From positions 1 through 59,163 of the forward strand of contig JALWVU010000025.1 in NCBI GenBank assembly GCA_027079305.1: a stretch of 59,163 nucleotides of DNA, in the 5' to 3' direction. Within the stretch, counting starts at the first letter, position 1. Every line of letters begins with the position of its first letter. Both the position numbers and the translations under genes were made by a program. This document shows positions 1 to 59,163 of this stretch, in pieces. This DNA is from Aquificaceae bacterium (lineage in GTDB: Bacteria > Aquificota > Aquificia > Aquificales > Aquificaceae). Below the pieces are notes generated by a model. The model did no database searches and was not told the origin of the DNA. It saw only the letters and a list, made by a program, of their open reading frames with translations.

Positions 1-1480
<1,480 letters not shown>

Positions 1481-1534
1481 AATCTGTATCGGGCACAAGC
1501 GATCGCATTTGGATCTAAACCCCAGTACTTGAGG

Positions 1535-1588
1535 ATTCCTTCCCCCTATTCAGTTGCCAAGGAGCCGTGCGGGCCTCTCGGGACCCGC
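1535..1588 (-). promoter_or_regulatory. rRNA leader antitermination module (boxB-like hairpin, boxA, boxC-like)
   Basis: Between promoter and 16S gene, reading leftward, come three elements. First a hairpin with arms GCGGG/CCCGC (1569-1588). Then GGCTCCTTGGCAA (1554-1566), which matches bacterial rrn boxA (E. coli GCTCTTTAACA, Bacillus GCTCTTTGAAAA). Then GAATAGGGGGAAGGAAT (1535-1551) in the boxC position. Order boxB-boxA-boxC is that of E. coli rrn leaders, where NusB/S10 (NusE) bind boxA to protect the transcript from Rho. The same module recurs in the CRISPR leader at 30001-30051. Confidence 0.75.
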
Positions 1589-1608
1589 TCCCATCAGAGC
1601 GGTCTATT

Positions 1609-1637
1609 AATATAGCAACTATATCCGTCTTTGTCAA
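1609..1637 (-). promoter_or_regulatory. sigma-70 promoter of the rRNA operon
   Basis: On the minus strand a consensus -35 TTGACA (1632-1637) is followed by a 17-bp spacer and -10 TATATT (1609-1614), with a TG-type extension just before the -10 (TGC). The predicted start is near 1602, giving a leader of about 120 nt before the mature 16S. It is the best match to the sigma-70 consensus seen in the window, as expected for rRNA. The upstream flank is A/T-rich but merges into transposase remnant sequence. Confidence 0.85.
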
Positions 1638-1689
1638 GCCCCTTTGAGCCTGTTGGAAAAATCTTCATTTTATTGAAGGACAATGGGCT

Positions 1690-2290
1690 GGAAAGAGCTG
1701 TATACTTCAAAAGCTTCAGCCACAATAAAAGAAGCTCTTCAAGAAGTGCAAGATTGTATATGACAAATCTGGCAATAACATAAAGACTCACCATATGCAG
1801 ATACTTAGTCCGATCCCTGTCACCCATAGTATTCTTAACTATCCCTATCGGACTCTCCACACTACTCCTCTTCTTATACACCTTCCTCTTGAGCATGTAA
1901 TTTTCTCTCGCCCATAACCTATAAGGATCCCTCACTATTGTCCTTTGTGTGTCCCTCACAGGCACCACCGCATCCATACCAAGCTCCTTTACCTTCCTCA
2001 ATACCTTCACCGATTTTCCGTAGGTGGAACTCTTTAACTTCGATTTCTTCCATTATCTTCTTTGCTGTCTCTTTTATAATCTCGTTGAGATAGCTCTCTT
2101 CGAGCTTCTTAAACCTATACCATAGTGCTGTGAAGCCCGGGGCTTTAGGAATAGCTTTTTTTGAGTTAGCTCCCTTTCTTATAGTGGTCCCATATATGTT
2201 TACTCCACCTTAGTATGAGTCTTGGCGGAGCCTTAGTTGTTCTTTATCTTCATGCCTCAAGATTTTTTTAAACAGGTTCAGCTGGGCGGG
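1690..2290 (-). pseudogene. decayed DDE transposase (IS4/IS5-like)
   Basis: Translations of the minus strand in two frames give transposase-like text. An N-terminal part ends APGFTALWYRFKKLEESYLN, and a C-terminal part contains VYKKRSSVESPIGIVKN (the Y-R-VE-type motif carrying the catalytic Glu) and a hydrophobic tail. The parts are separated by a frameshift near 2010-2030, and there is an in-frame stop near 2210. The first Asp motif is not visible, so the element is internally deleted and cannot be active. No terminal inverted repeats were recognised. It lies between the rRNA promoter and the copper operon. Family assignment is by resemblance only. Confidence 0.7.
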
Positions 2291-2333
2291 ACATATTAAG
2301 TGGTGCTTTAAGAGTTGACTTGGAAAGAAGTTC

Positions 2334-2441
2334 TTACCCCTTCATAAGATACTTGGCAAAAGCCAAGATGCCCAAGATCAGGAACAGGACTACCAGAACC
2401 CATATGAGTCCCATCCCCCACCCGTGCATACCCCAGTCCAT
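2334..2441 (-). CDS. 35-aa single-span membrane peptide
   Basis: The peptide starts MDWGMHGWGMG, continues with a hydrophobic segment (about residues 12-29, LIWVLVVLFLILGILAFA) and ends KYLMKG. A Shine-Dalgarno GGAGG lies 8 nt before the ATG, and it follows the NosL-like gene by 14 nt as the last gene of the copper operon. Similar tiny Trp/Met/His-rich membrane proteins are common beside copper and periplasmic metal genes, but no function is established here. The RBS, spacing and clean TM segment make a real gene likely. Confidence 0.75.
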   Translation of the reverse strand: MDWGMHGWGMGLIWVLVVLFLILGILAFAKYLMKG

Positions 2442-2455
2442 AGCTAAAACCTCCT

Positions 2456-2929
2456 TTAGTGCATATGCTTCATATTGTGCCTGCCGTGTTTCATACCACC
2501 GTGTCCCATGTCCAAGTACTTCAGGAATTCTGCATCTATATCTTTGAACCTGAAGACCTTCTTACCTTTGGCGAACTTCTTTGCCTTTACCAAACTCCTG
2601 AAGGCAACTATGTCCGGCCCCATAGGTCCTTCGTCCACAGCCACATAATAGGCGCGCTTGGCATCTATCCACCTCCCGCTTGAGAAGTCTCTGACCCATA
2701 TCTGGGAAACCTTCTCTCCGTTCTTGAGGTAGAACTGAATAGCGTGCTTGGGGGATTCTGTGTAAACGTGCTTACCCCCCTTCATCTTGAGCTGGGAGGT
2801 AAACTTGGGCATCATGTTCACGTCCATACCACAAACCACACACTTGGCTCCCTTGGGAGGTTCTTTGGGCTGAGCAAGAGCGAAAACAAAAAGAGCCATT
2901 ACGCTGAGAACAACCATTAAGTTTCTCAT
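2456..2929 (-). CDS. NosL-like copper-binding protein
   Basis: A 157-aa protein with a signal peptide (residues 1-19). It carries the NosL-family signature CVVCGMDV followed by a domain predicted to bind copper (HVYTESPKHAIQFYLKNG, WVRDFSSGRWIDAKRAYYV). NosL proteins are periplasmic or lipid-anchored Cu(I) chaperones. No lipobox Cys is obvious, so it may be secreted. The C-terminal 18 residues are rich in His and Met (MGHGGMKHGRHNMKHMH), a likely extra copper-binding tail. It overlaps the upstream DUF2231 gene by 4 nt (ATGA), so translation is probably coupled. No nitrous oxide reductase gene is visible, so a general copper role fits the neighbours better than NosZ maturation. Confidence 0.85.
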   Translation of the reverse strand: MRNLMVVLSVMALFVFALAQPKEPPKGAKCVVCGMDVNMMPKFTSQLKMKGGKHVYTESPKHAIQFYLKNGEKVSQIWVRDFSSGRWIDAKRAYYVAVDEGPMGPDIVAFRSLVKAKKFAKGKKVFRFKDIDAEFLKYLDMGHGGMKHGRHNMKHMH

Positions 2930-3471
2930 CTCGACACCCCCAGTCCGAAATCATAGACGAGTTTTCCTCCGAGACTGCCCTGATACAGCAGGCCAGCCAC
3001 GCCTACCAGAAGCAGTAAAAGGTAAAGATGGTGCACTACTTGCACCGGCTTAAAGGCATACATAAGCCTGAGGAACAGAATGCCTGTAAAGAGTAAGGCG
3101 AGAACTATACCCAGGGTCTCGTGGGTGTGAAGCACCTCGAGCGCCTGTTGGCTTATTGGCAGGTTCTCCATGCTCTCGTGGGCCACGTATCCGGTTATAG
3201 CAGCCCCTACAACAGCTCCAGCTGAAAGGAGTAGTGTGAAGAACTCTACCTCGTCCGGTCTTCTCCTTTGGATGTGATAAAGGCCCTCCAGGAGGAGGGC
3301 GAAAAGGGGAAGGGCTATGGCGAAATGGACCGCAGGAGGGTGGAGCTTTACCACCCGCGGGTATACAACCCTTTCGGCAGGTGGTACCTCCTTTACAGCC
3401 TCTCTCTCGTGGGAGAAGGAAAAGAGGAAAAAGAGAAGAGGCGCGCAGGAGATTATTATAAGCATCCTCAT
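2926..3471 (-). CDS. DUF2231-family membrane protein
   Basis: A 181-aa protein with an N-terminal hydrophobic segment, then HPPAVHFAIALPLFALLLEG, which is typical of DUF2231 (HP.xVHFPIAL). Four or so further membrane spans follow, with conserved His residues (HESMENLPISQ; LEVLHTHETLG). DUF2231 proteins are predicted heme- or metal-linked inner-membrane proteins often found with copper or cytochrome genes; their biochemical role is not settled. It overlaps both neighbours by 4 nt, which ties it firmly into the copper operon. Confidence 0.85.
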   Translation of the reverse strand: MRMLIIISCAPLLFFLFSFSHEREAVKEVPPAERVVYPRVVKLHPPAVHFAIALPLFALLLEGLYHIQRRRPDEVEFFTLLLSAGAVVGAAITGYVAHESMENLPISQQALEVLHTHETLGIVLALLFTGILFLRLMYAFKPVQVVHHLYLLLLLVGVAGLLYQGSLGGKLVYDFGLGVSR

Positions 3472-3806
3472 TTCAGAAGCTCCTTAAGCTTCTTCTTAAG
3501 CTCTGGATTCTTCTTTAGAGCCTCCTTGAAAGCATCGGGGTGCATAGTCATCATGTAGAGCATCCTCTCCGCCATCATGTTGTGCTTCTTGGCAAGCTTC
3601 TGCATGAGCTCTTTCCTACACTTCATCATGTGTTCCTGGACGATCTTCATGGTTTCGGGATCCTGCATCATGCCCATCATGGGCATGAACATCTGGGGCT
3701 GGCCCATCATGCCACCCTGCTGTCCCATCATCCCTCCCATCATTTGGGAGAAGCCCGCTCCCGAAAGAGCAACTGCCACTGCCGTTGCCAAAAGTAACTT
3801 TTTCAT
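3468..3806 (-). CDS. Met-rich periplasmic protein
   Basis: The chosen start (MKKLLLATAVAVALSG) has a perfect AGGAGGT 5 nt upstream; an upstream in-frame Met at 3860 has no such site. The 112-aa product has a signal peptide (about 1-20) and then a Met/Gly/Gln repeat (MMGGMMGQQGGMMGQPQ) followed by an alpha-helical, Lys-rich half (HMMKCRKELMQKLAKKHNMM; ending KKNPELKKKLKELLK). About a quarter of the residues in the middle are Met. Such Met-motif proteins bind Cu(I)/Ag(I) in the periplasm, so a copper sponge or chaperone is the inferred role. A distant Spy/CpxP-like fold is possible but not demonstrated. Confidence 0.8.
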   Translation of the reverse strand: MKKLLLATAVAVALSGAGFSQMMGGMMGQQGGMMGQPQMFMPMMGMMQDPETMKIVQEHMMKCRKELMQKLAKKHNMMAERMLYMMTMHPDAFKEALKKNPELKKKLKELLK

Positions 3807-3820
3807 AACTACACCTCCTT

Positions 3821-4195
3821 TCATTGGATTAGTTCGTAATCCTTCTCCTCCGCACCCCAACCGCTCAAGGTCCCATGAGGTGAATACACACCCTTGGCCT
3901 TCCTACTCTGAAGGAGGGCCTCTATACCCTCCGATGGAACGTGACCCTCTATAAATCTGTCCCCTATGACCATAGTATGGCAGGAGCGCTTGTTTACGGG
4001 AACCCCGAGCTCGTCCTTCTTTTTGAAGAGTTCGTCAGGGTTCACCTCTACCCTGTTTATTTTGTATCCCTTCTCCTCCAACCTCTTAAAGTATTTATGA
4101 CAGCACCCGCAGTTGGGGTTGTAGAAAGCTGTTATCTCCTTGGCAAAGGAGATCCCCAAAGCCCCTATAAAAAGTCCGAGCATAAACTTTCTCAT
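3821..4195 (-). CDS. DUF411 metal-binding periplasmic protein
   Basis: A signal peptide (MRKFMLGLFIGALGISFA) precedes a DUF411 domain: FYNPNCGCCHKYFKRLEEKG with the CGCC motif, VPVNKRSCHTMVIGDRFIEGHVP with the conserved CHT and GHVP, and ends WGAEEKDYEL. DUF411 proteins accompany copper and heavy-metal resistance genes and are presumed thiol-based metal binders. There are two adjacent ATGs. GGAGGT abuts the first (4201) and lies 6 nt from the second, so the second is preferred. It lies 13 nt downstream of the CusB-like gene in the same operon. Confidence 0.88.
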   Translation of the reverse strand: MRKFMLGLFIGALGISFAKEITAFYNPNCGCCHKYFKRLEEKGYKINRVEVNPDELFKKKDELGVPVNKRSCHTMVIGDRFIEGHVPSEGIEALLQSRKAKGVYSPHGTLSGWGAEEKDYELIQ

Positions 4196-4208
4196 GACCA
4201 TACCTCCT

Positions 4209-5570
4209 TCAGTGGTGGTGATGCCCTCCTCCGCCTCCTTCCGTTCCGTAAAGTCCCCTTATCTGGGCCTCCGAGTCGAGCAGGAAGGTCCCCTTTACAA
4301 CAACCTTCTGTCCTTCTTTAAGGCCCTCCTTCACCTCGTAAAAGCCTTCCGCTTTCCTTCCAAGCTTGACGTGCACGGGCATATACATTCCCGGCTCCAT
4401 CTCTACAAAGACGAGTGTCCTCCTTCCCGTGTCCACCACCGCAGTTTCGGGAACAGCGAGAACCTCACCAAGAGGAACCTCAAAGAGAACCTCAACGAGC
4501 GCGTTGGGTTTGAGGGTTATACCCCTGTTCTTGGCCTTTATCCTGACCTTGACGGTCTTGGCCATATGGTCCGCCTCAGGGAATATGTAGTCCACCTCGC
4601 CCTCTATCAGATTTTCGGGATCGTCCTCAGGGGTTATCAAGGCCACGGTTCCCTTCCTGACGTATCTTACCTGCTTGAAGGGTATCTCCGCCACAATCCA
4701 GACGGTAGATATGTCCGCTATCCTGTAAGCGGTCTGCCCCTCCTTTACGTATCCACCCTCGTAAACCTTCTGTTCCAAGATCACACCGCTCACCGGGGAC
4801 CTAACGACCTCCTTGATCCTCAAATACCCCAGTTTCTCTTTAGCTCTCTTTATAAGTTCAGGATCTCCCTTCTTTTCCGCAAGCCTGAGTTCGTCCAGGG
4901 CTATCTGGATGTCGGGGCTGAGAACCCTCATCAGAGGGGTCCCTTTCTTGACGAACTCACCTTCGAACCTGCCAAAGGTATCCACCACCCAGGCATCAGC
5001 TCTGACCGTGATGTCGTATATCTTGGAGAGATCGTAGCTTATGTATCCCACCGTGGAGAAGGTTTTAACAAGATCTCTTTTCCCAACAGGCTCCGTGACT
5101 ACCCCGAGGAGCTGGAGTTTGTCGGGCTTTACCATTATGTGCCCGCCGTGAGCTGTGCTGGCTGGTCCTCCTCCAGCAAGGGTCGCCTTCGAAAGGGGGA
5201 CGAATACATCCTTGGTTATCATGGTATCCTCGAAGACCACCCTTATCTGCCAGGGTCCATCCATGCTTATCTTCAAAGATCCTCTGTAAACACCGGGCTC
5301 CACCTCTTCCAGCGAGGCTGCATCCCTCATCTCGTCCATACCCGGCATGGGAGGCATGTAAAAGTAGAGCTCCTTTATGGTCTTAGGAGGCTCCACCCTG
5401 ACCTCTATCTTGTTGTTTCCCGTCTTTATCTTTCCGTCCGAGGAGAGGATAGTTACCTTGATGCCCTTCTGCTCTATGGTAACCACCTCCTTGTAATCGC
5501 CTCCCCCGCACGCCTGGAGGAGGAGCCCTAAAAGCATCAGGATAATAGAGCCAAAAAGCACCTTTCTCAT
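4209..5570 (-). CDS. cusB: CusB-like RND efflux periplasmic adaptor
   Basis: A 453-aa lipoprotein (lipobox LLLQAC, Cys21) of the membrane-fusion family that links an RND pump to an outer-membrane channel. Residues about 30-115 form an extra FixH/YtkA-like beta domain (IEVRVEPPKTIKELYFYMPPMPGM...GSLKISMDGPWQIRVVF). The barrel-sandwich, short hairpin and beta-barrel then follow (VDTFGRFEGEFVKKGTPL; SPVSGVILEQKVYEGGYVKEGQ; AVPETAVVDTGRRTLVFVE). The protein ends in a GGGGG-HHHH tail that probably binds metal. It overlaps the TolC-like gene by 4 nt. Copper or silver as substrate is inferred from the DUF411, NosL and Met-rich neighbours. The CusA pump is absent from the window. Confidence 0.88.
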   Translation of the reverse strand: MRKVLFGSIILMLLGLLLQACGGGDYKEVVTIEQKGIKVTILSSDGKIKTGNNKIEVRVEPPKTIKELYFYMPPMPGMDEMRDAASLEEVEPGVYRGSLKISMDGPWQIRVVFEDTMITKDVFVPLSKATLAGGGPASTAHGGHIMVKPDKLQLLGVVTEPVGKRDLVKTFSTVGYISYDLSKIYDITVRADAWVVDTFGRFEGEFVKKGTPLMRVLSPDIQIALDELRLAEKKGDPELIKRAKEKLGYLRIKEVVRSPVSGVILEQKVYEGGYVKEGQTAYRIADISTVWIVAEIPFKQVRYVRKGTVALITPEDDPENLIEGEVDYIFPEADHMAKTVKVRIKAKNRGITLKPNALVEVLFEVPLGEVLAVPETAVVDTGRRTLVFVEMEPGMYMPVHVKLGRKAEGFYEVKEGLKEGQKVVVKGTFLLDSEAQIRGLYGTEGGGGGHHHH

Positions 5571-6748
5571 TGCAACGCCTCCGCTTTAGCTACTATTTGG
5601 TTGAGCTCCCTGAGGAGATTTGCTCTGTCAAACTCCAAGGACCAAAGGAGCCTGTAGGCTCTCAAAATTTCTCTTATGTCCGTCCGCTCGTATCTGTATG
5701 CGAGGAGAAGTGCCTCTATCTCCTTTCTCTTTTCCGAGATCTCCTTTTCTACGGTAGATAGGATCTTTTTGGTTATCCTGTAGGACTCTTCGAAGGCTCT
5801 GAAGTCTCCCTCGACTCTGAGCTTTGTATCCTCAAGCTCGAAGAGTTTGGAGTTATAAAGTTCCTTCTTTTCCAGAACGAGCATATCTTCGCGCTTCTTC
5901 TTCCAAACGGGAAGGCTGATACCCACGCGCAGGGTTATCAGGTTGGGGATGTCCGGCCTTATACCGTATCCTGCGGAGAGAAAGAGATCGGGGTAGTGCT
6001 CTACCTTAGCTCTGTCTATCTCTCTCTTTATGACCTCAAGCCTCTTTCTTACCAGCTTCACGTCCACATTCCTCTCAGGATCGAAGCTGTTTATAAACTC
6101 CGGGACGGACAGGTCCGTGCCCTTGAGCTCGATTTTTCCTCCAGCAAGGGCGTATATCCTTTCAAGGGTTGTCCTTCTGAGTTTTTCCGCCTGAGCCAGC
6201 TTCTCCTGAACCTTCAAAAGCTCTACCTTCAAGAGGATCAAGTCCGAGAGCAGGGCTTTACCGTATCTATACTTCTCCTCAGTTATATCCAGAAGGGAGC
6301 GTATCTCCTTCTCCACACCTCTCAGGATCCTTTCCATCTCAAAGGAGTAGGCGAAGTCCCAGTAAAGGACCTTCAGATCTCGGGTGAGCTGTTTTATATA
6401 CTTCTCCTTCCTTATAAGGATCTCGATCTCCTTCTCACCAAGGATCTCCGCGCTTTTCTCCCTCTTGTGGGGCAGAACATACTTCTGAGAGAGGTAAAGT
6501 CCAAAACTACTCATAGGATTTTCCTTGTTAGGAAAGAACTTTTCCGTATCGAGGTTGTTCAGAGCAAAGGCGAGCTGGGGATTAGGAAGGCTCTGAACGA
6601 AGGTTTTCCTGTGTTTTACGGACAGCTTCAGCTTATCGAAGGCCTTAATGCGGGGGTTGTTTTTCAGGGCAAACTCTATGAGCCTTTCAAGCTCATTTGG
6701 CCAGGATAAAGCTGTCAGAAATAACACGAAGATTAGGATCTTTTTCAT
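5567..6748 (-). CDS. TolC-family outer-membrane efflux protein
   Basis: A 393-aa protein with a signal peptide (MKKILIFVLFLTALSWP) followed by the OEP/TolC pattern of two helical repeats: LIEFALKNNPRIKAFDKLKL, LPNPQLAFALNN, and a second half with YPDLFLSAGYGIRPDIPNLITLRVGISLPVW. It forms the outer-membrane channel of a tripartite efflux system with the adjacent adaptor. It is the first gene of the copper operon. There is no good Shine-Dalgarno; a weak -10-like TAGATT (6758-6763, complement) lies 9 nt before the ATG, so it may be leaderless. Confidence 0.9.
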   Translation of the reverse strand: MKKILIFVLFLTALSWPNELERLIEFALKNNPRIKAFDKLKLSVKHRKTFVQSLPNPQLAFALNNLDTEKFFPNKENPMSSFGLYLSQKYVLPHKREKSAEILGEKEIEILIRKEKYIKQLTRDLKVLYWDFAYSFEMERILRGVEKEIRSLLDITEEKYRYGKALLSDLILLKVELLKVQEKLAQAEKLRRTTLERIYALAGGKIELKGTDLSVPEFINSFDPERNVDVKLVRKRLEVIKREIDRAKVEHYPDLFLSAGYGIRPDIPNLITLRVGISLPVWKKKREDMLVLEKKELYNSKLFELEDTKLRVEGDFRAFEESYRITKKILSTVEKEISEKRKEIEALLLAYRYERTDIREILRAYRLLWSLEFDRANLLRELNQIVAKAEALQ

Positions 6749-6851
6749 GCTGGACTTAATCTACCCGGAAGCCTGTGTTAATTCAATATTTATATTTCCT
6801 GTTAAATTAACGTGATTTGAACACATTAACGGATCGTATAATAAAACCTCC
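6749..6851. promoter_or_regulatory. divergent promoter region between the TolC-like gene and plsY
   Basis: This A/T-rich gap separates divergent genes. For plsY a perfect TATAAT (6837-6842) lies 9 nt before the ATG. For the TolC-like gene TAGATT lies 9 nt before its ATG. The middle holds several TTAA/GTTAA repeats (6778-6828) that could be operator half-sites for a metal-responsive repressor, but no known consensus is matched. Confidence 0.5.
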
Positions 6852-7430
6852 ATGGAGAAGTTTCTTCTGGTTGTGTTCGCTTACCTTCTTGGATCAGTTC
6901 TATTTGGCGATCTGGTAGCTAAGCTAAAGGGTGTGAATCTGAGGGAAGTAGGTAGCGGGAACGTTGGAGCTACCAACGTGAGCAGAGCCCTCGGAAAAAA
7001 GTTCGGAGTCCTCGTTTTCTTCCTGGATATGCTGAAGGGCTTTATCCCCACCGCGCTTGCGGTCAATTTCTACGGTGTAGAGAGCAAAACCGTCATGTTC
7101 GTGGGTATAGCGAGCGTTCTGGGACATATGTTCTCTGTATTCGACAACTTTAAAGGTGGGAAGGGTGTGGCCACCGCCTTTGGCGTTGTTCTCGCTCTTT
7201 CCTTCAAGATAGCCCTTCTTACGCTGGCGGTGTGGGGAGGAGTTCTCTACCGGAAGAGATACGTTTCCCTCGCTTCCATAGTGTCCTCCTGTGTGGCTCC
7301 TCTACTTTTCCTGCTCGCTGGTTATCCCTTCCATATATTCCTTATGGGTGTGATCGTAGCTGGGCTTATCCTGTACAAACACAGACCTAACATAGAGAGA
7401 CTTCTGAGCGGACAAGAACTCAGAGTATGA
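6852..7430 (+). CDS. plsY: acyl-phosphate:glycerol-3-phosphate acyltransferase PlsY
   Basis: A 192-aa integral membrane enzyme that transfers an acyl group from acyl-phosphate to glycerol-3-phosphate, the first step of phospholipid synthesis. The three PlsY motifs are visible: GSVLFGDLVAKLKGVNLRE(V)GSGNVGATN near residues 14-42, KGGKGVATAFGVVLAL in the middle, and KHRPNIERLLSGQE at the C-terminus. Five membrane spans are apparent. It starts 9 nt after TATAAT with no Shine-Dalgarno, so a leaderless mRNA is likely. It overlaps the next gene by 4 nt. Confidence 0.96.
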   Translation: MEKFLLVVFAYLLGSVLFGDLVAKLKGVNLREVGSGNVGATNVSRALGKKFGVLVFFLDMLKGFIPTALAVNFYGVESKTVMFVGIASVLGHMFSVFDNFKGGKGVATAFGVVLALSFKIALLTLAVWGGVLYRKRYVSLASIVSSCVAPLLFLLAGYPFHIFLMGVIVAGLILYKHRPNIERLLSGQELRV

Positions 7431-8884
7431 AACTGCTCTGGACAGCTCTGATAATAAACGCTTTCTTTGCGTTATTCAGGATAACCTACGTTCTCTTTTA
7501 CCCCCTTGATCTCTCGCCGGAGGAGGCCCAGTACTGGGACTGGTCGAGACATCTGGATCTGAGCTACTACTCAAAACCTCCTATGGTCGCATACCTGAAC
7601 TTTCTCTCCACCTCCCTTCTGGGAGATACTGAGATAGGTGTCAGAATTACGCCTATACTGCTCTCTTTCTTTCTTTCCATTGTTGTTTTCCCCTTCGTTA
7701 GGAAGCTCTTCGACGACAGGACCGCCCTTCTGGCCTCAGTTCTGCCGAACCTCTTTGTGGGACCCGCCATAAACTCCCTCCTTATGACCACGGACGCTCC
7801 CCTCGTGTTCTTCTGGGGAATTTCGGTTGTGCTTGTATACCTTGCGGTGGAAAGGAACACCTTAAAACTCTGGCTGGCTGTGGGAGTGTTCGCAGGGCTT
7901 GCCTTCCTCAGCAAGTATCCGGCGGTTTTCCTTCTGCCCCTGACACTCCTGTATATGTTTCTGGTAAAGAGAGATCTCCTCCTATCTCTCAGACCTTACA
8001 CCTCCTTAATTCCAGCATTCCTCATATCCCTTCCCGTGCTATGGTGGAATCTAAAACACGATTTTGTTTCCTTCAAACACGTCTCCAGCCTTGCCAACAA
8101 AGGTGCCCACTTCCCCAATTGGGGATCTCTTCTGGAATTTCTCGGCGGACAGCTACTTCTGCTGTCGATTGTTCCCTTTTTACTCCTCATCTACGGATGG
8201 TGGAGGGCCTTCACATACAGGGACAAAAGACTGATATTTCTTACCGTCTACTCTCTCCCGGTTTTTTTATTCTTTGCGATTTTATCCCTTAAAAAGGAGG
8301 TATACGCCAACTGGCCCGGTTTTGCCTACTTTACCGGCTCCATTCTCGTTTCCTACTACATGGGGCGCCTATTTGATAAGTCAAAGATGGTCTTCTGGAG
8401 TATAGTCGTCCTCTCCTCTTTCTTAGTCCTTCTCCTCCACTTTACACCCCTCGTAGATTACCTTGGACTAAGAAAGCTACTTCCTCCCAAGAGGGATCCA
8501 GTCAAAGTTATGGTGGGCTGGGAGAAGCTGGGTGAGGAGGTGAGCAGGTTATACACCGGTAGGGAGATGGTTTTCTCAAACGTTTATCAGATCTCCGCGG
8601 AGCTTGCCTTCTACGTGGATGGAAATCCCAGAACCTTCGTCTTTCACTTCGGAAGGAGGACCCAGTATTACCTCTGGAGGAAAGGCATAACCAAGTTCAA
8701 GGGGAAGGACGCTATATTCGTATCCTATTGGGGATTGCCGGGAAGGGTTAAAAAGCACTTCAGATCTCACGAACTTTTAAAGGTAGTCGATGTGTTCTGG
8801 AGGGGGGAAAAAGTGCGAAGGTTCTGGATCTACCGGCTGAGGGGGTTTGAAGGAAGGTTCGATGAGACTCCGAAGGGCTATTAG
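7427..8884 (+). CDS. ArnT/PMT-like GT-C glycosyltransferase
   Basis: A 485-aa polytopic membrane protein. The first loop has the acidic motif DLSPEEAQYWDWSRHLDLSYYSKPP typical of lipid-linked sugar transferases of the GT83/GT39 group, followed by about 10-12 membrane spans and a soluble C-terminal domain. These enzymes transfer a sugar from a polyprenyl-phosphate donor to lipid A, protein or glycans on the periplasmic side. Acceptor and sugar cannot be told from sequence. It overlaps plsY by 4 nt and the next gene by about 23 nt, so it belongs to the same operon. Confidence 0.85.
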   Translation: MKLLWTALIINAFFALFRITYVLFYPLDLSPEEAQYWDWSRHLDLSYYSKPPMVAYLNFLSTSLLGDTEIGVRITPILLSFFLSIVVFPFVRKLFDDRTALLASVLPNLFVGPAINSLLMTTDAPLVFFWGISVVLVYLAVERNTLKLWLAVGVFAGLAFLSKYPAVFLLPLTLLYMFLVKRDLLLSLRPYTSLIPAFLISLPVLWWNLKHDFVSFKHVSSLANKGAHFPNWGSLLEFLGGQLLLLSIVPFLLLIYGWWRAFTYRDKRLIFLTVYSLPVFLFFAILSLKKEVYANWPGFAYFTGSILVSYYMGRLFDKSKMVFWSIVVLSSFLVLLLHFTPLVDYLGLRKLLPPKRDPVKVMVGWEKLGEEVSRLYTGREMVFSNVYQISAELAFYVDGNPRTFVFHFGRRTQYYLWRKGITKFKGKDAIFVSYWGLPGRVKKHFRSHELLKVVDVFWRGEKVRRFWIYRLRGFEGRFDETPKGY

Positions 8885-9758
8885 GATATTTGCCACCGTC
8901 TACCTGTGGAGTTTCATAATCTACCAGATAACACCTGTGGAGATAATTCCCTACACCAACTACGCCCCCGCGGAGCTTTCCCCAAAGCCGGTTCTATACT
9001 CATACAGCTTCGCCTACGATGTAAAGACCGCCTTCTCGAACCATGCGGGGAGTATAAGGAACCTTTTGAAGGCCATGGATAAGAAAGGTATAGATTTCGC
9101 CTTCGGAGATTTCCCACAGAGCATAGAGGACAGGTTGTTCCCCTCACCCAGAGAGGTCCACTGCAGGGTGATCAGGAGTTCTGAGGTATCCTTTTTAGAA
9201 ACTTCCTTCCACTTTATCCTCGATACCTTACCCAGAAAACTTGCGGGGGTTGAAGGTGAGGAGCTTCTGTCGAGAAAAAGGTTCGGTCCTGCGGAATGTT
9301 ATCTCCTCGCCCACGACAGGAGGGTTCTCGTTTCTACCTCTTTAGGCGTGGAATTTCCCACATATGAAAGCGTACTCGGTGGGGGGAGGAACATATTCCT
9401 CTCGAGGGAGGTTCTCATAAGGTGGCCTTACGTGGAGGACTTTCTCAGGGGAGGCCTCGTCCTCTTAGGAAATGGGAAGGTTTCTGTATTCGCCTACTCG
9501 GAGAGGAGCTTTTACCTGCCGGGAGAGAAAACCGTTTATCCCTTCAGATACGTGGTGAGCACTGACCTGGAGAATCCCCTCATATTGCTTTTCAAAGATG
9601 GTAAGCTCAAAGGAATATTTAACCAGAGGAGGCTCAACCTCTTTGCAGGCGAAAAGGGTGCTTACAGTTCTCAGATTCTGACATACAAGTTCAAGGTTCA
9701 CATAATCTACTTCGGCGTCAGGACCATGGCCTTAGCCTCCTCTGTGGGCCTGATGTAA
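8862..9758 (+). CDS. unknown membrane-anchored protein
   Basis: A 298-aa protein with an N-terminal signal anchor (FATVYLWSFIIYQITPVEIIP) and a soluble, mainly beta-type periplasmic part. Noticeable segments are YSYSFAYDVKTAFSNHAGSIRNLLKAMDKKGIDFAFGDFP, SLGVEFPTYESVLGGGRNIF and the C-terminal RMALASSVGLM-like tail. The text hints at a PHP- or polysaccharide-deacetylase-like reading, but no metal-binding motif is complete, so no family is assigned. The ATG at 8862 is preferred over an upstream TTG because AAGGAAGG precedes it. It starts inside the glycosyltransferase gene, which suggests a shared envelope or glycan role. Confidence 0.7.
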   Translation: MRLRRAIRIFATVYLWSFIIYQITPVEIIPYTNYAPAELSPKPVLYSYSFAYDVKTAFSNHAGSIRNLLKAMDKKGIDFAFGDFPQSIEDRLFPSPREVHCRVIRSSEVSFLETSFHFILDTLPRKLAGVEGEELLSRKRFGPAECYLLAHDRRVLVSTSLGVEFPTYESVLGGGRNIFLSREVLIRWPYVEDFLRGGLVLLGNGKVSVFAYSERSFYLPGEKTVYPFRYVVSTDLENPLILLFKDGKLKGIFNQRRLNLFAGEKGAYSSQILTYKFKVHIIYFGVRTMALASSVGLM

Positions 9759-9768
9759 AATAGAGCGG

Positions 9769-10332
9769 ATGCGTGCTTTCGTAGGATTTTTTACTACCAA
9801 GAGTCTTTACGAACACGTGGACAAGTTCAAGGAGGAGACCAAGGACTTCATAAAGGGTAAGTGGATAGAACCCCAGAACCTCCACATGACCTTTCAGTTC
9901 CTGGGTGATATAAACCAGGAGCAGGCTGTCAGCGTTATCAAGAACATACAGCGTATAGCGGACAAGTCCCGACCCTTCAGAGTTCAATACAAATCCCTCG
10001 GTGTGTTTCCAGACAGAAAGAGACCAAGGATACTCTGGATAGGGGTGTCTAAAGGTGATAATATTCTCAAGAGGCTCGCCTCCGAGATCTCACAGCTCAA
10101 CAGAAAGGCTGGCATAAGAGTTGATTCAAAACCCTTCCATCCACACGTTACCATTTGCAGGATAAAGGAGGTCGACAGGAAAAGGCTGGGTAGCTTTATG
10201 AACAGATACAGGAACTTTAACTTCGGGGAGGAGGTGGTGGACAGGATAGCTCTGATCTCAAGCTCCCTTACCAGCATAGGTCCCATATACACCGTGGTGG
10301 AGGAGTTCTACTTCAGGAGGGACAAACCTTGA
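9769..10332 (+). CDS. thpR: RNA 2',3'-cyclic phosphodiesterase (2'-5' RNA ligase family)
   Basis: A 187-aa member of the 2H phosphoesterase superfamily. Both HxT/Sx motifs are present: LHMTFQFLGD (about residue 43) and FHPHVTICR (about residue 127), forming the two-histidine active site. The family (ThpR/LigT) opens 2',3'-cyclic phosphates and in vitro ligates tRNA halves. TAAAAT (9756-9761) lies 7 nt before the ATG and includes the previous stop codon; there is no Shine-Dalgarno. It overlaps purM by 4 nt. Confidence 0.93.
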   Translation: MRAFVGFFTTKSLYEHVDKFKEETKDFIKGKWIEPQNLHMTFQFLGDINQEQAVSVIKNIQRIADKSRPFRVQYKSLGVFPDRKRPRILWIGVSKGDNILKRLASEISQLNRKAGIRVDSKPFHPHVTICRIKEVDRKRLGSFMNRYRNFNFGEEVVDRIALISSSLTSIGPIYTVVEEFYFRRDKP

Positions 10333-11336
10333 CCACCTACAAGGATGCGGGTGTAGATATAGACAAAGCCAACGAATTCGTAAGATACATAAAGGAGAAG
10401 GTCCGGAAAGCCTTTCCCGGCGGAACGCTAACCGATTTCGGAGGTTTTGCGAGCGGAGTGTCTTTAAAAGGATACAGGGATCCTGTTCTCTTCTCCTCAA
10501 CCGACGGTGTGGGGACGAAGCTTAAAATAGCTCAGGAGCTTGGGATTCACGACACTGTCGGAATAGATCTGGTAGCCATGAACGTGAACGATGTCCTTAC
10601 CACGGGGGCGGATCCCTTAATTTTTCTGGATTATATAGCGACGGGCAAGATAGACCTCGAGGTGCTCAAGAAGGTTATAGACGGAATCGTAGAGGGATGT
10701 AGGAGGGGCGAGGTAATACTTGCGGGAGGAGAGACCGCGGAGATGCCGGGGTTCTATCCGGACGGAGTTTACGACCTTGCCGGTTTCTGCGTGGGCATCT
10801 GTGAAAGGGAGGAGATAATAACAGGTGAGGAAGTATCGCCCGGAGATGTGCTTGTAGGTATAAGATCCTCAGGTTTTCACAGCAACGGCTTCTCCCTCAT
10901 CAGGAAAGTTTTGAAGGACAGGGGCATAAAGCTGACCGACAGCGTAGAAGAGTTAGGTGGTGCGGTGGGAGAAGTTCTCCTTACGCCTACGAGGATATAC
11001 ACTAAAGAGATCAAGAGATTGAGAAAGGCGGTCAAAGTTAAGGCGATAGCCCATATAACGGGTGGAGGGATCCCAGAGAATCTGATCAGGGTGCTCCCAA
11101 AAGGGGTAAAGGCGGTGATTGAGAAGAAAACCATTCCACAGAATCCTGTCTTTGAATGGATCCAGAATCTCGGAAACGTAGAGGAGAAGGAGATGTTCCG
11201 GACCTTCAACATGGGTGTAGGTATGATAGTTGTCGTCTCCGAAAAAGAAAAGGACAAGGCTCTTGAGGCTCTCGGGGATGATGCCTTCCTGTGTGGTTAC
11301 GTGGAGAGGGGGGAGAAGTCAGTGGAGATCATCTGA
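10329..11336 (+). CDS. purM: phosphoribosylformylglycinamidine cyclo-ligase (AIR synthetase)
   Basis: A 335-aa enzyme that closes the imidazole ring of AIR in purine synthesis. Family text is clear: TYKDAGVDIDKAN at the start, FSSTDGVGTKLKIA, HDTVGIDLVAMNVNDV, GGETAEMPGFY, HSNGFSLIRKV and HITGGGIPENL. Length matches the family. It starts with TTG, whose last two bases and the next A form the TGA stop of thpR, so translation is coupled. It ends convergently, overlapping the next gene by 8 bp. Confidence 0.97.
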   Translation: MTTYKDAGVDIDKANEFVRYIKEKVRKAFPGGTLTDFGGFASGVSLKGYRDPVLFSSTDGVGTKLKIAQELGIHDTVGIDLVAMNVNDVLTTGADPLIFLDYIATGKIDLEVLKKVIDGIVEGCRRGEVILAGGETAEMPGFYPDGVYDLAGFCVGICEREEIITGEEVSPGDVLVGIRSSGFHSNGFSLIRKVLKDRGIKLTDSVEELGGAVGEVLLTPTRIYTKEIKRLRKAVKVKAIAHITGGGIPENLIRVLPKGVKAVIEKKTIPQNPVFEWIQNLGNVEEKEMFRTFNMGVGMIVVVSEKEKDKALEALGDDAFLCGYVERGEKSVEII

Positions 11337-12507
11337 GGGCGAGGGAGATCACGTCCTTAGCTATGTCCTCCCCGAAGGTCCTGAAGGAGGAGTGAAGCTC
11401 CAGAAGTTTTCCTAAAAGATCTGTGTTCAATCTAACATCCCTGCCCTCGACCTTGAAGATGTCGAACCTCTCCGCAAAGCTCTCTATCTCCTCGTAGTAT
11501 CCGGGATTTTTATACAGGTAAAAGACCTCGGGGAAGTATTTGGAGAGCTTGAGTATGACCTCCTCTACGGGAACGTGCTCTCCGTTTATGTGGGCGTCTA
11601 TAAAGCCCTTCTCTTCACGCAGGAGGACCTCCGCACCTTCCCTCTCCGCAAGCATGAGCGATCCCATAACTATGCCCACCAGAGCGGTCAGATCTATCTC
11701 CTGAAAGTTATCCCCCAGCAGGTCCTTCTTGCCCGCAACGGAGATGGCTTTTTCCTTCTGGTCGTAGAAGTATATGTGGTTCAGCCCTTCGGTAAAGCTT
11801 GAGTAGTGGGCGTCTTCCACGTGGGCGAATCTCTTGCCGGTCTTGCCAAACACGTTAAAGCTTCTGTCCGAAAGGAGGAAGGTGTTGTAGGCTCCGTGCT
11901 CCGCTTTAACAAAAACACCGTCGTAACTCCCGCTGGAAAGAACCTCCATATCATCGGTGAAGTAGATAACTTCCTTCTCCGTTATCGCTACAGGGCCTTC
12001 GTAGTCTGAAAGAACCTTTACCCCATCCGCAAGGGCCTTCTCGGAAATCTTTTCACCCTCCAAAGTCAGCTTGTATAGGAAGTTCCCTCCTATGACAAAT
12101 AGATAGTTCCCAAGCACATCTACAGACTTTATGGGTTTGTCGAGAAGGTCCGAAACCGAATATCTGACTACCTCGGACTCTACAAACCTTTCCGCGGACA
12201 CCCTGTAAACTCCTTCCGCGGTGACGAAGAAAACGTCCCTAAGGTTGCTCGTCAGGTCTTTTATATAGTTCTCCAAGCCTATCTCCACCGTTTCTCCGTT
12301 TCTCCTGTCCATCCTTATGAGCTTGCTACTCCCCGCTCCCACAATGTGATACCTGGTGTTGGTAAGCTTATGGGGTGTTTCGGAGAGCTTTTCGGACTGC
12401 CAGATCACCCTCTCCCGTGAGCCTTCCAAGAGATCCTTCTTGGATATGCCTTCAACCCTGTAATCTCTGGATATGAAAACTCTCTCTCCGTCGCAGTAGA
12501 TTTCCAT
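11329..12507 (-). CDS. unknown 392-aa protein, repeat-rich in beta strands
   Basis: Not recognised. There is no signal peptide. Residues about 1-270 read as a series of short beta-strand units of the form 'VFFVTAEGVYRVS', 'YLFVIGGNFLYKLT', 'PVAITEKEVIYFT' and 'HIYFYDQKEKAIS', which suggests an atypical beta-propeller. Residues about 275-392 are helical. A Shine-Dalgarno GGGGAGGT lies 6 nt before the ATG. It is the only gene between purM (convergent, 8-bp overlap) and a secreted unknown protein on the same strand. A cytoplasmic scaffold or sensor is conceivable, but this is a guess. Confidence 0.75.
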   Translation of the reverse strand: MEIYCDGERVFISRDYRVEGISKKDLLEGSRERVIWQSEKLSETPHKLTNTRYHIVGAGSSKLIRMDRRNGETVEIGLENYIKDLTSNLRDVFFVTAEGVYRVSAERFVESEVVRYSVSDLLDKPIKSVDVLGNYLFVIGGNFLYKLTLEGEKISEKALADGVKVLSDYEGPVAITEKEVIYFTDDMEVLSSGSYDGVFVKAEHGAYNTFLLSDRSFNVFGKTGKRFAHVEDAHYSSFTEGLNHIYFYDQKEKAISVAGKKDLLGDNFQEIDLTALVGIVMGSLMLAEREGAEVLLREEKGFIDAHINGEHVPVEEVILKLSKYFPEVFYLYKNPGYYEEIESFAERFDIFKVEGRDVRLNTDLLGKLLELHSSFRTFGEDIAKDVISLALR

Positions 12508-12531
12508 GAGCTACCTCCCCTATCTATCTTA

Positions 12532-13035
12532 TCACCTGCACTTCTCGAACTTGATCTCTTCCACCCCTATCAGGTGGACATACTGGAGCTGGGTCTGAGT
12601 CATAACCTTCATAACATCCTTTTCGTTCTTCGGGTCCTTCATCACTATGGTTAGTCTCTCTCTTCTCTTGCCTTCGGATCTGACGTCGCATACAGGGACG
12701 TGAAGGTTTTCTATTTCCTTCTTCAGAATTATAGGAAATATGCCTCTCTTGACGTATAGGACTTTATCGTAAGCTCTCTGAACCCTTTGATAGAACTTCT
12801 CGTATCTTTCCCCGCTCTCCATAAGATACTTGTCCTTTAGAGTATGGAGGGGATAACCGTAGGAGTTGAGTTCGTCTATAAGCTCCGTAGTAGGGCCTTT
12901 CTTCTGGACGATCTTATCTATCTCATCGAGTCTTTTTTCAACCTTACTGAGATACTCTCTGTCCTTCCGGAACTCCTCCTTTGTTATGGCAAACACAAGC
13001 CCCACACCGAGAAGTAAAGTCAGCAGGTATCTCAT
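12532..13035 (-). CDS. unknown secreted protein
   Basis: The 167-aa product from the ATG at 13035 has a signal peptide (MRYLLTLLLGVGLVFA) and a mature helical, Lys/Glu-rich part (EEFRKDREYLSKVEKRLDEI; YQRVQRAYDKVLYVKRG), then a beta-rich end with two Cys (VPVCDVRSEGKRRERLTIV ... EIKFEKCR) that may form a disulfide. The upstream in-frame ATG at 13071 would add 12 basic residues before the signal peptide and is less likely; AGGAGGT lies about 10 nt before the chosen ATG. No family is recognised. It is divergent from tRNA-Pro. Confidence 0.7.
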   Translation of the reverse strand: MRYLLTLLLGVGLVFAITKEEFRKDREYLSKVEKRLDEIDKIVQKKGPTTELIDELNSYGYPLHTLKDKYLMESGERYEKFYQRVQRAYDKVLYVKRGIFPIILKKEIENLHVPVCDVRSEGKRRERLTIVMKDPKNEKDVMKVMTQTQLQYVHLIGVEEIKFEKCR

Positions 13036-13081
13036 TCCACCTATACCTCCTCGTTTAATATATTTTCTCAAGGCTCCGTGC

Positions 13082-13110
13082 TTGAAATCAAAGCGTCCGG
13101 ATCGGATAAT
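13082..13110 (+). promoter_or_regulatory. promoter of tRNA-Pro
   Basis: TTGAAA (13082-13087), a 17-bp spacer and GATAAT (13105-13110) precede the tRNA. The predicted start near 13117 lies about 7 nt before the mature 5' end. Confidence 0.7.
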
Positions 13111-13123
13111 AATAATCGCTCTA

Positions 13124-13196
13124 CGGGGTGTAGCTCAGGTGGCAGAGCGTCGGCTTTGGGAGCCGAAGGTCGTGGGTTCAAGTCCCACCACCCCGA
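13124..13196 (+). tRNA. tRNA-Pro (anticodon TGG)
   Basis: A full cloverleaf can be drawn: acceptor CGGGGTG/CACCCCG, D arm GCTC/GAGC, anticodon stem TCGGC/GCCGA with loop TTTGGGA (anticodon TGG at 13157-13159) and T arm GTGGG-TTCAAGT-CCCAC. The discriminator is A (13196). CCA is not encoded. A T-rich tract (13211-13222) follows and may serve as terminator. An integrase fragment starts 46 bp downstream, so the gene is a probable attachment site. Confidence 0.97.
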
Positions 13197-13241
13197 GGTT
13201 TCATACGTCTCTTTTTTTCTTTGTCGAAAATCTGCCGAAAT

Positions 13242-13341
13242 TCAGGCGTTAACTACATCTCTGAGGTAGTCATCTGTAAGGTGGGCGTATCTTTTGGTCA
13301 TAGAGAGGTTGGAGTGATTCAGACTAAAGTTCTGCAACCCT
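13242..13341 (-). pseudogene. tyrosine recombinase (phage-type integrase) C-terminal fragment
   Basis: The minus strand encodes about 30 residues ending in a stop: LQNFSLNHSNLSMTKRYAH followed by LTDDYLRDVVNA. This matches the end of tyrosine recombinases, where an H-x-S-L/I-S-MT-x-RYAHL stretch carries the catalytic Tyr and the LGHSS segment precedes it. Upstream the frame is closed by a stop. The expected LGH is degraded to LNH. It lies 46 bp past tRNA-Pro, the classical position of an integrase relic of an integrated element. Confidence 0.75.
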
Positions 13342-13344
13342 TGA

Positions 13345-13677
13345 CAAGAGACCACTCAAGCCTGTAAAAACACAGCTAAACTCAGCTCCTCCCACGGAGC
13401 CTTAATCATTTTCCTTTGGACAAACGGATTAAGAATTCCCCTCCACGTTGAGCTTCTCCACGAAGTTAAACCTGTATCCGCTCTGATTTTCACTCTTAAA
13501 AGACTTCTTTCTCACCTGAGGAAGTTATTTCCCAATATCGTCTTTTTGTGCTATGCAGGTCTTATCTGCAACAGACTCCTCGAACTCCTCTGGTTTCCGA
13601 GACCGGAGAAGGTAAGGCTCAAGGGATTGAGAATAGGCAGTTTGAGTTTGTTCAAGATATTGTGCGACGATGTTTGA
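13345..13677 (+). pseudogene. transposase-like fragment
   Basis: An open stretch between two stops reads ...SSHGALIIFLWTNGLRIPLHVELLHEVKP, then IFTLKRLLSHLRKLFPNIVFLCYAG, then LICNRLLELLW. It resembles the central part of IS4-group DDE transposases, where LxD after the strand corresponds to LCYAG here, so the catalytic Asp is gone. No start codon with an RBS is visible, and a further short open stretch follows in another frame (13680-13760). Family assignment is tentative. The remainder up to 13830 shows nothing I can identify. Confidence 0.4.
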
Positions 13678-13830
13678 GTTTCCTCCCTTTCCTGACGATA
13701 GGCTTGTTCTGCTTGCACTACAAAATTTGACAGAAGGTGGCTCATGTTATGCAAAAGTTTAGTATTCTAACAACCGCTCAGCATTATTATGAGGATAACG
13801 TAGTAGAGAAGTGTGTTTTGTTTCACGCCT

Positions 13831-16272
13831 TCACCCCTTTGTTTTCTCTTCCGCTTTCTTCATAATATAGGCGAGTTCAAGAACAGATGCCCCCAGGGGG
13901 ATGGTATAGTCTCTGTTCATCCTCCTGACTACAGCTTTCGGAAGCTTGAGGGGCATGAATTTGGGTTTTGCATACAAGAATGAAAAACTCTCCGAACCCC
14001 AGACGAGCCAACCCAGAAGGGAGAGAAGTATTCCCTCTTCAATCTCGGGGTTGTCCCCTTTAAGGTTGCCGACAAAGAAAAGAGATAGCTCCGTGCTCAT
14101 GTATGGCTCTCCTCTCATGGCAACCGGGACAACGAGAGGAGCCCTTATGACGAAGAGGTTGTAGTCTTCAAAGATACCGTCCTGATTACCGCCAAGCCAT
14201 CCCATATACCTCAGACCTTTCTTAAACTCTTTCTCAAATATTACGTAAGCGTCCTTATCCCTGCTTACTCCCCTGAGCAGGATAGGTGTTTTTATACTCC
14301 GATAGAGAACAGGAAAGAAGCTCTCATGGTTCAGCTTCCTGTAGCTCAGGAGAGGGCTTCTCGTATCCTGAGAAATCGCTATGAGATTGGGTGTCTCCAT
14401 CAGGAACTTCTCAAGCTCTTTCACGTCTCCGCTGAAGCCATCGGCAAAGACAAAGAACTTCCTGTCGTCCCGCTCTATGGTAAGGAAGTCGTCCTTGAAG
14501 GCAAATCTGTATAGACTGTAGAGATAATGCCTTCCCGTCCCAGCAAGCTCAACACTCCTGTCCTCTACTAGCATAGAGTAAACCGCAGGCTTCCGGATTT
14601 TAAAGCTATTGAACTTTAGAACAACCCTCCTGTCCGCTCTGAGTGCACTTATGAGTGCGTTCTTCTGGAAGAAAACAGCGTCTCTTTCCCCTCCCGCTAT
14701 CTTATCTATGGACTCTTCACCCAGGGTCTGAAAAGGATGGGCGAGGGCATAGTCAACGAAAGCCCTCACCAGGTCCCAGATTGGGTATCTATCTTCATCA
14801 CCTTTAACGTCAAGCAGGGCAAATACCATGTAAGTTGTATTCTTTTCAATGCCCAAGGACCTGATTGCCTTGAAAAAGCCAGCCACCTGGAGGAGGAAGG
14901 CAAGAGCTTTGTAAGCCAAGTCCCCCGTAAAAGTGTAGCTGTCATGATTTTTCAGCTCTTTCCAGAAGGGGAATATGAACTCCATCTCCACACCCCCCAG
15001 CACCTCTCTCCCCATCATTTTCGGATTTACATACTTGTTTCCCATTCTCCCTTTCCCTCGCAATACCTTCACGAACTTTCTGGCTTTGTCCACGAGACCG
15101 CTTTCGTAAAGGACGAACTGCCCGTATGTGTCCGCATATATCTCCTTCTTAACGCTGTAAACAGCTTTTCCGTCTCTCACGAAAGAGACCTTTTTCACTC
15201 CGGGAACCCCGCCCCCGAGTATACGTGTAAGCTCCCTCCTGACCTTCTTCAGAAAGGGGCTCTCTCCTTTCCTGTCTCCGTAAACCTTCCTGAGCCATTC
15301 CGATATTCCGAAGGCTTCAGCTTCTTCTTCCGCCTCTCTGATAAGTTCCTCTTTGGGTTTATCCAAGAACTCCTCCCTTCTGACCGCCTCTTTCCCTATT
15401 TTGAGCAACACCTCTTCGTAGGTAAGACGTGGATTCCCGTATCCGAGCTTAGTTACCAGAGGCTTGTGTGTTAGCCATGGACCATCCTCTCCCTCTCCCT
15501 CCTGAGCAAGCCCGACGTGAAAATCTACCTCTATCTTGAAGAGTCTCTCAAAGAAGAGCTGTGCAAGGATGTCGTCTCCCCTAACAGCCCTCTCTCCGAG
15601 CTCTTTAAGAGACTTAAAGAACTCTCTTACCTCACCCTCAAGGTCCTTGCACTCAAGAAGTCTCTCAATTAGCTTAATGCTTACCTCACGCCTGAGCCTT
15701 CCGAGCCCTTCTGTGTAGTCGGACGGGCTAATCTCTCCCGACCTGAGACCGTCAAGAAGGTCCTCCAGTCTGTCCGCCACATTTATGTCCAGATAGTAAA
15801 TGTTGACATCTCCCCTTCCCTCTGTAAGCCTTCCATAGTAAACCTTAAACTCGTTCACGTCCTTCCCTACGTAGGTATCTTTTCTCTTCCTCCGGGAGGG
15901 CAGGAGAGTGAATGTTACCTTTCCCGGGTCTATATCCTTTCCCTTCAGAAGCTCCACAGACTCTTCCAGAAGCTCCATTATTTCTTTTCTCCACCTTCCC
16001 CTAAGCTCTTCATTTTCCCTGGTTGCCTTCTTCCCCAGACCCTCTTTAAGCATTCTCACGAAGGTCGCCTCCCACCTGCCGAGAAGGGAGGTGATTAGTT
16101 TGTTATACCTGTAAACTTCGGGGTCGGACTCCTGACTTTCCGAACCTGCATAGAATACACCGCCCACATAAGCCCTTTTCCTATCGGGACCCATTATGGG
16201 AGGGGGCTCTCCTTTTGCAAAGATTGAGAGAGGTCTCCCTTCACCCCGAAAACGGGAAGAAGCGTCTATCAT
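13831..16272 (-). CDS. unknown 813-aa partner of the SF2 helicase
   Basis: Not recognised. The product is soluble and begins with a basic, Gly/Pro-rich segment (SRFRGEGRPLSIFAKGEPPPIMGPDRKRAYVGG). Residues about 60-420 are strongly helical and charged, and a C-terminal half of mixed alpha/beta character follows (TYMVFALLDVKGDEDRYPIWDL; DDRKFFVFADGFSGDVKEL; TRSPLLSYRKLNHESFFPVLYR). I looked for PIWI, HD, PD-(D/E)XK, HNH and polymerase motifs and found none complete. The ATG overlaps the stop of the upstream helicase gene by 4 nt (ATGA), so the two proteins are made together. Its helicase partner and the neighbouring mobile-element remnants suggest replication of, or defence against, foreign DNA; this is inference only. 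Confidence 0.75.
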   Translation of the reverse strand: MIDASSRFRGEGRPLSIFAKGEPPPIMGPDRKRAYVGGVFYAGSESQESDPEVYRYNKLITSLLGRWEATFVRMLKEGLGKKATRENEELRGRWRKEIMELLEESVELLKGKDIDPGKVTFTLLPSRRKRKDTYVGKDVNEFKVYYGRLTEGRGDVNIYYLDINVADRLEDLLDGLRSGEISPSDYTEGLGRLRREVSIKLIERLLECKDLEGEVREFFKSLKELGERAVRGDDILAQLFFERLFKIEVDFHVGLAQEGEGEDGPWLTHKPLVTKLGYGNPRLTYEEVLLKIGKEAVRREEFLDKPKEELIREAEEEAEAFGISEWLRKVYGDRKGESPFLKKVRRELTRILGGGVPGVKKVSFVRDGKAVYSVKKEIYADTYGQFVLYESGLVDKARKFVKVLRGKGRMGNKYVNPKMMGREVLGGVEMEFIFPFWKELKNHDSYTFTGDLAYKALAFLLQVAGFFKAIRSLGIEKNTTYMVFALLDVKGDEDRYPIWDLVRAFVDYALAHPFQTLGEESIDKIAGGERDAVFFQKNALISALRADRRVVLKFNSFKIRKPAVYSMLVEDRSVELAGTGRHYLYSLYRFAFKDDFLTIERDDRKFFVFADGFSGDVKELEKFLMETPNLIAISQDTRSPLLSYRKLNHESFFPVLYRSIKTPILLRGVSRDKDAYVIFEKEFKKGLRYMGWLGGNQDGIFEDYNLFVIRAPLVVPVAMRGEPYMSTELSLFFVGNLKGDNPEIEEGILLSLLGWLVWGSESFSFLYAKPKFMPLKLPKAVVRRMNRDYTIPLGASVLELAYIMKKAEEKTKG

Positions 16273-19200
16273 CCCACCACCTCCTCTATCAAGGCGAGTA
16301 ATAGGTCTCCACCGACCTTCGGATAAGAGCCCGAGAGCCAGCCAAAGACTTCGCTGTTCTCTATAGGGAAAACCACACTCCTCACACTTCCCGAATGAGG
16401 GTCTCTGCTTATCCTCGCGGAGGGTTTCAGCCCCGCCCCTAACACCCCTATACCAAACCTCGTTATGTATTTGGAATAGAGCATTTCAACCGAGACAAAA
16501 TCCCTATCTACAGCTTCGTATGCTATTGCGAGGGTCGGTATGTAAACGAGCCCGTAAATCGGGGAACTCTGGCGCTCCGTTTTCAGCCTGTAGAGCCAGG
16601 CTTCAAGCTCCTCCGCAGTCCGTCTGTTCGCCCTGTAAAAGAGGTCCCTGTGCCTTTCAAAGAGCCTCAGGGCAGTTTCCACATCCCTTTGCTCTGCGCT
16701 CGTTCTGAGGTCCACATCAATCAACAGGTATGGATGGAAGAAGTCGGTTTCCTTTCCTATCTTGCTTATTTCCACATCGGGAAGAACGCTGAGCATCTTT
16801 GCTATGAGAGAAGCCAGCCGTTTTATGTCCGCCATCTCCTCCCTTGTCAGGGAAGGGTAGTAATCGCTCAGCTCCTCCAGGAAGTTAACAGCCTGCCCGC
16901 CCGGGGAGAGCTCCTCGGGTGTATAGAGGGGTCTCATCTGTTGGGAGATGGTCGCCACCACTTTATCTGAGGGTGAGTAGTAGCTCTCATAGAGCTTTCT
17001 GAAGAGCTTTGAGAATATTAGCTGGTCTCTGAGCACACTCCTTTTCTTCAGAAGATGGAGAAGCTCCTCGGTTTCCCTCTGAATCTCCTCGCTCTCCTCT
17101 CCCTCCTCAATATTGAATTCTTCCATCAAGGACTCAAGGTATGTTCTCGCCCTCTCTCTCACAAGCTCCTCGTTTTCTTCCTCCACAAAGGCGTAAACCC
17201 TTATTATCTCCTTGACCACGTCTTCTTCCCCTTCCATTCCCCGGATACGGGCGGACGCCTGCAGGTCCTCCGCCGTGTTTTCCTCTATGGAAGAGAAGTG
17301 GGTTGTCAGTATAAGGGCTCTGGTAAAGTTCTGTCTGAGGGACACTCCCCGTGAAAGGGTAGAGGTGGAAATCACCCCATCGTAATCAAGGCTATCCCCT
17401 TCCAGCTCCTCCTGAGAACCCCTTATATTGCTGGTGCTTGCAAGGATTTTGAACCCCTTAGCTTCCAGCCTCCTCTTTATCTCCTGGACAGCCTCCCTGT
17501 TCTGGACGTATATGTAGAGCCTTTCGCCTTTCCTCTTCAACTCTTCAAGCTGATTCTCCGCAAGATCAGCGCATCGGTCATAAATCTCATCCTTGCTCTT
17601 TGCTCCGAGAATGAACCTCTCCCTTATGAGGAGCTTCTTTGCAGGGTAGGAGTAACCCGAATAGACAAAAGCTCTTGAGCCGTCAAGCTCTACCTCCCCT
17701 TCAGGCTCAAAGTCGGCGAAGGTGAAGGAGGGAGACACGTATCCCTCCCGGACGAACTCGCTCCAGGCTTTTTCAAAGACGCCCTTGGAATGGAGGGTAG
17801 CGTCAAAGACCATTATGCTTACCATGTCGGGATATTCCTGCATAAGCTCTATCGCCCATCTAAGGCTTGCAAACCCGTTCTTTGAGCCAGTGAGTTCATC
17901 AAATACAAAAACCACTCTGTATCCCTTCCTTCTCCATTTCCCCATTCTCCTTTTTACGTGCCTGAGCGTGGAGGAGGAAGAATGGATTGTCTTGGTAATT
18001 GAGTGGGTGGTCAGAAGGCAGGCTATTTTCTCGGTTCCCTCTTCTATCCTCCTGTTTATCTCTCCTACAGCCCGCTTGATTCTTGAGGTGTTTTCCGTGT
18101 CCTCAACCTCAGATATATCCCCCGCTCTCGTGTATAAAATCCTCTTCCTTTCCAGCTTCCCTTCCGAGTCATAGAGGAAAACGGTGCTGACGCCTTCTAT
18201 CTTGCCAGCCTCCTTGTTCACCTCTTCAAGGAGTCTTATCCTCGGGGCGAAGTAGAGGAGTATGAGCTTCTCTTTGCTCTCCTCAAGAACGACCTTTTTC
18301 ATGGCAAAGGTCTTTCCGGAGCCGGTAGAGTGAAGGAGGACAAGGACTTTCCCCCACGGGTCTCTCCAGAACTCTCTCGTCCTTCTCTCCGTGTCTCTCC
18401 TGAGTTGCGATATTCTGGACTCAGGGATTATCTCGTAAACCGCTCCGTCCCGCTTATTTATCTCTTTTTCAAGCTCAAGGGCTTCATTATGAACTTTGTC
18501 TTTAAGCTTTCTCAATCTCTTTAGTATCTTTCTCCTGATTGAGAGTTCTTTCTGGGTCTTCAGGTAGTAAGACTCTTCTTTCCTCTTGAGTTCTCTGTAT
18601 AGCTTCTTAAACTCTCGCGAAAGTTCCTCTACGGGAAGTTCCTCATGGGAAGGGCTGAAGGTGAAAACGACCCCGTCCGTGGTAGAGGTAATCAGTCCTG
18701 TATGTATCCTGTCAAAGATATCCCCGCTTTCTCTCAGGTAATCAAAAAGGTAGGAAAAGACCTGAATGAGGGACTTGGTTTCAAAGTCAAGTTCCACCTC
18801 CTCCCTTTCCAGCATCGTCCGACCTGTCTTCAGGAGTGCTTTTGCAAAGCTGTGAAGGGAGGGGTCGCCAAGTGATAGGGATAGCTGGATGCCTTTTGCT
18901 CTGGGCGGAACAAATATCACATCCTTTGTGCTCTCCTTTCTTGTCAGGAATCTTCTTATGTGCCATCCGCCTCCGAACAGCTTGAGGTCATACACATGAA
19001 GTTCTTTTCTGTCCGCTCTGGGGTTCTTTATGTAAAAGATCAGGTCAGCGTTAAAGAAAGCTCCTGCCTCCCAGTTTTCCGAAAACATATCAAAGACCAC
19101 GGGAACTATATCTCCCTGCGGAAGGTGTATGGCAAAAAGCTTCCCCCCGTATAGACCTGTAACATAGACGCTGAGCTGAGTCTCTTCCTCTTTTGAGGAG

Positions 19201-19475
19201 GGAGGGATTCCCGCTTCCTTGGCAAGCTCAAGGAGGGCTTCCTCTCTATCCCTGAAAAGCGCCATGGAAAAGATGTCCTTTGGGGGTAAGGATTTGAACA
19301 ACTTGCTTACATATCTGAGTTCCTTCTCGGATACTTTTGCGATGTTTACAAGCTCTTCAAGTCTTTTTTCCCACTCCTCTTTGAGTTCTTTGTTCCTCAC
19401 CCTGCCAATGACGCCTCTTGCAAATCCGATTTTAAAGCCGAGCTCAAATATGTGTCCCTTGACTGAAATCCACAT
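16269..19475 (-). CDS. large SF2 (DEAD/DEAH-like) helicase
   Basis: A 1,068-aa protein. Residues 1-290 form an unrecognised N-terminal domain and 295-345 a basic coiled coil (KKLYRELKRKEESYY...ALELEKEINKR). The helicase core spans about 375-760: Walker A STGSGKT (383-389), Ia-like APRIRL (410), Walker B FDELTG (D526, E527), motif III FDATLHS (557-563), motif V STLSRGVSL (705) and motif VI QASARIRG (739-746, with Gly in place of the last Arg). A 300-aa C-terminal domain of unknown type follows. There is no HD nuclease domain, so it is not a canonical Cas3. It is the first gene of a two-gene operon with a GGGGGAGAG RBS; TATACT (complement near 19498-19503) is a possible -10. Confidence 0.85.
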   Translation of the reverse strand: MWISVKGHIFELGFKIGFARGVIGRVRNKELKEEWEKRLEELVNIAKVSEKELRYVSKLFKSLPPKDIFSMALFRDREEALLELAKEAGIPPSSKEEETQLSVYVTGLYGGKLFAIHLPQGDIVPVVFDMFSENWEAGAFFNADLIFYIKNPRADRKELHVYDLKLFGGGWHIRRFLTRKESTKDVIFVPPRAKGIQLSLSLGDPSLHSFAKALLKTGRTMLEREEVELDFETKSLIQVFSYLFDYLRESGDIFDRIHTGLITSTTDGVVFTFSPSHEELPVEELSREFKKLYRELKRKEESYYLKTQKELSIRRKILKRLRKLKDKVHNEALELEKEINKRDGAVYEIIPESRISQLRRDTERRTREFWRDPWGKVLVLLHSTGSGKTFAMKKVVLEESKEKLILLYFAPRIRLLEEVNKEAGKIEGVSTVFLYDSEGKLERKRILYTRAGDISEVEDTENTSRIKRAVGEINRRIEEGTEKIACLLTTHSITKTIHSSSSTLRHVKRRMGKWRRKGYRVVFVFDELTGSKNGFASLRWAIELMQEYPDMVSIMVFDATLHSKGVFEKAWSEFVREGYVSPSFTFADFEPEGEVELDGSRAFVYSGYSYPAKKLLIRERFILGAKSKDEIYDRCADLAENQLEELKRKGERLYIYVQNREAVQEIKRRLEAKGFKILASTSNIRGSQEELEGDSLDYDGVISTSTLSRGVSLRQNFTRALILTTHFSSIEENTAEDLQASARIRGMEGEEDVVKEIIRVYAFVEEENEELVRERARTYLESLMEEFNIEEGEESEEIQRETEELLHLLKKRSVLRDQLIFSKLFRKLYESYYSPSDKVVATISQQMRPLYTPEELSPGGQAVNFLEELSDYYPSLTREEMADIKRLASLIAKMLSVLPDVEISKIGKETDFFHPYLLIDVDLRTSAEQRDVETALRLFERHRDLFYRANRRTAEELEAWLYRLKTERQSSPIYGLVYIPTLAIAYEAVDRDFVSVEMLYSKYITRFGIGVLGAGLKPSARISRDPHSGSVRSVVFPIENSEVFGWLSGSYPKVGGDLLLALIEEVVG

Positions 19476-19692
19476 ACTCTCCCCCTTTTGTATAGAGTAT
19501 AACGAGGACGGGAAAATAGAAGGTAAAAGTGCCTCCTAATAATGGAATATAGATGAAAATGTCTCTGTCCTGTAGACATTACCTTCTGGAGACTTGCCTA
19601 CGAGAGAGTGTATTTGAAATAGCTTGGTAGGATAGAGAGGATCTGGAGACTGTATTAAACTTAAAATCTCCGCAACTTGTGAGAATTGAACC
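19476..19692. other. intergenic right flank of the helicase cassette
   Basis: About 215 bp with no gene. It holds the helicase promoter candidate at its left end and a direct repeat TCTGGAGACT (about 19583 and 19647). No attachment-site duplication of the tRNA-Pro 3' end is visible. Confidence 0.4.
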
Positions 19693-20529
19693 CTAAACCT
19701 CGTCCGAGAAGATCACCTCGGGCAGGTCCGTTTCTATTATCCCTTTCTCCTTTCCGAGCCTCAGAAGAAGTCTAACAGCTTCCCTTCCGTCCGGTCCGTA
19801 GTCTATCGTCCTCTCATTCACATACATTCCCACAAACCTGTCCGTTCTCTCCGGATCTTCCTCGAGATCTCTGGCGTAGTCTATGGCGTAGGAGAGGGCC
19901 TTCTCCCTTTCCTTCAAAGAGAACTCCACGCTCTTTCTCATGAGCCTCTCGATCTTCTTTATTGTCTCCTTTCCCAGATCCTTCCTTACAACGTTGCATC
20001 CTAAGGGGAGGGGAAGGCCATACCTTTCCTTCCACCACTCTCCCAGATCTACCACCTTCACGAGTCCGTAGTCGGGATAGGTCAGCTGTCCCTCGTGTAT
20101 TACAAGGCCCGCATCTACGCTGCCTTTTAGGACCTCCTCTATTACCCTGTCGAAGGGAACCACTACGGGCTGAAACTCGGGCTCGTAGAGCTTTAAGGTC
20201 AGGTAGGCGGTCGTGAGCTTTCCCGGAACAGCTATCCTCTTTCCTCTGAGACTATCCGGTCTTTCCCTGGCCACCACCACAGGCCCGTAACCATCTCCCA
20301 CGCTACCACCGCTCGGAAGAACCAGATACTTATCCGCCACGTATGGGTAGGCGTGAAAGGAGATCGCGGAGACCTCGTAGGTTCCCTTGAGGGCCTCCCT
20401 GTTGAGGGTTTCTATATCCGCAAGGACATGCTCTATCTCAAGACCTTCCGTGTCTATAGTTCCCTTAACGAGTGGGTAGAACATGAAGGCATCGTCCGAG
20501 TCCGGGCTGTGGGCTATACGTATCTTCAT
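19693..20529 (-). CDS. mqnD: 1,4-dihydroxy-6-naphthoate synthase (futalosine pathway)
   Basis: A 278-aa protein of the periplasmic-binding-protein fold that acts as a cytoplasmic enzyme, converting cyclic dehypoxanthine futalosine to 1,4-dihydroxy-6-naphthoate in menaquinone synthesis. The diagnostic start IAHSPDSDDAFMFYPLVKG is present, with EVSAISFHAYPYVADKY, LPSGGSVGDGYGPVVVAR, IPGKLTTAYLTL-like text and VIHEGQLTYPDYGL. It lies 7 nt after pgpA. TAAAAT (complement 20539-20544), which includes the pgpA stop, precedes the ATG by 9 nt. Confidence 0.93.
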   Translation of the reverse strand: MKIRIAHSPDSDDAFMFYPLVKGTIDTEGLEIEHVLADIETLNREALKGTYEVSAISFHAYPYVADKYLVLPSGGSVGDGYGPVVVARERPDSLRGKRIAVPGKLTTAYLTLKLYEPEFQPVVVPFDRVIEEVLKGSVDAGLVIHEGQLTYPDYGLVKVVDLGEWWKERYGLPLPLGCNVVRKDLGKETIKKIERLMRKSVEFSLKEREKALSYAIDYARDLEEDPERTDRFVGMYVNERTIDYGPDGREAVRLLLRLGKEKGIIETDLPEVIFSDEV

Positions 20530-20536
20530 GGCCCAA

Positions 20537-20965
20537 CTATTTTAACAACAGGAAGAGTATAAAGGAAGTCACCAACCCAGCAACCAGGTCGTCCATCATC
20601 ACCCCGTAAGGACCGGGAAGTTTCTCAAAGAGGTTCACGGGAAAGGGCTTTACTATGTCAAGGAACCTGAATAGGAAGAAGGCGAGGACGTATGTTTTTA
20701 AAGTGGGCTCGATGAAGACAAAGCAGGCAACGTAGCCTACTATCTCGTCGATCACCACCTCCTCCGGATCCTCTTCACCGGTCATCCTTATGACCTCGTT
20801 GGAGGATATGAGTCCCAGGAAGAAGAGAACCGCCATAGCTGTAAGAATTGTCCAAGGGCTGAAGGAAACAAGATACACTATCGGCACACCCCACAAGGTC
20901 CCGAGGGTTCCTGGAGCGGGAAGCCTTCCCACAAAGAGGCCTGTGGCTATAAGTTCCCTTATCAT
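20537..20965 (-). CDS. pgpA: phosphatidylglycerophosphatase A
   Basis: The 142-aa product from the ATG at 20965 is a membrane protein that dephosphorylates phosphatidylglycerol phosphate. The PgpA pattern is present: TGLFVGRLPAPGTLGTLWG, EEDPEEVVIDEIVGYV with the acidic metal-binding residues, FRFLDIVKPFPV and PGPYGVMMDDLVAG. A longer open frame to 21262 runs antisense through the next gene and is rejected. The -10-like TATTAT lies 7 nt before the ATG without a Shine-Dalgarno. Confidence 0.93.
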   Translation of the reverse strand: MIRELIATGLFVGRLPAPGTLGTLWGVPIVYLVSFSPWTILTAMAVLFFLGLISSNEVIRMTGEEDPEEVVIDEIVGYVACFVFIEPTLKTYVLAFFLFRFLDIVKPFPVNLFEKLPGPYGVMMDDLVAGLVTSFILFLLLK

Positions 20966-20971
20966 GGAGCT

Positions 20972-20978
20972 TATAATA
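20972..20978. promoter_or_regulatory. shared divergent -10 element (pgpA / DUF2391 gene)
   Basis: The near-palindrome TTATAATAA (20971-20979) gives TATAAT on the plus strand (12 nt before the ATG at 20990) and TATTAT on the minus strand (7 nt before the ATG at 20965). The two hexamers overlap by 5 bp. Confidence 0.55.
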
Positions 20979-20989
20979 ACCCAGTTGCC

Positions 20990-21481
20990 ATGGGAAGCGA
21001 AGAGAGACTGAAGAATATGGAGGAGAGCATAAAGGACCTTCAGGAGGATCTCAGAGAGATAAAGGAGAGGATAGAAGTAGAGAGCAAGCCGGACAGGTTC
21101 GGTTTCGACGACTTCGTCCAGGAGTGCATAGGTGCCCTGATAATAGCCTTCCCCATCTCTATGACCGAGGAGATATGGGAGATCTCGAGCAGGATATCCC
21201 TCGGAAGAGTCCTGTTGATAATGCTCGGGGCCTTGGGCGTAGTTTACTTCTTTATAAAACACTCCAAGCTCCAGAGGTGGGAGTCCCAGGATGTGGCGGG
21301 CTTTCTGCCCCTCAGACTGATAACGAGTTTCCTGATAGCCTTCGTAGTCTCCTCCCTGACTTTATACGCCCTCGGGGTCTATCCCAACTTCTTAGACAAC
21401 TGGGAGTGGTTCCTGAAAGCTTCCGTCCTCGTTACAGTCTTCTCCCTCGTGGGGAGCCTCGGGGTGGATATGATCAGATAG
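20990..21481 (+). CDS. DUF2391-type integral membrane protein
   Basis: A 163-aa protein with an N-terminal coiled coil (EERLKNMEESIKDLQEDLREIKERIEVES) and four membrane spans. The sequence FVQECIGALIIAFPISMTEEIWEIS is typical of the DUF2391 (TIGR02587) family of putative integral membrane proteins with no known function. It shares a divergent promoter with pgpA. Its 3' end overlaps convergent nuoF by 8 bp. Confidence 0.8.
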   Translation: MGSEERLKNMEESIKDLQEDLREIKERIEVESKPDRFGFDDFVQECIGALIIAFPISMTEEIWEISSRISLGRVLLIMLGALGVVYFFIKHSKLQRWESQDVAGFLPLRLITSFLIAFVVSSLTLYALGVYPNFLDNWEWFLKASVLVTVFSLVGSLGVDMIR

Positions 21482-22751
21482 CCTGTTTGAGTTTCCTTCT
21501 GTATGCCTCGAACTCCTCGGGGAACTTCTCCATAGCCTGCTTTATGAGTCTTCCCGCGACGGCGCCCAGACCGCATATGGAAGTGGGCTGAATATATCTG
21601 TTCACGAACACAAAACCCTCCCAGTCCTTTTCGGTGGCCTCTCCCCTGTAGATTCTCTCGAGAAGGATCGCCTGCTCGTGGCATCCCACCCTGCAGGGTG
21701 TGCACTGACCGCAGGTCTCGTGCTCGTAGAACTTGGCCACCTGCAGGCAGGCCTCCACTATGTCATCGTCTTCGGTAAAGACCATAACAGTTCCCGTTCC
21801 TCCAAAACCAAAGGGAGAGTAGTCCATAGGCATGTCCAGTTCCTCTCCCGAGAAGCAGTCCAGGGCTCCCGAGAAGACTGCCTTGACCTTCTTGTTGCCT
21901 ATCGTTCCTCCGGCGTATTTAAAGATCACCTCTCTCAGGGTCGTGTTCATGGGAAGCTCGTAAACCCCTGGCTTTTTCACCTTACCGCTGACTGGAAAGA
22001 GCTTGGGGCCCGCATAGTCGCTGGGGCCTATGTATCTGTATTCCTCCCAGCCCATGCTGATTATGAAGGGAACGTTGCAGATGGTCTCCACGTTGTTTAC
22101 GACCGTGGGCCTTCCGAAGAGCCCAACCTGAACCGGGTAGGGAGGCTTGAGCCTCGGGTGTCCCCTCTTCCCTTCCAGAGACTCTATGAGGGCGGTCTCC
22201 TCACCGCATATGTAGGCTCCCGCACCCCTCGCCACGTAGATCTCCAGATCGAACCCAGAACCGAGTATGTTCTTGCCGAGGAAGCCCTTCTCCTTCGCCT
22301 CCTTTATGGCGTCCAGGAGTATGTAGTAGCCCGCTGTATACTCTCCCCTTATGTATATGAAAGCCTCGTTGGCTCCTATGGCGTAAGAGGAGATTATCAT
22401 CCCCTCCAGGAGAAGATGTGGGTCCCTCTCTATCAGTATCCTGTCCTTGAAGGTTCCGGGCTCGGATTCGTCCGCGTTACATATGAAGTATCTGGGTGCA
22501 GGGTTCTGGACCGCGAACTTCCACTTGGTCCCCGTGGGGAAGCCCGCACCACCCCTACCTCTGAGTGTGCTCTTCTCTACCCAGTCTATTATCTCCTCGG
22601 GGGACATGTTGAGGGCCTTCTCGAGGGACTGGTAGCCTCCGTCTTTGAGATACTCCTCTATGGAGTGGACCCTGGGCTTTTTGGCCCTCTTGAGGAGCAT
22701 GTTGAGAGTAGTTTCCGCGTATATCTTAGGTATAGCGGGATAGGATCTCAT
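21474..22751 (-). CDS. nuoF: NADH-quinone oxidoreductase subunit F
   Basis: A 425-aa NADH-binding flavoprotein of complex I. FMN/NADH-site segments are clear (LRGRGGAGFPTGTKWKF, NADESEPGTFKDR, GAGAYICGEETALIESLEG), and the [4Fe-4S] cluster N3 ligands are in SCGxCTPCR-type text (ETCGQCTPCRVGCHEQ) plus a later Cys (TSICGLGAV). It overlaps nuoE by 26 nt. Other nuo genes are not next to it here, so this NuoEF pair is separate from the main operon or belongs to a different NAD-linked enzyme. Confidence 0.95.
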   Translation of the reverse strand: MRSYPAIPKIYAETTLNMLLKRAKKPRVHSIEEYLKDGGYQSLEKALNMSPEEIIDWVEKSTLRGRGGAGFPTGTKWKFAVQNPAPRYFICNADESEPGTFKDRILIERDPHLLLEGMIISSYAIGANEAFIYIRGEYTAGYYILLDAIKEAKEKGFLGKNILGSGFDLEIYVARGAGAYICGEETALIESLEGKRGHPRLKPPYPVQVGLFGRPTVVNNVETICNVPFIISMGWEEYRYIGPSDYAGPKLFPVSGKVKKPGVYELPMNTTLREVIFKYAGGTIGNKKVKAVFSGALDCFSGEELDMPMDYSPFGFGGTGTVMVFTEDDDIVEACLQVAKFYEHETCGQCTPCRVGCHEQAILLERIYRGEATEKDWEGFVFVNRYIQPTSICGLGAVAGRLIKQAMEKFPEEFEAYRRKLKQAI

Positions 22752-23190
22752 TTAACTTCTCCTCTCCTTCGAATTTGTAAGTGTCTTCGTTTATCATAAA
22801 GACCGGAGCCTCCGAGCAGGCCCCAAGGCACTGAACGGGAACTATCTTGAACTTCCCGTCTGGAGTAACCTCTCCGGGCTTTATCTTCAGTATTTTCTCC
22901 AGAGCTTTCAGAAGCTCCTGCTTGCCGAGGAAGTGACACACCACGCTCACACAGACCCTTATCCTATATTTTGCCGGGGTCTCCCTGTCGAACATGTCGT
23001 AGAAGGCAACCACCTGCTCCACATGATTGAGAGGCATACCCAGAAGCTCGGAGAGGGGTTTCAGGCTCTCCTGAGGGATGTATCCGTAGTGGTCCTGTAT
23101 GGTATGAAGGCAGAGAAGGATCGCCTGCTCCTTGCGGGGGAAGTAGTTTATGTGCTCGTTCAACTTATTCAAGAGTTCCTGCTCGAACAT
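22726..23190 (-). CDS. nuoE: NADH-quinone oxidoreductase subunit E
   Basis: A 154-aa thioredoxin-like [2Fe-2S] protein. The ligands appear as CVSVVC (CX4C) and CLGAC (CX3C), and YGYIPQESLKPLSELLGMP and VVAFYDMF are family landmarks. The ATG at 23190 is preferred over one at 23226 because family members start near the LNEHI helix. TAAAAT (complement 23199-23204), overlapping the previous stop, lies 8 nt upstream with no Shine-Dalgarno. It is followed by overlapping nuoF. Confidence 0.93.
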   Translation of the reverse strand: MFEQELLNKLNEHINYFPRKEQAILLCLHTIQDHYGYIPQESLKPLSELLGMPLNHVEQVVAFYDMFDRETPAKYRIRVCVSVVCHFLGKQELLKALEKILKIKPGEVTPDGKFKIVPVQCLGACSEAPVFMINEDTYKFEGEEKLNEILSRYT

Positions 23191-23201
23191 GGATATAAAT
23201 T

Positions 23202-24704
23202 TTACCTTCCGTCTGGGAAAATGCAAAGCTTAAGATCGTAGAAGTTCCTGCCTTTCTTTATATCGGTCAAGAACTTAAAGAACCTCGACTCGGACCCTGA
23301 GTATACCTTCCATACCTTCATAGCTTCACATTCGAGAATGTCTTCTCTAACAAGAACAATTCCCTTTAGATCTTCAGTCTTCGCTTCCCTGAATATCACC
23401 CTGTCCGCGTAGAAGGGTATGTTGTGGTGAAAGACTCCTAACTCGTAAGTGGGCATCTTTCCTTCGGGATCGATCGACTTTATAAAATTACCTATATCCC
23501 TGTAAGGTCTGTGCTTCTCCACCTCCGGTAGCAGGACGGAGGAGAGGTAAAAGAGCAGGAAAAAGCCCGCCACCGCCGGAGCCAGGTGGAACCGCCTGTT
23601 CAGGAGAAAGATCAAGGGCACGATAAAACACAAAGAGAGGATAAAGATGTTCAGCTTGAAGAGGAAAGCTCCCACCACGGTGGCGATTACCATAAGAGCT
23701 GTTAGGAACACAGAGGCAGGAACAACAGCCTTCCTCCACTCACCGTTGGCAAGGAACGAAGCGGTTATTATGGCCATAGCGGGGAAGGCAGGCATTATGT
23801 ATACCGGAAGCTTCATCTTCACAAGGGAAAAGGCGGTAAATACGGTTAAGAACCAGACCACGGGGAACAAAAGCTCTTTCCTTTTTCTGTATATCACCCA
23901 TGCGAGGGCCAGGTAAAAGATGAAGGAGTAAGGCAAAAAGGAGACGTTTATATCGAGCACGTAGAAGTAAAGGGGATCCTCCTGTAGGGTGTATATTCTC
24001 TTCACGTTTTCTTTCAGGAATACTTCAACGAAGGTATCCCTGTTGATCATGAACTGATACAGGAACCACCACCCCGATACGAGAAGGATGTATAGGGTTC
24101 CAAGGTAGTATCTGAGTTTTAAAAGCTCCCTCGGATCTGTGGCAAGCAGGTATATGAAGATTATGCCCGCGGGAAGCAAAAAGCCCACCGGCCCTTTTGT
24201 AAGAACTCCGAGAGCTGAGGCGTTGAGTGCGAGAAAGAAGAAAAGTCCACTTCTTTCCTTATAGCCCACATACCACAGATATAGGGAGAGCGTGGAAAAG
24301 AAAGTAAGCAGGACTTCCGGCGAAGTATATCTGGCGTTGGCTATGAACTGGAATGAGAGCGTTAATACCACGAAGGAAAGCAGGGCAACCTTCTCGTCCG
24401 TAAGCTTTCTGGCAAGCAGGTAGGTGATAAGGCCCGTTCCGAGGCCTGTTAGGACCTGAAAGAGCCTGAGAGAAAACTCGTTTATACCGAAAAGGAAGAA
24501 GCTCAGGGCTGTGAACCAGTAGGTCATGGGGGGCTTGTTAAGTCTTATCTCACCGTTGTAGACGGGAGTGAGAAAATCGCCCGTCCTGAGCATGTTCTTG
24601 CTCGCGTCCGCGTAGAAGGCCTCGTTTGGCTGCCATACCTGGTTCAGACCGAGGTTGAAGAAGTAAAGGAAGGCTATTGCAAGGAACGTGATGTTTCTGA
24701 GCAT
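23202..24704 (-). CDS. ArnT-like GT-C glycosyltransferase
   Basis: A 500-aa polytopic protein. The first periplasmic loop has the expected acidic motif (NQVWQPNEAFYADASKNML) followed by GEIRLNKPPMTYWFTALSF, as in ArnT-type lipid A aminoarabinose or mannosyl transferases that use undecaprenyl-phosphate sugars. About 11-12 membrane spans and a soluble C-terminal part follow. It resembles the gene at 7427 in layout but is not a recent copy. TAAAAT lies 6 nt before the ATG. nuoE starts 11 nt after its stop. Confidence 0.87.
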   Translation of the reverse strand: MLRNITFLAIAFLYFFNLGLNQVWQPNEAFYADASKNMLRTGDFLTPVYNGEIRLNKPPMTYWFTALSFFLFGINEFSLRLFQVLTGLGTGLITYLLARKLTDEKVALLSFVVLTLSFQFIANARYTSPEVLLTFFSTLSLYLWYVGYKERSGLFFFLALNASALGVLTKGPVGFLLPAGIIFIYLLATDPRELLKLRYYLGTLYILLVSGWWFLYQFMINRDTFVEVFLKENVKRIYTLQEDPLYFYVLDINVSFLPYSFIFYLALAWVIYRKRKELLFPVVWFLTVFTAFSLVKMKLPVYIMPAFPAMAIITASFLANGEWRKAVVPASVFLTALMVIATVVGAFLFKLNIFILSLCFIVPLIFLLNRRFHLAPAVAGFFLLFYLSSVLLPEVEKHRPYRDIGNFIKSIDPEGKMPTYELGVFHHNIPFYADRVIFREAKTEDLKGIVLVREDILECEAMKVWKVYSGSESRFFKFLTDIKKGRNFYDLKLCIFPDGR

Positions 24705-24821
24705 ATAAGAATTTTAAATTGGCCTTCTTCGAGTAAATACCTATATTTAAGCTGGACCTGTATATGTTCAACCAGGCAAAGTTCCCTGGCTCGGTTATTA
24801 TGAAGAGAGTCTGCGTTCGAG

Positions 24822-26168
24822 TTAATTCAGAGACTTTATAGCTTCCTTCAGCACGTCCAGAACGTAGTTGATCTCATTCTCTCCTATCACAAGGGGCATC
24901 ATGAGGACCATAACATCTCCCAGAGGTCTCAAAAACACACCCTTCTCCCAGCACTTTCTCGCCACCTTGAAGCCCGTCCTCTCCCCATAGGGGAAGGGCT
25001 CTCCCTTCTCTTTATCCTTCACGAGTTCTATCCCGGCCATAAAGCCCAACTGGCGCACATCCCCCACGTGTTTTAGTTCCCAGAACTCCTTAAGTCTATC
25101 CGTGAGGAGATCTATCTTGGGCTTTAACTTCTCCAGGGTCCTCTCCTCTTCGAAAACTTCGAGGTTTGCAAGGGCCACAGAGCAGGCGAGGTTGTTCCCC
25201 GTGTAGGTGTGGCCGTGGTAGAAGTGTTTGGCCTCCCCGAACTCTCCCAGGAAAGCCTCAAAGATATCATCCGTAGTCAGGGTAGCCGCGAGGGGCAGGT
25301 AGCCTCCCGTTATGCCCTTCCCGAGACACATGAAGTCCGGTGTGACCCCCTCCTGCTCGCAGTAGAACATGGTTCCCGTCCTGCCAAAGCCCGTCGCCAC
25401 CTCGTCCAGAATGAGGAGGACCCCTTCCTTACTTGTAAGCTCCCTGACCTCCTTCAAGAATCCTTTTGGATATGGGAGCATACCCGCCGCCGCCTGAATA
25501 CCGCTCTCCAAAACCACCGCCACCACGTCCCTGCGGGCTCTTAAGATCTCCTGGAGCTTCATCACCAGGTCCGCGAGGCAGGACTGGGAGAGCTCCCCGA
25601 ACTCCCTTTTGCAGTAAAGGTATGGAGAGGGAAGCTTTATGGTCTCGAAGAGGAGGTCCCTGTATGTTCCATGGAAGAGGTCTATACCCCCGACGCTAAC
25701 AGCACCTATGGTGTCCCCGTGGTAGGCTTCGGAGAGTGTCACGAAAACCCTCCTCTCCTCCCCTTTGTTCCTCCAGTAGTGGTAGGCCATCTTTATTGCT
25801 ATCTCGACCGCCTCCGCCCCGTCCTCCGAGTAAAAGACCTTGGTGAGGCCCTTAGGGGCTATCTCGGTGAGCTTCTTGGCCAGGAGTATGGCGGGGACGT
25901 TGGAGCTTCCGAGGGTGGTGGTGTGGGCGACCTTGCAGAGCTGTTTCATGAGGGCGTTGTTCAGCTTGGGGTGGTTGTGGCCGTGGACGTTGCACCAGAG
26001 GGAGGATATGGCGTCTATGTATCTCCTTCCGTGAATATCCCAGAGGTATACCCCCTCGCCCTTCTCGAATATTATGTTCTCCTCCTCTCTGTAAACCTTC
26101 ATTTGGGTAAAGGGGTGCCAAAAGTGCTCTTTATCCCACTTTTCCAGAAGTTCTGGATTTATTTCCAT
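24822..26168 (-). CDS. bioA: adenosylmethionine-8-amino-7-oxononanoate aminotransferase
   Basis: A 448-aa class III PLP aminotransferase that makes DAPA in biotin synthesis. The BioA start pattern WDKEHFWHPFTQM is present, with ISSLWCNVHGHNHP, LILDEVATGFGRTG (PLP Asp), the Schiff-base Lys in LGKGITGGYLP and the HGHTYTGNNLACS segment. TAAAAT lies 8 nt before the ATG without a Shine-Dalgarno. birA, in the same direction and nearby, controls or uses biotin. Confidence 0.95.
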   Translation of the reverse strand: MEINPELLEKWDKEHFWHPFTQMKVYREEENIIFEKGEGVYLWDIHGRRYIDAISSLWCNVHGHNHPKLNNALMKQLCKVAHTTTLGSSNVPAILLAKKLTEIAPKGLTKVFYSEDGAEAVEIAIKMAYHYWRNKGEERRVFVTLSEAYHGDTIGAVSVGGIDLFHGTYRDLLFETIKLPSPYLYCKREFGELSQSCLADLVMKLQEILRARRDVVAVVLESGIQAAAGMLPYPKGFLKEVRELTSKEGVLLILDEVATGFGRTGTMFYCEQEGVTPDFMCLGKGITGGYLPLAATLTTDDIFEAFLGEFGEAKHFYHGHTYTGNNLACSVALANLEVFEEERTLEKLKPKIDLLTDRLKEFWELKHVGDVRQLGFMAGIELVKDKEKGEPFPYGERTGFKVARKCWEKGVFLRPLGDVMVLMMPLVIGENEINYVLDVLKEAIKSLN

Positions 26169-26184
26169 GGAAGGAAATTTTACA

Positions 26185-26580
26185 TCAGTCTCCTATGTGT
26201 ATGGCGGTGACTGAGTCCATGGTAGCCACGTGGAGCTTTATCCAGGGGGCGAAGACCTCCTCGAGGAACCTGATAACGTATGATGCGTCTTTAGATTTTT
26301 TCCACTCCTCGTAGACTTTGGCTACCTCCTTCCTCATGTTGTCGTGCTCCGCCTTGTGCATGGGGTAGGCGAAGAACTCCGCCTCCCTCATCATCTCCTC
26401 CTCCATGGAGAAGTGCTCCTCCACGTCCTGAACGAACTCCTCCATGAGCTTGTCCGCTTCCTCTTTGTCTCCGTTCTTGAGAGCCTCGTAGAGCTTGTTA
26501 ACCAGCTCGATCTCGTCCTCGTGAACCGCGTTCATAAACATATTTGCCACCTTTTGAACATCGTTGGGCTTGAGCAACAT
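26185..26580 (-). CDS. bacteriohemerythrin
   Basis: A 131-aa four-helix oxygen- or iron-binding protein. The di-iron ligands fall as expected: HEDE near the start, EEHFSMEEEMM, YPMHKAEHDNM (HxxxH) and WIKLHVATMDS (HxxxxD). The residues before the first His are slightly atypical. It has a strong AGGAGGT RBS, unlike many neighbours, and an FNR/CRP-type box and a 14-bp palindrome upstream. Likely roles are oxygen delivery, storage or sensing in a microaerophile. Confidence 0.92.
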   Translation of the reverse strand: MLLKPNDVQKVANMFMNAVHEDEIELVNKLYEALKNGDKEEADKLMEEFVQDVEEHFSMEEEMMREAEFFAYPMHKAEHDNMRKEVAKVYEEWKKSKDASYVIRFLEEVFAPWIKLHVATMDSVTAIHIGD

Positions 26581-26604
26581 GGCTATACCTCCTAACCATC
26601 AAGG

Positions 26605-26618
26605 TAAACATATGTTTA
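26605..26618. promoter_or_regulatory. 14-bp palindromic operator candidate
   Basis: TAAACATATGTTTA is a perfect palindrome in the 58-bp gap upstream of bacteriohemerythrin, overlapping its predicted promoter. The binding protein is unknown. Confidence 0.45.
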
Positions 26619-26628
26619 TAGTAAGTAA

Positions 26629-26642
26629 ATGATTGTTATCAT
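26629..26642. promoter_or_regulatory. FNR/CRP-type box upstream of bacteriohemerythrin
   Basis: ATGAT-TGTT-ATCAT matches the FNR layout TTGAT-N4-ATCAA except for the outermost bases. If centred at -41.5 it would put the start near 26594, with TACCTT as a -10 and 13 nt of leader before the ATG. The box overlaps the birA stop codon. Confidence 0.45.
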
Positions 26643-27340
26643 AGGCGGGGCCTCAGGCTCACGTCCCCAGCGGTTATCTTTATTGGCCCTTCGGAGGTTC
26701 TGAGGATCAGAAATCCCTCCTCGTCGAGGCCTTCGAGTATGCCTGCGATGGGTTTTTCGGAGAGAACCACCACTTCCTCCCCTTTAAAGAGGAGCTTATC
26801 TTCTATTCTTCCTTTGAACTCTTCAAATCCTTTCCTTTTGTAGTCTTTTATATACTCCCCGAGCTTTTCCAATACACCTGAAAGGATCTCTTTCCTGTCC
26901 CATTCCTTTCCGGTGATCAGATGTAGTGAGGTCGCCCTATCTTCTATATCCGGAGGAAAGCCTCTCTGGTTTATGTTCAGACCTATCCCTACGATTATTT
27001 TGTCCTTCGTTCGCTCTGCGAGGATACCTGATATCTTCTTTCCTTTCACGTATACATCATTGGGCCACTTAACCGCGGTTCTTATACCGAGGCTGTCCAG
27101 GAAATCCGATACCGCAAGCCCAGCCACGAGGGGAATCTGGAAGGGTTTGCTAAAATCCTCTCCGCAGAGGACGAAACTAAAGTATAGGCCTCCCTCCTGG
27201 GACTCCCACCTCCTTCCTTTTCTCCCTTTTCCCTCTTTTTGTCTGTCCGCCACAAAAACCGTTCCACAGGGAAAGTCTCCCTCCCTGAGCCTCTTCTGAG
27301 TCGAGTCCGTTTCTCTGAGCCATACCAGGAGCTCGAACAT
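26639..27340 (-). CDS. birA: biotin-[acetyl-CoA-carboxylase] ligase
   Basis: A 233-aa group I biotin protein ligase without the N-terminal DNA-binding domain. Visible motifs are LRETDSTQKRL, GRGRKGRxW-type text (KGRKGRRWESQEGGLYFS), VKWPNDVYVKGKKISGIL and IVGIGLNINQ. The ATG overlaps the purH stop by 1 nt (TGATG). A longer frame to 27565 is a purH shadow. The gene attaches biotin to carboxylases such as those of the reverse TCA cycle expected in Aquificales. Confidence 0.95.
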   Translation of the reverse strand: MFELLVWLRETDSTQKRLREGDFPCGTVFVADRQKEGKGRKGRRWESQEGGLYFSFVLCGEDFSKPFQIPLVAGLAVSDFLDSLGIRTAVKWPNDVYVKGKKISGILAERTKDKIIVGIGLNINQRGFPPDIEDRATSLHLITGKEWDRKEILSGVLEKLGEYIKDYKRKGFEEFKGRIEDKLLFKGEEVVVLSEKPIAGILEGLDEEGFLILRTSEGPIKITAGDVSLRPRL

Positions 27341-28860
27341 CAGTGTTTGAAGTGCCTCGTGCCTGTGATGACCATGGCCATGCCGTGCTCGTCCGCCGCC
27401 TCGAAGACCTCCTTGTCCCTTATGGAGCCTCCTGGGTGTATAACCGCGGTTATGCCCACCTCGTGGGCTATGTCCACCGAGTCTCTGAAGGGGAAGAAGG
27501 CCTCCGATGCGAGGACCGCACCGCTGAGATCGAAGCCGTATCTCCGAGCCTTCTGGATGGCGCACCTGAGGCTGTCCACCCTCGAGACCTGACCCGAGCC
27601 TATCCCGAGAGTTCTCTTATCCTTTGCTATAACCACAGCGTTGGACTTTACATACTTGCACACCTTCCAGGCGAATAAAAGATCCTCCATCTCCCTCTCC
27701 GTAGGTTCCCTTTTAGTTACAGTCTCAAGTTTTTCGTAGAGCTTCGTATCCTCGTCCTGGATCAGATACCCACCGCTTACCTTCTTTACATCGAAGGAAG
27801 TAGAGAGGCCGAAGAACCTGATTACACGCAGGTTCTTCTTCTTGGAAAGCACCTCTATGGCCCTTTCTTCGTATTCGGGAGCTATCACCACCTCGAGGAA
27901 CATGGAGATTAATTCCCTGGCCAGATCTTCGTCTACCGCATCGTTGAAGGCCACTATCCCTCCGAAGGCGGATTCGGGATCAGTTTCTTTCGCTTTAAGA
28001 AAGGCGTCCTTCAGATCCTTGCCGATCGCAACACCGCAGGGGTTATTGTGCTTTACTATTACACAGGCGGGATCATTAGGAAACTCCAGAACCACCCTCA
28101 CCGCAGAATCCGCATCGAGGTAGTTATTGAAGGACATCTCCTTTCCCTGAAGGACCTGTGCCCTCGCAACGCCGAGGTCTTCAAAGGGACTTGTGTATAA
28201 AACTCCCCTCTGGTGGGGATTCTCCCCGTATCTGAGCTTGGAGGAGAGCTTCATAGGTATGCTCAGCTCTTTGTTCACCTCCTCTATCTCAAAAAGATTC
28301 TTGAGAGCGTTCGATATAACGCTGTCGTAGTAGGCGGTGTGGGAGAAGGCCTTCCACGCAAGGTAAGCCCTATCCTTTTTGCTCAGCTCTCCCTTTTCGA
28401 GCTTCTCCGCCACCCAACCGTAATCTTCCGGATCTACCACTACTACGACCCTAAAGTAGTTTTTTGCTGCAGCCCTTATAAGGGAAGGCCCACCTATATC
28501 TATAAACTCCATAAGCTCCACTTCCTCCAGACCCTCCCTCATCATATCTTCAAAGGGATAGAGATTCACCACCACAACGTCTACAGGAAGTATACCAAGC
28601 TCTTCTATTTCCTCTTTGTCCTTTTCCACCCAATCCCTGTAGAGAATTCCTCCATGTATAACAGGATGGAGCGTTTTCACCCTGCCGTTCAGTATTTCGG
28701 GGAAACCTGTTATCTTAGATATTTCTTCAGTTTTGACACCATACTCCCTAAGATACTTTGCGGTCCCCCCGGTGGAAAGAATCTCGTATCCGAGCCTCTG
28801 CAGAGTTTTGGCGAGCTCCTCTACACCTTCCTTTTTGTATACGGAAATTACGGCTCTCAT
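27340..28860 (-). CDS. purH: bifunctional AICAR transformylase / IMP cyclohydrolase
   Basis: A 506-aa enzyme catalysing the last two steps of IMP synthesis. The N-terminal MGS-like domain (LQRLGYEILSTGGTAKYLRE, ILNGRVKTLHPVIHGGIL) and the transformylase domain (KLRYGENPHQ, FNNYLDADSA, VKHNNPCGVAIG, AFFPFRDSVDIAHEVGI, HPGGSIRD) are complete. It ends with TGTRHFKH. The start has no strong Shine-Dalgarno. TAAAAT about 25 nt upstream is a possible -10. Confidence 0.97.
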   Translation of the reverse strand: MRAVISVYKKEGVEELAKTLQRLGYEILSTGGTAKYLREYGVKTEEISKITGFPEILNGRVKTLHPVIHGGILYRDWVEKDKEEIEELGILPVDVVVVNLYPFEDMMREGLEEVELMEFIDIGGPSLIRAAAKNYFRVVVVVDPEDYGWVAEKLEKGELSKKDRAYLAWKAFSHTAYYDSVISNALKNLFEIEEVNKELSIPMKLSSKLRYGENPHQRGVLYTSPFEDLGVARAQVLQGKEMSFNNYLDADSAVRVVLEFPNDPACVIVKHNNPCGVAIGKDLKDAFLKAKETDPESAFGGIVAFNDAVDEDLARELISMFLEVVIAPEYEERAIEVLSKKKNLRVIRFFGLSTSFDVKKVSGGYLIQDEDTKLYEKLETVTKREPTEREMEDLLFAWKVCKYVKSNAVVIAKDKRTLGIGSGQVSRVDSLRCAIQKARRYGFDLSGAVLASEAFFPFRDSVDIAHEVGITAVIHPGGSIRDKEVFEAADEHGMAMVITGTRHFKH

Positions 28861-29039
28861 GATCGATCTAAAGCTCTTTGTATTTTACCAGCTGAATACA
28901 CAGCATACGTCCCCGAAATCTTCAAAATTTCTCGAATCTCATACTCGGAGCCTTAGGATCGTCCTCGTGATAATAGCTTTCCGTCCCATCTGGTTGGGAG
29001 TCATTCCTGGGACTACAAGGTTTACAGAATTGCGGGGAA
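28861..29039. other. gap between purH and the CRISPR array trailer
   Basis: About 180 bp with no gene. It contains the purH promoter region near 28880 and the CRISPR trailer side. Short open stretches on both strands give no recognisable protein. Confidence 0.4.
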
Positions 29040-29800
29040 CTTTGAATTCCACCCGGCACATTAGGAACATAGCAAAGGCTCAAGCTTAGGGTCTCTGGTT
29101 ATTACGCTTTCAACTCCACACGGCACATTAGGAACATATCGGCAAAAGGTTGACCTGTGGCAGGATTAAACTTTCAACTCCACACGGCACATTAGGAACG
29201 CCTGAAAAAGGCGGGTTATTTGATCCAGTAATAACCTTTCAACTCCACACGGCACATTAGGAACTTCAATATTTATATATATAAATGTCCGCGTTCATAA
29301 CTTTCAACTCCACACGGCACATTAGGAACTGGTTTATCAAAACAAATTCATTCAAATGATTGAAATCTTTCTTTCAACTCCACACGGCACATTAGGAACA
29401 ATCAATATCTAAACGAACATATTTACGAAGTTTTAAGAACTTTCAACTCCACACGGCACATTAGGAACCTAAACCTAACTCTGGAATTGATAACTCCCAG
29501 CTGTCTTTCTTTCAACTCCACACGGCACATTAGGAACAGGTTATTTGGGAACTAACTTTGAAGCAAGGCTTTATACTTTCAACTCCACACGGCACATTAG
29601 GAACTGAATGAAAAATTTTCAAATCGTTTATAATAATATACTTTCAACTCCACACGGCACATTAGGAACGAAATATTCTCCTCTTAGTAAATTTTATAGA
29701 GAAGACCTTTCAACTCCACACGGCACATTAGGAACATAAGGTTTTTTCCATGTATAAATCCTTTCATATAGCTTTCAACTCCACACGGCACATTAGGAAC
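29040..29800 (-). CRISPR. CRISPR array, 12 repeats and 11 spacers, no adjacent cas genes
   Basis: A 29-nt repeat, CTTTCAACTCCACACGGCAC plus ATTAGGAAC on the plus strand, occurs at 29040 (degenerate), 29107, 29171, 29236, 29301, 29371, 29440, 29509, 29576, 29641, 29707 and 29772. Spacers are 35-41 nt. On the minus strand the repeat starts GTTCC and ends GTTGAAAG, the usual 3' end (GAAAN) that gives the 8-nt crRNA handle in type I-B/III systems. The leftmost repeat has three mismatches, so it is the old, leader-distal end. Together these facts give leftward transcription from a leader at 29801-30068. The other 11 repeats are identical. Most spacers are A/T-rich. cas genes must lie elsewhere. 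Confidence 0.99.
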
Positions 29801-29819
29801 CCCAAACGAGCCGTTTAAT

Positions 29820-29848
29820 AATATAAGCCAATTCAATGACTTATACAA
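29820..29848 (-). promoter_or_regulatory. leader-proximal promoter of the CRISPR array
   Basis: On the minus strand TTGTAT (complement 29843-29848), a 17-bp spacer and TATATT (complement 29820-29825) form a good sigma-70 promoter. The predicted start near 29813 is about 12 nt before the first repeat. Confidence 0.65.
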
Positions 29849-29873
29849 TCCCCTGTATTCGCAAATGAAATTA

Positions 29874-29885
29874 ATTTCCGGAAAT
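29874..29885. repeat. 12-bp palindrome in the CRISPR leader
   Basis: ATTTCCGGAAAT is a perfect palindrome about 75 bp from the first repeat. It could be a protein site used for adaptation or regulation; nothing in the window identifies the protein. Confidence 0.4.
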
Positions 29886-29964
29886 CGCCGGTTCTGCAAA
29901 AGACCTTAAAATTTAGCCCATTTAAAACCTTGTGTATCAACCTGCCCAGAACAGTATCATCAAA

Positions 29965-29992
29965 GCATCAAAACATCAAGGCATTTTGATGC
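29965..29992. repeat. inverted repeat in the CRISPR leader
   Basis: GCATCAAAA, a 10-nt loop and TTTTGATGC form a perfect 9-bp inverted repeat, with a further CATCAA copy on its left flank. No T-run follows, so it is not an intrinsic terminator. It lies between the boxA-like module and the array. Confidence 0.45.
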
Positions 29993-30000
29993 ATATTAAA

Positions 30001-30051
30001 ATCCTCCCACCTATTCCCTTGTCAAGGAGCCGGCAGGCTCTTGCGTCCTGC
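30001..30051 (-). promoter_or_regulatory. rrn-like hairpin-boxA-boxC module in the CRISPR leader
   Basis: Reading leftward: hairpin arms GCAGG/CCTGC (30033-30051), then CGGCTCCTTGACAA with boxA at 30019-30031, then GAATAGGTGGGAGGAT (30001-30016). It aligns with the 16S leader module at 1535-1588. The shared text is CGGCTCCTTG-R-CAA followed by GAATAGG-N-GG-R-AGGA. The hairpin arms differ by a compensatory G-C to A-T change (GCGGG/CCCGC against GCAGG/CCTGC) while pairing is kept. It is oriented toward the array. Confidence 0.75.
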
Positions 30052-30059
30052 TCGGATAT

Positions 30060-30068
30060 AGTATAGCA
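30060..30068 (-). promoter_or_regulatory. distal extended -10 promoter of the CRISPR leader
   Basis: TGCTATACT on the minus strand (TG-N-TATACT) is an extended -10 element located just upstream of the boxA module. No convincing -35 is seen. Transcripts would start near 30053 and run through the leader (about 250 nt) into the array. It lies back to back with the proS promoter. Confidence 0.5.
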
Positions 30069-30088
30069 CCCTAAGCATATAAAAGTCT

Positions 30089-30094
30089 TACAAT
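30089..30094 (+). promoter_or_regulatory. -10 element of proS
   Basis: TACAAT lies 8 nt before the proS ATG, with no Shine-Dalgarno between, consistent with a leaderless transcript. Confidence 0.45.
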
Positions 30095-30102
30095 ATTCCC
30101 CT

Positions 30103-31815
30103 ATGAGGTGGAGTAGATACTTTCTGTATACACTCAAGGAAGATCCTGCGGAGGCGGAGGCGCCTTCTCACAAGCTCCTTCTCAAGGCGGGATTTATAAA
30201 ACAGGTCTCCGCGGGCATATACGAGATACTTCCAGCAGGCTGGAGGGTGATAAGGAAGATAGAGAGCATAGTCAGAAAGGAGATGGATCGCTCAGGGGCA
30301 CAGGAGCTTCTTTTGACCGTTTTAAACCCAGCGGAGCTGTGGAAGGAAACTGGAAGGTGGGAAAGTTACGGAAACGAGCTGTTTAGACTCAAAGATAGGA
30401 ACGGCAGGGAATATTGCCTTGGACCTACTCATGAAGAGGAGATAACCGATTTAGTAAGAAAGGTTGTTCACTCATACAGACAGCTACCCCTTATCCTCTA
30501 CCAGATCCAGGTTAAGTTCAGGGATGAGAAAAGACCCAGGTTCGGCCTGATCAGGGGAAGGGAGTTCATAATGAAGGACGCCTACTCCTTCGATGCGGAC
30601 GATTTCTCCGCCATGATGTCTTACGAGAATATGAAGTTCGCCTACGACAGGATCTTTAAAAAACTCAGGCTTAACGTGATAATGGCCCAGGCGAGCGTAG
30701 GTCAGATAGGGGGAACCCAGTCCCACGAGTTTATAGCTTTCACAGACTACGGAGAGGCTAAAGTAGGATACTGCAAGAACTGCGGATACGCTGCCAACGC
30801 GGAGATAATACCGCTCCAAAAGCCTCAGCCTCAGGAGGAAGAGGAAAAACCCATTGAGAAGATTCACACGCCGAACGTAAGGACCATAGAAGAGCTGGCG
30901 AAATTCCTGAGCGTTCCTCCCTCCAAGATATTGAAGGCGGTTCTATACATGGTCAACGATAGAGAACCTGTTCTTGTCCTCATAAGGGGAGACAGAGATA
31001 TAGACGAGAATAAACTGGAGGCGGTTCTGGGAACCGAGGACTTCAGGCTTGCAGGGGACGAGGAAGTAAAGGATCTCCTCGGGACGGAGAAAGGCTTCAT
31101 AGGTATCTTCAATCTTCCTGAGGGTGTTAAGGTTCTGTGGGACAACTCTGTTTACGGGGTAAAGAATATGGTAGTGGCCCTGAACGAACCCGACTACCAC
31201 TACATCAACGCCAATCCCGGCAGGGACTTCGAATACGGGGAGTTTGTGGACGTGGCGGAGATTATAGAAGGAGATCCATGTCCCCAGTGTAGCTCCCCTT
31301 TGAAAGTCAAGAGGGGCCTCGAACTGGGACACATATTCCTACTCGGAACGAGATACTCAGAGCCCATGAAGGCCTACTTCACCGATCAGGAAGGTAAGGA
31401 GAGGCCCATAATCATGGGATGCTACGGGATAGGCATATCGAGGGTGATGGCAGCCATAGTGGAACAGTATCACGACGAAAGGGGCATAAAGTGGCCAACA
31501 CCTGTTGCACCCTTCGAGCTGGATATACTGTGCCTGAACATGTCCGATCCCCAGCTTACCCAGGTGGCGGAGAAGCTCTATATGGAGGCTGAGGAGAAGG
31601 GAATAGAGGTCATATACGACGACAGGGAGGAGAGCGCGGGATTTAAGTTTGCTGACGCGGATCTGGTCGGTTTCCCCTACAGAATAGTAGTGGGCAAAAA
31701 AGTTAAAGAAGGAAAGGTCGAGCTTCAGAAGAGGTCTACGGGGGAAAGATGGGATGTCCCCATGGAGGAAGCGATAGACAGGGTTAAGGAGATGATAGCG
31801 GAGGATAAGAAATGA
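30103..31815 (+). CDS. proS: prolyl-tRNA synthetase
   Basis: A 570-aa class II synthetase of the bacterial type with the YbaK-like insertion editing domain. Landmarks are SAGIYEILPAGWRVIRKIE, motif 2 (FRDEKRPRFGLIRGREFIMKDAYSF, cited in parts), the editing domain at about residues 235-385, and the ELGHIFLLGTRYSEPMKA and MGCYGIGISRVMAAIVEQ segments of motif 3. It is full length. It is divergent from the CRISPR leader and overlaps the next gene by 4 nt. Confidence 0.97.
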   Translation: MRWSRYFLYTLKEDPAEAEAPSHKLLLKAGFIKQVSAGIYEILPAGWRVIRKIESIVRKEMDRSGAQELLLTVLNPAELWKETGRWESYGNELFRLKDRNGREYCLGPTHEEEITDLVRKVVHSYRQLPLILYQIQVKFRDEKRPRFGLIRGREFIMKDAYSFDADDFSAMMSYENMKFAYDRIFKKLRLNVIMAQASVGQIGGTQSHEFIAFTDYGEAKVGYCKNCGYAANAEIIPLQKPQPQEEEEKPIEKIHTPNVRTIEELAKFLSVPPSKILKAVLYMVNDREPVLVLIRGDRDIDENKLEAVLGTEDFRLAGDEEVKDLLGTEKGFIGIFNLPEGVKVLWDNSVYGVKNMVVALNEPDYHYINANPGRDFEYGEFVDVAEIIEGDPCPQCSSPLKVKRGLELGHIFLLGTRYSEPMKAYFTDQEGKERPIIMGCYGIGISRVMAAIVEQYHDERGIKWPTPVAPFELDILCLNMSDPQLTQVAEKLYMEAEEKGIEVIYDDREESAGFKFADADLVGFPYRIVVGKKVKEGKVELQKRSTGERWDVPMEEAIDRVKEMIAEDKK

Positions 31816-32675
31816 AAATAGGTTTTATAGGCCTCGGACATCTGGGCAGGGCAATAGCAAAGAGACTGGCGGATCAGGGAGTCCAGCTAATAGTCTGGAA
31901 CAGGACTAAGGAAAAAGCCTTAGAGTTTGCAAAAGAGACCGACTCTGAGGTGGCGGAAAGCCCTGCGGAGCTGGCGAGTAAGGTAGAAAGGATATTCGTT
32001 ATAGTCTTTGACTCCCAAGCGAGCGAGAAGGTTATCTTCGGTGAGAATGGTCTTACCTCTGGAGATATAAAGGGAAAGACCATCGTGGACATGACCACAA
32101 ACCACTTCTCTTACGCGAAGCTTGCCTACGAGGAACTTAAAAAGCTCGGAGCTTTCTACTTGGATGCACCCGTTCTGGGAAGTGTAATCCCGGCCCAGAG
32201 GGGAGAGCTCACCGTAGTTGTTGGAGGAGATAAGGAGAAGTTCGAGGAGAACAAACCAATTTTCGAAAAGTTCTGCAAGAACATCTTCTACGTGGGACCG
32301 GCGGGGAAGGCTACAAAGGTAAAGCTCATAAACAACATAGTCCTCGGCGGTATAATGGATGTGCTCGCTGAGGCTATAGCCATAGGTGAAAGGACAGGGA
32401 TAGACAAGGAGGAGCTTATAGAAATCTTAAACGCTGGAGCTGGAAAGTCTTACATACTCGACGTGAAGAAGAAAAAGCTCTTGGAAGAGGACTTCTCCAC
32501 CCACTTCTCGGTAGACCTCATATACAAGGACCTACACTACGCCCAGGATCTTATAAAAGATCTCGGGATATTCTCCTTTACAACCTCCGCCATAAAGGAG
32601 ACTTACGGACTTGCGCGAAAGCTCGGCTTGGGAGAGCTGGACTTTTCTGTCGTGTATAAGCTGTTTAAGGAATAA
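31812..32675 (+). CDS. NAD(P)-dependent beta-hydroxyacid dehydrogenase family protein
   Basis: A 287-aa protein. The N-terminal Rossmann motif GFIGLGHLGRAIAKRL is typical of 3-hydroxyisobutyrate dehydrogenase / succinic semialdehyde reductase (GLYR) relatives. The substrate loop VLGSVIPAQRGELTVVVGGD and the catalytic-Lys segment KVKLINNIVLGG are present. The substrate cannot be read from the sequence; the GSVIPAQ loop is closer to the GLYR-type than to tartronate semialdehyde reductase. It is coupled to proS by ATGA. Its 3' end overlaps the Uma2 remnant on the other strand by 11 bp. Confidence 0.85.
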   Translation: MKIGFIGLGHLGRAIAKRLADQGVQLIVWNRTKEKALEFAKETDSEVAESPAELASKVERIFVIVFDSQASEKVIFGENGLTSGDIKGKTIVDMTTNHFSYAKLAYEELKKLGAFYLDAPVLGSVIPAQRGELTVVVGGDKEKFEENKPIFEKFCKNIFYVGPAGKATKVKLINNIVLGGIMDVLAEAIAIGERTGIDKEELIEILNAGAGKSYILDVKKKKLLEEDFSTHFSVDLIYKDLHYAQDLIKDLGIFSFTTSAIKETYGLARKLGLGELDFSVVYKLFKE

Positions 32676-33178
32676 GGCTCTCGCTCAAAAGCAGATTACA
32701 CTTCCCCGCCAGAGTTATCCTGAGATCTCTCTCCGCTACATACCTGCCACCGAGGAGTCTGTATAGCTTTATTCTTTTGGTCTCGGGATAAATAAGCAGA
32801 TAATAGGGAACTTCCTCCCTTTCGTAAAGCTCGAACTTTATCCCTCGTCCATCTTTTTGGTGCTTTTAGAGACAATCTCAACCACGAGCTCAGGTGCTAT
32901 GTAGACTTTACCCTTCACTTCCCCACACAGGACCATTATGTCCGGCCTGACTACGGTGTCCTCGGAGACATACCAGTCTGTTTCGTAAACAACTGAACAT
33001 TCCGGACATTCATCAAGAGCCTCGCTTATGTATCTAAAGACCTTCCCCGCAACGAGCTTGTGTTCATATGATGGAGAGGCGGGGGCAAAGGGGACACCTT
33101 CTATAAGCTCCCAGTCCCCTTTCCAGCTTCATAATCGTGGGCCGTGTAGTGGGGCAAATATCTCTCCGCAAGCCCCAT
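32665..33178 (-). pseudogene. Uma2-family (DUF820) protein with two frameshifts
   Basis: Three frames joined in order give a full Uma2-type sequence: [20 protein letters not shown] / GDWELIEGVPFAPASPSYEH ... TVVRPDIMVLCGE ... PELVVEIVSKSTKKMDEG / IKFELYEREEVPYYLLIYPE ending NLLLSESLIP. The PD-(D/E)XK-like core residues (RPDIMV, PELVVEIVS) are intact. Single-base losses are needed near 33116-33125 (in a run of G) and 32841-32845 (also a G run). Either the gene is broken or the bases are assembly errors. Its ATG overlaps the rpoD stop (TGATG). Confidence 0.8.
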
Positions 33179-34893
33179 CAGAGCTCAAAGTCCTTCAGAT
33201 ACTTGGCTCTCGAAGGATGCCTGAGCTTCCTTATGGCCTTGGACTCTATCTGCCTTATCCTTTCCCTCGTTACGTTGAACATCTTGCCCACCTGCTCGAG
33301 GGTATACTCGGTCCCGTCAACGAGGCCGTAGCGGTATCTGAGGATCTCCCTCTCCTTCTCCGAGAGGGTCTCGAGGACCTTCTCAAGCTGTTCTCTGAGG
33401 AGCTTTCTGGACACGTACTCCTCGGGATTGGGGATGGACTTGTCCTCTATGAAGTCCTTTAGGAAGGTATCCTCATCGTCCCCTATGGGCGTCTCGAGGG
33501 ATATAGGTTCCTGGGCGGATCTGAGGACCTTCCTCACCTTGTCGGGTGTCATGCTGAGGTGCTTGGCTATCTCCTCGGGTGTGGGCTCCCTTCCAAGCTC
33601 CTGGAAGAGCTTCTTGGAGGCCTTTATTATCCTGTTTATGGTCTCTATCATGTGGACGGGAATCCTTATGGTCCTCGCCTGGTCCGCTATGGCCCTCGTG
33701 ATGGCTTGCCTTATCCACCAGGTGGCGTAGGTGGAGAACTTGTATCCCTTCCTGTAGTCGTATTTGTCCACCGCCTTCATAAGTCCTATGTTCCCTTCCT
33801 GTATGAGGTCCAGGAAGTGGAGTCCTCTGTTTACATATTTCTTGGCTATAGAAACAACGAGCCTGAGGTTGGACTGGATCATGACCTGCTTGGCCTTCAC
33901 AACTTTCCTGCGCCCCTGCTCTATGATCCCCATAACCCTCTTTATCTCTTCCGGGATTATTCCTATCTCGTTCCTCAGCTTCTCGACCTCACGTTTTAGA
34001 GAGACGTATTCGCTCACGAGGGAGTTAAATCTGTCGAAGGAGTATCCCGCGTTTTTGATCTTCTCCTGAAGCTCCCTGTCCCCGAGGTAGTTGTTTATAA
34101 GCTCTTCTATGTCCGGATGTATGGCCTGGAGTTTTCTCTTCCTCGATTCGTAGTCCCTCTTCTTCCTCATATACCTCTGATAGACTTTCAGAAGCTCGTC
34201 CGCTATCCTCTCAAATTTGGAATACTTGATCCTCATCTGGTGGACGATCCTGTTCATCTGGGCGTGCTTGTAGAGATACTCACGCTTGGCCTCCGGAGTC
34301 CCTTCCTTTATATACCTCTCTCTCGCCTCCAGGAGCTCCCTGTAAGCCTTAGCAAGTTCAAGACCCTTCTCCATAAAGAACCTTTCGTGCTTTTCGCAGT
34401 TTTTCTCGTAGCAGTCGCTGTTGGGATCCTCGTCTATCAGGTCCATTATGTCGTTTATCTTCAGCTTGCCGTTACAGAGCTTCGCCCAGTCTTGGAGGAG
34501 TTTTTCTACCAGGAAGGAGCTTCTCAGAAGTCCCCTCCTCATTATCTTCCTTCCTATCTCTATCTGCTTGGCGTAGTGGATCTCCTGCTGGCGGGTGAGA
34601 AGAGGTATCTTACCCATCTCCTTGAGGTAGAGCTTTACGGGGTCTCCGTCCCTTCCCATAACGGTGAAGGACTCGGTGGAAACCACCAGTTCGTCCACAG
34701 CCTCCTTGTCCTGGAATTCCTCCTCACTTTCCACAACCTGGATGTTGAAGTTGGCGAGGGTGTCTATGAGCTCCTCGAAGCTGTCGGAGGAGACGAAGTC
34801 CTCCTCAATTATCTCGTTGATCTCGTCGTAGGTAACGAACCCCTTCTCCTTGCCGATCTCGATCAGGTGCCTGAGGCTTTCCCTGTCTACCAT
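33178..34893 (-). CDS. rpoD: primary RNA polymerase sigma factor (sigma-70)
   Basis: A 571-aa housekeeping sigma factor. Region 1.1 is short ([20 protein letters not shown]). Region 1.2 reads [22 protein letters not shown]. Regions 2.1-2.4 include [20 protein letters not shown] and [18 protein letters not shown]. Region 3 starts [11 protein letters not shown]. Region 4.2 has [19 protein letters not shown] and ends [23 protein letters not shown] is present. It lies downstream of dnaG, the usual macromolecular-synthesis arrangement without rpsU. The many TTGACA/TATAAT-type promoters here fit its region 2.4/4.2. Confidence 0.98.
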
Positions 34894-34943
34894 TCTCTAC
34901 CTCCTCACAAATTTATGTAAGATAGGATTGTGAGCGCCCACTT

Positions 34944-36530
34944 TCAAGCTCCTCCCCTCCACCTTCTCAGGGCGGAAGGTTTTATGCCTCCCTTATGACT
35001 TCTGATCATTTCCCTAACAGACTCCCTAAGACCTGCTGTCTCGAGCTCCTCCCTCGGGATATCTATCCGGAGTCTTTCCAAGGCGCCCTCAAACTCCGCC
35101 TCGATGTCCGTGGTTCTGAGGTTCAGGATATCTTCCGGAACATCGTAATACTCCTCACGCAGGATCATCTGAGCAAGCTCCCTCGCCCTGTGGGAGAGGT
35201 TAAGCTGATCGAGATCTATCTCTGGCCTGAGCTCAAAGAGACCTTTCAGGAACACCCTTTCGGTGAAACTGAGCCTGTCCTCTTCCCCTGAAGGCGGTTC
35301 CTCCCTTCTCCTGTAAACTTTCGAAGAGAGAATGTCGAGCGGTATCTTGGTCAACTTGCTAAGCTCGGAGAGGAGAGCGAAAGATCTTATCTCATCCTTC
35401 ATAAAGGAGGCAAAGTAGGTGAAGTCCCTTACAGCCTCCTCTACCTTTTCACCCTTCTTTACTCTCTCGAGAAGGAGCTGAAATACCTCTGAGGAGTTTT
35501 CTATTAGGGCCTTAAGAGCCTTCTTACCTTCCCTGCTGATGAAGTCGTGAGGGTCCATGCCATCGGGGAGAAATACGGGGTATACATCGATTCCTGCGGA
35601 AAGAAGGTGAGGTGTGGCAAGTCTCATGGCCTTTCTGCCTGCCTCGTCCCCGTCGAAGAGAAGGTAGACCCTGCTCACGAACCTGGAAAGTATCTGGGCG
35701 TGCTCTTTACCGAAGGAGGTTCCCAAAGTGGCGACCGCGTTTCTAAAACCCTCCTGATGGAGGCTTATGACATCGAAGTATCCTTCGACGAGAACCGCGC
35801 TTTTTAGATCCCGGAGGTAGTTAAGCCCTTCGTATAGTCCGAAGAGGAGCTCTCTCTTTTTGAAGACCTCACTCTCGGGAGAGTTGACATACTTGGGGCC
35901 TTCTCCGCCGAGGAGCCTACCTCCGAAACCGACGAACCTTCCTCTCGGATCCCTTATTGGTATGACCAACCTGTTTCTAAACAGGTCCCTGAACTTACTC
36001 TCGTCCAGCCTCGTTATGTTCCCCGTCTTTTCGTAGATCTCGAGCGCGCCTTCTTTCCTGAGGAACTCTGCAAGCTCCTTGGTCGGAGGGGAGAACCCCA
36101 GCATGAACTTCTTCGCGGTAATACCCTCTATGCCTCTTTCCTTCAGGTATTCGAGAGCCTCCCTGTTCTCTTTCAGTTTAGAGTGATAAAACTCGGCCAC
36201 CCTCTCAAGGATCTGATGGATCTTGGCCTTCTCTCCGGACTCGTCCTTTATCTTCAACCTTATCCCGTATCTCCTCGCGAGCTGTTTGGCAGCCTCTATG
36301 TAGGAGATGTTCTCGTAAAGGGAGACGAACTTTATCGCATCCCCTCCCACACCACAGCCGAAGCACTTGAATATCTGTCTCGAGGGGGAGACGTAGAAGG
36401 AAGGTGTTCTGTCTGGATGGAAGGGGCAGTTGGCCCTGAAGTTGGTTCCCACCCTCTCCAAGTGAATGTAATCGGATACGACGTCCACTATGTCTAATTC
36501 TCTTCTAAGCTCGTCTATATCCGATGACAT
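34944..36530 (-). CDS. dnaG: DNA primase
   Basis: The 528-aa product from the ATG at 36530 begins MSSDIDELRRELDIVDVVSD. The CHC2 zinc finger (CPFHPDRTPSFYVSPSRQIF then KCFGCG) is at about residues 38-65, and the TOPRIM domain (LVEGYFDVISLHQEGF, FDGDEAGRKA) is in the middle. The C-terminal DnaB-interaction part is compact. An upstream Met at 36569 is rejected as family members start near this ELRR helix. It is transcribed with mreBC upstream and rpoD downstream. Confidence 0.96.
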   Translation of the reverse strand: MSSDIDELRRELDIVDVVSDYIHLERVGTNFRANCPFHPDRTPSFYVSPSRQIFKCFGCGVGGDAIKFVSLYENISYIEAAKQLARRYGIRLKIKDESGEKAKIHQILERVAEFYHSKLKENREALEYLKERGIEGITAKKFMLGFSPPTKELAEFLRKEGALEIYEKTGNITRLDESKFRDLFRNRLVIPIRDPRGRFVGFGGRLLGGEGPKYVNSPESEVFKKRELLFGLYEGLNYLRDLKSAVLVEGYFDVISLHQEGFRNAVATLGTSFGKEHAQILSRFVSRVYLLFDGDEAGRKAMRLATPHLLSAGIDVYPVFLPDGMDPHDFISREGKKALKALIENSSEVFQLLLERVKKGEKVEEAVRDFTYFASFMKDEIRSFALLSELSKLTKIPLDILSSKVYRRREEPPSGEEDRLSFTERVFLKGLFELRPEIDLDQLNLSHRARELAQMILREEYYDVPEDILNLRTTDIEAEFEGALERLRIDIPREELETAGLRESVREMIRSHKGGIKPSALRRWRGGA

Positions 36531-36587
36531 TACCTTTTGAGAATTTAAACCGCCTACTGAGACTGTCAAGATACTATTAGGAAGCTC

Positions 36588-37382
36588 TTACTTTATCACA
36601 AAAACATAGTCCTCTTCTCTCGGAATAGCCTCGGGTTCCACCTTTACCTCCTTAAAAAAGGGATCCTTACCTCTTCTGACCTCTTTCACCCTGCCTATCA
36701 GGAAGGGAGGGATTTTCTTCTTTACACCCACGAGGTAGACCTCCTCACCCACCTCTACCTCGTCCTCAAGGCCTACGTGGAGCAAGGAGCCCTGCGGGAA
36801 ACCGCCTCTGTAGATGTATCTCTTCCCCTTAGCTCCCAGGACCGCGGTTGTTGAAAATTTCTCGTTGTAAGTGGTTATAACCTTGCTTGTAGAACCGAAG
36901 ACGGACTCTACAAAACCGACCACTGAGTTTTCGGTAACTACGAGATCTCCCTCCTTTATACCTTTGTTTTTACCGCCCTCTATTATCACAAATAGATCAA
37001 AACCGGTAGGGTCGTAGTAGAGTATCCTGCTTACCACATAGTTGAGCTTTCTGAAGCCAGAAGAGACTTTAAGCTTCTTCTCCAGCTTCTCAAGCTCGAT
37101 CAGACAGACCGCGAGCTCTTTCTCCGTGAGTAGCAGGGAGTTCAGTCTTCTCTTCAATCTTACATTCTCTTTGGCGACGTCCACGTTGTGAACGTATGTG
37201 CTTATTTCCTCTCTGAGTTCCGATACACTTCTTTCCTTAAACCTGACAACAGGGGCGACGACCTGATTTATGGCGGATACTATCGTCCTGACATAGGATA
37301 TGCGCGACAGGTCCGAGAAAAACACGATCAGACCGAGAATGGTTACGAGCAAAGAAAGAACGTGAAATCTTGCCCCTGTCAT
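36588..37382 (-). CDS. mreC: rod-shape-determining protein MreC
   Basis: A 264-aa protein with one N-terminal membrane span (FHVLSLLVTILGLIVFFSD), a coiled coil (about residues 65-105, VAKENVRLKRRLNSLLLTEKE) and a periplasmic double beta-barrel (FDLFVIIEGGKNKGIKEGDLVV, VVGFVESVFGSTSKV). It positions the cell-elongation machinery with MreB. The start overlaps the mreB stop by 4 nt. mreD is not visible next to it. Confidence 0.93.
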   Translation of the reverse strand: MTGARFHVLSLLVTILGLIVFFSDLSRISYVRTIVSAINQVVAPVVRFKERSVSELREEISTYVHNVDVAKENVRLKRRLNSLLLTEKELAVCLIELEKLEKKLKVSSGFRKLNYVVSRILYYDPTGFDLFVIIEGGKNKGIKEGDLVVTENSVVGFVESVFGSTSKVITTYNEKFSTTAVLGAKGKRYIYRGGFPQGSLLHVGLEDEVEVGEEVYLVGVKKKIPPFLIGRVKEVRRGKDPFFKEVKVEPEAIPREEDYVFVIK

Positions 37383-38404
37383 TCCATAGATATTCTCCTG
37401 ATAAGCTCGAGGTTATCGAGCACCTTACCTACTCCCCTTGCCACAGCTATTAAAGGCTCCTCGCAGTAGAAGGCCTTTATCCCGGTCTCTAATTGGATCC
37501 TCCTGTCCATATTTTTTAAGAGCGCTCCTCCGCCTGCGAGGACTATCCCCCTGTCCGCTATGTCCGCCGCAAGCTCAGGAGGAGTCCTTTCTAAGGTGAC
37601 CCTTATGGCGTTTATTATCGAGTTTATTGTGTCCTCGAGGGCCTCGGTTATGTGGTGGTTCGTTATCTTTATGGTCTTCGGGAGGCCGGTCATGTCCCTC
37701 CCCCTTATATCCATCGATCTCTCTTCCTCCTCCATTACCGCACTCCCCAGTTCTATCTTTATCCTCTCCGCGGTCTGCTCACCTATGAGGATGTGAAACT
37801 GTCTCTTTATATATTGAATTATGGCCTCGTTCATCTCGTCCCCCGCTATGCGGAGGGAGTTGGAAACCACTATGCCCGCGAGGGATATGACCGCTATCTC
37901 TGTGGTTCCACCTCCTATGTCCACCACCATGTTCCCTATCGGCTCGTCCACGGGAAGGTCCGCCCCTATCGCGGCAGCCATGGGTTCAGCTATCAGAAAT
38001 ACCTCCCTCGCTCCCGCGCTCTTGGCCGCGTCTATGACCGCCCTCTTCTCCACGGGCGTTATCCCGGTGGGAACACCTATCACCACACGGGGCTTTGGCT
38101 TGAAGAGGGTGTTCCCCAGAGCCCTCTTTATAAAGTAGGAGAGCATAACCTGTGTAATCTCGAAATCCGTTATAACCCCGTCCCTCAAAGGTCTTATGGC
38201 CTGTATGTTCTCAGGAGTTTTGCCCACCATCTCCTTGGCTTCTTTTCCAACCGCGAGAACCTTCCTGGTTTTGACGTCGATGGCCACGATCGAAGGCTCA
38301 TACATGACTATCCCTTTGCCCTGCATGTAGACAGCGGTATTGGCTGTCCCAAGGTCGATGCCCACGTTGTTTGAGAGAAAGCCCAAGATCTTATCCAGCA
38401 ACAT
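37379..38404 (-). CDS. mreB: rod-shape-determining protein MreB
   Basis: A 341-aa bacterial actin. Landmarks are NNVGIDLGTANTAVYMQGKG, the connect/phosphate motifs VVDIGGGTTEIAVISL, and VLAGGGALLKNMDRRI. A GGGAGG RBS lies 5 nt before the ATG. It is first in the mreB-mreC-dnaG-rpoD run. The divergent promoter with rel lies just upstream. Confidence 0.98.
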   Translation of the reverse strand: MLLDKILGFLSNNVGIDLGTANTAVYMQGKGIVMYEPSIVAIDVKTRKVLAVGKEAKEMVGKTPENIQAIRPLRDGVITDFEITQVMLSYFIKRALGNTLFKPKPRVVIGVPTGITPVEKRAVIDAAKSAGAREVFLIAEPMAAAIGADLPVDEPIGNMVVDIGGGTTEIAVISLAGIVVSNSLRIAGDEMNEAIIQYIKRQFHILIGEQTAERIKIELGSAVMEEEERSMDIRGRDMTGLPKTIKITNHHITEALEDTINSIINAIRVTLERTPPELAADIADRGIVLAGGGALLKNMDRRIQLETGIKAFYCEEPLIAVARGVGKVLDNLELIRRISME

Positions 38405-38426
38405 CTTTCCTCCCCTTTGAAAAGCC

Positions 38427-38439
38427 TATATTTATTCTA
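38427..38439. promoter_or_regulatory. back-to-back -10 elements of mreB and rel
   Basis: TATATTTATTCTA gives TATATT on the plus strand (7 nt before the rel ATG) and TAGAAT on the minus strand (38434-38439, about 29 nt before the mreB ATG). The two sites are adjacent, so polymerases could hardly occupy both at once. Confidence 0.5.
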
Positions 38440-40551
38440 ATGGCAGTTAGTGAACTCGAGCTTTCCGAAATTTTAGAGGAGCTGGAAAGAAGGTATCCCG
38501 AAGATCAGGAGCACATAAGGAGGGCCTTCGAGTTCATATCCGAAAAGCATAGAGATCAGCTGAGGAAGTCCGGAGAGCCTTACATCGTTCACCCGGTCAG
38601 CGTAGCCAAGATACTTGCGGACCTAAATATGGACTCCACAACTGTTATAGCAGGGCTCCTTCACGACGTTCTGGAGGATACGGAGGCTACCTACGAGGAG
38701 ATACAGGAGCTTTTCGGTCAGGAAGTGGCGGATATAGTGGAGGGGGTGACCAAGATAGGAAAGATAAAGTTCAAGAACCTAAAAGAAGCTCAGGCGGAGA
38801 ACTTTAGGAAGTTAATACTTGCCACCGCCAAGGACATAAGGGTGGTGATAGTCAAGCTGGCGGACAGGCTCCACAACATGAGGACCCTCGGGCACCTGAG
38901 GAGGGACAAGAGGATCAGGATAGCGGAGGAGACACTGAGCGTATACGCCCCCCTCGCCCACAGGCTCGGCATCTGGGAGATAAAGAGGTGTCTCGAGGAC
39001 CTTGCCTTCAAACATCTCTACCCGAGAGAATACGAGAAGGTCAGAAGGTTCGTAAGCCAGTCCTTAGAGGACCTCGAGACCTATCTGAAGAAGTTCGTCA
39101 TACCCAAGGTGAGGGAGGAGATAAAGAAGGCAGGTATAGAGGCTGAGATAACCTACAGGCCCAAGCACCTCTACAGCGTCTGGCAGAAGACCATAAGGAA
39201 GAACATAAAGCTGGAGGAGGTTCACGACCTCTTAGGGGTGAGGATCATAGTGAACACCGTTCAGGAGTGCTACATGGTTCTGGGAATAGTCCACAGCCTG
39301 TTTACGCCCGTTCCGGGGAAGTTCAAGGACTACATATCCCTTCCCAAGCCCAACCTCTACCAGTCCCTACACACCACCGTGATAGCTCCCAAGGGCAGGA
39401 TGGTGGAGTTCCAGATAAGGACCTGGGATATGCACGAGAGGGCGGAGAAGGGGATAGCTGCCCACTGGGCCTACAAGGAAGGAAAGGAGAGGGCCCAGGG
39501 GGAGGAAATATTCTCCTGGCTCAGGAACCTGGTGGAGAACATACAGGGAAGCAGGAACCCGTCCGAGGTTCTGGACAACCTCAAGAGGGAGCTCTTCTCC
39601 GAAGAGGTCTTCGTTTTCACTCCCAAGGGGGATCTGGTGGTCCTTCCCGCGGGAGCGACCCCCATAGACTTTGCCTACCACATACACACGGAGGTGGGGA
39701 ACCACTGCGCGGGAGCCAAGGTGAACGGCAGGATAGTTCCCCTCAGCTACAGGCTCCAGAGCGGTGATCAGGTGGAGATAATAACGAGCCCGAGCAAGAG
39801 ACCAAGCCCCGACTGGCTGAGCCTGGTCGTGACCTCCAAAGCGAGGAACAGGATAAAACACTACCTCAGACAGATCGAGAGGGAGAGGTTTCTCAGCGAG
39901 GGGAAAAGGATTTTCGATAAGATCAGGGAGAGCGCAGGCCTCAGTCCAGAAGAACTTATGGAAAAGCTGAAGAAGAAGATCAGCTTTAAAAACGAGGAGG
40001 AACTATACGTAGCCCTCGGAAGCGGTAAGCTCACCTTTGCTAAGGTCCTGGATCTTATCTCTCCAAAAAAGAAGAGGAAGACCGGGGACAGGATCACGTC
40101 TTCCGGTAAGGGGGTAGCGAGCGTGGAGGGCCTGGGAGGGATAATGTATGAGATAGGAAGCTGTTGTAACCCGGTTCCCGGAGACGAGATATACGGGGTG
40201 ATAACGAGGGGAAAGGGAATCGTGCTCCACGAGAAGGGCTGTAAGAATCTGGCTTACATGATGGAGAACTTCCCCGAGAAGGTCTTAAAGGCGAAGCTGA
40301 AGCCCGAAGGGAAGTTCAAGACCCGCATCAGGGTCAAGGTCAGAGACAGGATCGGTATACTCGCGGACATAACCAGAAGCATAGCTGAGAGGGGGTCGAA
40401 TATAAGGGAGTCCGTCTCCAAAACCTTAGGGGACGGGAGTGCGGTGATGGACTTCACCATAGACGTGAGCGACAGGAAACATCTGGTCGAGGTTATTAAA
40501 GCTATAAAGGCTGTGGATGGTGTGGAGAGCTGTGGAAGGCTCTACTCCTGA
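38440..40551 (+). CDS. rel: bifunctional (p)ppGpp synthetase/hydrolase
   Basis: A 703-aa Rel/SpoT-type enzyme. Order of domains: HD hydrolase (GLLHDVLEDTEATYEEI intact; KLADRLHNMRTL) at about 45-190, synthetase (YRPKHLYSVWQKT, PKPNLYQSLHTTV) at about 230-340, TGS (VFVFTPKGDLVVLPAGATP) near 385-445, helical domain, and ACT at the end (RIRVKVRDRIGILADITRS). Both active sites look intact. The start at 38440 is preferred over the frame start at 38371 that runs into mreB. No Shine-Dalgarno; TATATT is 7 nt upstream. It overlaps convergent lnt by 10 bp. Confidence 0.97.
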   Translation: MAVSELELSEILEELERRYPEDQEHIRRAFEFISEKHRDQLRKSGEPYIVHPVSVAKILADLNMDSTTVIAGLLHDVLEDTEATYEEIQELFGQEVADIVEGVTKIGKIKFKNLKEAQAENFRKLILATAKDIRVVIVKLADRLHNMRTLGHLRRDKRIRIAEETLSVYAPLAHRLGIWEIKRCLEDLAFKHLYPREYEKVRRFVSQSLEDLETYLKKFVIPKVREEIKKAGIEAEITYRPKHLYSVWQKTIRKNIKLEEVHDLLGVRIIVNTVQECYMVLGIVHSLFTPVPGKFKDYISLPKPNLYQSLHTTVIAPKGRMVEFQIRTWDMHERAEKGIAAHWAYKEGKERAQGEEIFSWLRNLVENIQGSRNPSEVLDNLKRELFSEEVFVFTPKGDLVVLPAGATPIDFAYHIHTEVGNHCAGAKVNGRIVPLSYRLQSGDQVEIITSPSKRPSPDWLSLVVTSKARNRIKHYLRQIERERFLSEGKRIFDKIRESAGLSPEELMEKLKKKISFKNEEELYVALGSGKLTFAKVLDLISPKKKRKTGDRITSSGKGVASVEGLGGIMYEIGSCCNPVPGDEIYGVITRGKGIVLHEKGCKNLAYMMENFPEKVLKAKLKPEGKFKTRIRVKVRDRIGILADITRSIAERGSNIRESVSKTLGDGSAVMDFTIDVSDRKHLVEVIKAIKAVDGVESCGRLYS

Positions 40552-41876
40552 AAGTCGAAGATCAGATATCCCGCCTCCCCGTAAGGTATCTCTTTGAGGA
40601 TCTCACCCTCCGGTGAGATCACCGCGGAGGGCCCCGTGTTGTTCACCCAGAGAACGAACCTGCCCGTCTCCAAGGCCCTCACCCGGGCCTGCCTCAGATG
40701 CTGAAAGGTCCCGTCCGAGTCCCTGAACCACCCGTCGTTGGTGAGAACCGCCATAAAGTCCGAGCACTCCGCAAACTCTCTCACCAAACCGAAGTAGGAA
40801 ACCTCAAAACAGATGGGAGTTCCCACTTTATACTTTTCCACATTCAGACATCTCGGCCCCTTCCCCGGGACGTAGTCTATACCCGCTATGGCCCCGAAGA
40901 TCTCCTTCACGAAGCGGAAGGGAAAGGGAACGTATTCCCCGAAGGGAAGAAGCCTGACCTTGTCGTAGAAGTCTACCACCCTGCCATCCTTTATCACGAA
41001 CACCGAGTTGTAAGGCTCCCACCCCTCGGAGAATCTCACATCTATCATCCCCGTGACTATTGTGACTTTTCGAGAGTATTCCAGAAGTCTTTTGCCCTCC
41101 TCGGGAAGTTCTCCACCCGTGAAGGGGAAGGCGGACTCGGGTAGGAAGACTACGTCCGGTTCCTCTTCCAGAGCCTTATCGAGAAGTTCCCAGTAGGTAG
41201 GCAGGTATCGGTAAAACTTCTCTTTGTCCAGCTTTATACTCTCTTCCACGTTTGGCTGGATCAGGGCTACCTTCAGATCCTTAGGCCTTTTGACTTCAAC
41301 GGGATCGGAGAAGACAGGCAGAAGCAGGACTACAGCGATTAGGGCGGGACCCCTTTTATCCCTTATAAGCAGAGGCGACAGAGCCAGGAACCATAGAATT
41401 AAAGAGCCTAAGTATACACCCCCCACCGAAAGATAATGGCTCAACAGAGGGAAGTCTACGAGCACCTCACCGGTCAGTAGCCAAGGGAAGCCCCCGTAAG
41501 GAAGATTGGAGCGCAGGACCTCCACTCCCGTCCATATAAAGGGGAGCAGGAGCAGGTTGAACCTTGCGAGTCTCCACATCAGGTAGGTAAGCCCGAACTG
41601 GTATAGAGTCAAGAAAAGCACGAGCAGAACTATCAAAAAGTATGCTACGGGAGGAAATACCCCTCCATAATCCACCATGGCTATCCTTATCCAGAAAAGA
41701 GAGAGGAAAAAGGAGAGAAAGCCGGTAAGGAACCAAAAGCTGAAGTCTCTTATCCGGGCGAGTATGAACAGTGAGAAAGGGAGAAGGAACCAGAGATTGA
41801 GCTTCGAGAAGGCGAGATAGAATAGGATAGCTCCCGGGAGGGAGAGGATTATCTTCTTAAATCCTTGAGCAGGCAT
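40542..41876 (-). CDS. lnt: apolipoprotein N-acyltransferase
   Basis: A 444-aa membrane enzyme that N-acylates lipoproteins. Six or seven N-terminal spans are followed by a nitrilase-like domain with the Glu-Lys-Cys triad in PESAFPF, KVRLLPFGEYVPFP and GTPICFEVSYF. It ends WVNNTGPSAVISPEG and so on, as in the family. It starts 28 nt inside the preceding gene, so it is translationally coupled. It fits with several lipoproteins in the window (CusB-like, MltD-like). Confidence 0.95.
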   Translation of the reverse strand: MPAQGFKKIILSLPGAILFYLAFSKLNLWFLLPFSLFILARIRDFSFWFLTGFLSFFLSLFWIRIAMVDYGGVFPPVAYFLIVLLVLFLTLYQFGLTYLMWRLARFNLLLLPFIWTGVEVLRSNLPYGGFPWLLTGEVLVDFPLLSHYLSVGGVYLGSLILWFLALSPLLIRDKRGPALIAVVLLLPVFSDPVEVKRPKDLKVALIQPNVEESIKLDKEKFYRYLPTYWELLDKALEEEPDVVFLPESAFPFTGGELPEEGKRLLEYSRKVTIVTGMIDVRFSEGWEPYNSVFVIKDGRVVDFYDKVRLLPFGEYVPFPFRFVKEIFGAIAGIDYVPGKGPRCLNVEKYKVGTPICFEVSYFGLVREFAECSDFMAVLTNDGWFRDSDGTFQHLRQARVRALETGRFVLWVNNTGPSAVISPEGEILKEIPYGEAGYLIFDFQE

Positions 41877-42796
41877 AGCGCGAAGAGGATACCTCCTACG
41901 AGGGCACTGATATACTGGCTTATCAGTCTCCAGAGTATAACAAATACTCCCAGCTCGAAAGGTTCCAAAAATCCTGCGAATACCGCCAGTCCCCCGAGCT
42001 CGCCCACACCGCTACCACCTGGAGTGGGACTGATGAATATGGCGTAGAGGAGACTTATCTGAGCCAGAAACAGCTCCCAAAAGTTCCCCCCCTTACCGAA
42101 AGCCATGACCAGAGCGGGAGCTATCAGGAGAAAGGCTACGTAGAGCGCCACACTGGAGAGAACGGAGAGAAGGAAGTATTTTTTCCTCTTGTAGCCATAT
42201 ATCTTCAGGTAGTTTATGTATTTTTTCAGACCCTCCATTAGCTTCCTGACCGAGGGTCTTTCCCTGTTCTTTTTAAGTAAAAAGTTGAGAACGAGGTATA
42301 CAACCCCGAACAGAAAGCTTACAAACAGGAGTATCTGCAAGACTGGGAGTATCTGCTCGGGCCTTTCCTTGAAGTGCCATATGAGAAGAGGAAGGGCGAT
42401 AATGAAGAAGGCAAGGCCTGAGATGGTCTTCATGGTAACCACGCTCATAACCTTGTGAATGTTCCCTCCCTTCCTCATAAGCATGTAGACCGCCACCAGC
42501 TCACCTCCCACGTGGGCGGGCGTAACGGTAGCCCCGAAGGTGTTCACGAAGGACATCACGTATCCGTAGAGGAAGGAGTATCTCAGGTTTACCGCTCTCG
42601 AGAGTATAAAGAGCCTCAGGTTGTCAAAGGTGTGGTAGAGAAAGAGGAATAGCAGGGAGAGAAGTAGCCACCTTCTCTTAAGACTCATCAGAACCTGGAA
42701 GGTCTCCTTGGTGAAAGTCTTGAAGATTATGTAGGAGAAGCTCAAACCGAGGACTAAGGTCAGTATCAAGGTCCCGTAGATTATGGTCCTTCTCAT
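41849..42796 (-). CDS. LPG-synthase-TM/UPF0104-type membrane protein
   Basis: A 315-aa protein with about eight membrane spans. The pattern VTPAHVGGELVAVYMLMRKGG in the first third and SPTPGGSGVGELGGLAVF near the end are typical of the lysylphosphatidylglycerol-synthetase TM (UPF0104) family of putative lipid flippases. No C-terminal synthetase domain is present, so lysyl-transfer is not implied. It overlaps hemL by 1 nt and lnt by 28 nt. Confidence 0.87.
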   Translation of the reverse strand: MRRTIIYGTLILTLVLGLSFSYIIFKTFTKETFQVLMSLKRRWLLLSLLFLFLYHTFDNLRLFILSRAVNLRYSFLYGYVMSFVNTFGATVTPAHVGGELVAVYMLMRKGGNIHKVMSVVTMKTISGLAFFIIALPLLIWHFKERPEQILPVLQILLFVSFLFGVVYLVLNFLLKKNRERPSVRKLMEGLKKYINYLKIYGYKRKKYFLLSVLSSVALYVAFLLIAPALVMAFGKGGNFWELFLAQISLLYAIFISPTPGGSGVGELGGLAVFAGFLEPFELGVFVILWRLISQYISALVGGILFALCLLKDLRR

Positions 42797-44070
42797 CAGA
42801 GGTCTTTCACCGCTTCCGATATCCTCTCCAAAGCCTCTTCTATGTGTCTTTCCTCGTGGGCGGTCCCCACGAACCAGGCCTCGAACTGGGAGGGCGGTAT
42901 GAGAACTCCTTTCTCCAAGAGTTTTCTGAAGAACCTTCCAAAGAGCTCCGTGTCCGAACTTTTAGCACTCTCGAAGTCCACCACCTCTCTGTCCGTGAAG
43001 AAAACTGTCATCATGGAGCAGATCGAGTTTATCCTGTGGGGTATGCCCTTATCCTTCAGGATCCCGCTCACGCCCTCGGACAGCTTTTTCATCCTCTCCT
43101 CCAGGAGGGGATAAGGCTCCTTGTCCCTGAGCTCCTTGAGAGTCTCCACACCGCAGACCATGGCCACCGGATTCCCAGAGAGGGTTCCCGCCTGGTAAAC
43201 GGGTCCCTCGGGAGCCACCTGAGACATGATCTCCTTCCTCCCCCCGTATGCGCCGACGGGCATACCTCCCCCGAGGATCTTCCCCAGACAGGTTATGTCG
43301 GGTTCAACTTTGAACAGCTCCTGAGCACCGCCCTTGGCAAGCCTGAAGCCGGTTATCACCTCGTCGAATATGAGGAGTGATCCGTATCTTTCCGTTATCT
43401 CCCTGAGGAACTTCAGGAAGCCCTCCTTTGGAGGGACCACCCCCATGTTACCCGCCACGGGCTCCACTATCACGCAGGCTATATCCTCCCCGTAGCGCTC
43501 GAAGGCCTCTTTTACCGCCCCTTCGTCGTTGAAGGGGACCACGAGGGTCAGCTTGGCTATCTCCTCAGGGATGCCCGGCGTTCCCGGTATGCCGAAGGTG
43601 GCAACACCAGAGCCCGCACTCACAAGCAGGCTGTCGTAGTGTCCGTGGTAGCATCCCTCGAACTTCAGGACCAGCTTCCTGCCCGTCACACCCCTCGCCA
43701 GGCGGACCGCGGACATGGTAGCTTCCGTTCCCGAGTTTACGAACCTGACCTTCTCGACCGAGGGGACCATCTCCACCACCAGCTGGGCGAGCCTGACCTC
43801 GTGGGGGTTCGTAAGACCGAAGGATAGTCCCTTTTCTGCCTCTTCTCTGACCGCCTTGACAACTTTCGGGTGGGAGTGGCCCAGTATCAAAGGCCCCCAC
43901 GAGGCAAGGAAGTCTATGTATTCCCTACCGTCCGCGTCCCAGACCTTACATCCTCTACCTTTGACAAGGGCAACGGGGCTACCTCCCACCGCCTTAAAAG
44001 CGCGGACGGGGCTGTTCACTCCTCCGGGCAGGACCTTTTGGGCTTCTTCCATCAGCTTTCGATTGTTCAT
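42796..44070 (-). CDS. hemL: glutamate-1-semialdehyde 2,1-aminomutase
   Basis: A 424-aa PLP enzyme that makes 5-aminolevulinate in the C5 heme pathway. Family text is strong: AQKVLPGGVNSPVRAFKAVGG, ADGREYIDFLASWGPLILGH, NSGTEATMSAVRLARGVTGR, LLIFDEVITGFRLAKGGAQ and the Lys site LGKILGGGMPVGAYGG. TATAAT (complement 44081-44086) lies 10 nt before the ATG with no Shine-Dalgarno. Tetrapyrrole genes hemH and cobA occur further along. Confidence 0.97.
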   Translation of the reverse strand: MNNRKLMEEAQKVLPGGVNSPVRAFKAVGGSPVALVKGRGCKVWDADGREYIDFLASWGPLILGHSHPKVVKAVREEAEKGLSFGLTNPHEVRLAQLVVEMVPSVEKVRFVNSGTEATMSAVRLARGVTGRKLVLKFEGCYHGHYDSLLVSAGSGVATFGIPGTPGIPEEIAKLTLVVPFNDEGAVKEAFERYGEDIACVIVEPVAGNMGVVPPKEGFLKFLREITERYGSLLIFDEVITGFRLAKGGAQELFKVEPDITCLGKILGGGMPVGAYGGRKEIMSQVAPEGPVYQAGTLSGNPVAMVCGVETLKELRDKEPYPLLEERMKKLSEGVSGILKDKGIPHRINSICSMMTVFFTDREVVDFESAKSSDTELFGRFFRKLLEKGVLIPPSQFEAWFVGTAHEERHIEEALERISEAVKDL

Positions 44071-44080
44071 GGCAACTAAA

Positions 44081-44116
44081 ATTATAAACGCTGTGGCCTG
44101 CTCCGAAACTTATAAT
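44081..44116. promoter_or_regulatory. divergent -10 elements of hemL and the lytic transglycosylase
   Basis: TATAAT on the minus strand (44081-44086) is 10 nt before hemL. TATAAT on the plus strand (44111-44116) is 8 nt before the ATG at 44125. No clear -35 elements. Confidence 0.5.
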
Positions 44117-44124
44117 TATTGAGG

Positions 44125-45390
44125 ATGCGCCTGATTATACCACTTTTACTGGGAGGGATATTTATCCTCGGATGCACACCCACGGTGAAGGAAGTAGTGC
44201 TTCATAAGAAATCCGATAGAGATATAGTGGTTGTAAAGAGGAGCAGTTTTAAACTCACCCAAGAGGAGAGGACCTTTGTAAAGAAGGAGGCACGAAAGTT
44301 CGGCATAGAAGTCCCCGAGAGGAAGGAGATAGAGAGGTTCATAAGGTTCTACCTTAAGGACAAAAGAAGCCTCAGGATAGCTCTCAAGAGGGCCAGCCTC
44401 TACGTTCCATACATAAAGCCTGTCCTCAAGGAGTACGGTCTTCCCGAGGAACTTGCCCTCTTACCTCTTGTTGAGAGCGGTTTCAACCCTTTCGCGGTCT
44501 CTCCTTCCGGAGCGGCGGGAATATGGCAACTGATGCCCCAGACCGCGAGACGTTTCGGTTTGAGAGTGGACAACAAGGTCGATGAGAGGTTTGATCTTAT
44601 AAAGTCCACCCACGCGGCCGCAAGGTATCTTAAAGAACTTCACAGAAGGTTTGGAAGCTGGGAGCTGGTGCTGGCCGCCTACAACTGCGGTGAGGGGTGC
44701 GTTCAGAGGAGGACGGGTAGCAGGGACTTCTGGAGGACCAAGTGGGCCCTTCCCGAGCAGACGAGGAAGTACGTCCCCATGTTTTTCGCCGCCCTGCTGA
44801 TAGCCAGATCCCCGGAGAAATACGGTATAAAGATGGACACGGACATGTATCTGTTTGAGAGAAGGGTAGCAGGCAGGGATTACAGGGTCAGAGAGTTCGT
44901 TAGAAACAGAGGCATCAGGGAGAGCACTTTCAGAGACCTAAACCCCCACATAAGGGGCGATTACATTCCTGCAGGTGTATACGTTTACATCCCTAAGGTA
45001 GAAGCCTCAAAAGCTGTAACCAAAGGTGAGTTGAGTTCCACCAAGCCATCAAGGAAGATCCTCAGGAAGAAAGTTGCGGTCGTAAAGCTGACGGGAAAGA
45101 ACGGAGCCCCCAGCCGGAGGGTGAGCAATTCTTCCGCCGGTAAAACTGAATCCAAAAGAAAACCTGCTTTTAAGAGAAAAACACACGAGGCTAAGAAGAT
45201 CAGGGCTGAAAAAAAGGTGGTTAAGTTAAGCAAAACCAGGATTGGTAGAGCGAAGGCCCGGATGAACTATCCAAGACCGGCTCCAAAGCTGGTGATAAGA
45301 TCTGAGAAAGGAGAAGAGGTCAGAGTCCTTCAAAGGAAGGCCAAGGTGATCACCCTCGAGAACGGAGCCCTTCTATATATTAAAGAGTGA
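44125..45390 (+). CDS. MltD-like lytic transglycosylase lipoprotein
   Basis: A 421-aa protein with lipobox IFILGC. The SLT domain (residues about 95-230) has LALLPLVESGFNPFAVSPSG with the catalytic Glu, then AAGIWQLMPQTARRFGL and AYNCGEGCVQ. A single LysM-like segment follows (VREFVRNRGIREST...YIPAGVYVYIPK). The last 110 residues are very Lys/Arg-rich and probably bind the cell wall or nucleic acid. The ATG at 44125 is preferred to a TTG six bases upstream. It cleaves peptidoglycan. Confidence 0.9.
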   Translation: MRLIIPLLLGGIFILGCTPTVKEVVLHKKSDRDIVVVKRSSFKLTQEERTFVKKEARKFGIEVPERKEIERFIRFYLKDKRSLRIALKRASLYVPYIKPVLKEYGLPEELALLPLVESGFNPFAVSPSGAAGIWQLMPQTARRFGLRVDNKVDERFDLIKSTHAAARYLKELHRRFGSWELVLAAYNCGEGCVQRRTGSRDFWRTKWALPEQTRKYVPMFFAALLIARSPEKYGIKMDTDMYLFERRVAGRDYRVREFVRNRGIRESTFRDLNPHIRGDYIPAGVYVYIPKVEASKAVTKGELSSTKPSRKILRKKVAVVKLTGKNGAPSRRVSNSSAGKTESKRKPAFKRKTHEAKKIRAEKKVVKLSKTRIGRAKARMNYPRPAPKLVIRSEKGEEVRVLQRKAKVITLENGALLYIKE

Positions 45391-45962
45391 TGGAGTGTTT
45401 TATCCTCGCGGGGGGGCAGAGCAGGAGGTTCGGAGAGGACAAGCTCCTGTTCAGGCTCGGAAGCAAAAGAACGATAGAGCGCGTGATAGAGGTGGCAAGA
45501 AAGGTCTACCCCGAAGTTCGCCTCGTGGCCAAGAGCGGGGACAAGTTCAAAGACCTGGACGTGGAGGTCGTGGAGGATCTTCTCCCTGATCAGGCACCCA
45601 TAATCGGCCTCTACACAGCCCTGAGCTCTTGCAAAGGAGACAGGGCCATGATCCTAAGTGGGGACACTCCCCTCATAAAACCCGAGATCCTGAAGCTCCT
45701 GATGGAGGAGTTTAAAGAGCCTGCGACGCTCCTGTCCTCGGAAGGGAGGATACATCCCCTTATAGGCATCTACTCCCGCTCCCTGCTTCCTGTCCTAAAA
45801 GACTACATAGACTCGGGCGGGAGGAGTCTTATCCGCTTTCTCGAAGAAACGGAATACAAACTTATAGGTGAGGACAGCATCCGCAGGGTGGATCCCCGAC
45901 TCCTTTCCCTCATCAACATGAACACCAGGGAGGATCTGAAGGAGATAGTAAGATGGATCTGA
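45390..45962 (+). CDS. mobA: molybdenum cofactor guanylyltransferase
   Basis: A 190-aa nucleotidyltransferase. The start MECFILAGGQSRRFGEDKLL is the MobA GTP-binding signature; ILSGDTPLIKPE carries the metal-binding Asp, and the end has INMNTREDL. It adds GMP to molybdopterin to form MGD, as needed by the nitrate reductase at the right edge of this window. The ATG overlaps the previous stop (TGATG). The next gene overlaps its end by 10 nt. Confidence 0.93.
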   Translation: MECFILAGGQSRRFGEDKLLFRLGSKRTIERVIEVARKVYPEVRLVAKSGDKFKDLDVEVVEDLLPDQAPIIGLYTALSSCKGDRAMILSGDTPLIKPEILKLLMEEFKEPATLLSSEGRIHPLIGIYSRSLLPVLKDYIDSGGRSLIRFLEETEYKLIGEDSIRRVDPRLLSLINMNTREDLKEIVRWI

Positions 45963-46768
45963 AGAGGATACTGAGACTGAAGAAGATAGAGGAGAGGGAA
46001 AGGGCGAGGAAGCTCAGGGAGATAGAGGAGGAGATAGAGAGACTCCTGAAAGAAAAACAGCGCTACGAGAAGGAGCTGGAGGCTTCCCAAAAGATGATAA
46101 CGGACTCGGCGAACGCCCTCAGCTTCATCTACAGACAGAGGGCTTTTGTGAAGAAGATAGAGGAGATAGAGAAAAAGGTGAAGGAGCTTGAAAGGCTCAG
46201 GGAGGAGGAGTCGGAAAGTCTCAAGGACATAAAGAGGGAGGAGAAGGCGGTAAACCTGATAAAAGAGAAGATCAGCTACGAAGAATACGCCAAGTCCGTG
46301 AAGAGGGACTTTCTCCAGATGGGCTTTGTGCACCTCCTCAAAAAAGGTCTGAAGCTCCTGCTTATTATCTCTCTCACCGCCTATGCGGAGAGCGCGGTCC
46401 AGAAGAAGCTTAAGGAAGAGGCCTCTAAGGAAGAGGAGAAAAGGCTGAGGGAGGTGGAAAAGGTCATAGAGGAAAAGCTCAGGAAGCTCATAGAGGAGAG
46501 GAAGAGGCTCGAGGCCTTGAGGAAGAGACCCCTGACGGAGGAGGAGGAGAAGGAGGTGAAGAAGCTCATAAAGATAGTCAGCAAGACGCCTTCGGACGAG
46601 GCGGGAGCGATACTGAACGAGGTGGAGCCCCGCATAGCGGCGGAGATCCTGATAAGACTCAAAGACCGCCAGGCGGGCCAGATCCTCGCGGCCATGGATC
46701 CCAAGAAGGCGGCCAAGGTCACCGAGATAATAATGAGCTGGAGGAGAAAGAGTGCACAGAAGAGATAA
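45953..46768 (+). CDS. FliJ-like coiled coil fused to MotE-like domain
   Basis: A 271-aa protein. Residues 1-120 are a long charged coiled coil (LKRILRLKKIEERERARKLR onward) with the FliJ/YscO-type start. Residues 128-142 are hydrophobic (LKLLLIISLTAYA) and read as a membrane anchor or signal peptide. A second coiled coil follows (about 145-205). The end is an MgtE-N/MotE-like motif (KTPSDEAGAILNEVEPRIAA; LIRLKDRQAGQILAAMDPKK). In flagellar genomes FliJ and MotE are separate neighbours. No other flagellar genes are in the window. An internal ATG at 46320 could start the MotE part alone, but its RBS is weak. Confidence 0.75.
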   Translation: MDLKRILRLKKIEERERARKLREIEEEIERLLKEKQRYEKELEASQKMITDSANALSFIYRQRAFVKKIEEIEKKVKELERLREEESESLKDIKREEKAVNLIKEKISYEEYAKSVKRDFLQMGFVHLLKKGLKLLLIISLTAYAESAVQKKLKEEASKEEEKRLREVEKVIEEKLRKLIEERKRLEALRKRPLTEEEEKEVKKLIKIVSKTPSDEAGAILNEVEPRIAAEILIRLKDRQAGQILAAMDPKKAAKVTEIIMSWRRKSAQKR

Positions 46769-47867
46769 ACTCTCCCCCTTCCTCGTCATGGACCTCCTTG
46801 CGGAGGCCCAGAGGATCCGCGACGTGGTTCACTTAGAGATAGGAGAGCCCGACCTAGATCCTCCCCCGAAGGTCATAGAGGCCCTCGAGCGGGCTGTAAA
46901 GGAGAGAAAGTATTTCTACACACCATCTCTCGGCCTCATGGAGCTGAGGGAGAGGATAGCCCAGTTTTACAAGGAAAAATACGGAGTCGAGGTCTCCCCG
47001 GAGAGGGTCGTGATCACCACCGGAACCTCGGGGGCCTTCCTCGTAGCCTACGCCATAACCCTGAACCGAGGGGACAGGATAGCCCTGGCGGACCCCTCCT
47101 ACCCATGCTACAAGAACTTCGCCCACCTCCTCGATGTGGAGCCTGAGTTCATCCCCGTTTCCAGGGAGACCAACTACGAGATAAGGCCCGAGATGCTGAG
47201 AGGCAGAAAGGTGAAGGCGGTCCACATATCCTCCCCCGCCAACCCCACGGGGACACTATACTCGGAAAAGACACTTAAAGATCTCGCGGATTACTGCGAG
47301 AGGGAAGGTTTGTATCTCATCTCGGACGAGATCTACCACGGTCTCGTCTACGAGGGGAAGGAGCACACAGCTCTGGAGTTCTCGGACAGGGCCATAGTGA
47401 TAAACGGCTTTTCCAAGTTCTTCTGCATGCCCGGCTTCAGGATAGGCTGGATGGTCCTTCCCGAGGATCTGGTCAGGCATGCGGAGATAGTGATACAGAA
47501 CGTCTTCATATCAGCTCCCACTCTGAGCCAGTATGCGGCTCTCGAGGCCTTCGACTACGACTATCTGGAGAAGGTAAGGGAGACCTTCAACAGGAGGAGG
47601 AAGGTCCTCTACGAGGGCCTGAAAGATCTCTTCGAGATAGAAGCAAAGCCCCAGGGAGCCTTCTACATATGGGCCAGGATATCCCGCTACTCCGGGGACT
47701 CTTACAGGTTTTCTCTTGAGCTCTTGAGAAAGGCGAAGGTCGCGGTAACACCGGGCGTGGACTTCGGCAGGAACGGGACGGAGGAGTTCGTCAGGCTCGC
47801 CTACACGAAGGATGAGGAGACTCTGAGAGAGGGGATAGAGAGGATCAGGGAGTTTCTGAAAGGCTGA
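46752..47867 (+). CDS. class I PLP aminotransferase
   Basis: A 371-aa fold-type I aminotransferase of the aspartate/aromatic AAT-like group. Visible are VVHLEIGEPDLDPPPKVIEA, YTPSLGLMELRERIA, VVITTGTSGAFLVAY, HISSPANPTGTLYSE, SDEIYHGLVYEG with the PLP Asp, and FSKFFCMPGFRIGWMV with the catalytic Lys. Substrate is not decided by these motifs. It starts with GTG and overlaps the upstream gene by 17 nt. Its 3' end overlaps convergent DUF523 by 23 bp. Confidence 0.92.
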   Translation: MHRRDKLSPFLVMDLLAEAQRIRDVVHLEIGEPDLDPPPKVIEALERAVKERKYFYTPSLGLMELRERIAQFYKEKYGVEVSPERVVITTGTSGAFLVAYAITLNRGDRIALADPSYPCYKNFAHLLDVEPEFIPVSRETNYEIRPEMLRGRKVKAVHISSPANPTGTLYSEKTLKDLADYCEREGLYLISDEIYHGLVYEGKEHTALEFSDRAIVINGFSKFFCMPGFRIGWMVLPEDLVRHAEIVIQNVFISAPTLSQYAALEAFDYDYLEKVRETFNRRRKVLYEGLKDLFEIEAKPQGAFYIWARISRYSGDSYRFSLELLRKAKVAVTPGVDFGRNGTEEFVRLAYTKDEETLREGIERIREFLKG

Positions 47868-48522
47868 GGTAGACCTCCCTTAAAAGACCTGTAGGCAGGT
47901 TCTCTAAAGCTTTCAAGAAGGCTTCCCTATCGAGGGAGAGCTTGAACTTCCTGAGCCTCCTGGGACTCCATATCTTTAGATCCTCTAAAAGGTCTTTCAG
48001 ACTTTCTGGATCCGTTCTAAGTTTAAAGAGTGCAAAGAGCTTTGCGAGGAAGAGGAGGCGCCTCCTTCTGTCCCTCAGCCTTATCTCGTCCTCGATGGGG
48101 TAGTGTGGGTAGCGCCTTAAAACCTCTATAGCGAAGAGGCCCTTAGTTAGTCCCAAAAACTCTTCTCCCTTCGGATCCCTGTATGTCTTGGTCCTCGAAA
48201 CACCGCAGGAGGGGGACTTGCTCTTCAGGATAAAGCCGTCCACGGGAAGGAGGGAGTTCAGAATGCTCTCCGAGAACCTCTCCATCTCCTGTGTCAGGTC
48301 CCTTCCCGTTGAAGGCTGGGAGAGTCTGGGCCTCCCTTCCTCAAAATACACGATTATCTTCTCCCTCGGGACGCCGAGACCTATCGAGACCTCGGGACAG
48401 ACAGGGATAACCTCACACCTTCTGGAAAGTTCTAAGACAAACTCGTCTTCCGCGGACCTCCCGTCGTATCTGACCTTCTCCCCGAGAAGGCAGGCGCTCA
48501 CCACGAGGCGCGGTCTACTCAT
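47845..48522 (-). CDS. DUF523-family protein
   Basis: A 225-aa protein. Residues 1-150 match DUF523/YbbK: RLVVSACLLGEKVRYDGRS, VIPVCPEVSIGLGVPREKI, LKSKSPSCGVSRTK, with three conserved Cys. The C-terminal 70 residues (DRRRRLLFLAKLFALFKLRT) are basic and helical, and differ from the common DUF1722 extension. Function unknown. It overlaps hemH by 8 nt. Confidence 0.9.
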   Translation of the reverse strand: MSRPRLVVSACLLGEKVRYDGRSAEDEFVLELSRRCEVIPVCPEVSIGLGVPREKIIVYFEEGRPRLSQPSTGRDLTQEMERFSESILNSLLPVDGFILKSKSPSCGVSRTKTYRDPKGEEFLGLTKGLFAIEVLRRYPHYPIEDEIRLRDRRRRLLFLAKLFALFKLRTDPESLKDLLEDLKIWSPRRLRKFKLSLDREAFLKALENLPTGLLREVYLSLSETP

Positions 48523-49465
48523 TTCCTCTCTCCGCGGAGAGAACGATCTCCTTGAGAGCCTCCATGAAGGTGGGGTGGGTCTTCAGGGTGGGAACGCGTT
48601 TGTAATCCTCTATGCCGAGGCTCCTGGCGAGCTCCCCATACTGGATGTCCAGCTCGTATAGGGTCTCCGAGTGCTCTGAGACGAAGGATACGGGTATCAC
48701 CGCGAGCTTTTTAACACCTTCCCTGGCCAGATCCTCTATAAGCTCGTCCGTCATGGGTTCGAGCCACCTGATCGGTCCCACCTTGCTCTGGTATCCGAGC
48801 CTGTGGGGAACTCCAGGGAAGTGCTCCATTATTAGCTCCACCGTCCTCTCCGTCTGGTCCTTGTAGGGGTCCCCTTCTTCTATCACATACACGGGAAGGC
48901 TGTGGGCGGAGAAGAGGAAGAAGTAATCCTTCCAGTCCCCGAGATGTTCCTTTATGTTCTCCACCATCGCCTTTATGTAGAGGGGGTGGTCGTGGTAATC
49001 CCTCACCTTTATTACGGGGACCTTGGGGTAGTTCTTCCTTCCGTATACTCTCTCGAACTCCTTGAAGGAGGATCCGGTCGTTGTGGTGCTGAACTGGGGG
49101 TACATGGGGAGGAGGATTATCCTCTCGATATCCTCTCTGAAAAGCTCATCGAGGGCCTCCTCCGTGAAGGGATGCCAGTATCTCATGGCGACGACTACCT
49201 TGTAATTTTCTCCTAAAAGCTCCTGGAGCTTTCTCGCCTGCTCGAGGGTCTGCTCTTTCTGGGGGGACTTCCCTCCCATGAGCTTGTAGTAGTGTCTCGT
49301 CCTTTTGGCCCTGACCTTCGAGATTATCCAGGCCACGGGCTTCTGGATGGGCCTCGGTATCCTGATCAGATCGTGGTCGGAGAAGAGGTTGTATAGAAAG
49401 GGCTGGACCGCCTCCAGGCTGTCCGGGCCTCCCATGGAGAGTAAAACGACTCCCGTCTTTCCCAT
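48515..49465 (-). CDS. hemH: ferrochelatase
   Basis: A 316-aa enzyme inserting Fe2+ into protoporphyrin IX (or coproporphyrin). Features are VVLLSMGGPDSLEAVQPFLYNLF at the start, MRYWHPFTEEALDEL, LLPMYPQFSTTTTGSS and the catalytic-His segment FLFSAHSLPVY, with LGYQSKVGPIRWLEP and VIPVSFVSEHSETLYE. TATTAA lies 6 nt before the ATG, a weak -10. It is divergent from the sigma-54-controlled nitrite reductase gene. Confidence 0.96.
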   Translation of the reverse strand: MGKTGVVLLSMGGPDSLEAVQPFLYNLFSDHDLIRIPRPIQKPVAWIISKVRAKRTRHYYKLMGGKSPQKEQTLEQARKLQELLGENYKVVVAMRYWHPFTEEALDELFREDIERIILLPMYPQFSTTTTGSSFKEFERVYGRKNYPKVPVIKVRDYHDHPLYIKAMVENIKEHLGDWKDYFFLFSAHSLPVYVIEEGDPYKDQTERTVELIMEHFPGVPHRLGYQSKVGPIRWLEPMTDELIEDLAREGVKKLAVIPVSFVSEHSETLYELDIQYGELARSLGIEDYKRVPTLKTHPTFMEALKEIVLSAERGNE

Positions 49466-49502
49466 AACAGTTTAATAGGTTAAACCTTCGGCCTACCGAA
49501 TT

Positions 49503-49519
49503 CTGGCACACTTTTTGCT
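49503..49519 (+). promoter_or_regulatory. sigma-54 promoter of the nitrite reductase fusion
   Basis: CTGGCACACTTTTTGCT fits YTGGCAC-N5-TTGCW: GG at -24 and GC at -12 are correctly spaced. The start is near 49530, followed by GGGAGGAGGAAGG and the ATG at 49544. Confidence 0.85.
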
Positions 49520-49543
49520 TTCTTTCAGGGAGGAGGAAGGAAG

Positions 49544-52516
49544 ATGAAGGTGGTGATAATCGGGAACGGGATAGCGGGAACTGCGCTGGTCGAGGAGATA
49601 CTCCAGCAGACGGACGGCAGGGATGTGAGGATCCAGGTTTTCGGAGATGAGAAGTTCATCGGCTACAACAGGATCCTGATAACGGACGTGCTCGCGGGCA
49701 GGAAGACCATGAGCGAGATCTACATCAAGAGGTGGCAGTGGTATGAGGAGAGGGGTGTCCGCCTGGAGATAGGCAGGAGGGTGGACAGGCTCTTTCCAAA
49801 GAAGAAGCTCCTCGTTACCGAGGACGGGGACCTCTTCAGATACGACAAGGCCATAATAGCCACGGGGAGCAGGCCCTTCATCCCTCCCTCCATCAAGGGA
49901 ACCGACAAGAAGGGCGTCTTCACCTACAGGACCGCGGGGGACGTCTTCAAGATCCTCGACTACGCGAGGGTATCCGAGAGGGCGGTTGTCATAGGTGGTG
50001 GCCTCCTCGGCCTCGAGGTGGCAAAAGCCCTGAGGGACATAGGTCTCGAGGTCTACCTGGTCCACATACTCGACATCCTCATGGAGCAACAGCTGGACAG
50101 AACCGCGAGCGACCTGCTCAAAAGGGACCTCGAGAGGATGGGTATAAAGGTTCTCCTCAACAAGAACACGAAGGAGATACTGGGCGACAAGAAAGCTGAA
50201 GGTGTCAGGTTCGCGGACGGGGAGGAGCTTCCCGCGGACTTCGTGGTCATAGCGACGGGAATCAGGCCCAACGTGGACGTGGGTGTGAACTCGGGCCTGA
50301 AGGTGAACAGAGGCATCGTTGTGGACGACTACATGGAGACCTCCGCCAGCGACGTCTACGCGGTGGGCGAGTGCATAGAGCACAGGGGGAGGACCTACGG
50401 TCTCGTGGCTCCAATAATGGATCAGGTCAAGGTCTGCGCCCACAACGTGGTCCACGGCAACGAGAAGAGGTATGAGGGTTCTATCACCTACGCCATGCTC
50501 AAGGTGGCTGGGATAAACCTCTTCTCCGCGGGAGAGTTCCTCGAGAAGGAGGGGGACGAGGTTATCTCATTCCTCGACAACGGGAAGGGGATATACAGGA
50601 AGGCGGTGGTCAGGAACGACAAAATTGTAGGCACAATTTTGTATGGGGACATAAAGGGCAATAACTACCTCCTCGACCTCATAAAGAGCGGAAAAGATAT
50701 TTCCGATGAGAGGCCCTTCTTCCTCATCAAGCACATCGTTCCCAGGGAGATAACGGAGGTAGAAGAGCTAAAGGACACGGACATAGTCTGCAACTGCAAC
50801 GCTGTGACCAAGGGAGAGATCGTGAGGTGCATACAGGAGGGGTGCAGGACTCTCGAGGAAATTCAGCAGAGGACTAAGGCCTCCACCTCCTGCGGTAGCT
50901 GTCAGGAGCTGGTGGAGCAGATCCTGAGGCAGTTCGTCAAAGAAAAGCCCGAGAGGGTGAACAAGATAGAGGTGATAAAGAAGGAGCTCCATCCCTTCGA
51001 TCCCGAGTTCAGGGAGAGGATGAAGAGATACTTCGAGGACGGGAACTGGGAGAACATCCCCGAGGACGACAGGGACGTCCGTCTCAAGTGGTACGGAATC
51101 TTCTACAGGAAGGCTACACCTGGCTACTTCATGATAAGGATAAGGGTTCCCAACGGAAGGCTCACCTACGAGCAGGCGAAGGTGATAGCCCACCTCTCGG
51201 AGAAGTTCTGCAGGGGCGAGGTGGAGATAACCTCCAGACAGCAGATCCAGATAAGGTGGATAGAACTCAAGAACATCCCCGAGATCCTGGAGGCTCTAAA
51301 CAGCGTGGGGCTTTCCACACTCCAGACGGGGATGGACAACATAAGGAACGTCACGGGGGATCCCCTCACGGGCCTTGCGGAGGACTCTCTGATAGACACG
51401 CTCAAGCTGACTCAGGAGATAACGAGGGTCTTCCTCGGCAAGAAGAAGTATGCGGACATGCCCAGGAAGTTCAACGTGGCGGTTCTGGGATCCAAGACCG
51501 ACTCTATCAACGCCCAGTTTAACGACATCTGCCTCTACCTCGCCCAGAAGGAGGGCAAACTCGGCTTCAACGTGTATCTGGGCGGGAAGATAGGATCGGG
51601 AGGACCAGTCAAGGCGGTGGACATGGACATATTCATAGAGCCTTATGAGGCTCCAGATCTGTGCAGAGTGGTCTTCGACATCTACGCCACCTTCGGGAAC
51701 AGGGAGAACAGGTCCAAGAACAGGCTCTTCTTCCTGCTCCAGGAGTGGGGTGTGGACAGGTTCAGGGAGGAGATAGAGCAGAGGCTATACAAACCTCTCC
51801 CCTCCAAGGGTGAGGACCTGGTGGACAGGTGGGGCGAGAGGGAGGGAATTATAAACCTGAGGAACGGAACCTTCGCTGTATCCGCCATAGTTCCCGCTGG
51901 CAAGATAAAGGCCAAAGACCTCAGAACCGCCGCTGAGCTTGCGAGAAAATACGGTAGCAGGGAGCTGAGGCTCACCGTTTACCAGAACCTCTACATCCCC
52001 AACGTTCCCGAGGAGAACCTGGACGACCTCCTTGCGGAAGAGTTCTTCCAGAGGTATCCGACCGTCAGCTCCCCCTTCATGACGCACCTTATAGCCTGCG
52101 CGGGAAGCGACACCTGCGGTTTCGGAGTTATCCCCAACAAGAGCGACGCGGTGAGGGTCGCCAACTACCTCTCCCAGAGGCTGAAGCTCGACATCCCCAT
52201 AAGGATCCACTGGTCCGCCTGCGCAAAAGGTTGCGGTCAGCACGGGTGCGGGGACATAGGCTTCGTGGGAACCAAGACCAAGATTAACGGCGAGGCGGTC
52301 CTTGCGGTGGACATATTCGCTGGAGGATCTACATCAACGGAGGGCTTCAGGATCGTTCAGGGCCTTCCTCTGGACAGAGCGGAGGAAGCTGCGGAGCTCC
52401 TGATCAGATACTACCTCGAGAACAGGCAGGAGGGGGAGAGCTTCGCCCAGTTCGCCCACAGGGTGGGTCCAGATGCTCTGAAGGCGGTCATAATGGGCCT
52501 GGGGGTGGGGGTTTAG
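49544..52516 (+). CDS. assimilatory nitrite reductase: NirB-type NAD(P)H module fused to NirA-type module
   Basis: A 990-aa fusion. Residues 1-300 are an FAD/NAD(P)H dehydrogenase (VVIIGNGIAGTALVEEI, VVIGGGLLGLEVAKAL). About 310-400 is the rubredoxin-fold region. About 416-465 is a BFD-like [2Fe-2S] domain with Cys416, 418, 450 and 453. About 485-990 is a NirA-type two-repeat siroheme reductase with cluster ligands Cys852, 858, 893 and 897 (CX5C, CX3C). It would reduce nitrite to ammonium with NAD(P)H, transferring electrons internally. NirB proteins normally end in one shorter siroheme half, and NirA relies on ferredoxin. The RBS is strong. The 3' end overlaps hepT by 4 bp. Confidence 0.9.
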   Translation: MKVVIIGNGIAGTALVEEILQQTDGRDVRIQVFGDEKFIGYNRILITDVLAGRKTMSEIYIKRWQWYEERGVRLEIGRRVDRLFPKKKLLVTEDGDLFRYDKAIIATGSRPFIPPSIKGTDKKGVFTYRTAGDVFKILDYARVSERAVVIGGGLLGLEVAKALRDIGLEVYLVHILDILMEQQLDRTASDLLKRDLERMGIKVLLNKNTKEILGDKKAEGVRFADGEELPADFVVIATGIRPNVDVGVNSGLKVNRGIVVDDYMETSASDVYAVGECIEHRGRTYGLVAPIMDQVKVCAHNVVHGNEKRYEGSITYAMLKVAGINLFSAGEFLEKEGDEVISFLDNGKGIYRKAVVRNDKIVGTILYGDIKGNNYLLDLIKSGKDISDERPFFLIKHIVPREITEVEELKDTDIVCNCNAVTKGEIVRCIQEGCRTLEEIQQRTKASTSCGSCQELVEQILRQFVKEKPERVNKIEVIKKELHPFDPEFRERMKRYFEDGNWENIPEDDRDVRLKWYGIFYRKATPGYFMIRIRVPNGRLTYEQAKVIAHLSEKFCRGEVEITSRQQIQIRWIELKNIPEILEALNSVGLSTLQTGMDNIRNVTGDPLTGLAEDSLIDTLKLTQEITRVFLGKKKYADMPRKFNVAVLGSKTDSINAQFNDICLYLAQKEGKLGFNVYLGGKIGSGGPVKAVDMDIFIEPYEAPDLCRVVFDIYATFGNRENRSKNRLFFLLQEWGVDRFREEIEQRLYKPLPSKGEDLVDRWGEREGIINLRNGTFAVSAIVPAGKIKAKDLRTAAELARKYGSRELRLTVYQNLYIPNVPEENLDDLLAEEFFQRYPTVSSPFMTHLIACAGSDTCGFGVIPNKSDAVRVANYLSQRLKLDIPIRIHWSACAKGCGQHGCGDIGFVGTKTKINGEAVLAVDIFAGGSTSTEGFRIVQGLPLDRAEEAAELLIRYYLENRQEGESFAQFAHRVGPDALKAVIMGLGVGV
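50618..50643 (+). repeat. A/T-rich 26-bp repeat, copy 1 (10-bp inverted repeat)
   Basis: GACAAAATTGTAGG-C-ACAA then TTTTGTA lies inside the nitrite reductase fusion and encodes DKIVGTILY. ACAAAATTGT/ACAATTTTGT forms a perfect 10-bp inverted repeat around AGGC. It differs from the copy at 55831-55856 at three bases. The bases are unusually A/T-rich for this gene. Confidence 0.55.
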
Positions 52517-52926
52517 GTGAGCCTCCTCTCCAGGGTTTCTCCCACCTTCCTCATCAATCTCGCGTAATCCTTGAGCCTCCCGAACAGATTCTCCGCCAGC
52601 TCTTCATGGTAGGTGTGGACGGTAAGGTTCCTGTCGTCCACCATTCTCAGAAGCTCTTGAAGCTCTTCCTCGGTTATGTATCTGTTTCTGAAAAGCTCCC
52701 TCATGCAGGACTTGGGTGAGTTGCACTCCACGCCTTCCAGCTCCTTCAGAGCGCTCTTTGTGAACTTCCAGAATATCTCAAAGGTGAACTCGAACCTCTG
52801 TATGGCCGAATCCCTCAGGAAGGGATATAGGTCCTCCCCCTTTTTCTTCTGCGCCAGAAGGAGCGCCTCCTCCAGCCTGCTCAGGGCCTTCTTAAAGTCC
52901 TCCGCCTGCTTTATCAGCCTATCCAG
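52513..52926 (-). CDS. hepT: HEPN-domain RNase toxin (HepT-like), CTG start
   Basis: A 137-aa protein of the HI0074-type HEPN family. DSAIQRFEFTFEIFWKFTKSAL is the conserved helix, and the RNase motif RX4HXY is intact as RNLTVHTY near the C-terminus. The frame upstream of the internal ATG at 52731 stays open into the MNT gene with no ATG, GTG or TTG. The best start is CTG (52924-52926), encoding DRLIKQAEDF next, with GGGAGGG exactly 6 nt upstream. It would overlap the antitoxin gene by 13 nt. In known pairs the HEPN toxin cuts RNA and is AMPylated by MntA on the Tyr of this motif. Confidence 0.8.
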   Translation of the reverse strand: MDRLIKQAEDFKKALSRLEEALLLAQKKKGEDLYPFLRDSAIQRFEFTFEIFWKFTKSALKELEGVECNSPKSCMRELFRNRYITEEELQELLRMVDDRNLTVHTYHEELAENLFGRLKDYARLMRKVGETLERRLT

Positions 52927-53228
52927 AGCTTTCCCTCCCTGAGGACAGACTCCCTGAACTCTTCGCTGGTCCTGGACAGGTCCACCACGTCCACGAAGAA
53001 GGTCAGGTTGGACTCTTCCAGGATCTCCCTTATCAGGGAGAGCTCGTAGCTTATGTCCTCCTCGGACAGGAATCCCAGGTCCAGATCGCTGCGGGGTGTG
53101 TGATCTCCCCTCGCCCTCGAACCGAAGATGTAGACCTTTACCTTTTTGTCCTTAAAGATCTCCTTTAATATTTTTTCGATATCCTCAAGGCTCTTCACGT
53201 CCTGGGGTCTTATGTCGATGGGTCCCAT
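52914..53228 (-). CDS. mntA: MNT-type nucleotidyltransferase antitoxin
   Basis: A 104-aa minimal nucleotidyltransferase. The catalytic motif GS-X10-DXD is intact (FGSRARGDHTPRSDLDLGF), and a third acidic residue lies in FFVDVVDL. From characterised pairs, it would adenylylate the HEPN partner to silence it. The ATG at 53228 is chosen because TATACT (53237-53242) lies 8 nt upstream; frame starts further upstream (for example 53366) are unlikely. It sits between two sigma-54-dependent nitrate units on the opposite strand, so it looks inserted. Confidence 0.9.
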   Translation of the reverse strand: MGPIDIRPQDVKSLEDIEKILKEIFKDKKVKVYIFGSRARGDHTPRSDLDLGFLSEEDISYELSLIREILEESNLTFFVDVVDLSRTSEEFRESVLREGKLWIG

Positions 53229-53300
53229 GAATATAAAGTATATTGACATTTTCGTATTAGTAGGGTTTCTTCCAGGAACACACCACTTCCAGAAATCAAT

Positions 53301-53317
53301 CTGGCACGCTTTTTGCA
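53301..53317 (+). promoter_or_regulatory. sigma-54 promoter of the FNT-cobA-trpD2 unit
   Basis: CTGGCACGCTTTTTGCA is an excellent -24/-12 element. The start is near 53328. It leaves about 60 nt of leader before the ATG at 53390, which has TAGGAGGTGG as RBS. Confidence 0.88.
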
Positions 53318-53389
53318 ACCAATAAAAGTGACGGCGCCCGATACGGAGGAAGCTTGCAATCCTCAAATCTCATAGATAGGAGGTGGAAG

Positions 53390-54217
53390 ATGGGTTACGT
53401 CAAGCCTGAAGCTGTGGTGGAGCAGATGATCCAGGCGGGCGCCTACAAGGCCAGCCTCTCAGCCAAGGACCTCCTGATAAGGGGGTTCCTCGCTGGATCG
53501 CTACTCGGCTACGCGGTCACGGTCGCCTTCTCAGCCATAGCCCAGTCGGATATGAGGATAGTGGGGTCCCTGGTATTCCCCCTCGGCTTCGTGATGATAG
53601 TTCTTCTGGGTCTCGAGCTGGTAACGGGGAACTTCGCCCTGATACCTCTGGCGGTCCTCGAGAGGAAGACCACCGTGGGGAGGATGCTCTACAACTGGTT
53701 CTGGGTCTACGTAGGCCACATAGCGGGAACCTTCTTCTACGGACTGCTCTTCTGGATATCCGCCACGAAGATGGGTGCGGTTCCCGAACCAGTGGTGGGG
53801 AAGATGATAGCCAAGGTGGCCGAGGCCAACACTCTAGGATACGCGGAGCTTGGCTTTGTAAACGGGTGGACGGTGGCCTTCGTGAAGGCTATCCTCTGCA
53901 ACTGGATGGTCACGCTCGGTGCGGTGATGGCCATGGTGGCCCAGCACGTCATAGGGAAGATCGCCGCCATGTGGCTTCCCATACTCACCTTCTTCGCCCT
54001 CGGGTTCGAGCACGCGGTGGTGAACATGTTCCTGATGCCCACGGGTATGCTCTTCGGTGCCGACATAACACTCTTCGACTGGTGGTTCTGGAACCAGATA
54101 CCTGTTACGCTCGGTAACCTGGTGGCTGGCTTTACCTTCACGGGGATGGGGCTTTACCTGACTCACCGCAGGAAGGAGGAGGTCCAGCCTCAGGAAGCTG
54201 TGGAGAAGGCGGCCTGA
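53390..54217 (+). CDS. nirC: formate/nitrite transporter family channel (nitrite)
   Basis: A 275-aa FNT protein with six membrane spans. Family motifs are visible: FLAGSLLGYAV, GLELVTGNFALIPLA (first broken helix), LGFVNGWTVAFVKAILCNWMV (second), and FFALGFEHAVVNMF with the central His of the FNT pore. The setting between nitrite reductase and siroheme synthesis points to nitrite rather than formate. The ATG at 53390 is fixed by its RBS. It is first of a unit with cobA 1 nt downstream. Confidence 0.93.
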   Translation: MGYVKPEAVVEQMIQAGAYKASLSAKDLLIRGFLAGSLLGYAVTVAFSAIAQSDMRIVGSLVFPLGFVMIVLLGLELVTGNFALIPLAVLERKTTVGRMLYNWFWVYVGHIAGTFFYGLLFWISATKMGAVPEPVVGKMIAKVAEANTLGYAELGFVNGWTVAFVKAILCNWMVTLGAVMAMVAQHVIGKIAAMWLPILTFFALGFEHAVVNMFLMPTGMLFGADITLFDWWFWNQIPVTLGNLVAGFTFTGMGLYLTHRRKEEVQPQEAVEKAA

Positions 54218-54218
54218 T

Positions 54219-54971
54219 ATGGGTAAGGTTTATCTGGTAGGCGGGGGTCCTGGGGACCCCGAGCTTCTTACTATAAAGGCTTACAGGATCTTGAAAGAGG
54301 CGGACGTGGTCCTCTACGATGCCCTCGTGAGCAGGGAGGTCCTGAAGTTCACAAGACCTGACTGCCTGAGGATATACGTGGGGAAGAGGGACGGGAAGCA
54401 CTCCCTCCCCCAGGAGGAGATAAACCATCTGCTCCTCAAGTTCTCTAAGGTATACGAGAAGGTGGTGAGGCTCAAGGGGGGAGATCCCTTCGTCTTCGGG
54501 AGAGGTGGGGAGGAGCTCCTCTTCCTCAGGGAAAAAGGTGTGGAGGTGGAGGTGGTGCCAGGCGTGACCTCCGCTGTCGCTGCTCCCTCCTCCGCCTTCA
54601 TCCCCGTAACGCAGAGGGGAATGGCCTCCTCCTTTGCGGTCGTCACCGGGCATCCAAACAGGGACGTGGACTGGTCTGCCTTCTCGAAGGTGGACACGCT
54701 CGTCATACTCATGGGCGTGAAGAACAGACAGAGGATAGCTCGGGAGCTCATAAGGGCTGGAAGGGATCCAGAGGAGCCTGTGGCCTTCATAGAGAAGGCT
54801 ACCACGCCAGATCAGAGGGAGGTCTTCACCACTCTCGGGGAGCTTGCCCAGAGCCCTCCAGAGGTGAGCACTCCAGCGGTCATGGTGGTGGGGAAGGTGG
54901 TAGACTTGGGAAGAGAAGTTCTCAGCCATGGACAGCATCGAGAAAGCCTTCAGGAAGCTCACCAAGCTTAA
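54219..54971 (+). CDS. cobA: uroporphyrinogen-III C-methyltransferase
   Basis: A 250-aa SAM-dependent methyltransferase making precorrin-2, the siroheme precursor for nitrite reductase. The signature VYLVGGGPGDPELLTIKAYR is at the start, then DVVLYDALVS, RLKGGDPFVFGRGGEE, VVPGVTSAVAAPS and LVILMGVKN, all family blocks. It lies 1 nt after the FNT gene and overlaps the next by 44 nt. It lacks the CysG dehydrogenase/chelatase domain, so another protein must finish siroheme. Confidence 0.95.
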   Translation: MGKVYLVGGGPGDPELLTIKAYRILKEADVVLYDALVSREVLKFTRPDCLRIYVGKRDGKHSLPQEEINHLLLKFSKVYEKVVRLKGGDPFVFGRGGEELLFLREKGVEVEVVPGVTSAVAAPSSAFIPVTQRGMASSFAVVTGHPNRDVDWSAFSKVDTLVILMGVKNRQRIARELIRAGRDPEEPVAFIEKATTPDQREVFTTLGELAQSPPEVSTPAVMVVGKVVDLGREVLSHGQHRESLQEAHQA

Positions 54972-55857
54972 GGAGAACCTCCAGGACCTTACGGAGGAGG
55001 AGGCCTACCTGCTTTTCAGAAGCATCTTAGAGGGGAGGTTCTCGGAGATCAGGACCTCCGCCTTCCTGACCGCCATGAGGATAAAGGGGGAGACTCCCGA
55101 AGAGCTTCTTGGAGTGATAAGAGCAATAAAGGAAAGTATGAACTTCCCCGAAGAAAAAAGGGAGGCCCTCGACCTTGCTCCCAACTACGACGGCAAGAAC
55201 AGGACGCTCTACATCCTCCCCTCAGCCCTCTGGATCTGCTCTCAGTTCGGGATGGAGTTCACGAGCCACTTCGCCCTGAGGACCCCTACCAAGGAGGGGG
55301 TAACGCTCTACGAGGTTTTGAAGGCCCTCGGGGTGGATGTGAACATAGATTTCTCGGACCAGAGGGACTACGCCCCTGAGCTATACAGGCTCATGCCCTT
55401 GAGGAAAGAACTTGGCTTCAGGACGCTCATAAACACGGTAGAGAAGTTCCTAAATCCCTTCAGAACCAGAAGGATCGTGGTCTCCCTCTTCCACAGGCCC
55501 TACTTTGAGAAGAACGAGGAGCTTTTGAAACTCCTCGGCTTCGAGGACTACACAATAGTCAAAGGCCTCGAGGGGGGACTGGAGCCTCCCACGGACAGGC
55601 CAGTCTACCTCAAGAGGAAGGGAAAGGAGATAGAGTCTATCGATCCCAGGGATCTGGGCCTGGACCTTCCCGATAGCGTTCAGACGGACAGGGTTCTCGA
55701 GGACTCGGTGGATCTGAACAGGATGATAATGGAGGGAAGGGAGAGGGGGAAGTTCTTCAACTGGGCGGTCTATACCGCAGGCCTGTTCCTCTACGCTGGT
55801 GGGCTGGTGGGGAGCCTGAGGGAGGGCATAGACAAAATTGTAGGTACAAAATTGTAG
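54928..55857 (+). CDS. TrpD2-like (anthranilate phosphoribosyltransferase-like) protein
   Basis: A 309-aa member of the glycosyltransferase-3 family. The N-terminal helical domain (LTEEEAYLLFRSILEGRFSE; SAFLTAMRIKGETPEELLG) and DLAPNYDGKNRTLYILPSA resemble TrpD2/YbiB rather than true TrpD, as the GTGGD and KHGNR-like catalytic texts are missing (SHFALRTPTKEG instead). A role in tryptophan synthesis is unlikely. YbiB-type proteins bind nucleic acid. Its place in a nitrate unit suggests a role in nitrogen control or cofactor use, unknown. It begins 44 nt inside cobA and ends inside the A/T-rich repeat. Confidence 0.85.
   Translation: MDSIEKAFRKLTKLKENLQDLTEEEAYLLFRSILEGRFSEIRTSAFLTAMRIKGETPEELLGVIRAIKESMNFPEEKREALDLAPNYDGKNRTLYILPSALWICSQFGMEFTSHFALRTPTKEGVTLYEVLKALGVDVNIDFSDQRDYAPELYRLMPLRKELGFRTLINTVEKFLNPFRTRRIVVSLFHRPYFEKNEELLKLLGFEDYTIVKGLEGGLEPPTDRPVYLKRKGKEIESIDPRDLGLDLPDSVQTDRVLEDSVDLNRMIMEGRERGKFFNWAVYTAGLFLYAGGLVGSLREGIDKIVGTKL
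55831..55856 (+). repeat. A/T-rich 26-bp repeat, copy 2
   Basis: GACAAAATTGTAGG-T-ACAA then AATTGTA occurs at the very end of the TrpD2-like gene and encodes DKIVGTKL-stop. It matches the copy at 50618-50643 at 23 of 26 bases. Here the second half is direct, not inverted. Confidence 0.55.
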
Positions 55858-55905
55858 CAGAACCGCCGTTCAGGGACAAAAACCGCAAAAAGCCTTCCCC
55901 TGACT

Positions 55906-55922
55906 TTGGCACGATCGTTGCA
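55906..55922 (+). promoter_or_regulatory. sigma-54 promoter of the PII-fusion/nitrate uptake unit
   Basis: TTGGCACGATCGTTGCA matches the full sigma-54 consensus. The start is near 55933, followed by AAGGAGGAG and the ATG at 55947. Confidence 0.88.
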
Positions 55923-55946
55923 AGCTTCCAGGGGAAGGAGGAGAGT

Positions 55947-56567
55947 ATGTCCGAGATCCTCGCTGTGGTGAGGAAGGAGAGGTCCTACGAGGTGATGAGG
56001 ACTCTCACGGAGGAGAAGATTCCCTACGTCTCCTGGACGGTCAAGGGAAGGGGAAAGGAGGGAGGCCTGAGATACAAGGGGCTCGTCAGGGAGAAGGTTC
56101 TGATGCCCTTCCTTCCCAAGAGGGCCTTCCTCGTCTTCCCCGAGGAGGGAAGGGAGGAGGAAGTGGTTCAGCTAATAATCGAGTCCGCCCACACGGGCGC
56201 CTACGGGGACGGGAAGATCTTTCTGATCAGTGAGAAGGAGGAAAGCACCATGAGGCTCATAAAGGCGGTCATAAGGCCAGAGAAGGTCTACGAGGTGGTG
56301 AAAGCCCTCGAGAAGGCTGGCTTTAAGGCCATGACCATGTGGGACGTGGTGGGGAGAGGCAAGGAGGGGGGAGTGGTCGTGGGGGAGACTCCCTACGACG
56401 AGCTCGCCAAGACTCTAATCATGGTCGCGGTTGAGGAGAGGGACGTGGACAAGGTGGTGTCCACGATCACCAAGGCCGCACGCACGGGAGCCTACGGGGA
56501 CGGAAAGGTCTTCGTCTGCTCCCTCTCCAAGGTCTGGACCATAAGGACCAGGGAGGAAGGTTTATGA
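55947..56567 (+). CDS. tandem PII signal protein (NifI2-like plus NifI1-like fusion)
   Basis: A 206-aa protein made of two PII (GlnB/GlnK) domains. The first (1-100) has VKGRGKEGGLRYKGL and LPKRAFLVF, a NifI2-like T-loop, then HTGAYGDGKIFLI. The second (102-206) has VVGRGKEGGVVVGETPYDEL, a short NifI1-like T-loop, then ARTGAYGDGKVFVC and ends with the PII tail VWTIRTREEGL. PII proteins sense ATP/ADP and 2-oxoglutarate. Met102 begins MRLIKAVIRP and has AAGGAGG 8 nt upstream, so a separate second domain may also be made. It lies just ahead of, and overlaps by 4 nt, the transporter gene. Confidence 0.9.
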   Translation: MSEILAVVRKERSYEVMRTLTEEKIPYVSWTVKGRGKEGGLRYKGLVREKVLMPFLPKRAFLVFPEEGREEEVVQLIIESAHTGAYGDGKIFLISEKEESTMRLIKAVIRPEKVYEVVKALEKAGFKAMTMWDVVGRGKEGGVVVGETPYDELAKTLIMVAVEERDVDKVVSTITKAARTGAYGDGKVFVCSLSKVWTIRTREEGL

Positions 56568-57991
56568 GACTGCTTTCGGATATATGGGACGCGGTGAAGA
56601 GGGGCAATCCCAGGGCCCTCTTCGCCAGCTTTATCTACTTTGACCACTCCTTCAGCATCTGGCTCCTCTTCGGTGCTCTGGGGCCTTTCATAGCGGAGGC
56701 CTTCGGCCTTTCGGGGGCCCAGAAGGGCTTTATGGTGGCCATACCAGTCATAGCGGCCGCCATCTTCAGGCTCAACTTCGGCCACATGTTCCAGTTCATG
56801 GACGGCAGGATCATAGCGGTCATGGGCATACTCCTCTCCCTCGTGCCCCATCTCTACATGCTCTTTAAAGGCTACAGGGTGAGCTACGAGGATCTTCTAT
56901 GGATGGGCGTCTTCCTGGGGGTGGCGGGGGCCAGCTTCGCCATAGCCCTTCCCATGGCTGGGAGCAACTATCCCAGGGAGGTTCAGGGGCTCGTTCTGGG
57001 CCTTGCGGCTGCGGGCAACATAGGGGCGGTTCTGGACGGTGTTCTCTTCCCCCCTATAGCGAGGGCGATAGGCTGGGAGCACACCTTCGTCCTCTCGGGG
57101 GTTCTGCTCCTTATAGCCCTGGCCTTCGTGATCCTCTGGGGGAGCGATAAGACCGAGAAGAACGAGGGGAGTAAGGTATATCCAGTCCTCGCCTTCTTTG
57201 CGACTTTGGCCTTCATGGTTCTTTTAGCTCTGGGCTTCCAGAAGGGGTGGTTCGGCATAACTGGGAACGCTGGGAAGCTCCTGATACCAGTCCTCGGATC
57301 CCTCTTCGCCATAGCCCTTATGCCCCTCTCCTTCAAAAAGGTGTTCCTCGAGAGGGACACCTGGGTGATGATGCTCGCCTACTCGATCACCTTCGGGGGC
57401 TTCGTGGGGATGTCCTCTTACGTGGCCATGCTCCTGAGGGATGTCTACGGGATCTCTAAGGTGGAAGCGGGGATGCTGATGTCCCTCTTCGCCTTCACGG
57501 GTGCGATGATAAGGCCCCTCGGGGGACACATAGCGGACAGGATAAGCGGTGCGACCGCCCTCCTCTTCTTTCTCGGGGGTATGGCTGGTGTGAACTTCCT
57601 CTTTGCCCTCTTCACTCCGCCCCTGCTCCTCGGTATACTCTTCTTTCTGGCCCTCTACTCCTTCTACGGCCTCGGGAACGGCGCCATCTTCCAGCTGGTT
57701 CCCCACAGGTGGCCCTACCAGACGGGCCTGATGACGGGGATAATCGGCGCCGCTGGGGGGATAGGGGGCTTCTACCTCCCGACCGTGAACGGGATCGTCT
57801 TCGAGGCGACGGGGGCCTACAACCTGGCCTTCGCCCTCTTCGGATCTCTTGCTGTCCTCTGCCTTGTGATAGTCAAGCTCCTCCACGCTAAGTGGATGGA
57901 GTGGGCTTACGTTCGCTACGACTACGAGAAGGATCAGCTCGTGGGCATAGATCCCAGGAGCGGAAGGGTGATCATGGAGATAGGGACATGA
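56564..57991 (+). CDS. narK: nitrate/nitrite MFS transporter
   Basis: A 475-aa NarK/NasA-type transporter with 12 spans. FYFDHSFSIWLLFGALGPFI is the helix 1 pattern, and GAGGIGGF-type nitrate signatures occur as GLAAAGNIGAVLDGVLFP (helix 5) and GAAGGIGGFYLPTVNG (helix 11). ADRISGATALLFF lies after helix 8, in the usual DR loop position. It would import nitrate for the reductase coded next. It overlaps both neighbours by 4 nt. Confidence 0.93.
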   Translation: MRLLSDIWDAVKRGNPRALFASFIYFDHSFSIWLLFGALGPFIAEAFGLSGAQKGFMVAIPVIAAAIFRLNFGHMFQFMDGRIIAVMGILLSLVPHLYMLFKGYRVSYEDLLWMGVFLGVAGASFAIALPMAGSNYPREVQGLVLGLAAAGNIGAVLDGVLFPPIARAIGWEHTFVLSGVLLLIALAFVILWGSDKTEKNEGSKVYPVLAFFATLAFMVLLALGFQKGWFGITGNAGKLLIPVLGSLFAIALMPLSFKKVFLERDTWVMMLAYSITFGGFVGMSSYVAMLLRDVYGISKVEAGMLMSLFAFTGAMIRPLGGHIADRISGATALLFFLGGMAGVNFLFALFTPPLLLGILFFLALYSFYGLGNGAIFQLVPHRWPYQTGLMTGIIGAAGGIGGFYLPTVNGIVFEATGAYNLAFALFGSLAVLCLVIVKLLHAKWMEWAYVRYDYEKDQLVGIDPRSGRVIMEIGT

Positions 57992-59163
57992 GGAACTTTC
58001 AGTGTCCATACTGCGGTGTGGGCTGTGGGCTTTACTTAGACGAGAGGGGAAAGATAAAGGGAGACTTTGAGCATCCCGCCAACTACGGGAACCTCTGCAA
58101 GAAGCCCGTATACCTCCCCAAGGTCATGAAGGAAGGCAGGATAGGGAGGCCCCTCTACAGGGAGAAGAAGGATGAGGATTTCAGGGAGATAAGCTGGGAG
58201 GAGGCCTACGGTATACTGGCGGAAAGGCTCAGATCCCTCGATCCTGATGAAACTTACTTCTATCTGTCGGGCCAGCTCCTCACCGAAGACATTTACGTGG
58301 CCAACAAGTTTGTGAAGGGTTTTCTGGGGACAAACAACGTAGACGCCAACTCCCGTCTCTGCATGGCGAGCGCGGTGACCGCCTACAGGATGGCCTTCGG
58401 GTCCGACGGCCCCCCCTGCACCTACGAGGACATAGACGATGCGGACACCTTCCTCTTCATAGGATCCAACGCAGCGATAGCCCATCCCGTCCTCTTCAAG
58501 AGGGTCCTGAAGAGGAGGAGAGAGACGGACAGCTCCCTTATAATCACGATAGATCCCGTGGAGACGGAGACCGCAAGGAAGAGCGACGTCTTCATCCAGA
58601 TAAGGGCTGGGACGGACACCGCCTTCCTGAACTCCGTCCTCTACGTCCTCCACAGGGAGGGGTGGGTGGACTTCGAGTTCGTGGAGAGGTATACGGAGGG
58701 CTTCGAGAGGACCCTCGAGCAGGCGGAGAGGTTCCCTCCAGAGGTGGCCTCGAGCATCTGTGAGGTGAGGGAGGAGGACATATACCTGGTGGCGGAGGCC
58801 TTCGCCAGGAGCGAAAAGCTCATCTCCTTCTGGTGCCAGGGCCTGAACCAGTCAGTGAACGGGACGATGAAGAACCTGGCCCTCATAAACCTCCACCTGG
58901 CGACGGGAAGGCTCAACGGAAGGGGATGCCCCTTCTCCATAACTGGCCAGCCCAACGCCATGGGCGGAAGGGAGGTGGGCTACCTCTCCAACGGTCTCCC
59001 AGGCTACAGGGACGTGAGGAATCCCGAGGACAGGGAGTTTATGGAGGAGTTCTGGGGGGTTAAAGGAATAAGGCCAGATCCTGGCCCCACCATAACGGAG
59101 GCGGTGGACCTGATCCTTGAGGGCAGGATAAAGCTCCTCTGGGTCGTCTGCACCAATCCAGCG
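57988..59163 (+). CDS. assimilatory nitrate reductase catalytic subunit, 3' end cut off
   Basis: The frame is open from the ATG at 57988 to the window end (392 codons). MRNFQCPYCGVGCGLYLDE gives the N-terminal [4Fe-4S] ligands (CX2CX3C, fourth Cys in GNLCKKP). NSRLCMASAVTAYRMAFGSDG carries the Cys ligand of Mo. WCQGLNQSVNGTMKNLALI and FSITGQPNAMGGREVG are typical of NasA/NarB-type bis-MGD enzymes. Members are about 700-900 aa, so roughly half is outside the window. No signal peptide is seen, so it is cytoplasmic. It overlaps narK by 4 nt. Confidence 0.95.
   Translation, partial: MRNFQCPYCGVGCGLYLDERGKIKGDFEHPANYGNLCKKPVYLPKVMKEGRIGRPLYREKKDEDFREISWEEAYGILAERLRSLDPDETYFYLSGQLLTEDIYVANKFVKGFLGTNNVDANSRLCMASAVTAYRMAFGSDGPPCTYEDIDDADTFLFIGSNAAIAHPVLFKRVLKRRRETDSSLIITIDPVETETARKSDVFIQIRAGTDTAFLNSVLYVLHREGWVDFEFVERYTEGFERTLEQAERFPPEVASSICEVREEDIYLVAEAFARSEKLISFWCQGLNQSVNGTMKNLALINLHLATGRLNGRGCPFSITGQPNAMGGREVGYLSNGLPGYRDVRNPEDREFMEEFWGVKGIRPDPGPTITEAVDLILEGRIKLLWVVCTNPA

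Follow-up and report, generated by a model that had tools for sequence, protein, structure and literature searches.

Aquificales CRISPR leaders carry an rRNA-type hairpin-boxA unit

The presence of boxA in CRISPR leaders is already known. The system of Stringer et al. (2020, eLife 9:e58182), as represented in papers that cite it (PMC7862264, PMC12691694), is one of boxA-dependent antitermination at gammaproteobacterial CRISPR arrays, in which a boxA lies in the CRISPR leader, Nus factors are proposed to be recruited, and transcription is protected from Rho. In Legionella constructs, a boxA before the CRISPR array yields about tenfold more precursor crRNA along the whole array (PMC7862264), and in gammaproteobacteria the rrn complex is said to protect CRISPR arrays (PMC12691694). 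Rho termination is also relieved in the CRISPR leader of P. aeruginosa, but there by a trans-acting sRNA, PhrS, rather than by a boxA unit in cis (PMC6700203). In the rRNA operons of E. coli, boxB, boxA, and boxC form the rrnTAC signal, and a second boxA precedes 23S (PMC10250234). The roles of boxB and boxC are described as puzzling or unclear (PMC10250234), which we attribute to their entanglement with ribosome assembly.

Here we analyzed a 59,163-nt stretch of DNA from an Aquificaceae bacterium, hereafter the window, together with related genomes. Compared with the system of Stringer et al. as cited, the Aquificales boxA is joined by a hairpin of the rrn type and by a TGAATAGG tract, and the unit is found across the order, precedes many repeat families, and tracks the lineage changes of the rrn boxA. 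Like the E. coli rrn signal, it has the order hairpin, boxA, boxC-like tract, has a second boxA before 23S, and in rrn places the boxC-like tract within the leader-trailer helix. However, the E. coli boxC (TCTGTGTGGG) lies 18-19 nt after boxA, whereas TGAATAGG lies 1 nt after it and differs in sequence (PMC10250234), and the CRISPR copies lack a 16S trailer with which to pair. In the literature searched, where Stringer et al. is represented by citing papers, we found no report of an order-wide unit with hairpin and TGAATAGG that changes in concert with rrn.

Two leaders of one kind in the window

An earlier note on this DNA had read the CRISPR leader as an extended -10, a hairpin, a boxA, and a boxC-like tract in order toward the array, and had likened it to the 16S leader. 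Both readings hold. On the minus strand, from 30068 to 30010, the parts follow in that order, and the 16S leader (1544-1637) has the same parts in identical order. The occurrence of an rrn-type unit in CRISPR leaders is confirmed. The features are as follows.

30060..30068, minus strand: extended -10, TGCTATACT (from sequence; kept in most of the nine leaders aligned)
30033..30051, minus strand: hairpin, GCAGG, 9-nt loop, CCTGC (arms 30051-30047 and 30037-30033; from leader alignment and covariation)
30019..30031, minus strand: boxA, GGCTCCTTGACAA (exact-string search and covariance model)
30010..30018, minus strand: GGGAATAGG, 3' extension of boxA, boxC-like by position (sequence, leader alignment, and identity profile)
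29801..30009, minus strand: remaining CRISPR leader (~210 nt), including GCATCAAAAtgccttgatgTTTTGATGC and an array-proximal TTGTAT-N17-TATATT (nine-leader alignment)
29040..29800, minus strand: CRISPR array of 12 repeats, the last degenerate, with unit GTTCCTAATGTGCCGTGTGGAGTTGAAAG (repeat search and sequence)
1609..1637, minus strand: rrn promoter TTGACA-17-TATATT (TTGACA 1637-1632; TATATT 1614-1609, preceded by TGC; 11/12 matches)
1569..1588, minus strand: rrn hairpin GCGGGTC-CCGAGA-GGCCCGC (arms 1588-1582 and 1575-1569; from folding)
1544..1566, minus strand: rrn boxA with extension, GGCTCCTTGGCAACTGAATAGGG (string search and match to the CRISPR-only model)
1..1480, minus strand: 16S rRNA, its 3' end outside the window (Rfam RF00177)

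A consensus scan of the window CRISPR leader detected no sigma-70-type -35; the extended -10 alone was seen. The predicted start at about 30053, 6-7 nt past the -10, falls at the base of the hairpin and agrees with the position given in the earlier note. In its order and spacing, the putative boxA fits a 5' leader between a predicted promoter and an untranslated RNA. The tract lies directly upstream of the first repeat (29800-29772) and is conserved among the arrays of the genome, as befits a CRISPR leader, and its part at 29801..30009 is common to seven other full leaders in the alignment of nine. A scan of this leader for terminator-like sites found none. The array itself is not the long, spacer-rich one that had been supposed, since it has only 12 repeats over 0.76 kb.

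In the rrn leader, boxA (GGCTCCTTGGCAA, 1566-1554) is followed by CTGAATAGGG, and 16S begins at 1480. The window CRISPR boxA is identical to it at 12 of 13 bases, and that of another array, C45, is closer still (GGCTCCTTGGCAAGTGAATAGGGGGA versus GGCTCCTTGGCAACTGAATAGGGGGA in rrn). The covariance model matches the window CRISPR leader at 30004-30052 with 73.5 bits, and model R1, made from CRISPR copies only, independently matches the rrn leader at 1539-1589 with 44.6 bits.

Two further observations concern the window. At 29805-29850 on the minus strand, and in all full leaders, a conserved TTGYAT-N17-TATATT stands right before the first repeat, possibly as a second promoter or an acquisition signal. 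At 16269-19475, also on the minus strand, a gene encodes a helicase-like protein of 1068 aa that matches PbeA (PADLOC) and DEAD/ResIII (Pfam) weakly and may serve in defence.

Occurrence in the genome and across Aquificales

How widely does the unit occur? The exact boxA string GGCTCCTTGRCAA is present in eight copies in the 2.01-Mb genome, seven in CRISPR leaders and one in the rrn leader, and is absent from the reversed control. Before the other two arrays of the GTTCCTAATGTGCCGTGTGGAGTTGAAAG repeat, GGTTCCTTGGCAA takes its place. The earlier note had named absence of the unit from other leaders as evidence against its reading; all nine arrays of this repeat (9/9) carry it. On contig C2, a tenth array, whose repeat is unrelated, has GTTTCCATGACAACTGAATAGGG. 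In a repeat-blind census of 1.14 of the 2.01 Mb, which counted arrays at three or more exact copies, 8/8 arrays had the unit on the expected side. In the same 1.14 Mb, 11 sites agree at 18 or more of 22 positions, namely ten CRISPR leaders and one rrn leader. With zero hits in reversed controls and 11/11 top sites explained, a chance match of a short motif was rejected.

One array, C73b, adjoins a type I-B cas operon (Cas7, Cas5, Cas8b1, Cas3, Cas4, Cas1, Cas2). Array C45 (G000:C45; L004, L012) has two repeats and a leader cut to ~35 nt after boxA, so that it has kept the unit but not the array-proximal leader. With 2 to ~20 repeats, the arrays of this genome are short, and a need for processivity is therefore not obvious. 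The genome encodes Rho (680 bits), NusB, and S10. Its NusB, which matches the NusB chain of PDB 2jr0/3r2c with an E value of 1.6e-50, is a close homologue of that in the A. aeolicus NusB-S10-boxA complex. The 3r2c entry, which we take to contain boxA RNA, comes from work on the rrn boxA.

We searched 112 Aquificales genomes with the covariance model built from nine CRISPR copies only. It recovers both 16S leaders and CRISPR leaders, in the source genome and in others, and that a CRISPR-only model finds 16S leaders is an independent sign that both carry one kind of signal. The proposed check on relatives thus found the unit before both rrn and CRISPR arrays. Within the order, it stands before arrays whose repeats belong to at least six families (in sequence, repeats GTTCCTAATGTGCCGTGTGGAGTTGAAAG, GTTGCAATGCCCT..AGGGATTGCGAC, GTTTATTAGGTGCCTATAAGGAGTTGAAAC, GTTTTAGAAAGACAGAGAGGACACGGGAG, GTTTTAAGCCCACTG, GTTGCACTTTTATCT, GTTTTGTTTTATCCAT). 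The distance from unit to first repeat is 170-230 nt in one family and only ~10 nt in another, the third of these (family iii).

One genome (G001), presumably A. aeolicus VF5, has two rrn copies and about fifteen boxA-bearing CRISPR-type leaders, several of them with one or very few repeats. The A. aeolicus dRNA-seq paper reports five CRISPR loci, and its main table lists no ncRNA at these leaders (PMC4227106). An exact search for GGCTCCTTGGCAANNGAATAGG in a species-genome collection returned 35 stretches, of which 34 are titled Aquificota, Aquificales, Aquificaceae, or Aquifex. The 35th lies in an archaeal bin and is by sequence an Aquificaceae CRISPR leader; this Acidilobaceae archaeon bin entry (L338, JALWOJ010000076.1), with its Aquificaceae-type leader and array, is probably mis-binned. 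A search of viral contigs for the exact extended boxA gave no match.

The unit or its parts were also seen in other settings. The shared block precedes 23S rRNA as boxA-TGAATA, and the 16S-23S spacer, after the tRNA genes, has boxA-TGAATAGG without the hairpin (L114, L176, L184, L197, L246, L248). In two other genomes (L136, L118), the unit precedes a gene, with an inverted repeat ahead of it, whose product is an unknown basic protein of ~195-260 aa; the L118 protein has no Pfam match. These genes may be a third kind of boxA client, perhaps a mobile one. At L125, a match to a group II intron, below threshold (37.5 bits, gathering 40), lies ~50 nt past the unit, in GC-rich surroundings without long open frames.

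Does the unit lie on the main pre-crRNA transcript? The promoter of a CRISPR leader usually stands next to the array, and TTGYAT-N17-TATATT is conserved in the full-length leaders of this genome; it could be a second promoter without boxA. If it were the main promoter, much of the pre-crRNA would lack boxA, and the unit would sit on a weak upstream or relic transcript with little role in crRNA production. We consider this unlikely. A consensus scan found no promoter there, arrays of family iii begin ~10 nt past the unit and leave no room for a further promoter, and C45 has kept the unit while losing the proximal leader. Moreover, a relic transcript would not change in step with rrn from genus to genus, and its hairpin would not go on covarying.

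CRISPR leaders also carry signals for spacer acquisition, and the block, located in these leaders, might be such a DNA signal, read by Cas1-Cas2 or a leader-binding factor rather than as RNA. This is hardly credible for a block that also precedes 16S and 23S rRNA, whose distance to the first repeat varies so much by family, and whose hairpin covariation indicates RNA.

Joint change, structure, and borders of the shared block

What keeps the CRISPR and rrn copies alike? The two diverge together by lineage, which supports the original reading of a shared unit. Hydrogenobacter-like genera carry (G)ACATCTTGGCAACTGAATA as their rrn boxA, with ACATCTTGGCAGTTGAATAGGG in their CRISPR leaders. In one genome (G052) both are GTCAACTTGGCAACTGAATA, in another (G063) AGAACCTTG replaces GGCTCCTTG in rrn and in some CRISPR leaders, and in two genera (g18 and g21) TACTTGG is found in both. 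On average, CRISPR copies differ from the rrn of their own genus at 3.45 of 22 positions and from that of other genera at 5.28 (11 genera; permutation p 5e-6). Because sequences within a genus are related, a test on seven pooled clades, with related genera merged, is safer, and gives an exact p of 2e-4. The copies were found with patterns of other genera or with the source-genome model, so that outside the source genome the search carried no bias toward own-lineage variants.

Two genomes (G029 and G032), which we take to be Hydrogenobaculum-like, have an rrn boxA that is no longer recognizable (TACTTCAATAGCTGAATAA). In the strongest test, a prediction, this rrn string was used to search G029. 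It hit five CRISPR arrays, the two 16S leaders, and the two 16S-23S spacers, plus one leader-like copy with no more than one repeat-like unit. Three more hits at 3 mismatches had no array or rRNA behind them, and the reversed control gave 0 hits. In G029 the boxA tract is letter-identical between rrn and CRISPR. Such joint change, lineage by lineage, strongly suggests that one shared protein machine carries RNA polymerase through both. In the lineage with the rewritten boxA, NusB of three Hydrogenobaculum-like genomes (L360, L361, L362) reads DDLGSIEK versus DRLGYIER; other aligned NusB proteins have R (or E,R) for the second D and ER for EK. This NusB change, seen in one lineage, might be linked to how boxA was rewritten there, a link that we offer only as a suggestion.

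The paired change in the hairpin, from GCAGG/CCTGC to GCGGG/CCCGC, which the earlier note had taken as a sign of selection on RNA structure, is real and also separates CRISPR leaders within the genome, as array C71 shows. The covariation check that had been proposed bears it out: when 63 copies of several genera are aligned, pairing holds in 98.6% of cells and all five pairs (5/5) show double changes, with stem variants GCGGG/CCCGC, GCAGG/CCTGC, GAAGG/CCTTC, and GGAGG/CCTCC. The covariation score is 0.53, versus 0.17 for shuffled and ~0.1 or less for slid alignments, a generous size given that the rows were aligned to fit the structure and related ones were counted repeatedly. The 32 nt upstream of boxA have a mean fold energy of -9.5 kcal/mol in CRISPR leaders (-5.3 when shuffled) and of -8.5 kcal/mol in rrn (-4.7 when shuffled). 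Since single-sequence folding of the unit is weak, the case for structure rests on covariation and not on single-copy energy. With fixed geometry, arms pair better with their own partners than across copies by a modest margin (3.5 versus 2.7 of 5 pairs), since loop lengths vary and almost every stem sets a G-rich arm against a C-rich one. As a stem-loop just upstream of boxA with paired changes, the hairpin is boxB-like. It is absent or weak in some genera, and the g7 and g10 copies show none.

How much of the unit is shared with rrn? As to the claim that the whole unit is shared, the hairpin arms have their structure in common more than their letters. The block shared in sequence is only ~30 nt long, from the last 8 nt before boxA through GAATAGG. 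Identity between CRISPR leaders and own-genus rrn drops sharply right after GAATAGG and more gradually at ~8 nt before boxA; within the block, the search patterns account for part of its height.

The tract after boxA had been called boxC-like, a term that is fair by position, since TGAATAGG starts the rrn leader-trailer helix. In three rrn operons it opens this 16S helix, with a mismatch within TGAATA, and pairing with the 16S trailer was found for rrn in three genomes. In spacing and sequence the likeness fails, as the enterobacterial UCUGUGUGGG at 18-19 nt from boxA was not found and TGAATAGG follows at 1 nt. CRISPR leaders retain TGAATAGG although they have no 16S trailer. Its complement is not enriched in the CRISPR leader (best match 6.0/9, versus 6.1 for shuffled motifs), and pairing of TGAATAGG inside the CRISPR leader was rejected on this ground. 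We infer that TGAATAGG is a protein-read part of the antitermination signal and that the rrn bases following it serve the ribosome only.

These borders also bear on whether the resemblance arose mainly through repeated overwriting of CRISPR leaders by the local rrn leader, without functional need. The letter-identical boxA tract of G029 speaks for overwriting, as does the hairpin loop of G063, which also matches between rrn and some CRISPR leaders. However, the shared tract fades ~8 nt before boxA and ends after GAATAGG, the arms and the downstream sequence differ, and neutral copying would not respect those borders in every lineage. We therefore hold overwriting without function to be very improbable; a short shared tract with fixed borders favors selection by a shared reader. 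Part of the tract could nonetheless come from copying between loci rather than from selection, and copying may be the route by which the unit spread. As to origin, two histories fit: an rrn leader captured once, long ago, with shared selection since then, or repeated local copying from rrn.

A probable antitermination signal and its meaning

We regard the unit as, very probably, an antitermination signal of the rrn type that stands at the 5' end of pre-crRNA and through which Nus-modified polymerase would resist Rho. Transcription would start at about 30053 and produce an RNA with the hairpin, boxA, and GGGAATAGG in this order. NusB-S10 would bind boxA and be joined by other Nus factors on the nascent RNA, and the modified, processive polymerase would then resist Rho on its way through the leader and array, both untranslated, just as in the case of rRNA. 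To judge from the sequences, the Aquificales Nus complex probably reads the hairpin and TGAATAGG as well, since they are retained together with boxA.

The unit might instead bind Nus factors and act otherwise, by pausing, by repression, or by guiding co-transcriptional folding or processing. In E. coli, suhB is repressed by boxA through the Nus complex (PMC5725501), and the rrn boxA also affects 30S assembly (PMC10250234). Such a role is quite unlikely here, as in published work boxA increased, and did not decrease, the RNA of CRISPR arrays (PMC7862264), and CRISPR arrays, like rRNA, are untranslated.

Beyond the antitermination reading itself, we tentatively propose, at slightly below even chances, that the CRISPR arrays and rRNA operons of Aquificales form one Nus regulon that evolves in concert. 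Rewrites of boxA (e.g., TACTTCAATAGC, Hydrogenobaculum-like) would be followed by many CRISPR leaders, and the hairpin and TGAATAGG would be needed independently of 16S assembly.

Antitermination of CRISPR arrays would extend far beyond gammaproteobacteria. The lineage-specific boxA rewrites offer a ready series for studies of co-evolution between NusB-S10 and boxA. Finally, the CRISPR leaders of Aquificales amount to a natural experiment in which an rrn signal stands before an RNA without ribosome assembly: what they have kept (hairpin, boxA, and TGAATAGG) and what they have lost (the rest of the leader-trailer strand) would separate the two roles of this signal.

Follow-up and report, generated by a model that had tools for sequence, protein, structure and literature searches.

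In methanogens and anaerobic bacteria, NifI1 and NifI2 form the PII pair of nitrogenase. According to the available sections of PMC9765008, NifI1,2 acts by blocking the NifH site of NifDK; the two proteins are both required, and 2-oxoglutarate together with Mg and ATP reverses the block. NifI pairs are known nitrogenase switches that also occur in nif operons of Aquificales (available part of PMC12780486). PII proteins have also been linked to nitrate. The accessible parts of two papers describe that cyanobacterial PII inhibits nitrate uptake via binding to NrtC and NrtD (PMC6603209) and that loss of mycobacterial PII disturbs growth on nitrate and nitrite (PMC11001197), and the accessible part of PMC2607301 provided no useful nitrate-PII link. 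Within the open-access PMC literature, we recognised no paper on a PII-PII fusion, on NifI with nitrate assimilation or on the Aquificaceae gene discussed here.

We analysed a DNA stretch of 59,163 nt from an Aquificaceae bacterium, which is referred to as the window in the following. An initial annotation had proposed that it encodes a NifI2-like and a NifI1-like PII domain fused in one polypeptide, located outside a nitrogenase cluster and possibly controlling nitrate uptake or reduction. Below, we relate this gene to its relatives and to the described PII systems.

Gene Structure and Operon Layout

The reading frame starts with ATG and encodes 206 aa. When the domains are scanned apart, PF00543 matches residues 1-94 (E 3.9e-9) as well as residues 102-203 (E 8.3e-27), i.e., both halves score above the cut-off of 25 bits for the PII superfamily (37.2 and 94 bits). 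Thus, one polypeptide indeed holds two PII domains. Coordinates of all features are collected in Table 1. The start of narK overlaps the stop of the fusion gene and the start of narB overlaps the stop of narK, such that the fusion directly precedes a nitrate transporter and a nitrate reductase, as had been annotated. The annotated sigma-54 promoter is present as well, and the partner of the fusion is a nitrate operon, which agrees with a location outside a nitrogenase cluster.

Table 1. Features of the fusion locus and of the related nitrogen genes in the window (all positions refer to the window).
Feature	Coordinates	Strand	Remarks
Sigma-54 element ahead of nirA	49504..49518	+	
nirA-type nitrite reductase; pyridine-nucleotide and BFD domains at the N-terminus	49544..52516	+	PF01077, PF03460, PF07992, PF04324
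Sigma-54 element ahead of the formate/nitrite transporter gene	53302..53316	+	
Formate/nitrite transporter family protein	53390..54217	+	PF01226 8.6e-66
Sigma-54 (-24/-12) promoter element TGGCACGATCGTTGCA (TGGCACG-N4-TTGCA)	55907..55922	+	near-perfect element
Shine-Dalgarno AAGGAGG for the full-length product	55935..55941	+	sequence
PII-PII fusion gene, NifI2-like then NifI1-type domain, 206 aa	55947..56567	+	
Domain 1 (residues 1-95), NifI2-like PII without C-terminal segment	55947..56231	+	PF00543 3.9e-9; tree 89/72 with NifI2
Internal Shine-Dalgarno AAGGAGG	56235..56241	+	8 nt before the Met102 ATG
Internal start codon (Met102)	56250..56252	+	conserved Shine-Dalgarno and start
Domain 2 (residues 102-206), NifI1-type PII; proposed free 105-aa product	56250..56567	+	PF00543 8.3e-27; 98/99 with NifI1; best PDB match 9p1x_H
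narK-type MFS nitrate transporter (nitrate specificity by similarity)	56564..57991	+	PF07690 1e-32
narB-type molybdopterin nitrate reductase, extends past the window end	57988..59163	+	PF00384, PF04879

The pattern TGGCAY-N5-TTGC matches three times in the window, against 0.22 matches expected from 50 mononucleotide shuffles, and the three matches head nirA, the formate/nitrite transporter gene and the fusion, respectively. Based on these three elements, the nitrate genes of the window look like one nitrogen-controlled regulon.

Some neighbouring genes are worth recording. The nirA product of the window has 990 aa, with the N-terminal pyridine-nucleotide and BFD [2Fe-2S] module fused on. A glycosyltransferase family 3 protein is encoded at 54928-55857, with a tetrapyrrole methylase gene on one side and the fusion on the other; seven of the 15 loci inspected carry a similar ORF upstream of the fusion. 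The same genome has another PII match (L057:1369-7200, contig G000:C74), which follows two large ORFs that we take to resemble the NdhF-like and DUF2309-like pair of bicarbonate-uptake operons.

Distribution of Fused and Split Forms

A full-length fusion is present in 20 of 136 Aquificota genomes, which belong to four genera of one family (g1, g3, g4 and g8), and one further copy is cut by a contig end. When considering the window's own genome and 60 relatives (61 genomes), the fusion is complete in 15 and truncated by a contig end in another. In nine genomes from the genera g6, g9, g10 and g11, the two domains are encoded by separate adjacent genes, whose ORFs overlap by four bases in locus L050. 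No genus of the 136-genome sample shows both the fused and the split form. Presence in 20 genomes rules out that the fusion is an artefact or a lost stop of one genome. The initial annotation had named a missing stop that is present in relatives as an observation against the fusion. The full-length gene is not one genome's lost stop; relatives from other genera do have two separate genes.

In the loci L069-L208, no ORF of sufficient length contains a PII pair. Two partial PII matches each are seen in six of their ORFs, which at 152-182 aa are too short for two domains; from their sequences, we read each as one probable NifI2 with a long T-loop. A wider profile scan of contigs returned at least 593 stretches; among the matches listed, 115 were confirmed, and the best 80 of these 115 were kept, such that further fusions may exist beyond these loci. 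Loci L058 and L062-L067 are taken as copies of genomes already counted and are left out of the counts, while L059-L061 correspond to genomes G375-G377 and L068 to G387.

Affinities of the Two Domains

For the phylogeny, 308 domain hits were reduced to 275 that pass the E-value and length filters and to 205 distinct ones; 117 of these 205 and two more from the ORF lists form a tree of 119 rows. Leaving out 37 of the 119 rows (long branches and near copies) results in the tree of 82 PII domains discussed here.

Domain 2, its split counterparts, its Chloroflexi counterparts and NifI1 are located on one side of a branch with support 98/99. The initial annotation's reading of the second domain as NifI1-like would be challenged by a placement of both domains within GlnB/GlnK. 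For domain 2, such a forced grouping with GlnB/K is 10.6 log units worse and is not formally rejected (p-AU 0.087). A profile of domain 2 scores 95-124 bits on NifI1 rows compared to 45-80 bits on GlnB/K rows. Its best PDB match is 9p1x_H, which aligns without gaps (E 4.4e-27); 9p1x comprises 12 NifI1-type, 6 NifI2-type and 6 nitrogenase alpha chains, where the NifI labels are assigned from sequence matches. The NifI1-type identity of domain 2 is supported by the tree, the profile scores and the best PDB match.

Domain 1 and its split counterparts form one group (100/99), which is placed with NifI2 and the Chloroflexi domain 1 at 89/72. Neither a grouping with GlnB/K (p-AU 0.35) nor one with the NifI1 set (p-AU 0.37) is rejected. 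When compared alone to the PDB, domain 1 matches best to the archaeal GlnK 3ncp (E 3.3e-12), while the NifI2-type chain 9p1x_G ranks ninth (E 2.7e-8). Given this placement with its unrejected alternatives and the PDB ranking, we use 'NifI2-like' as a fair label that follows from the pairing and does not claim descent; the NifI2 identity itself is weakly indicated and not significant. The NifI2-like character of the first T-loop had been deduced from the LPKR that follows it. This motif is not diagnostic: in relatives, R is also replaced by T, E, V, S or G, and FLPK is also found in GlnB-type proteins of the phylum.

The C-terminus was assessed by tail length, since a regular expression for the C-terminal motif misjudged NifI1 (23/28 without motif). 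Four free-standing split domain 1 proteins show 8-9 residues after GDGK, compared to 19-41 in GlnB/K, 19-32 in NifI2 (19 rows) and 19-31 in NifI1. That is, domain 1 is without the roughly 20 residues that follow GDGK at the C-terminus of NifI2.

Ligand Sites and Predicted Structure

In GlnK, Gln39 completes the Mg coordination with 2-oxoglutarate, and the C-terminal segment brings Arg101 and Arg103 to the neighbour's nucleotide (both from the available part of PMC8395244). Both fusion domains deviate from GlnB/GlnK at this Mg/2-oxoglutarate site. They show Glu at the Gln39 position in 15/15 fused rows each, as do four split pairs. In comparison, Gln is found in 28/28 NifI1 rows and in 19/26 GlnB/K rows, where it is common and not universal. 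If the roles of Arg101 and Arg103 can be carried over by position, they would concern the segment that domain 1 is missing. We predict from the altered position 39 and the missing segment that the sites are unequal and that 2-oxoglutarate sensing is weaker or different.

An AF2 model of the fusion based on 18 sequences (mean pLDDT 77.1, pTM 0.73) shows two domains with PII-like secondary structure, and its low-confidence stretches are the T-loops (residues 36-54, 137-145 and 147-150). Residues 100-206 of the model resemble PII structures with Z of 12-14 (up to 14.1, rmsd 3.6 over 102 residues).

Genomic Context and Proposed Target

In all 20 fusion loci, narK is directly downstream of the fusion. 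A sigma-54 element is found within 60 nt upstream in 19 of them; in the 20th (L037), the fusion belongs to a longer series of genes with the same orientation, and an element precedes the first of these. Where the contig continues past narK (15 loci), narB follows narK ten times and does not adjoin it in the other five (L038, L039, L040, L043 and L044). For two of the five loci cut at narK (genomes G003 and G009), narK-narB is seen on a different contig. At an identity of at least 68%, NarK is encoded in 18 of the 61 genomes, i.e., in the 15 fusion genomes, in two genomes at a contig end (G011, G043) and in one without PII nearby (G049). A close NirA is absent from four of the 15 fusion genomes (G007, G023, G030 and G034).

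Seven of nine split pairs are part of a nitrate cluster, namely with NarK-NarB (G379, G391 and G380) or with Nrt and NarB (G384, which has NarK too, G392, G026 and G024), and nirA is in the locus of seven of nine. The remaining pairs, of G033 and G387, have no adjoining nitrate gene; for G033, no NarK or NirA match is found at E 1e-10. There are also nitrate clusters without the PII pair (G031, G049 and G042). Nitrate transport is the commonest link of the PII pair, not a rule, and NarK cannot be its sole target, since G026 has the pair but no NarK.

Two Chloroflexi MAGs encode a NifI2-like PII, nirA and a NifI1-type PII in a row (L096:4108-6315 and L116:353-2560). That is, a second phylum also has NifI-type pairs that are associated with the assimilation of nitrite or nitrate. 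To this we add that the L096 locus also shows an Amt match. A survey of 301 Chloroflexota genomes with profile A2 yielded 49 with a match at 1e-12, and among the 30 loci read the arrangement of the pair and nirA was not found again: 28 show an Amt match (L195 also a NarB-family one), one holds a nif pair (L169) and one is the known nirA case (L168). An order-level repeat of this search covered only the same genome.

Several further observations were made at these loci. Globin genes are located in the fusion's gene run after the sigma-54 element (L037:7627-8067) and just upstream of a split pair (L052:9828-10238), and a short ORF that appears hemerythrin-like by eye is found between a split PII pair and nrtA (L050:8267-8686). 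In G030, i.e., in a genome without close NirA, a large ORF with a Tat-like start is divergent from fusion-narK (L043:987-3857); by eye and given a NarB-family match in the locus, it is perhaps a molybdopterin nitrate reductase. The orphan split pair of G033 (L051:9205-9806) resides in a near-complete genome where nif genes and their own NifI1 are also present. In G379, a second, nif-type NifI pair with GRGKQKG (L216:15103-15845) is found about 1.5 kb beyond nirA and about 5 kb from the nitrate-type split pair.

A PF00148 search of the 61 genomes, 15 of which carry the fusion, finds no nitrogenase-family protein in any of these 15. Nitrogenase control is thus ruled out for these 15. What the context suggests is control of nitrate uptake or reduction, as had been proposed initially. 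With moderate confidence, we read these gene neighbourhoods as indicating nitrate transport rather than reduction as the target.

The same regulator might instead act on the reductase step (NarB or NirA), where it would block an electron-donor docking site as NifI1,2 blocks NifH docking. The frequent position of narB after narK, including the two cases on other contigs, is in accordance with such a target, as are the Chloroflexi pair around nirA and the nirA genes in most split-pair loci. On the other hand, a close NirA is missing from four of the 15 genomes with the fusion and narB is off narK in five of 15 loci, yet narK is present in 20/20, which renders a reductase target rather unlikely.

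A Conserved Internal Start Codon

GGAGG and a start codon are present at residue 102 in all 20 fusion genes (ATG in 16, GTG in 4), such that the AAGGAGG ahead of Met102, which the initial annotation had pointed out, marks a conserved start. We regard it as the most informative feature of the gene. Within 18 aligned fusions, residue 102 is the only column out of 198 at which 18/18 sequences combine a suitably spaced GGAGG with a start codon; the next best column reaches 4/18. Away from residue 102, GGAGG is upstream of 5.8% of the positions of these fusions. Two other stretches show it in up to 14/18 genes with no start codon in common. We also considered chance occurrence of GGAGG in an AG-rich gene, which is rejected; the in-gene rate is 4-12%.

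The linker residues vary (e.g., KEEST, QEVGV, EEVSD, GGSN and KEGTN) and GGAGG is read in different frames. Under synonymous recoding, the chance of GGAGG is 0.14-0.69 per linker (computed for 15 of the 20 genes). The product over 13 distinct linkers is about 4e-6, which is only a guide since the genes are related.

At the annotated first start, GGAGG is found in 5/20 fusion genes. In the remaining 15, a distance of 12-17 nt separates the end of the sigma-54 element from the start, and none of these has GGAGG there (one shows a weaker 4-mer). Given the usual sigma-54 spacing, such a distance results in a leader of only few bases. All 20 genes, i.e., both groups, have the internal GGAGG.

The internal ribosome-binding site could be an unused leftover of a once separate gene, in which case the fusion would be the sole product and would oligomerize with itself. 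An ancestral origin of the site is probable, because the free second gene of the split relatives starts at the matching place, with GGAGG in 8/9. However, GGAGG and the start codon are kept in 20/20 despite changing linkers and frames, and the pairwise protein identity of the 18 fusions drops to 52% (median 64%). Descent alone is thus a weak account of the internal site, and we regard an unused leftover as improbable. Given the conserved site and the matching start of the split second genes, the second start seems to have been retained when the two genes were fused. We consider it likely from this conservation that the gene makes two products, i.e., the fusion and free domain 2.

Discussion

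We propose that a NifI-type PII pair, kin to the nitrogenase switch, was reused in nitrate assimilation and that its two genes became fused. The cistron would yield the 206-aa I2-I1 fusion as well as the free 105-aa I1 domain, and one copy of each would complete a PII trimer with pseudo-symmetry, in which two lobes are I1 and the third is I2. For this 2:1 trimer, whose ratio we take by analogy from the 12:6 chain count of 9p1x, we see about an even chance; a homo-oligomer of the fusion is possible instead. When nitrogen is plentiful, the trimer would dock on and block nitrate entry, i.e., NarK, or NarK or the Nrt ABC transporter in split relatives; at low nitrogen status, it would release the nitrate importer. 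The proposed block of nitrate entry has its precedents in NifI1,2 on NifDK and in cyanobacterial PII on NrtC/NrtD. Sensing would probably rely on ATP/ADP more than in GlnB, since both domains carry Glu in place of Gln39 and the segment that normally contributes to the neighbour's nucleotide site is missing from domain 1. The same exchange of Gln39 in both domains also speaks against the model in that it argues against the usual 2-oxoglutarate release.

Taken as a whole (dual product, 2:1 trimer and nitrogen-dependent block of nitrate entry), we hold this model with middling confidence. The sharper statement that one gene encodes the subunit ratio, i.e., that it specifies a PII trimer which is fixed at 2:1, has asymmetric ligand sites and regulates nitrate import, is tentative and stays somewhat below that. 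The three sigma-54 elements that head nitrate and nitrite genes here lead us to expect an NtrC-type activator, and these elements would also suit a fusion that acts on gene expression (e.g., on the sigma-54 activator or its kinase, like GlnB with NtrB) and whose operon position reflects co-regulation only, but this is very improbable, since the genome already has GlnB beside glnA and both the NifI1-type domain 2 and the constant narK linkage point to a dedicated role.

If the proposed block of nitrate entry holds, the fixed-ratio trimer would be a NifI-type regulator with a non-nitrogenase target, which would point to an old origin of the NifI pair as a switch of broader use in nitrogen acquisition. 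A nitrate-linked fusion in organisms without nitrogenase would widen the role of the NifI branch of PII. The fusion would furthermore show how translation sets a subunit ratio within one gene and would offer a compact system for studying the sensing of ATP, ADP and 2-oxoglutarate by an unequal PII trimer.

Comparison with Known PII Systems

GlnK-AmtB shares with the fusion that a PII gene and a transporter gene form one operon. In contrast, GlnK is a single-domain homotrimer on an ammonium channel, and domain 2 does not group with GlnK. Mycobacterial PII, as far as described in the available part of PMC11001197, shares the link to nitrate/nitrite assimilation but is a single GlnK-like PII that acts with Amt. 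The cyanobacterial PII-NrtABCD system stops nitrate uptake (available part of PMC6603209), which is the role proposed here. There, however, a single GlnB-type PII acts via NrtC/NrtD, whereas here the regulator is NifI1-type, fused and beside an MFS NarK. The Chloroflexi pair also combines a NifI2-like and a NifI1-type PII linked to nitrite reductase, and its domain 1 is short as well (14 and 17 residues after GDGK). It differs by separate genes flanking nirA and by a NifI1-type partner that keeps Gln39 (2/2).

The closest relation is to NifI1/NifI2 itself. Domain 2 is in the NifI1 clade and has a short T-loop, and two unlike PII domains are encoded together in a nitrogen-acquisition operon. 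In contrast to NifI1/NifI2, the order is reversed (I2-like first), the domains are fused with an internal start, the fusion shows GRGKEGG instead of GRGKQ[KR]G, and domain 1 is without the C-terminal segment and without significant NifI2 identity. Furthermore, the gene is part of a nitrate operon rather than of a nif cluster with nifHDK, in a genome with no PF00148 match, which is why we do not file it as NifI1 proper. Judging from the sequences, the fusion is thus not NifI1/NifI2 in the strict sense, and a protein that works like NifI1/NifI2 is its best reading.
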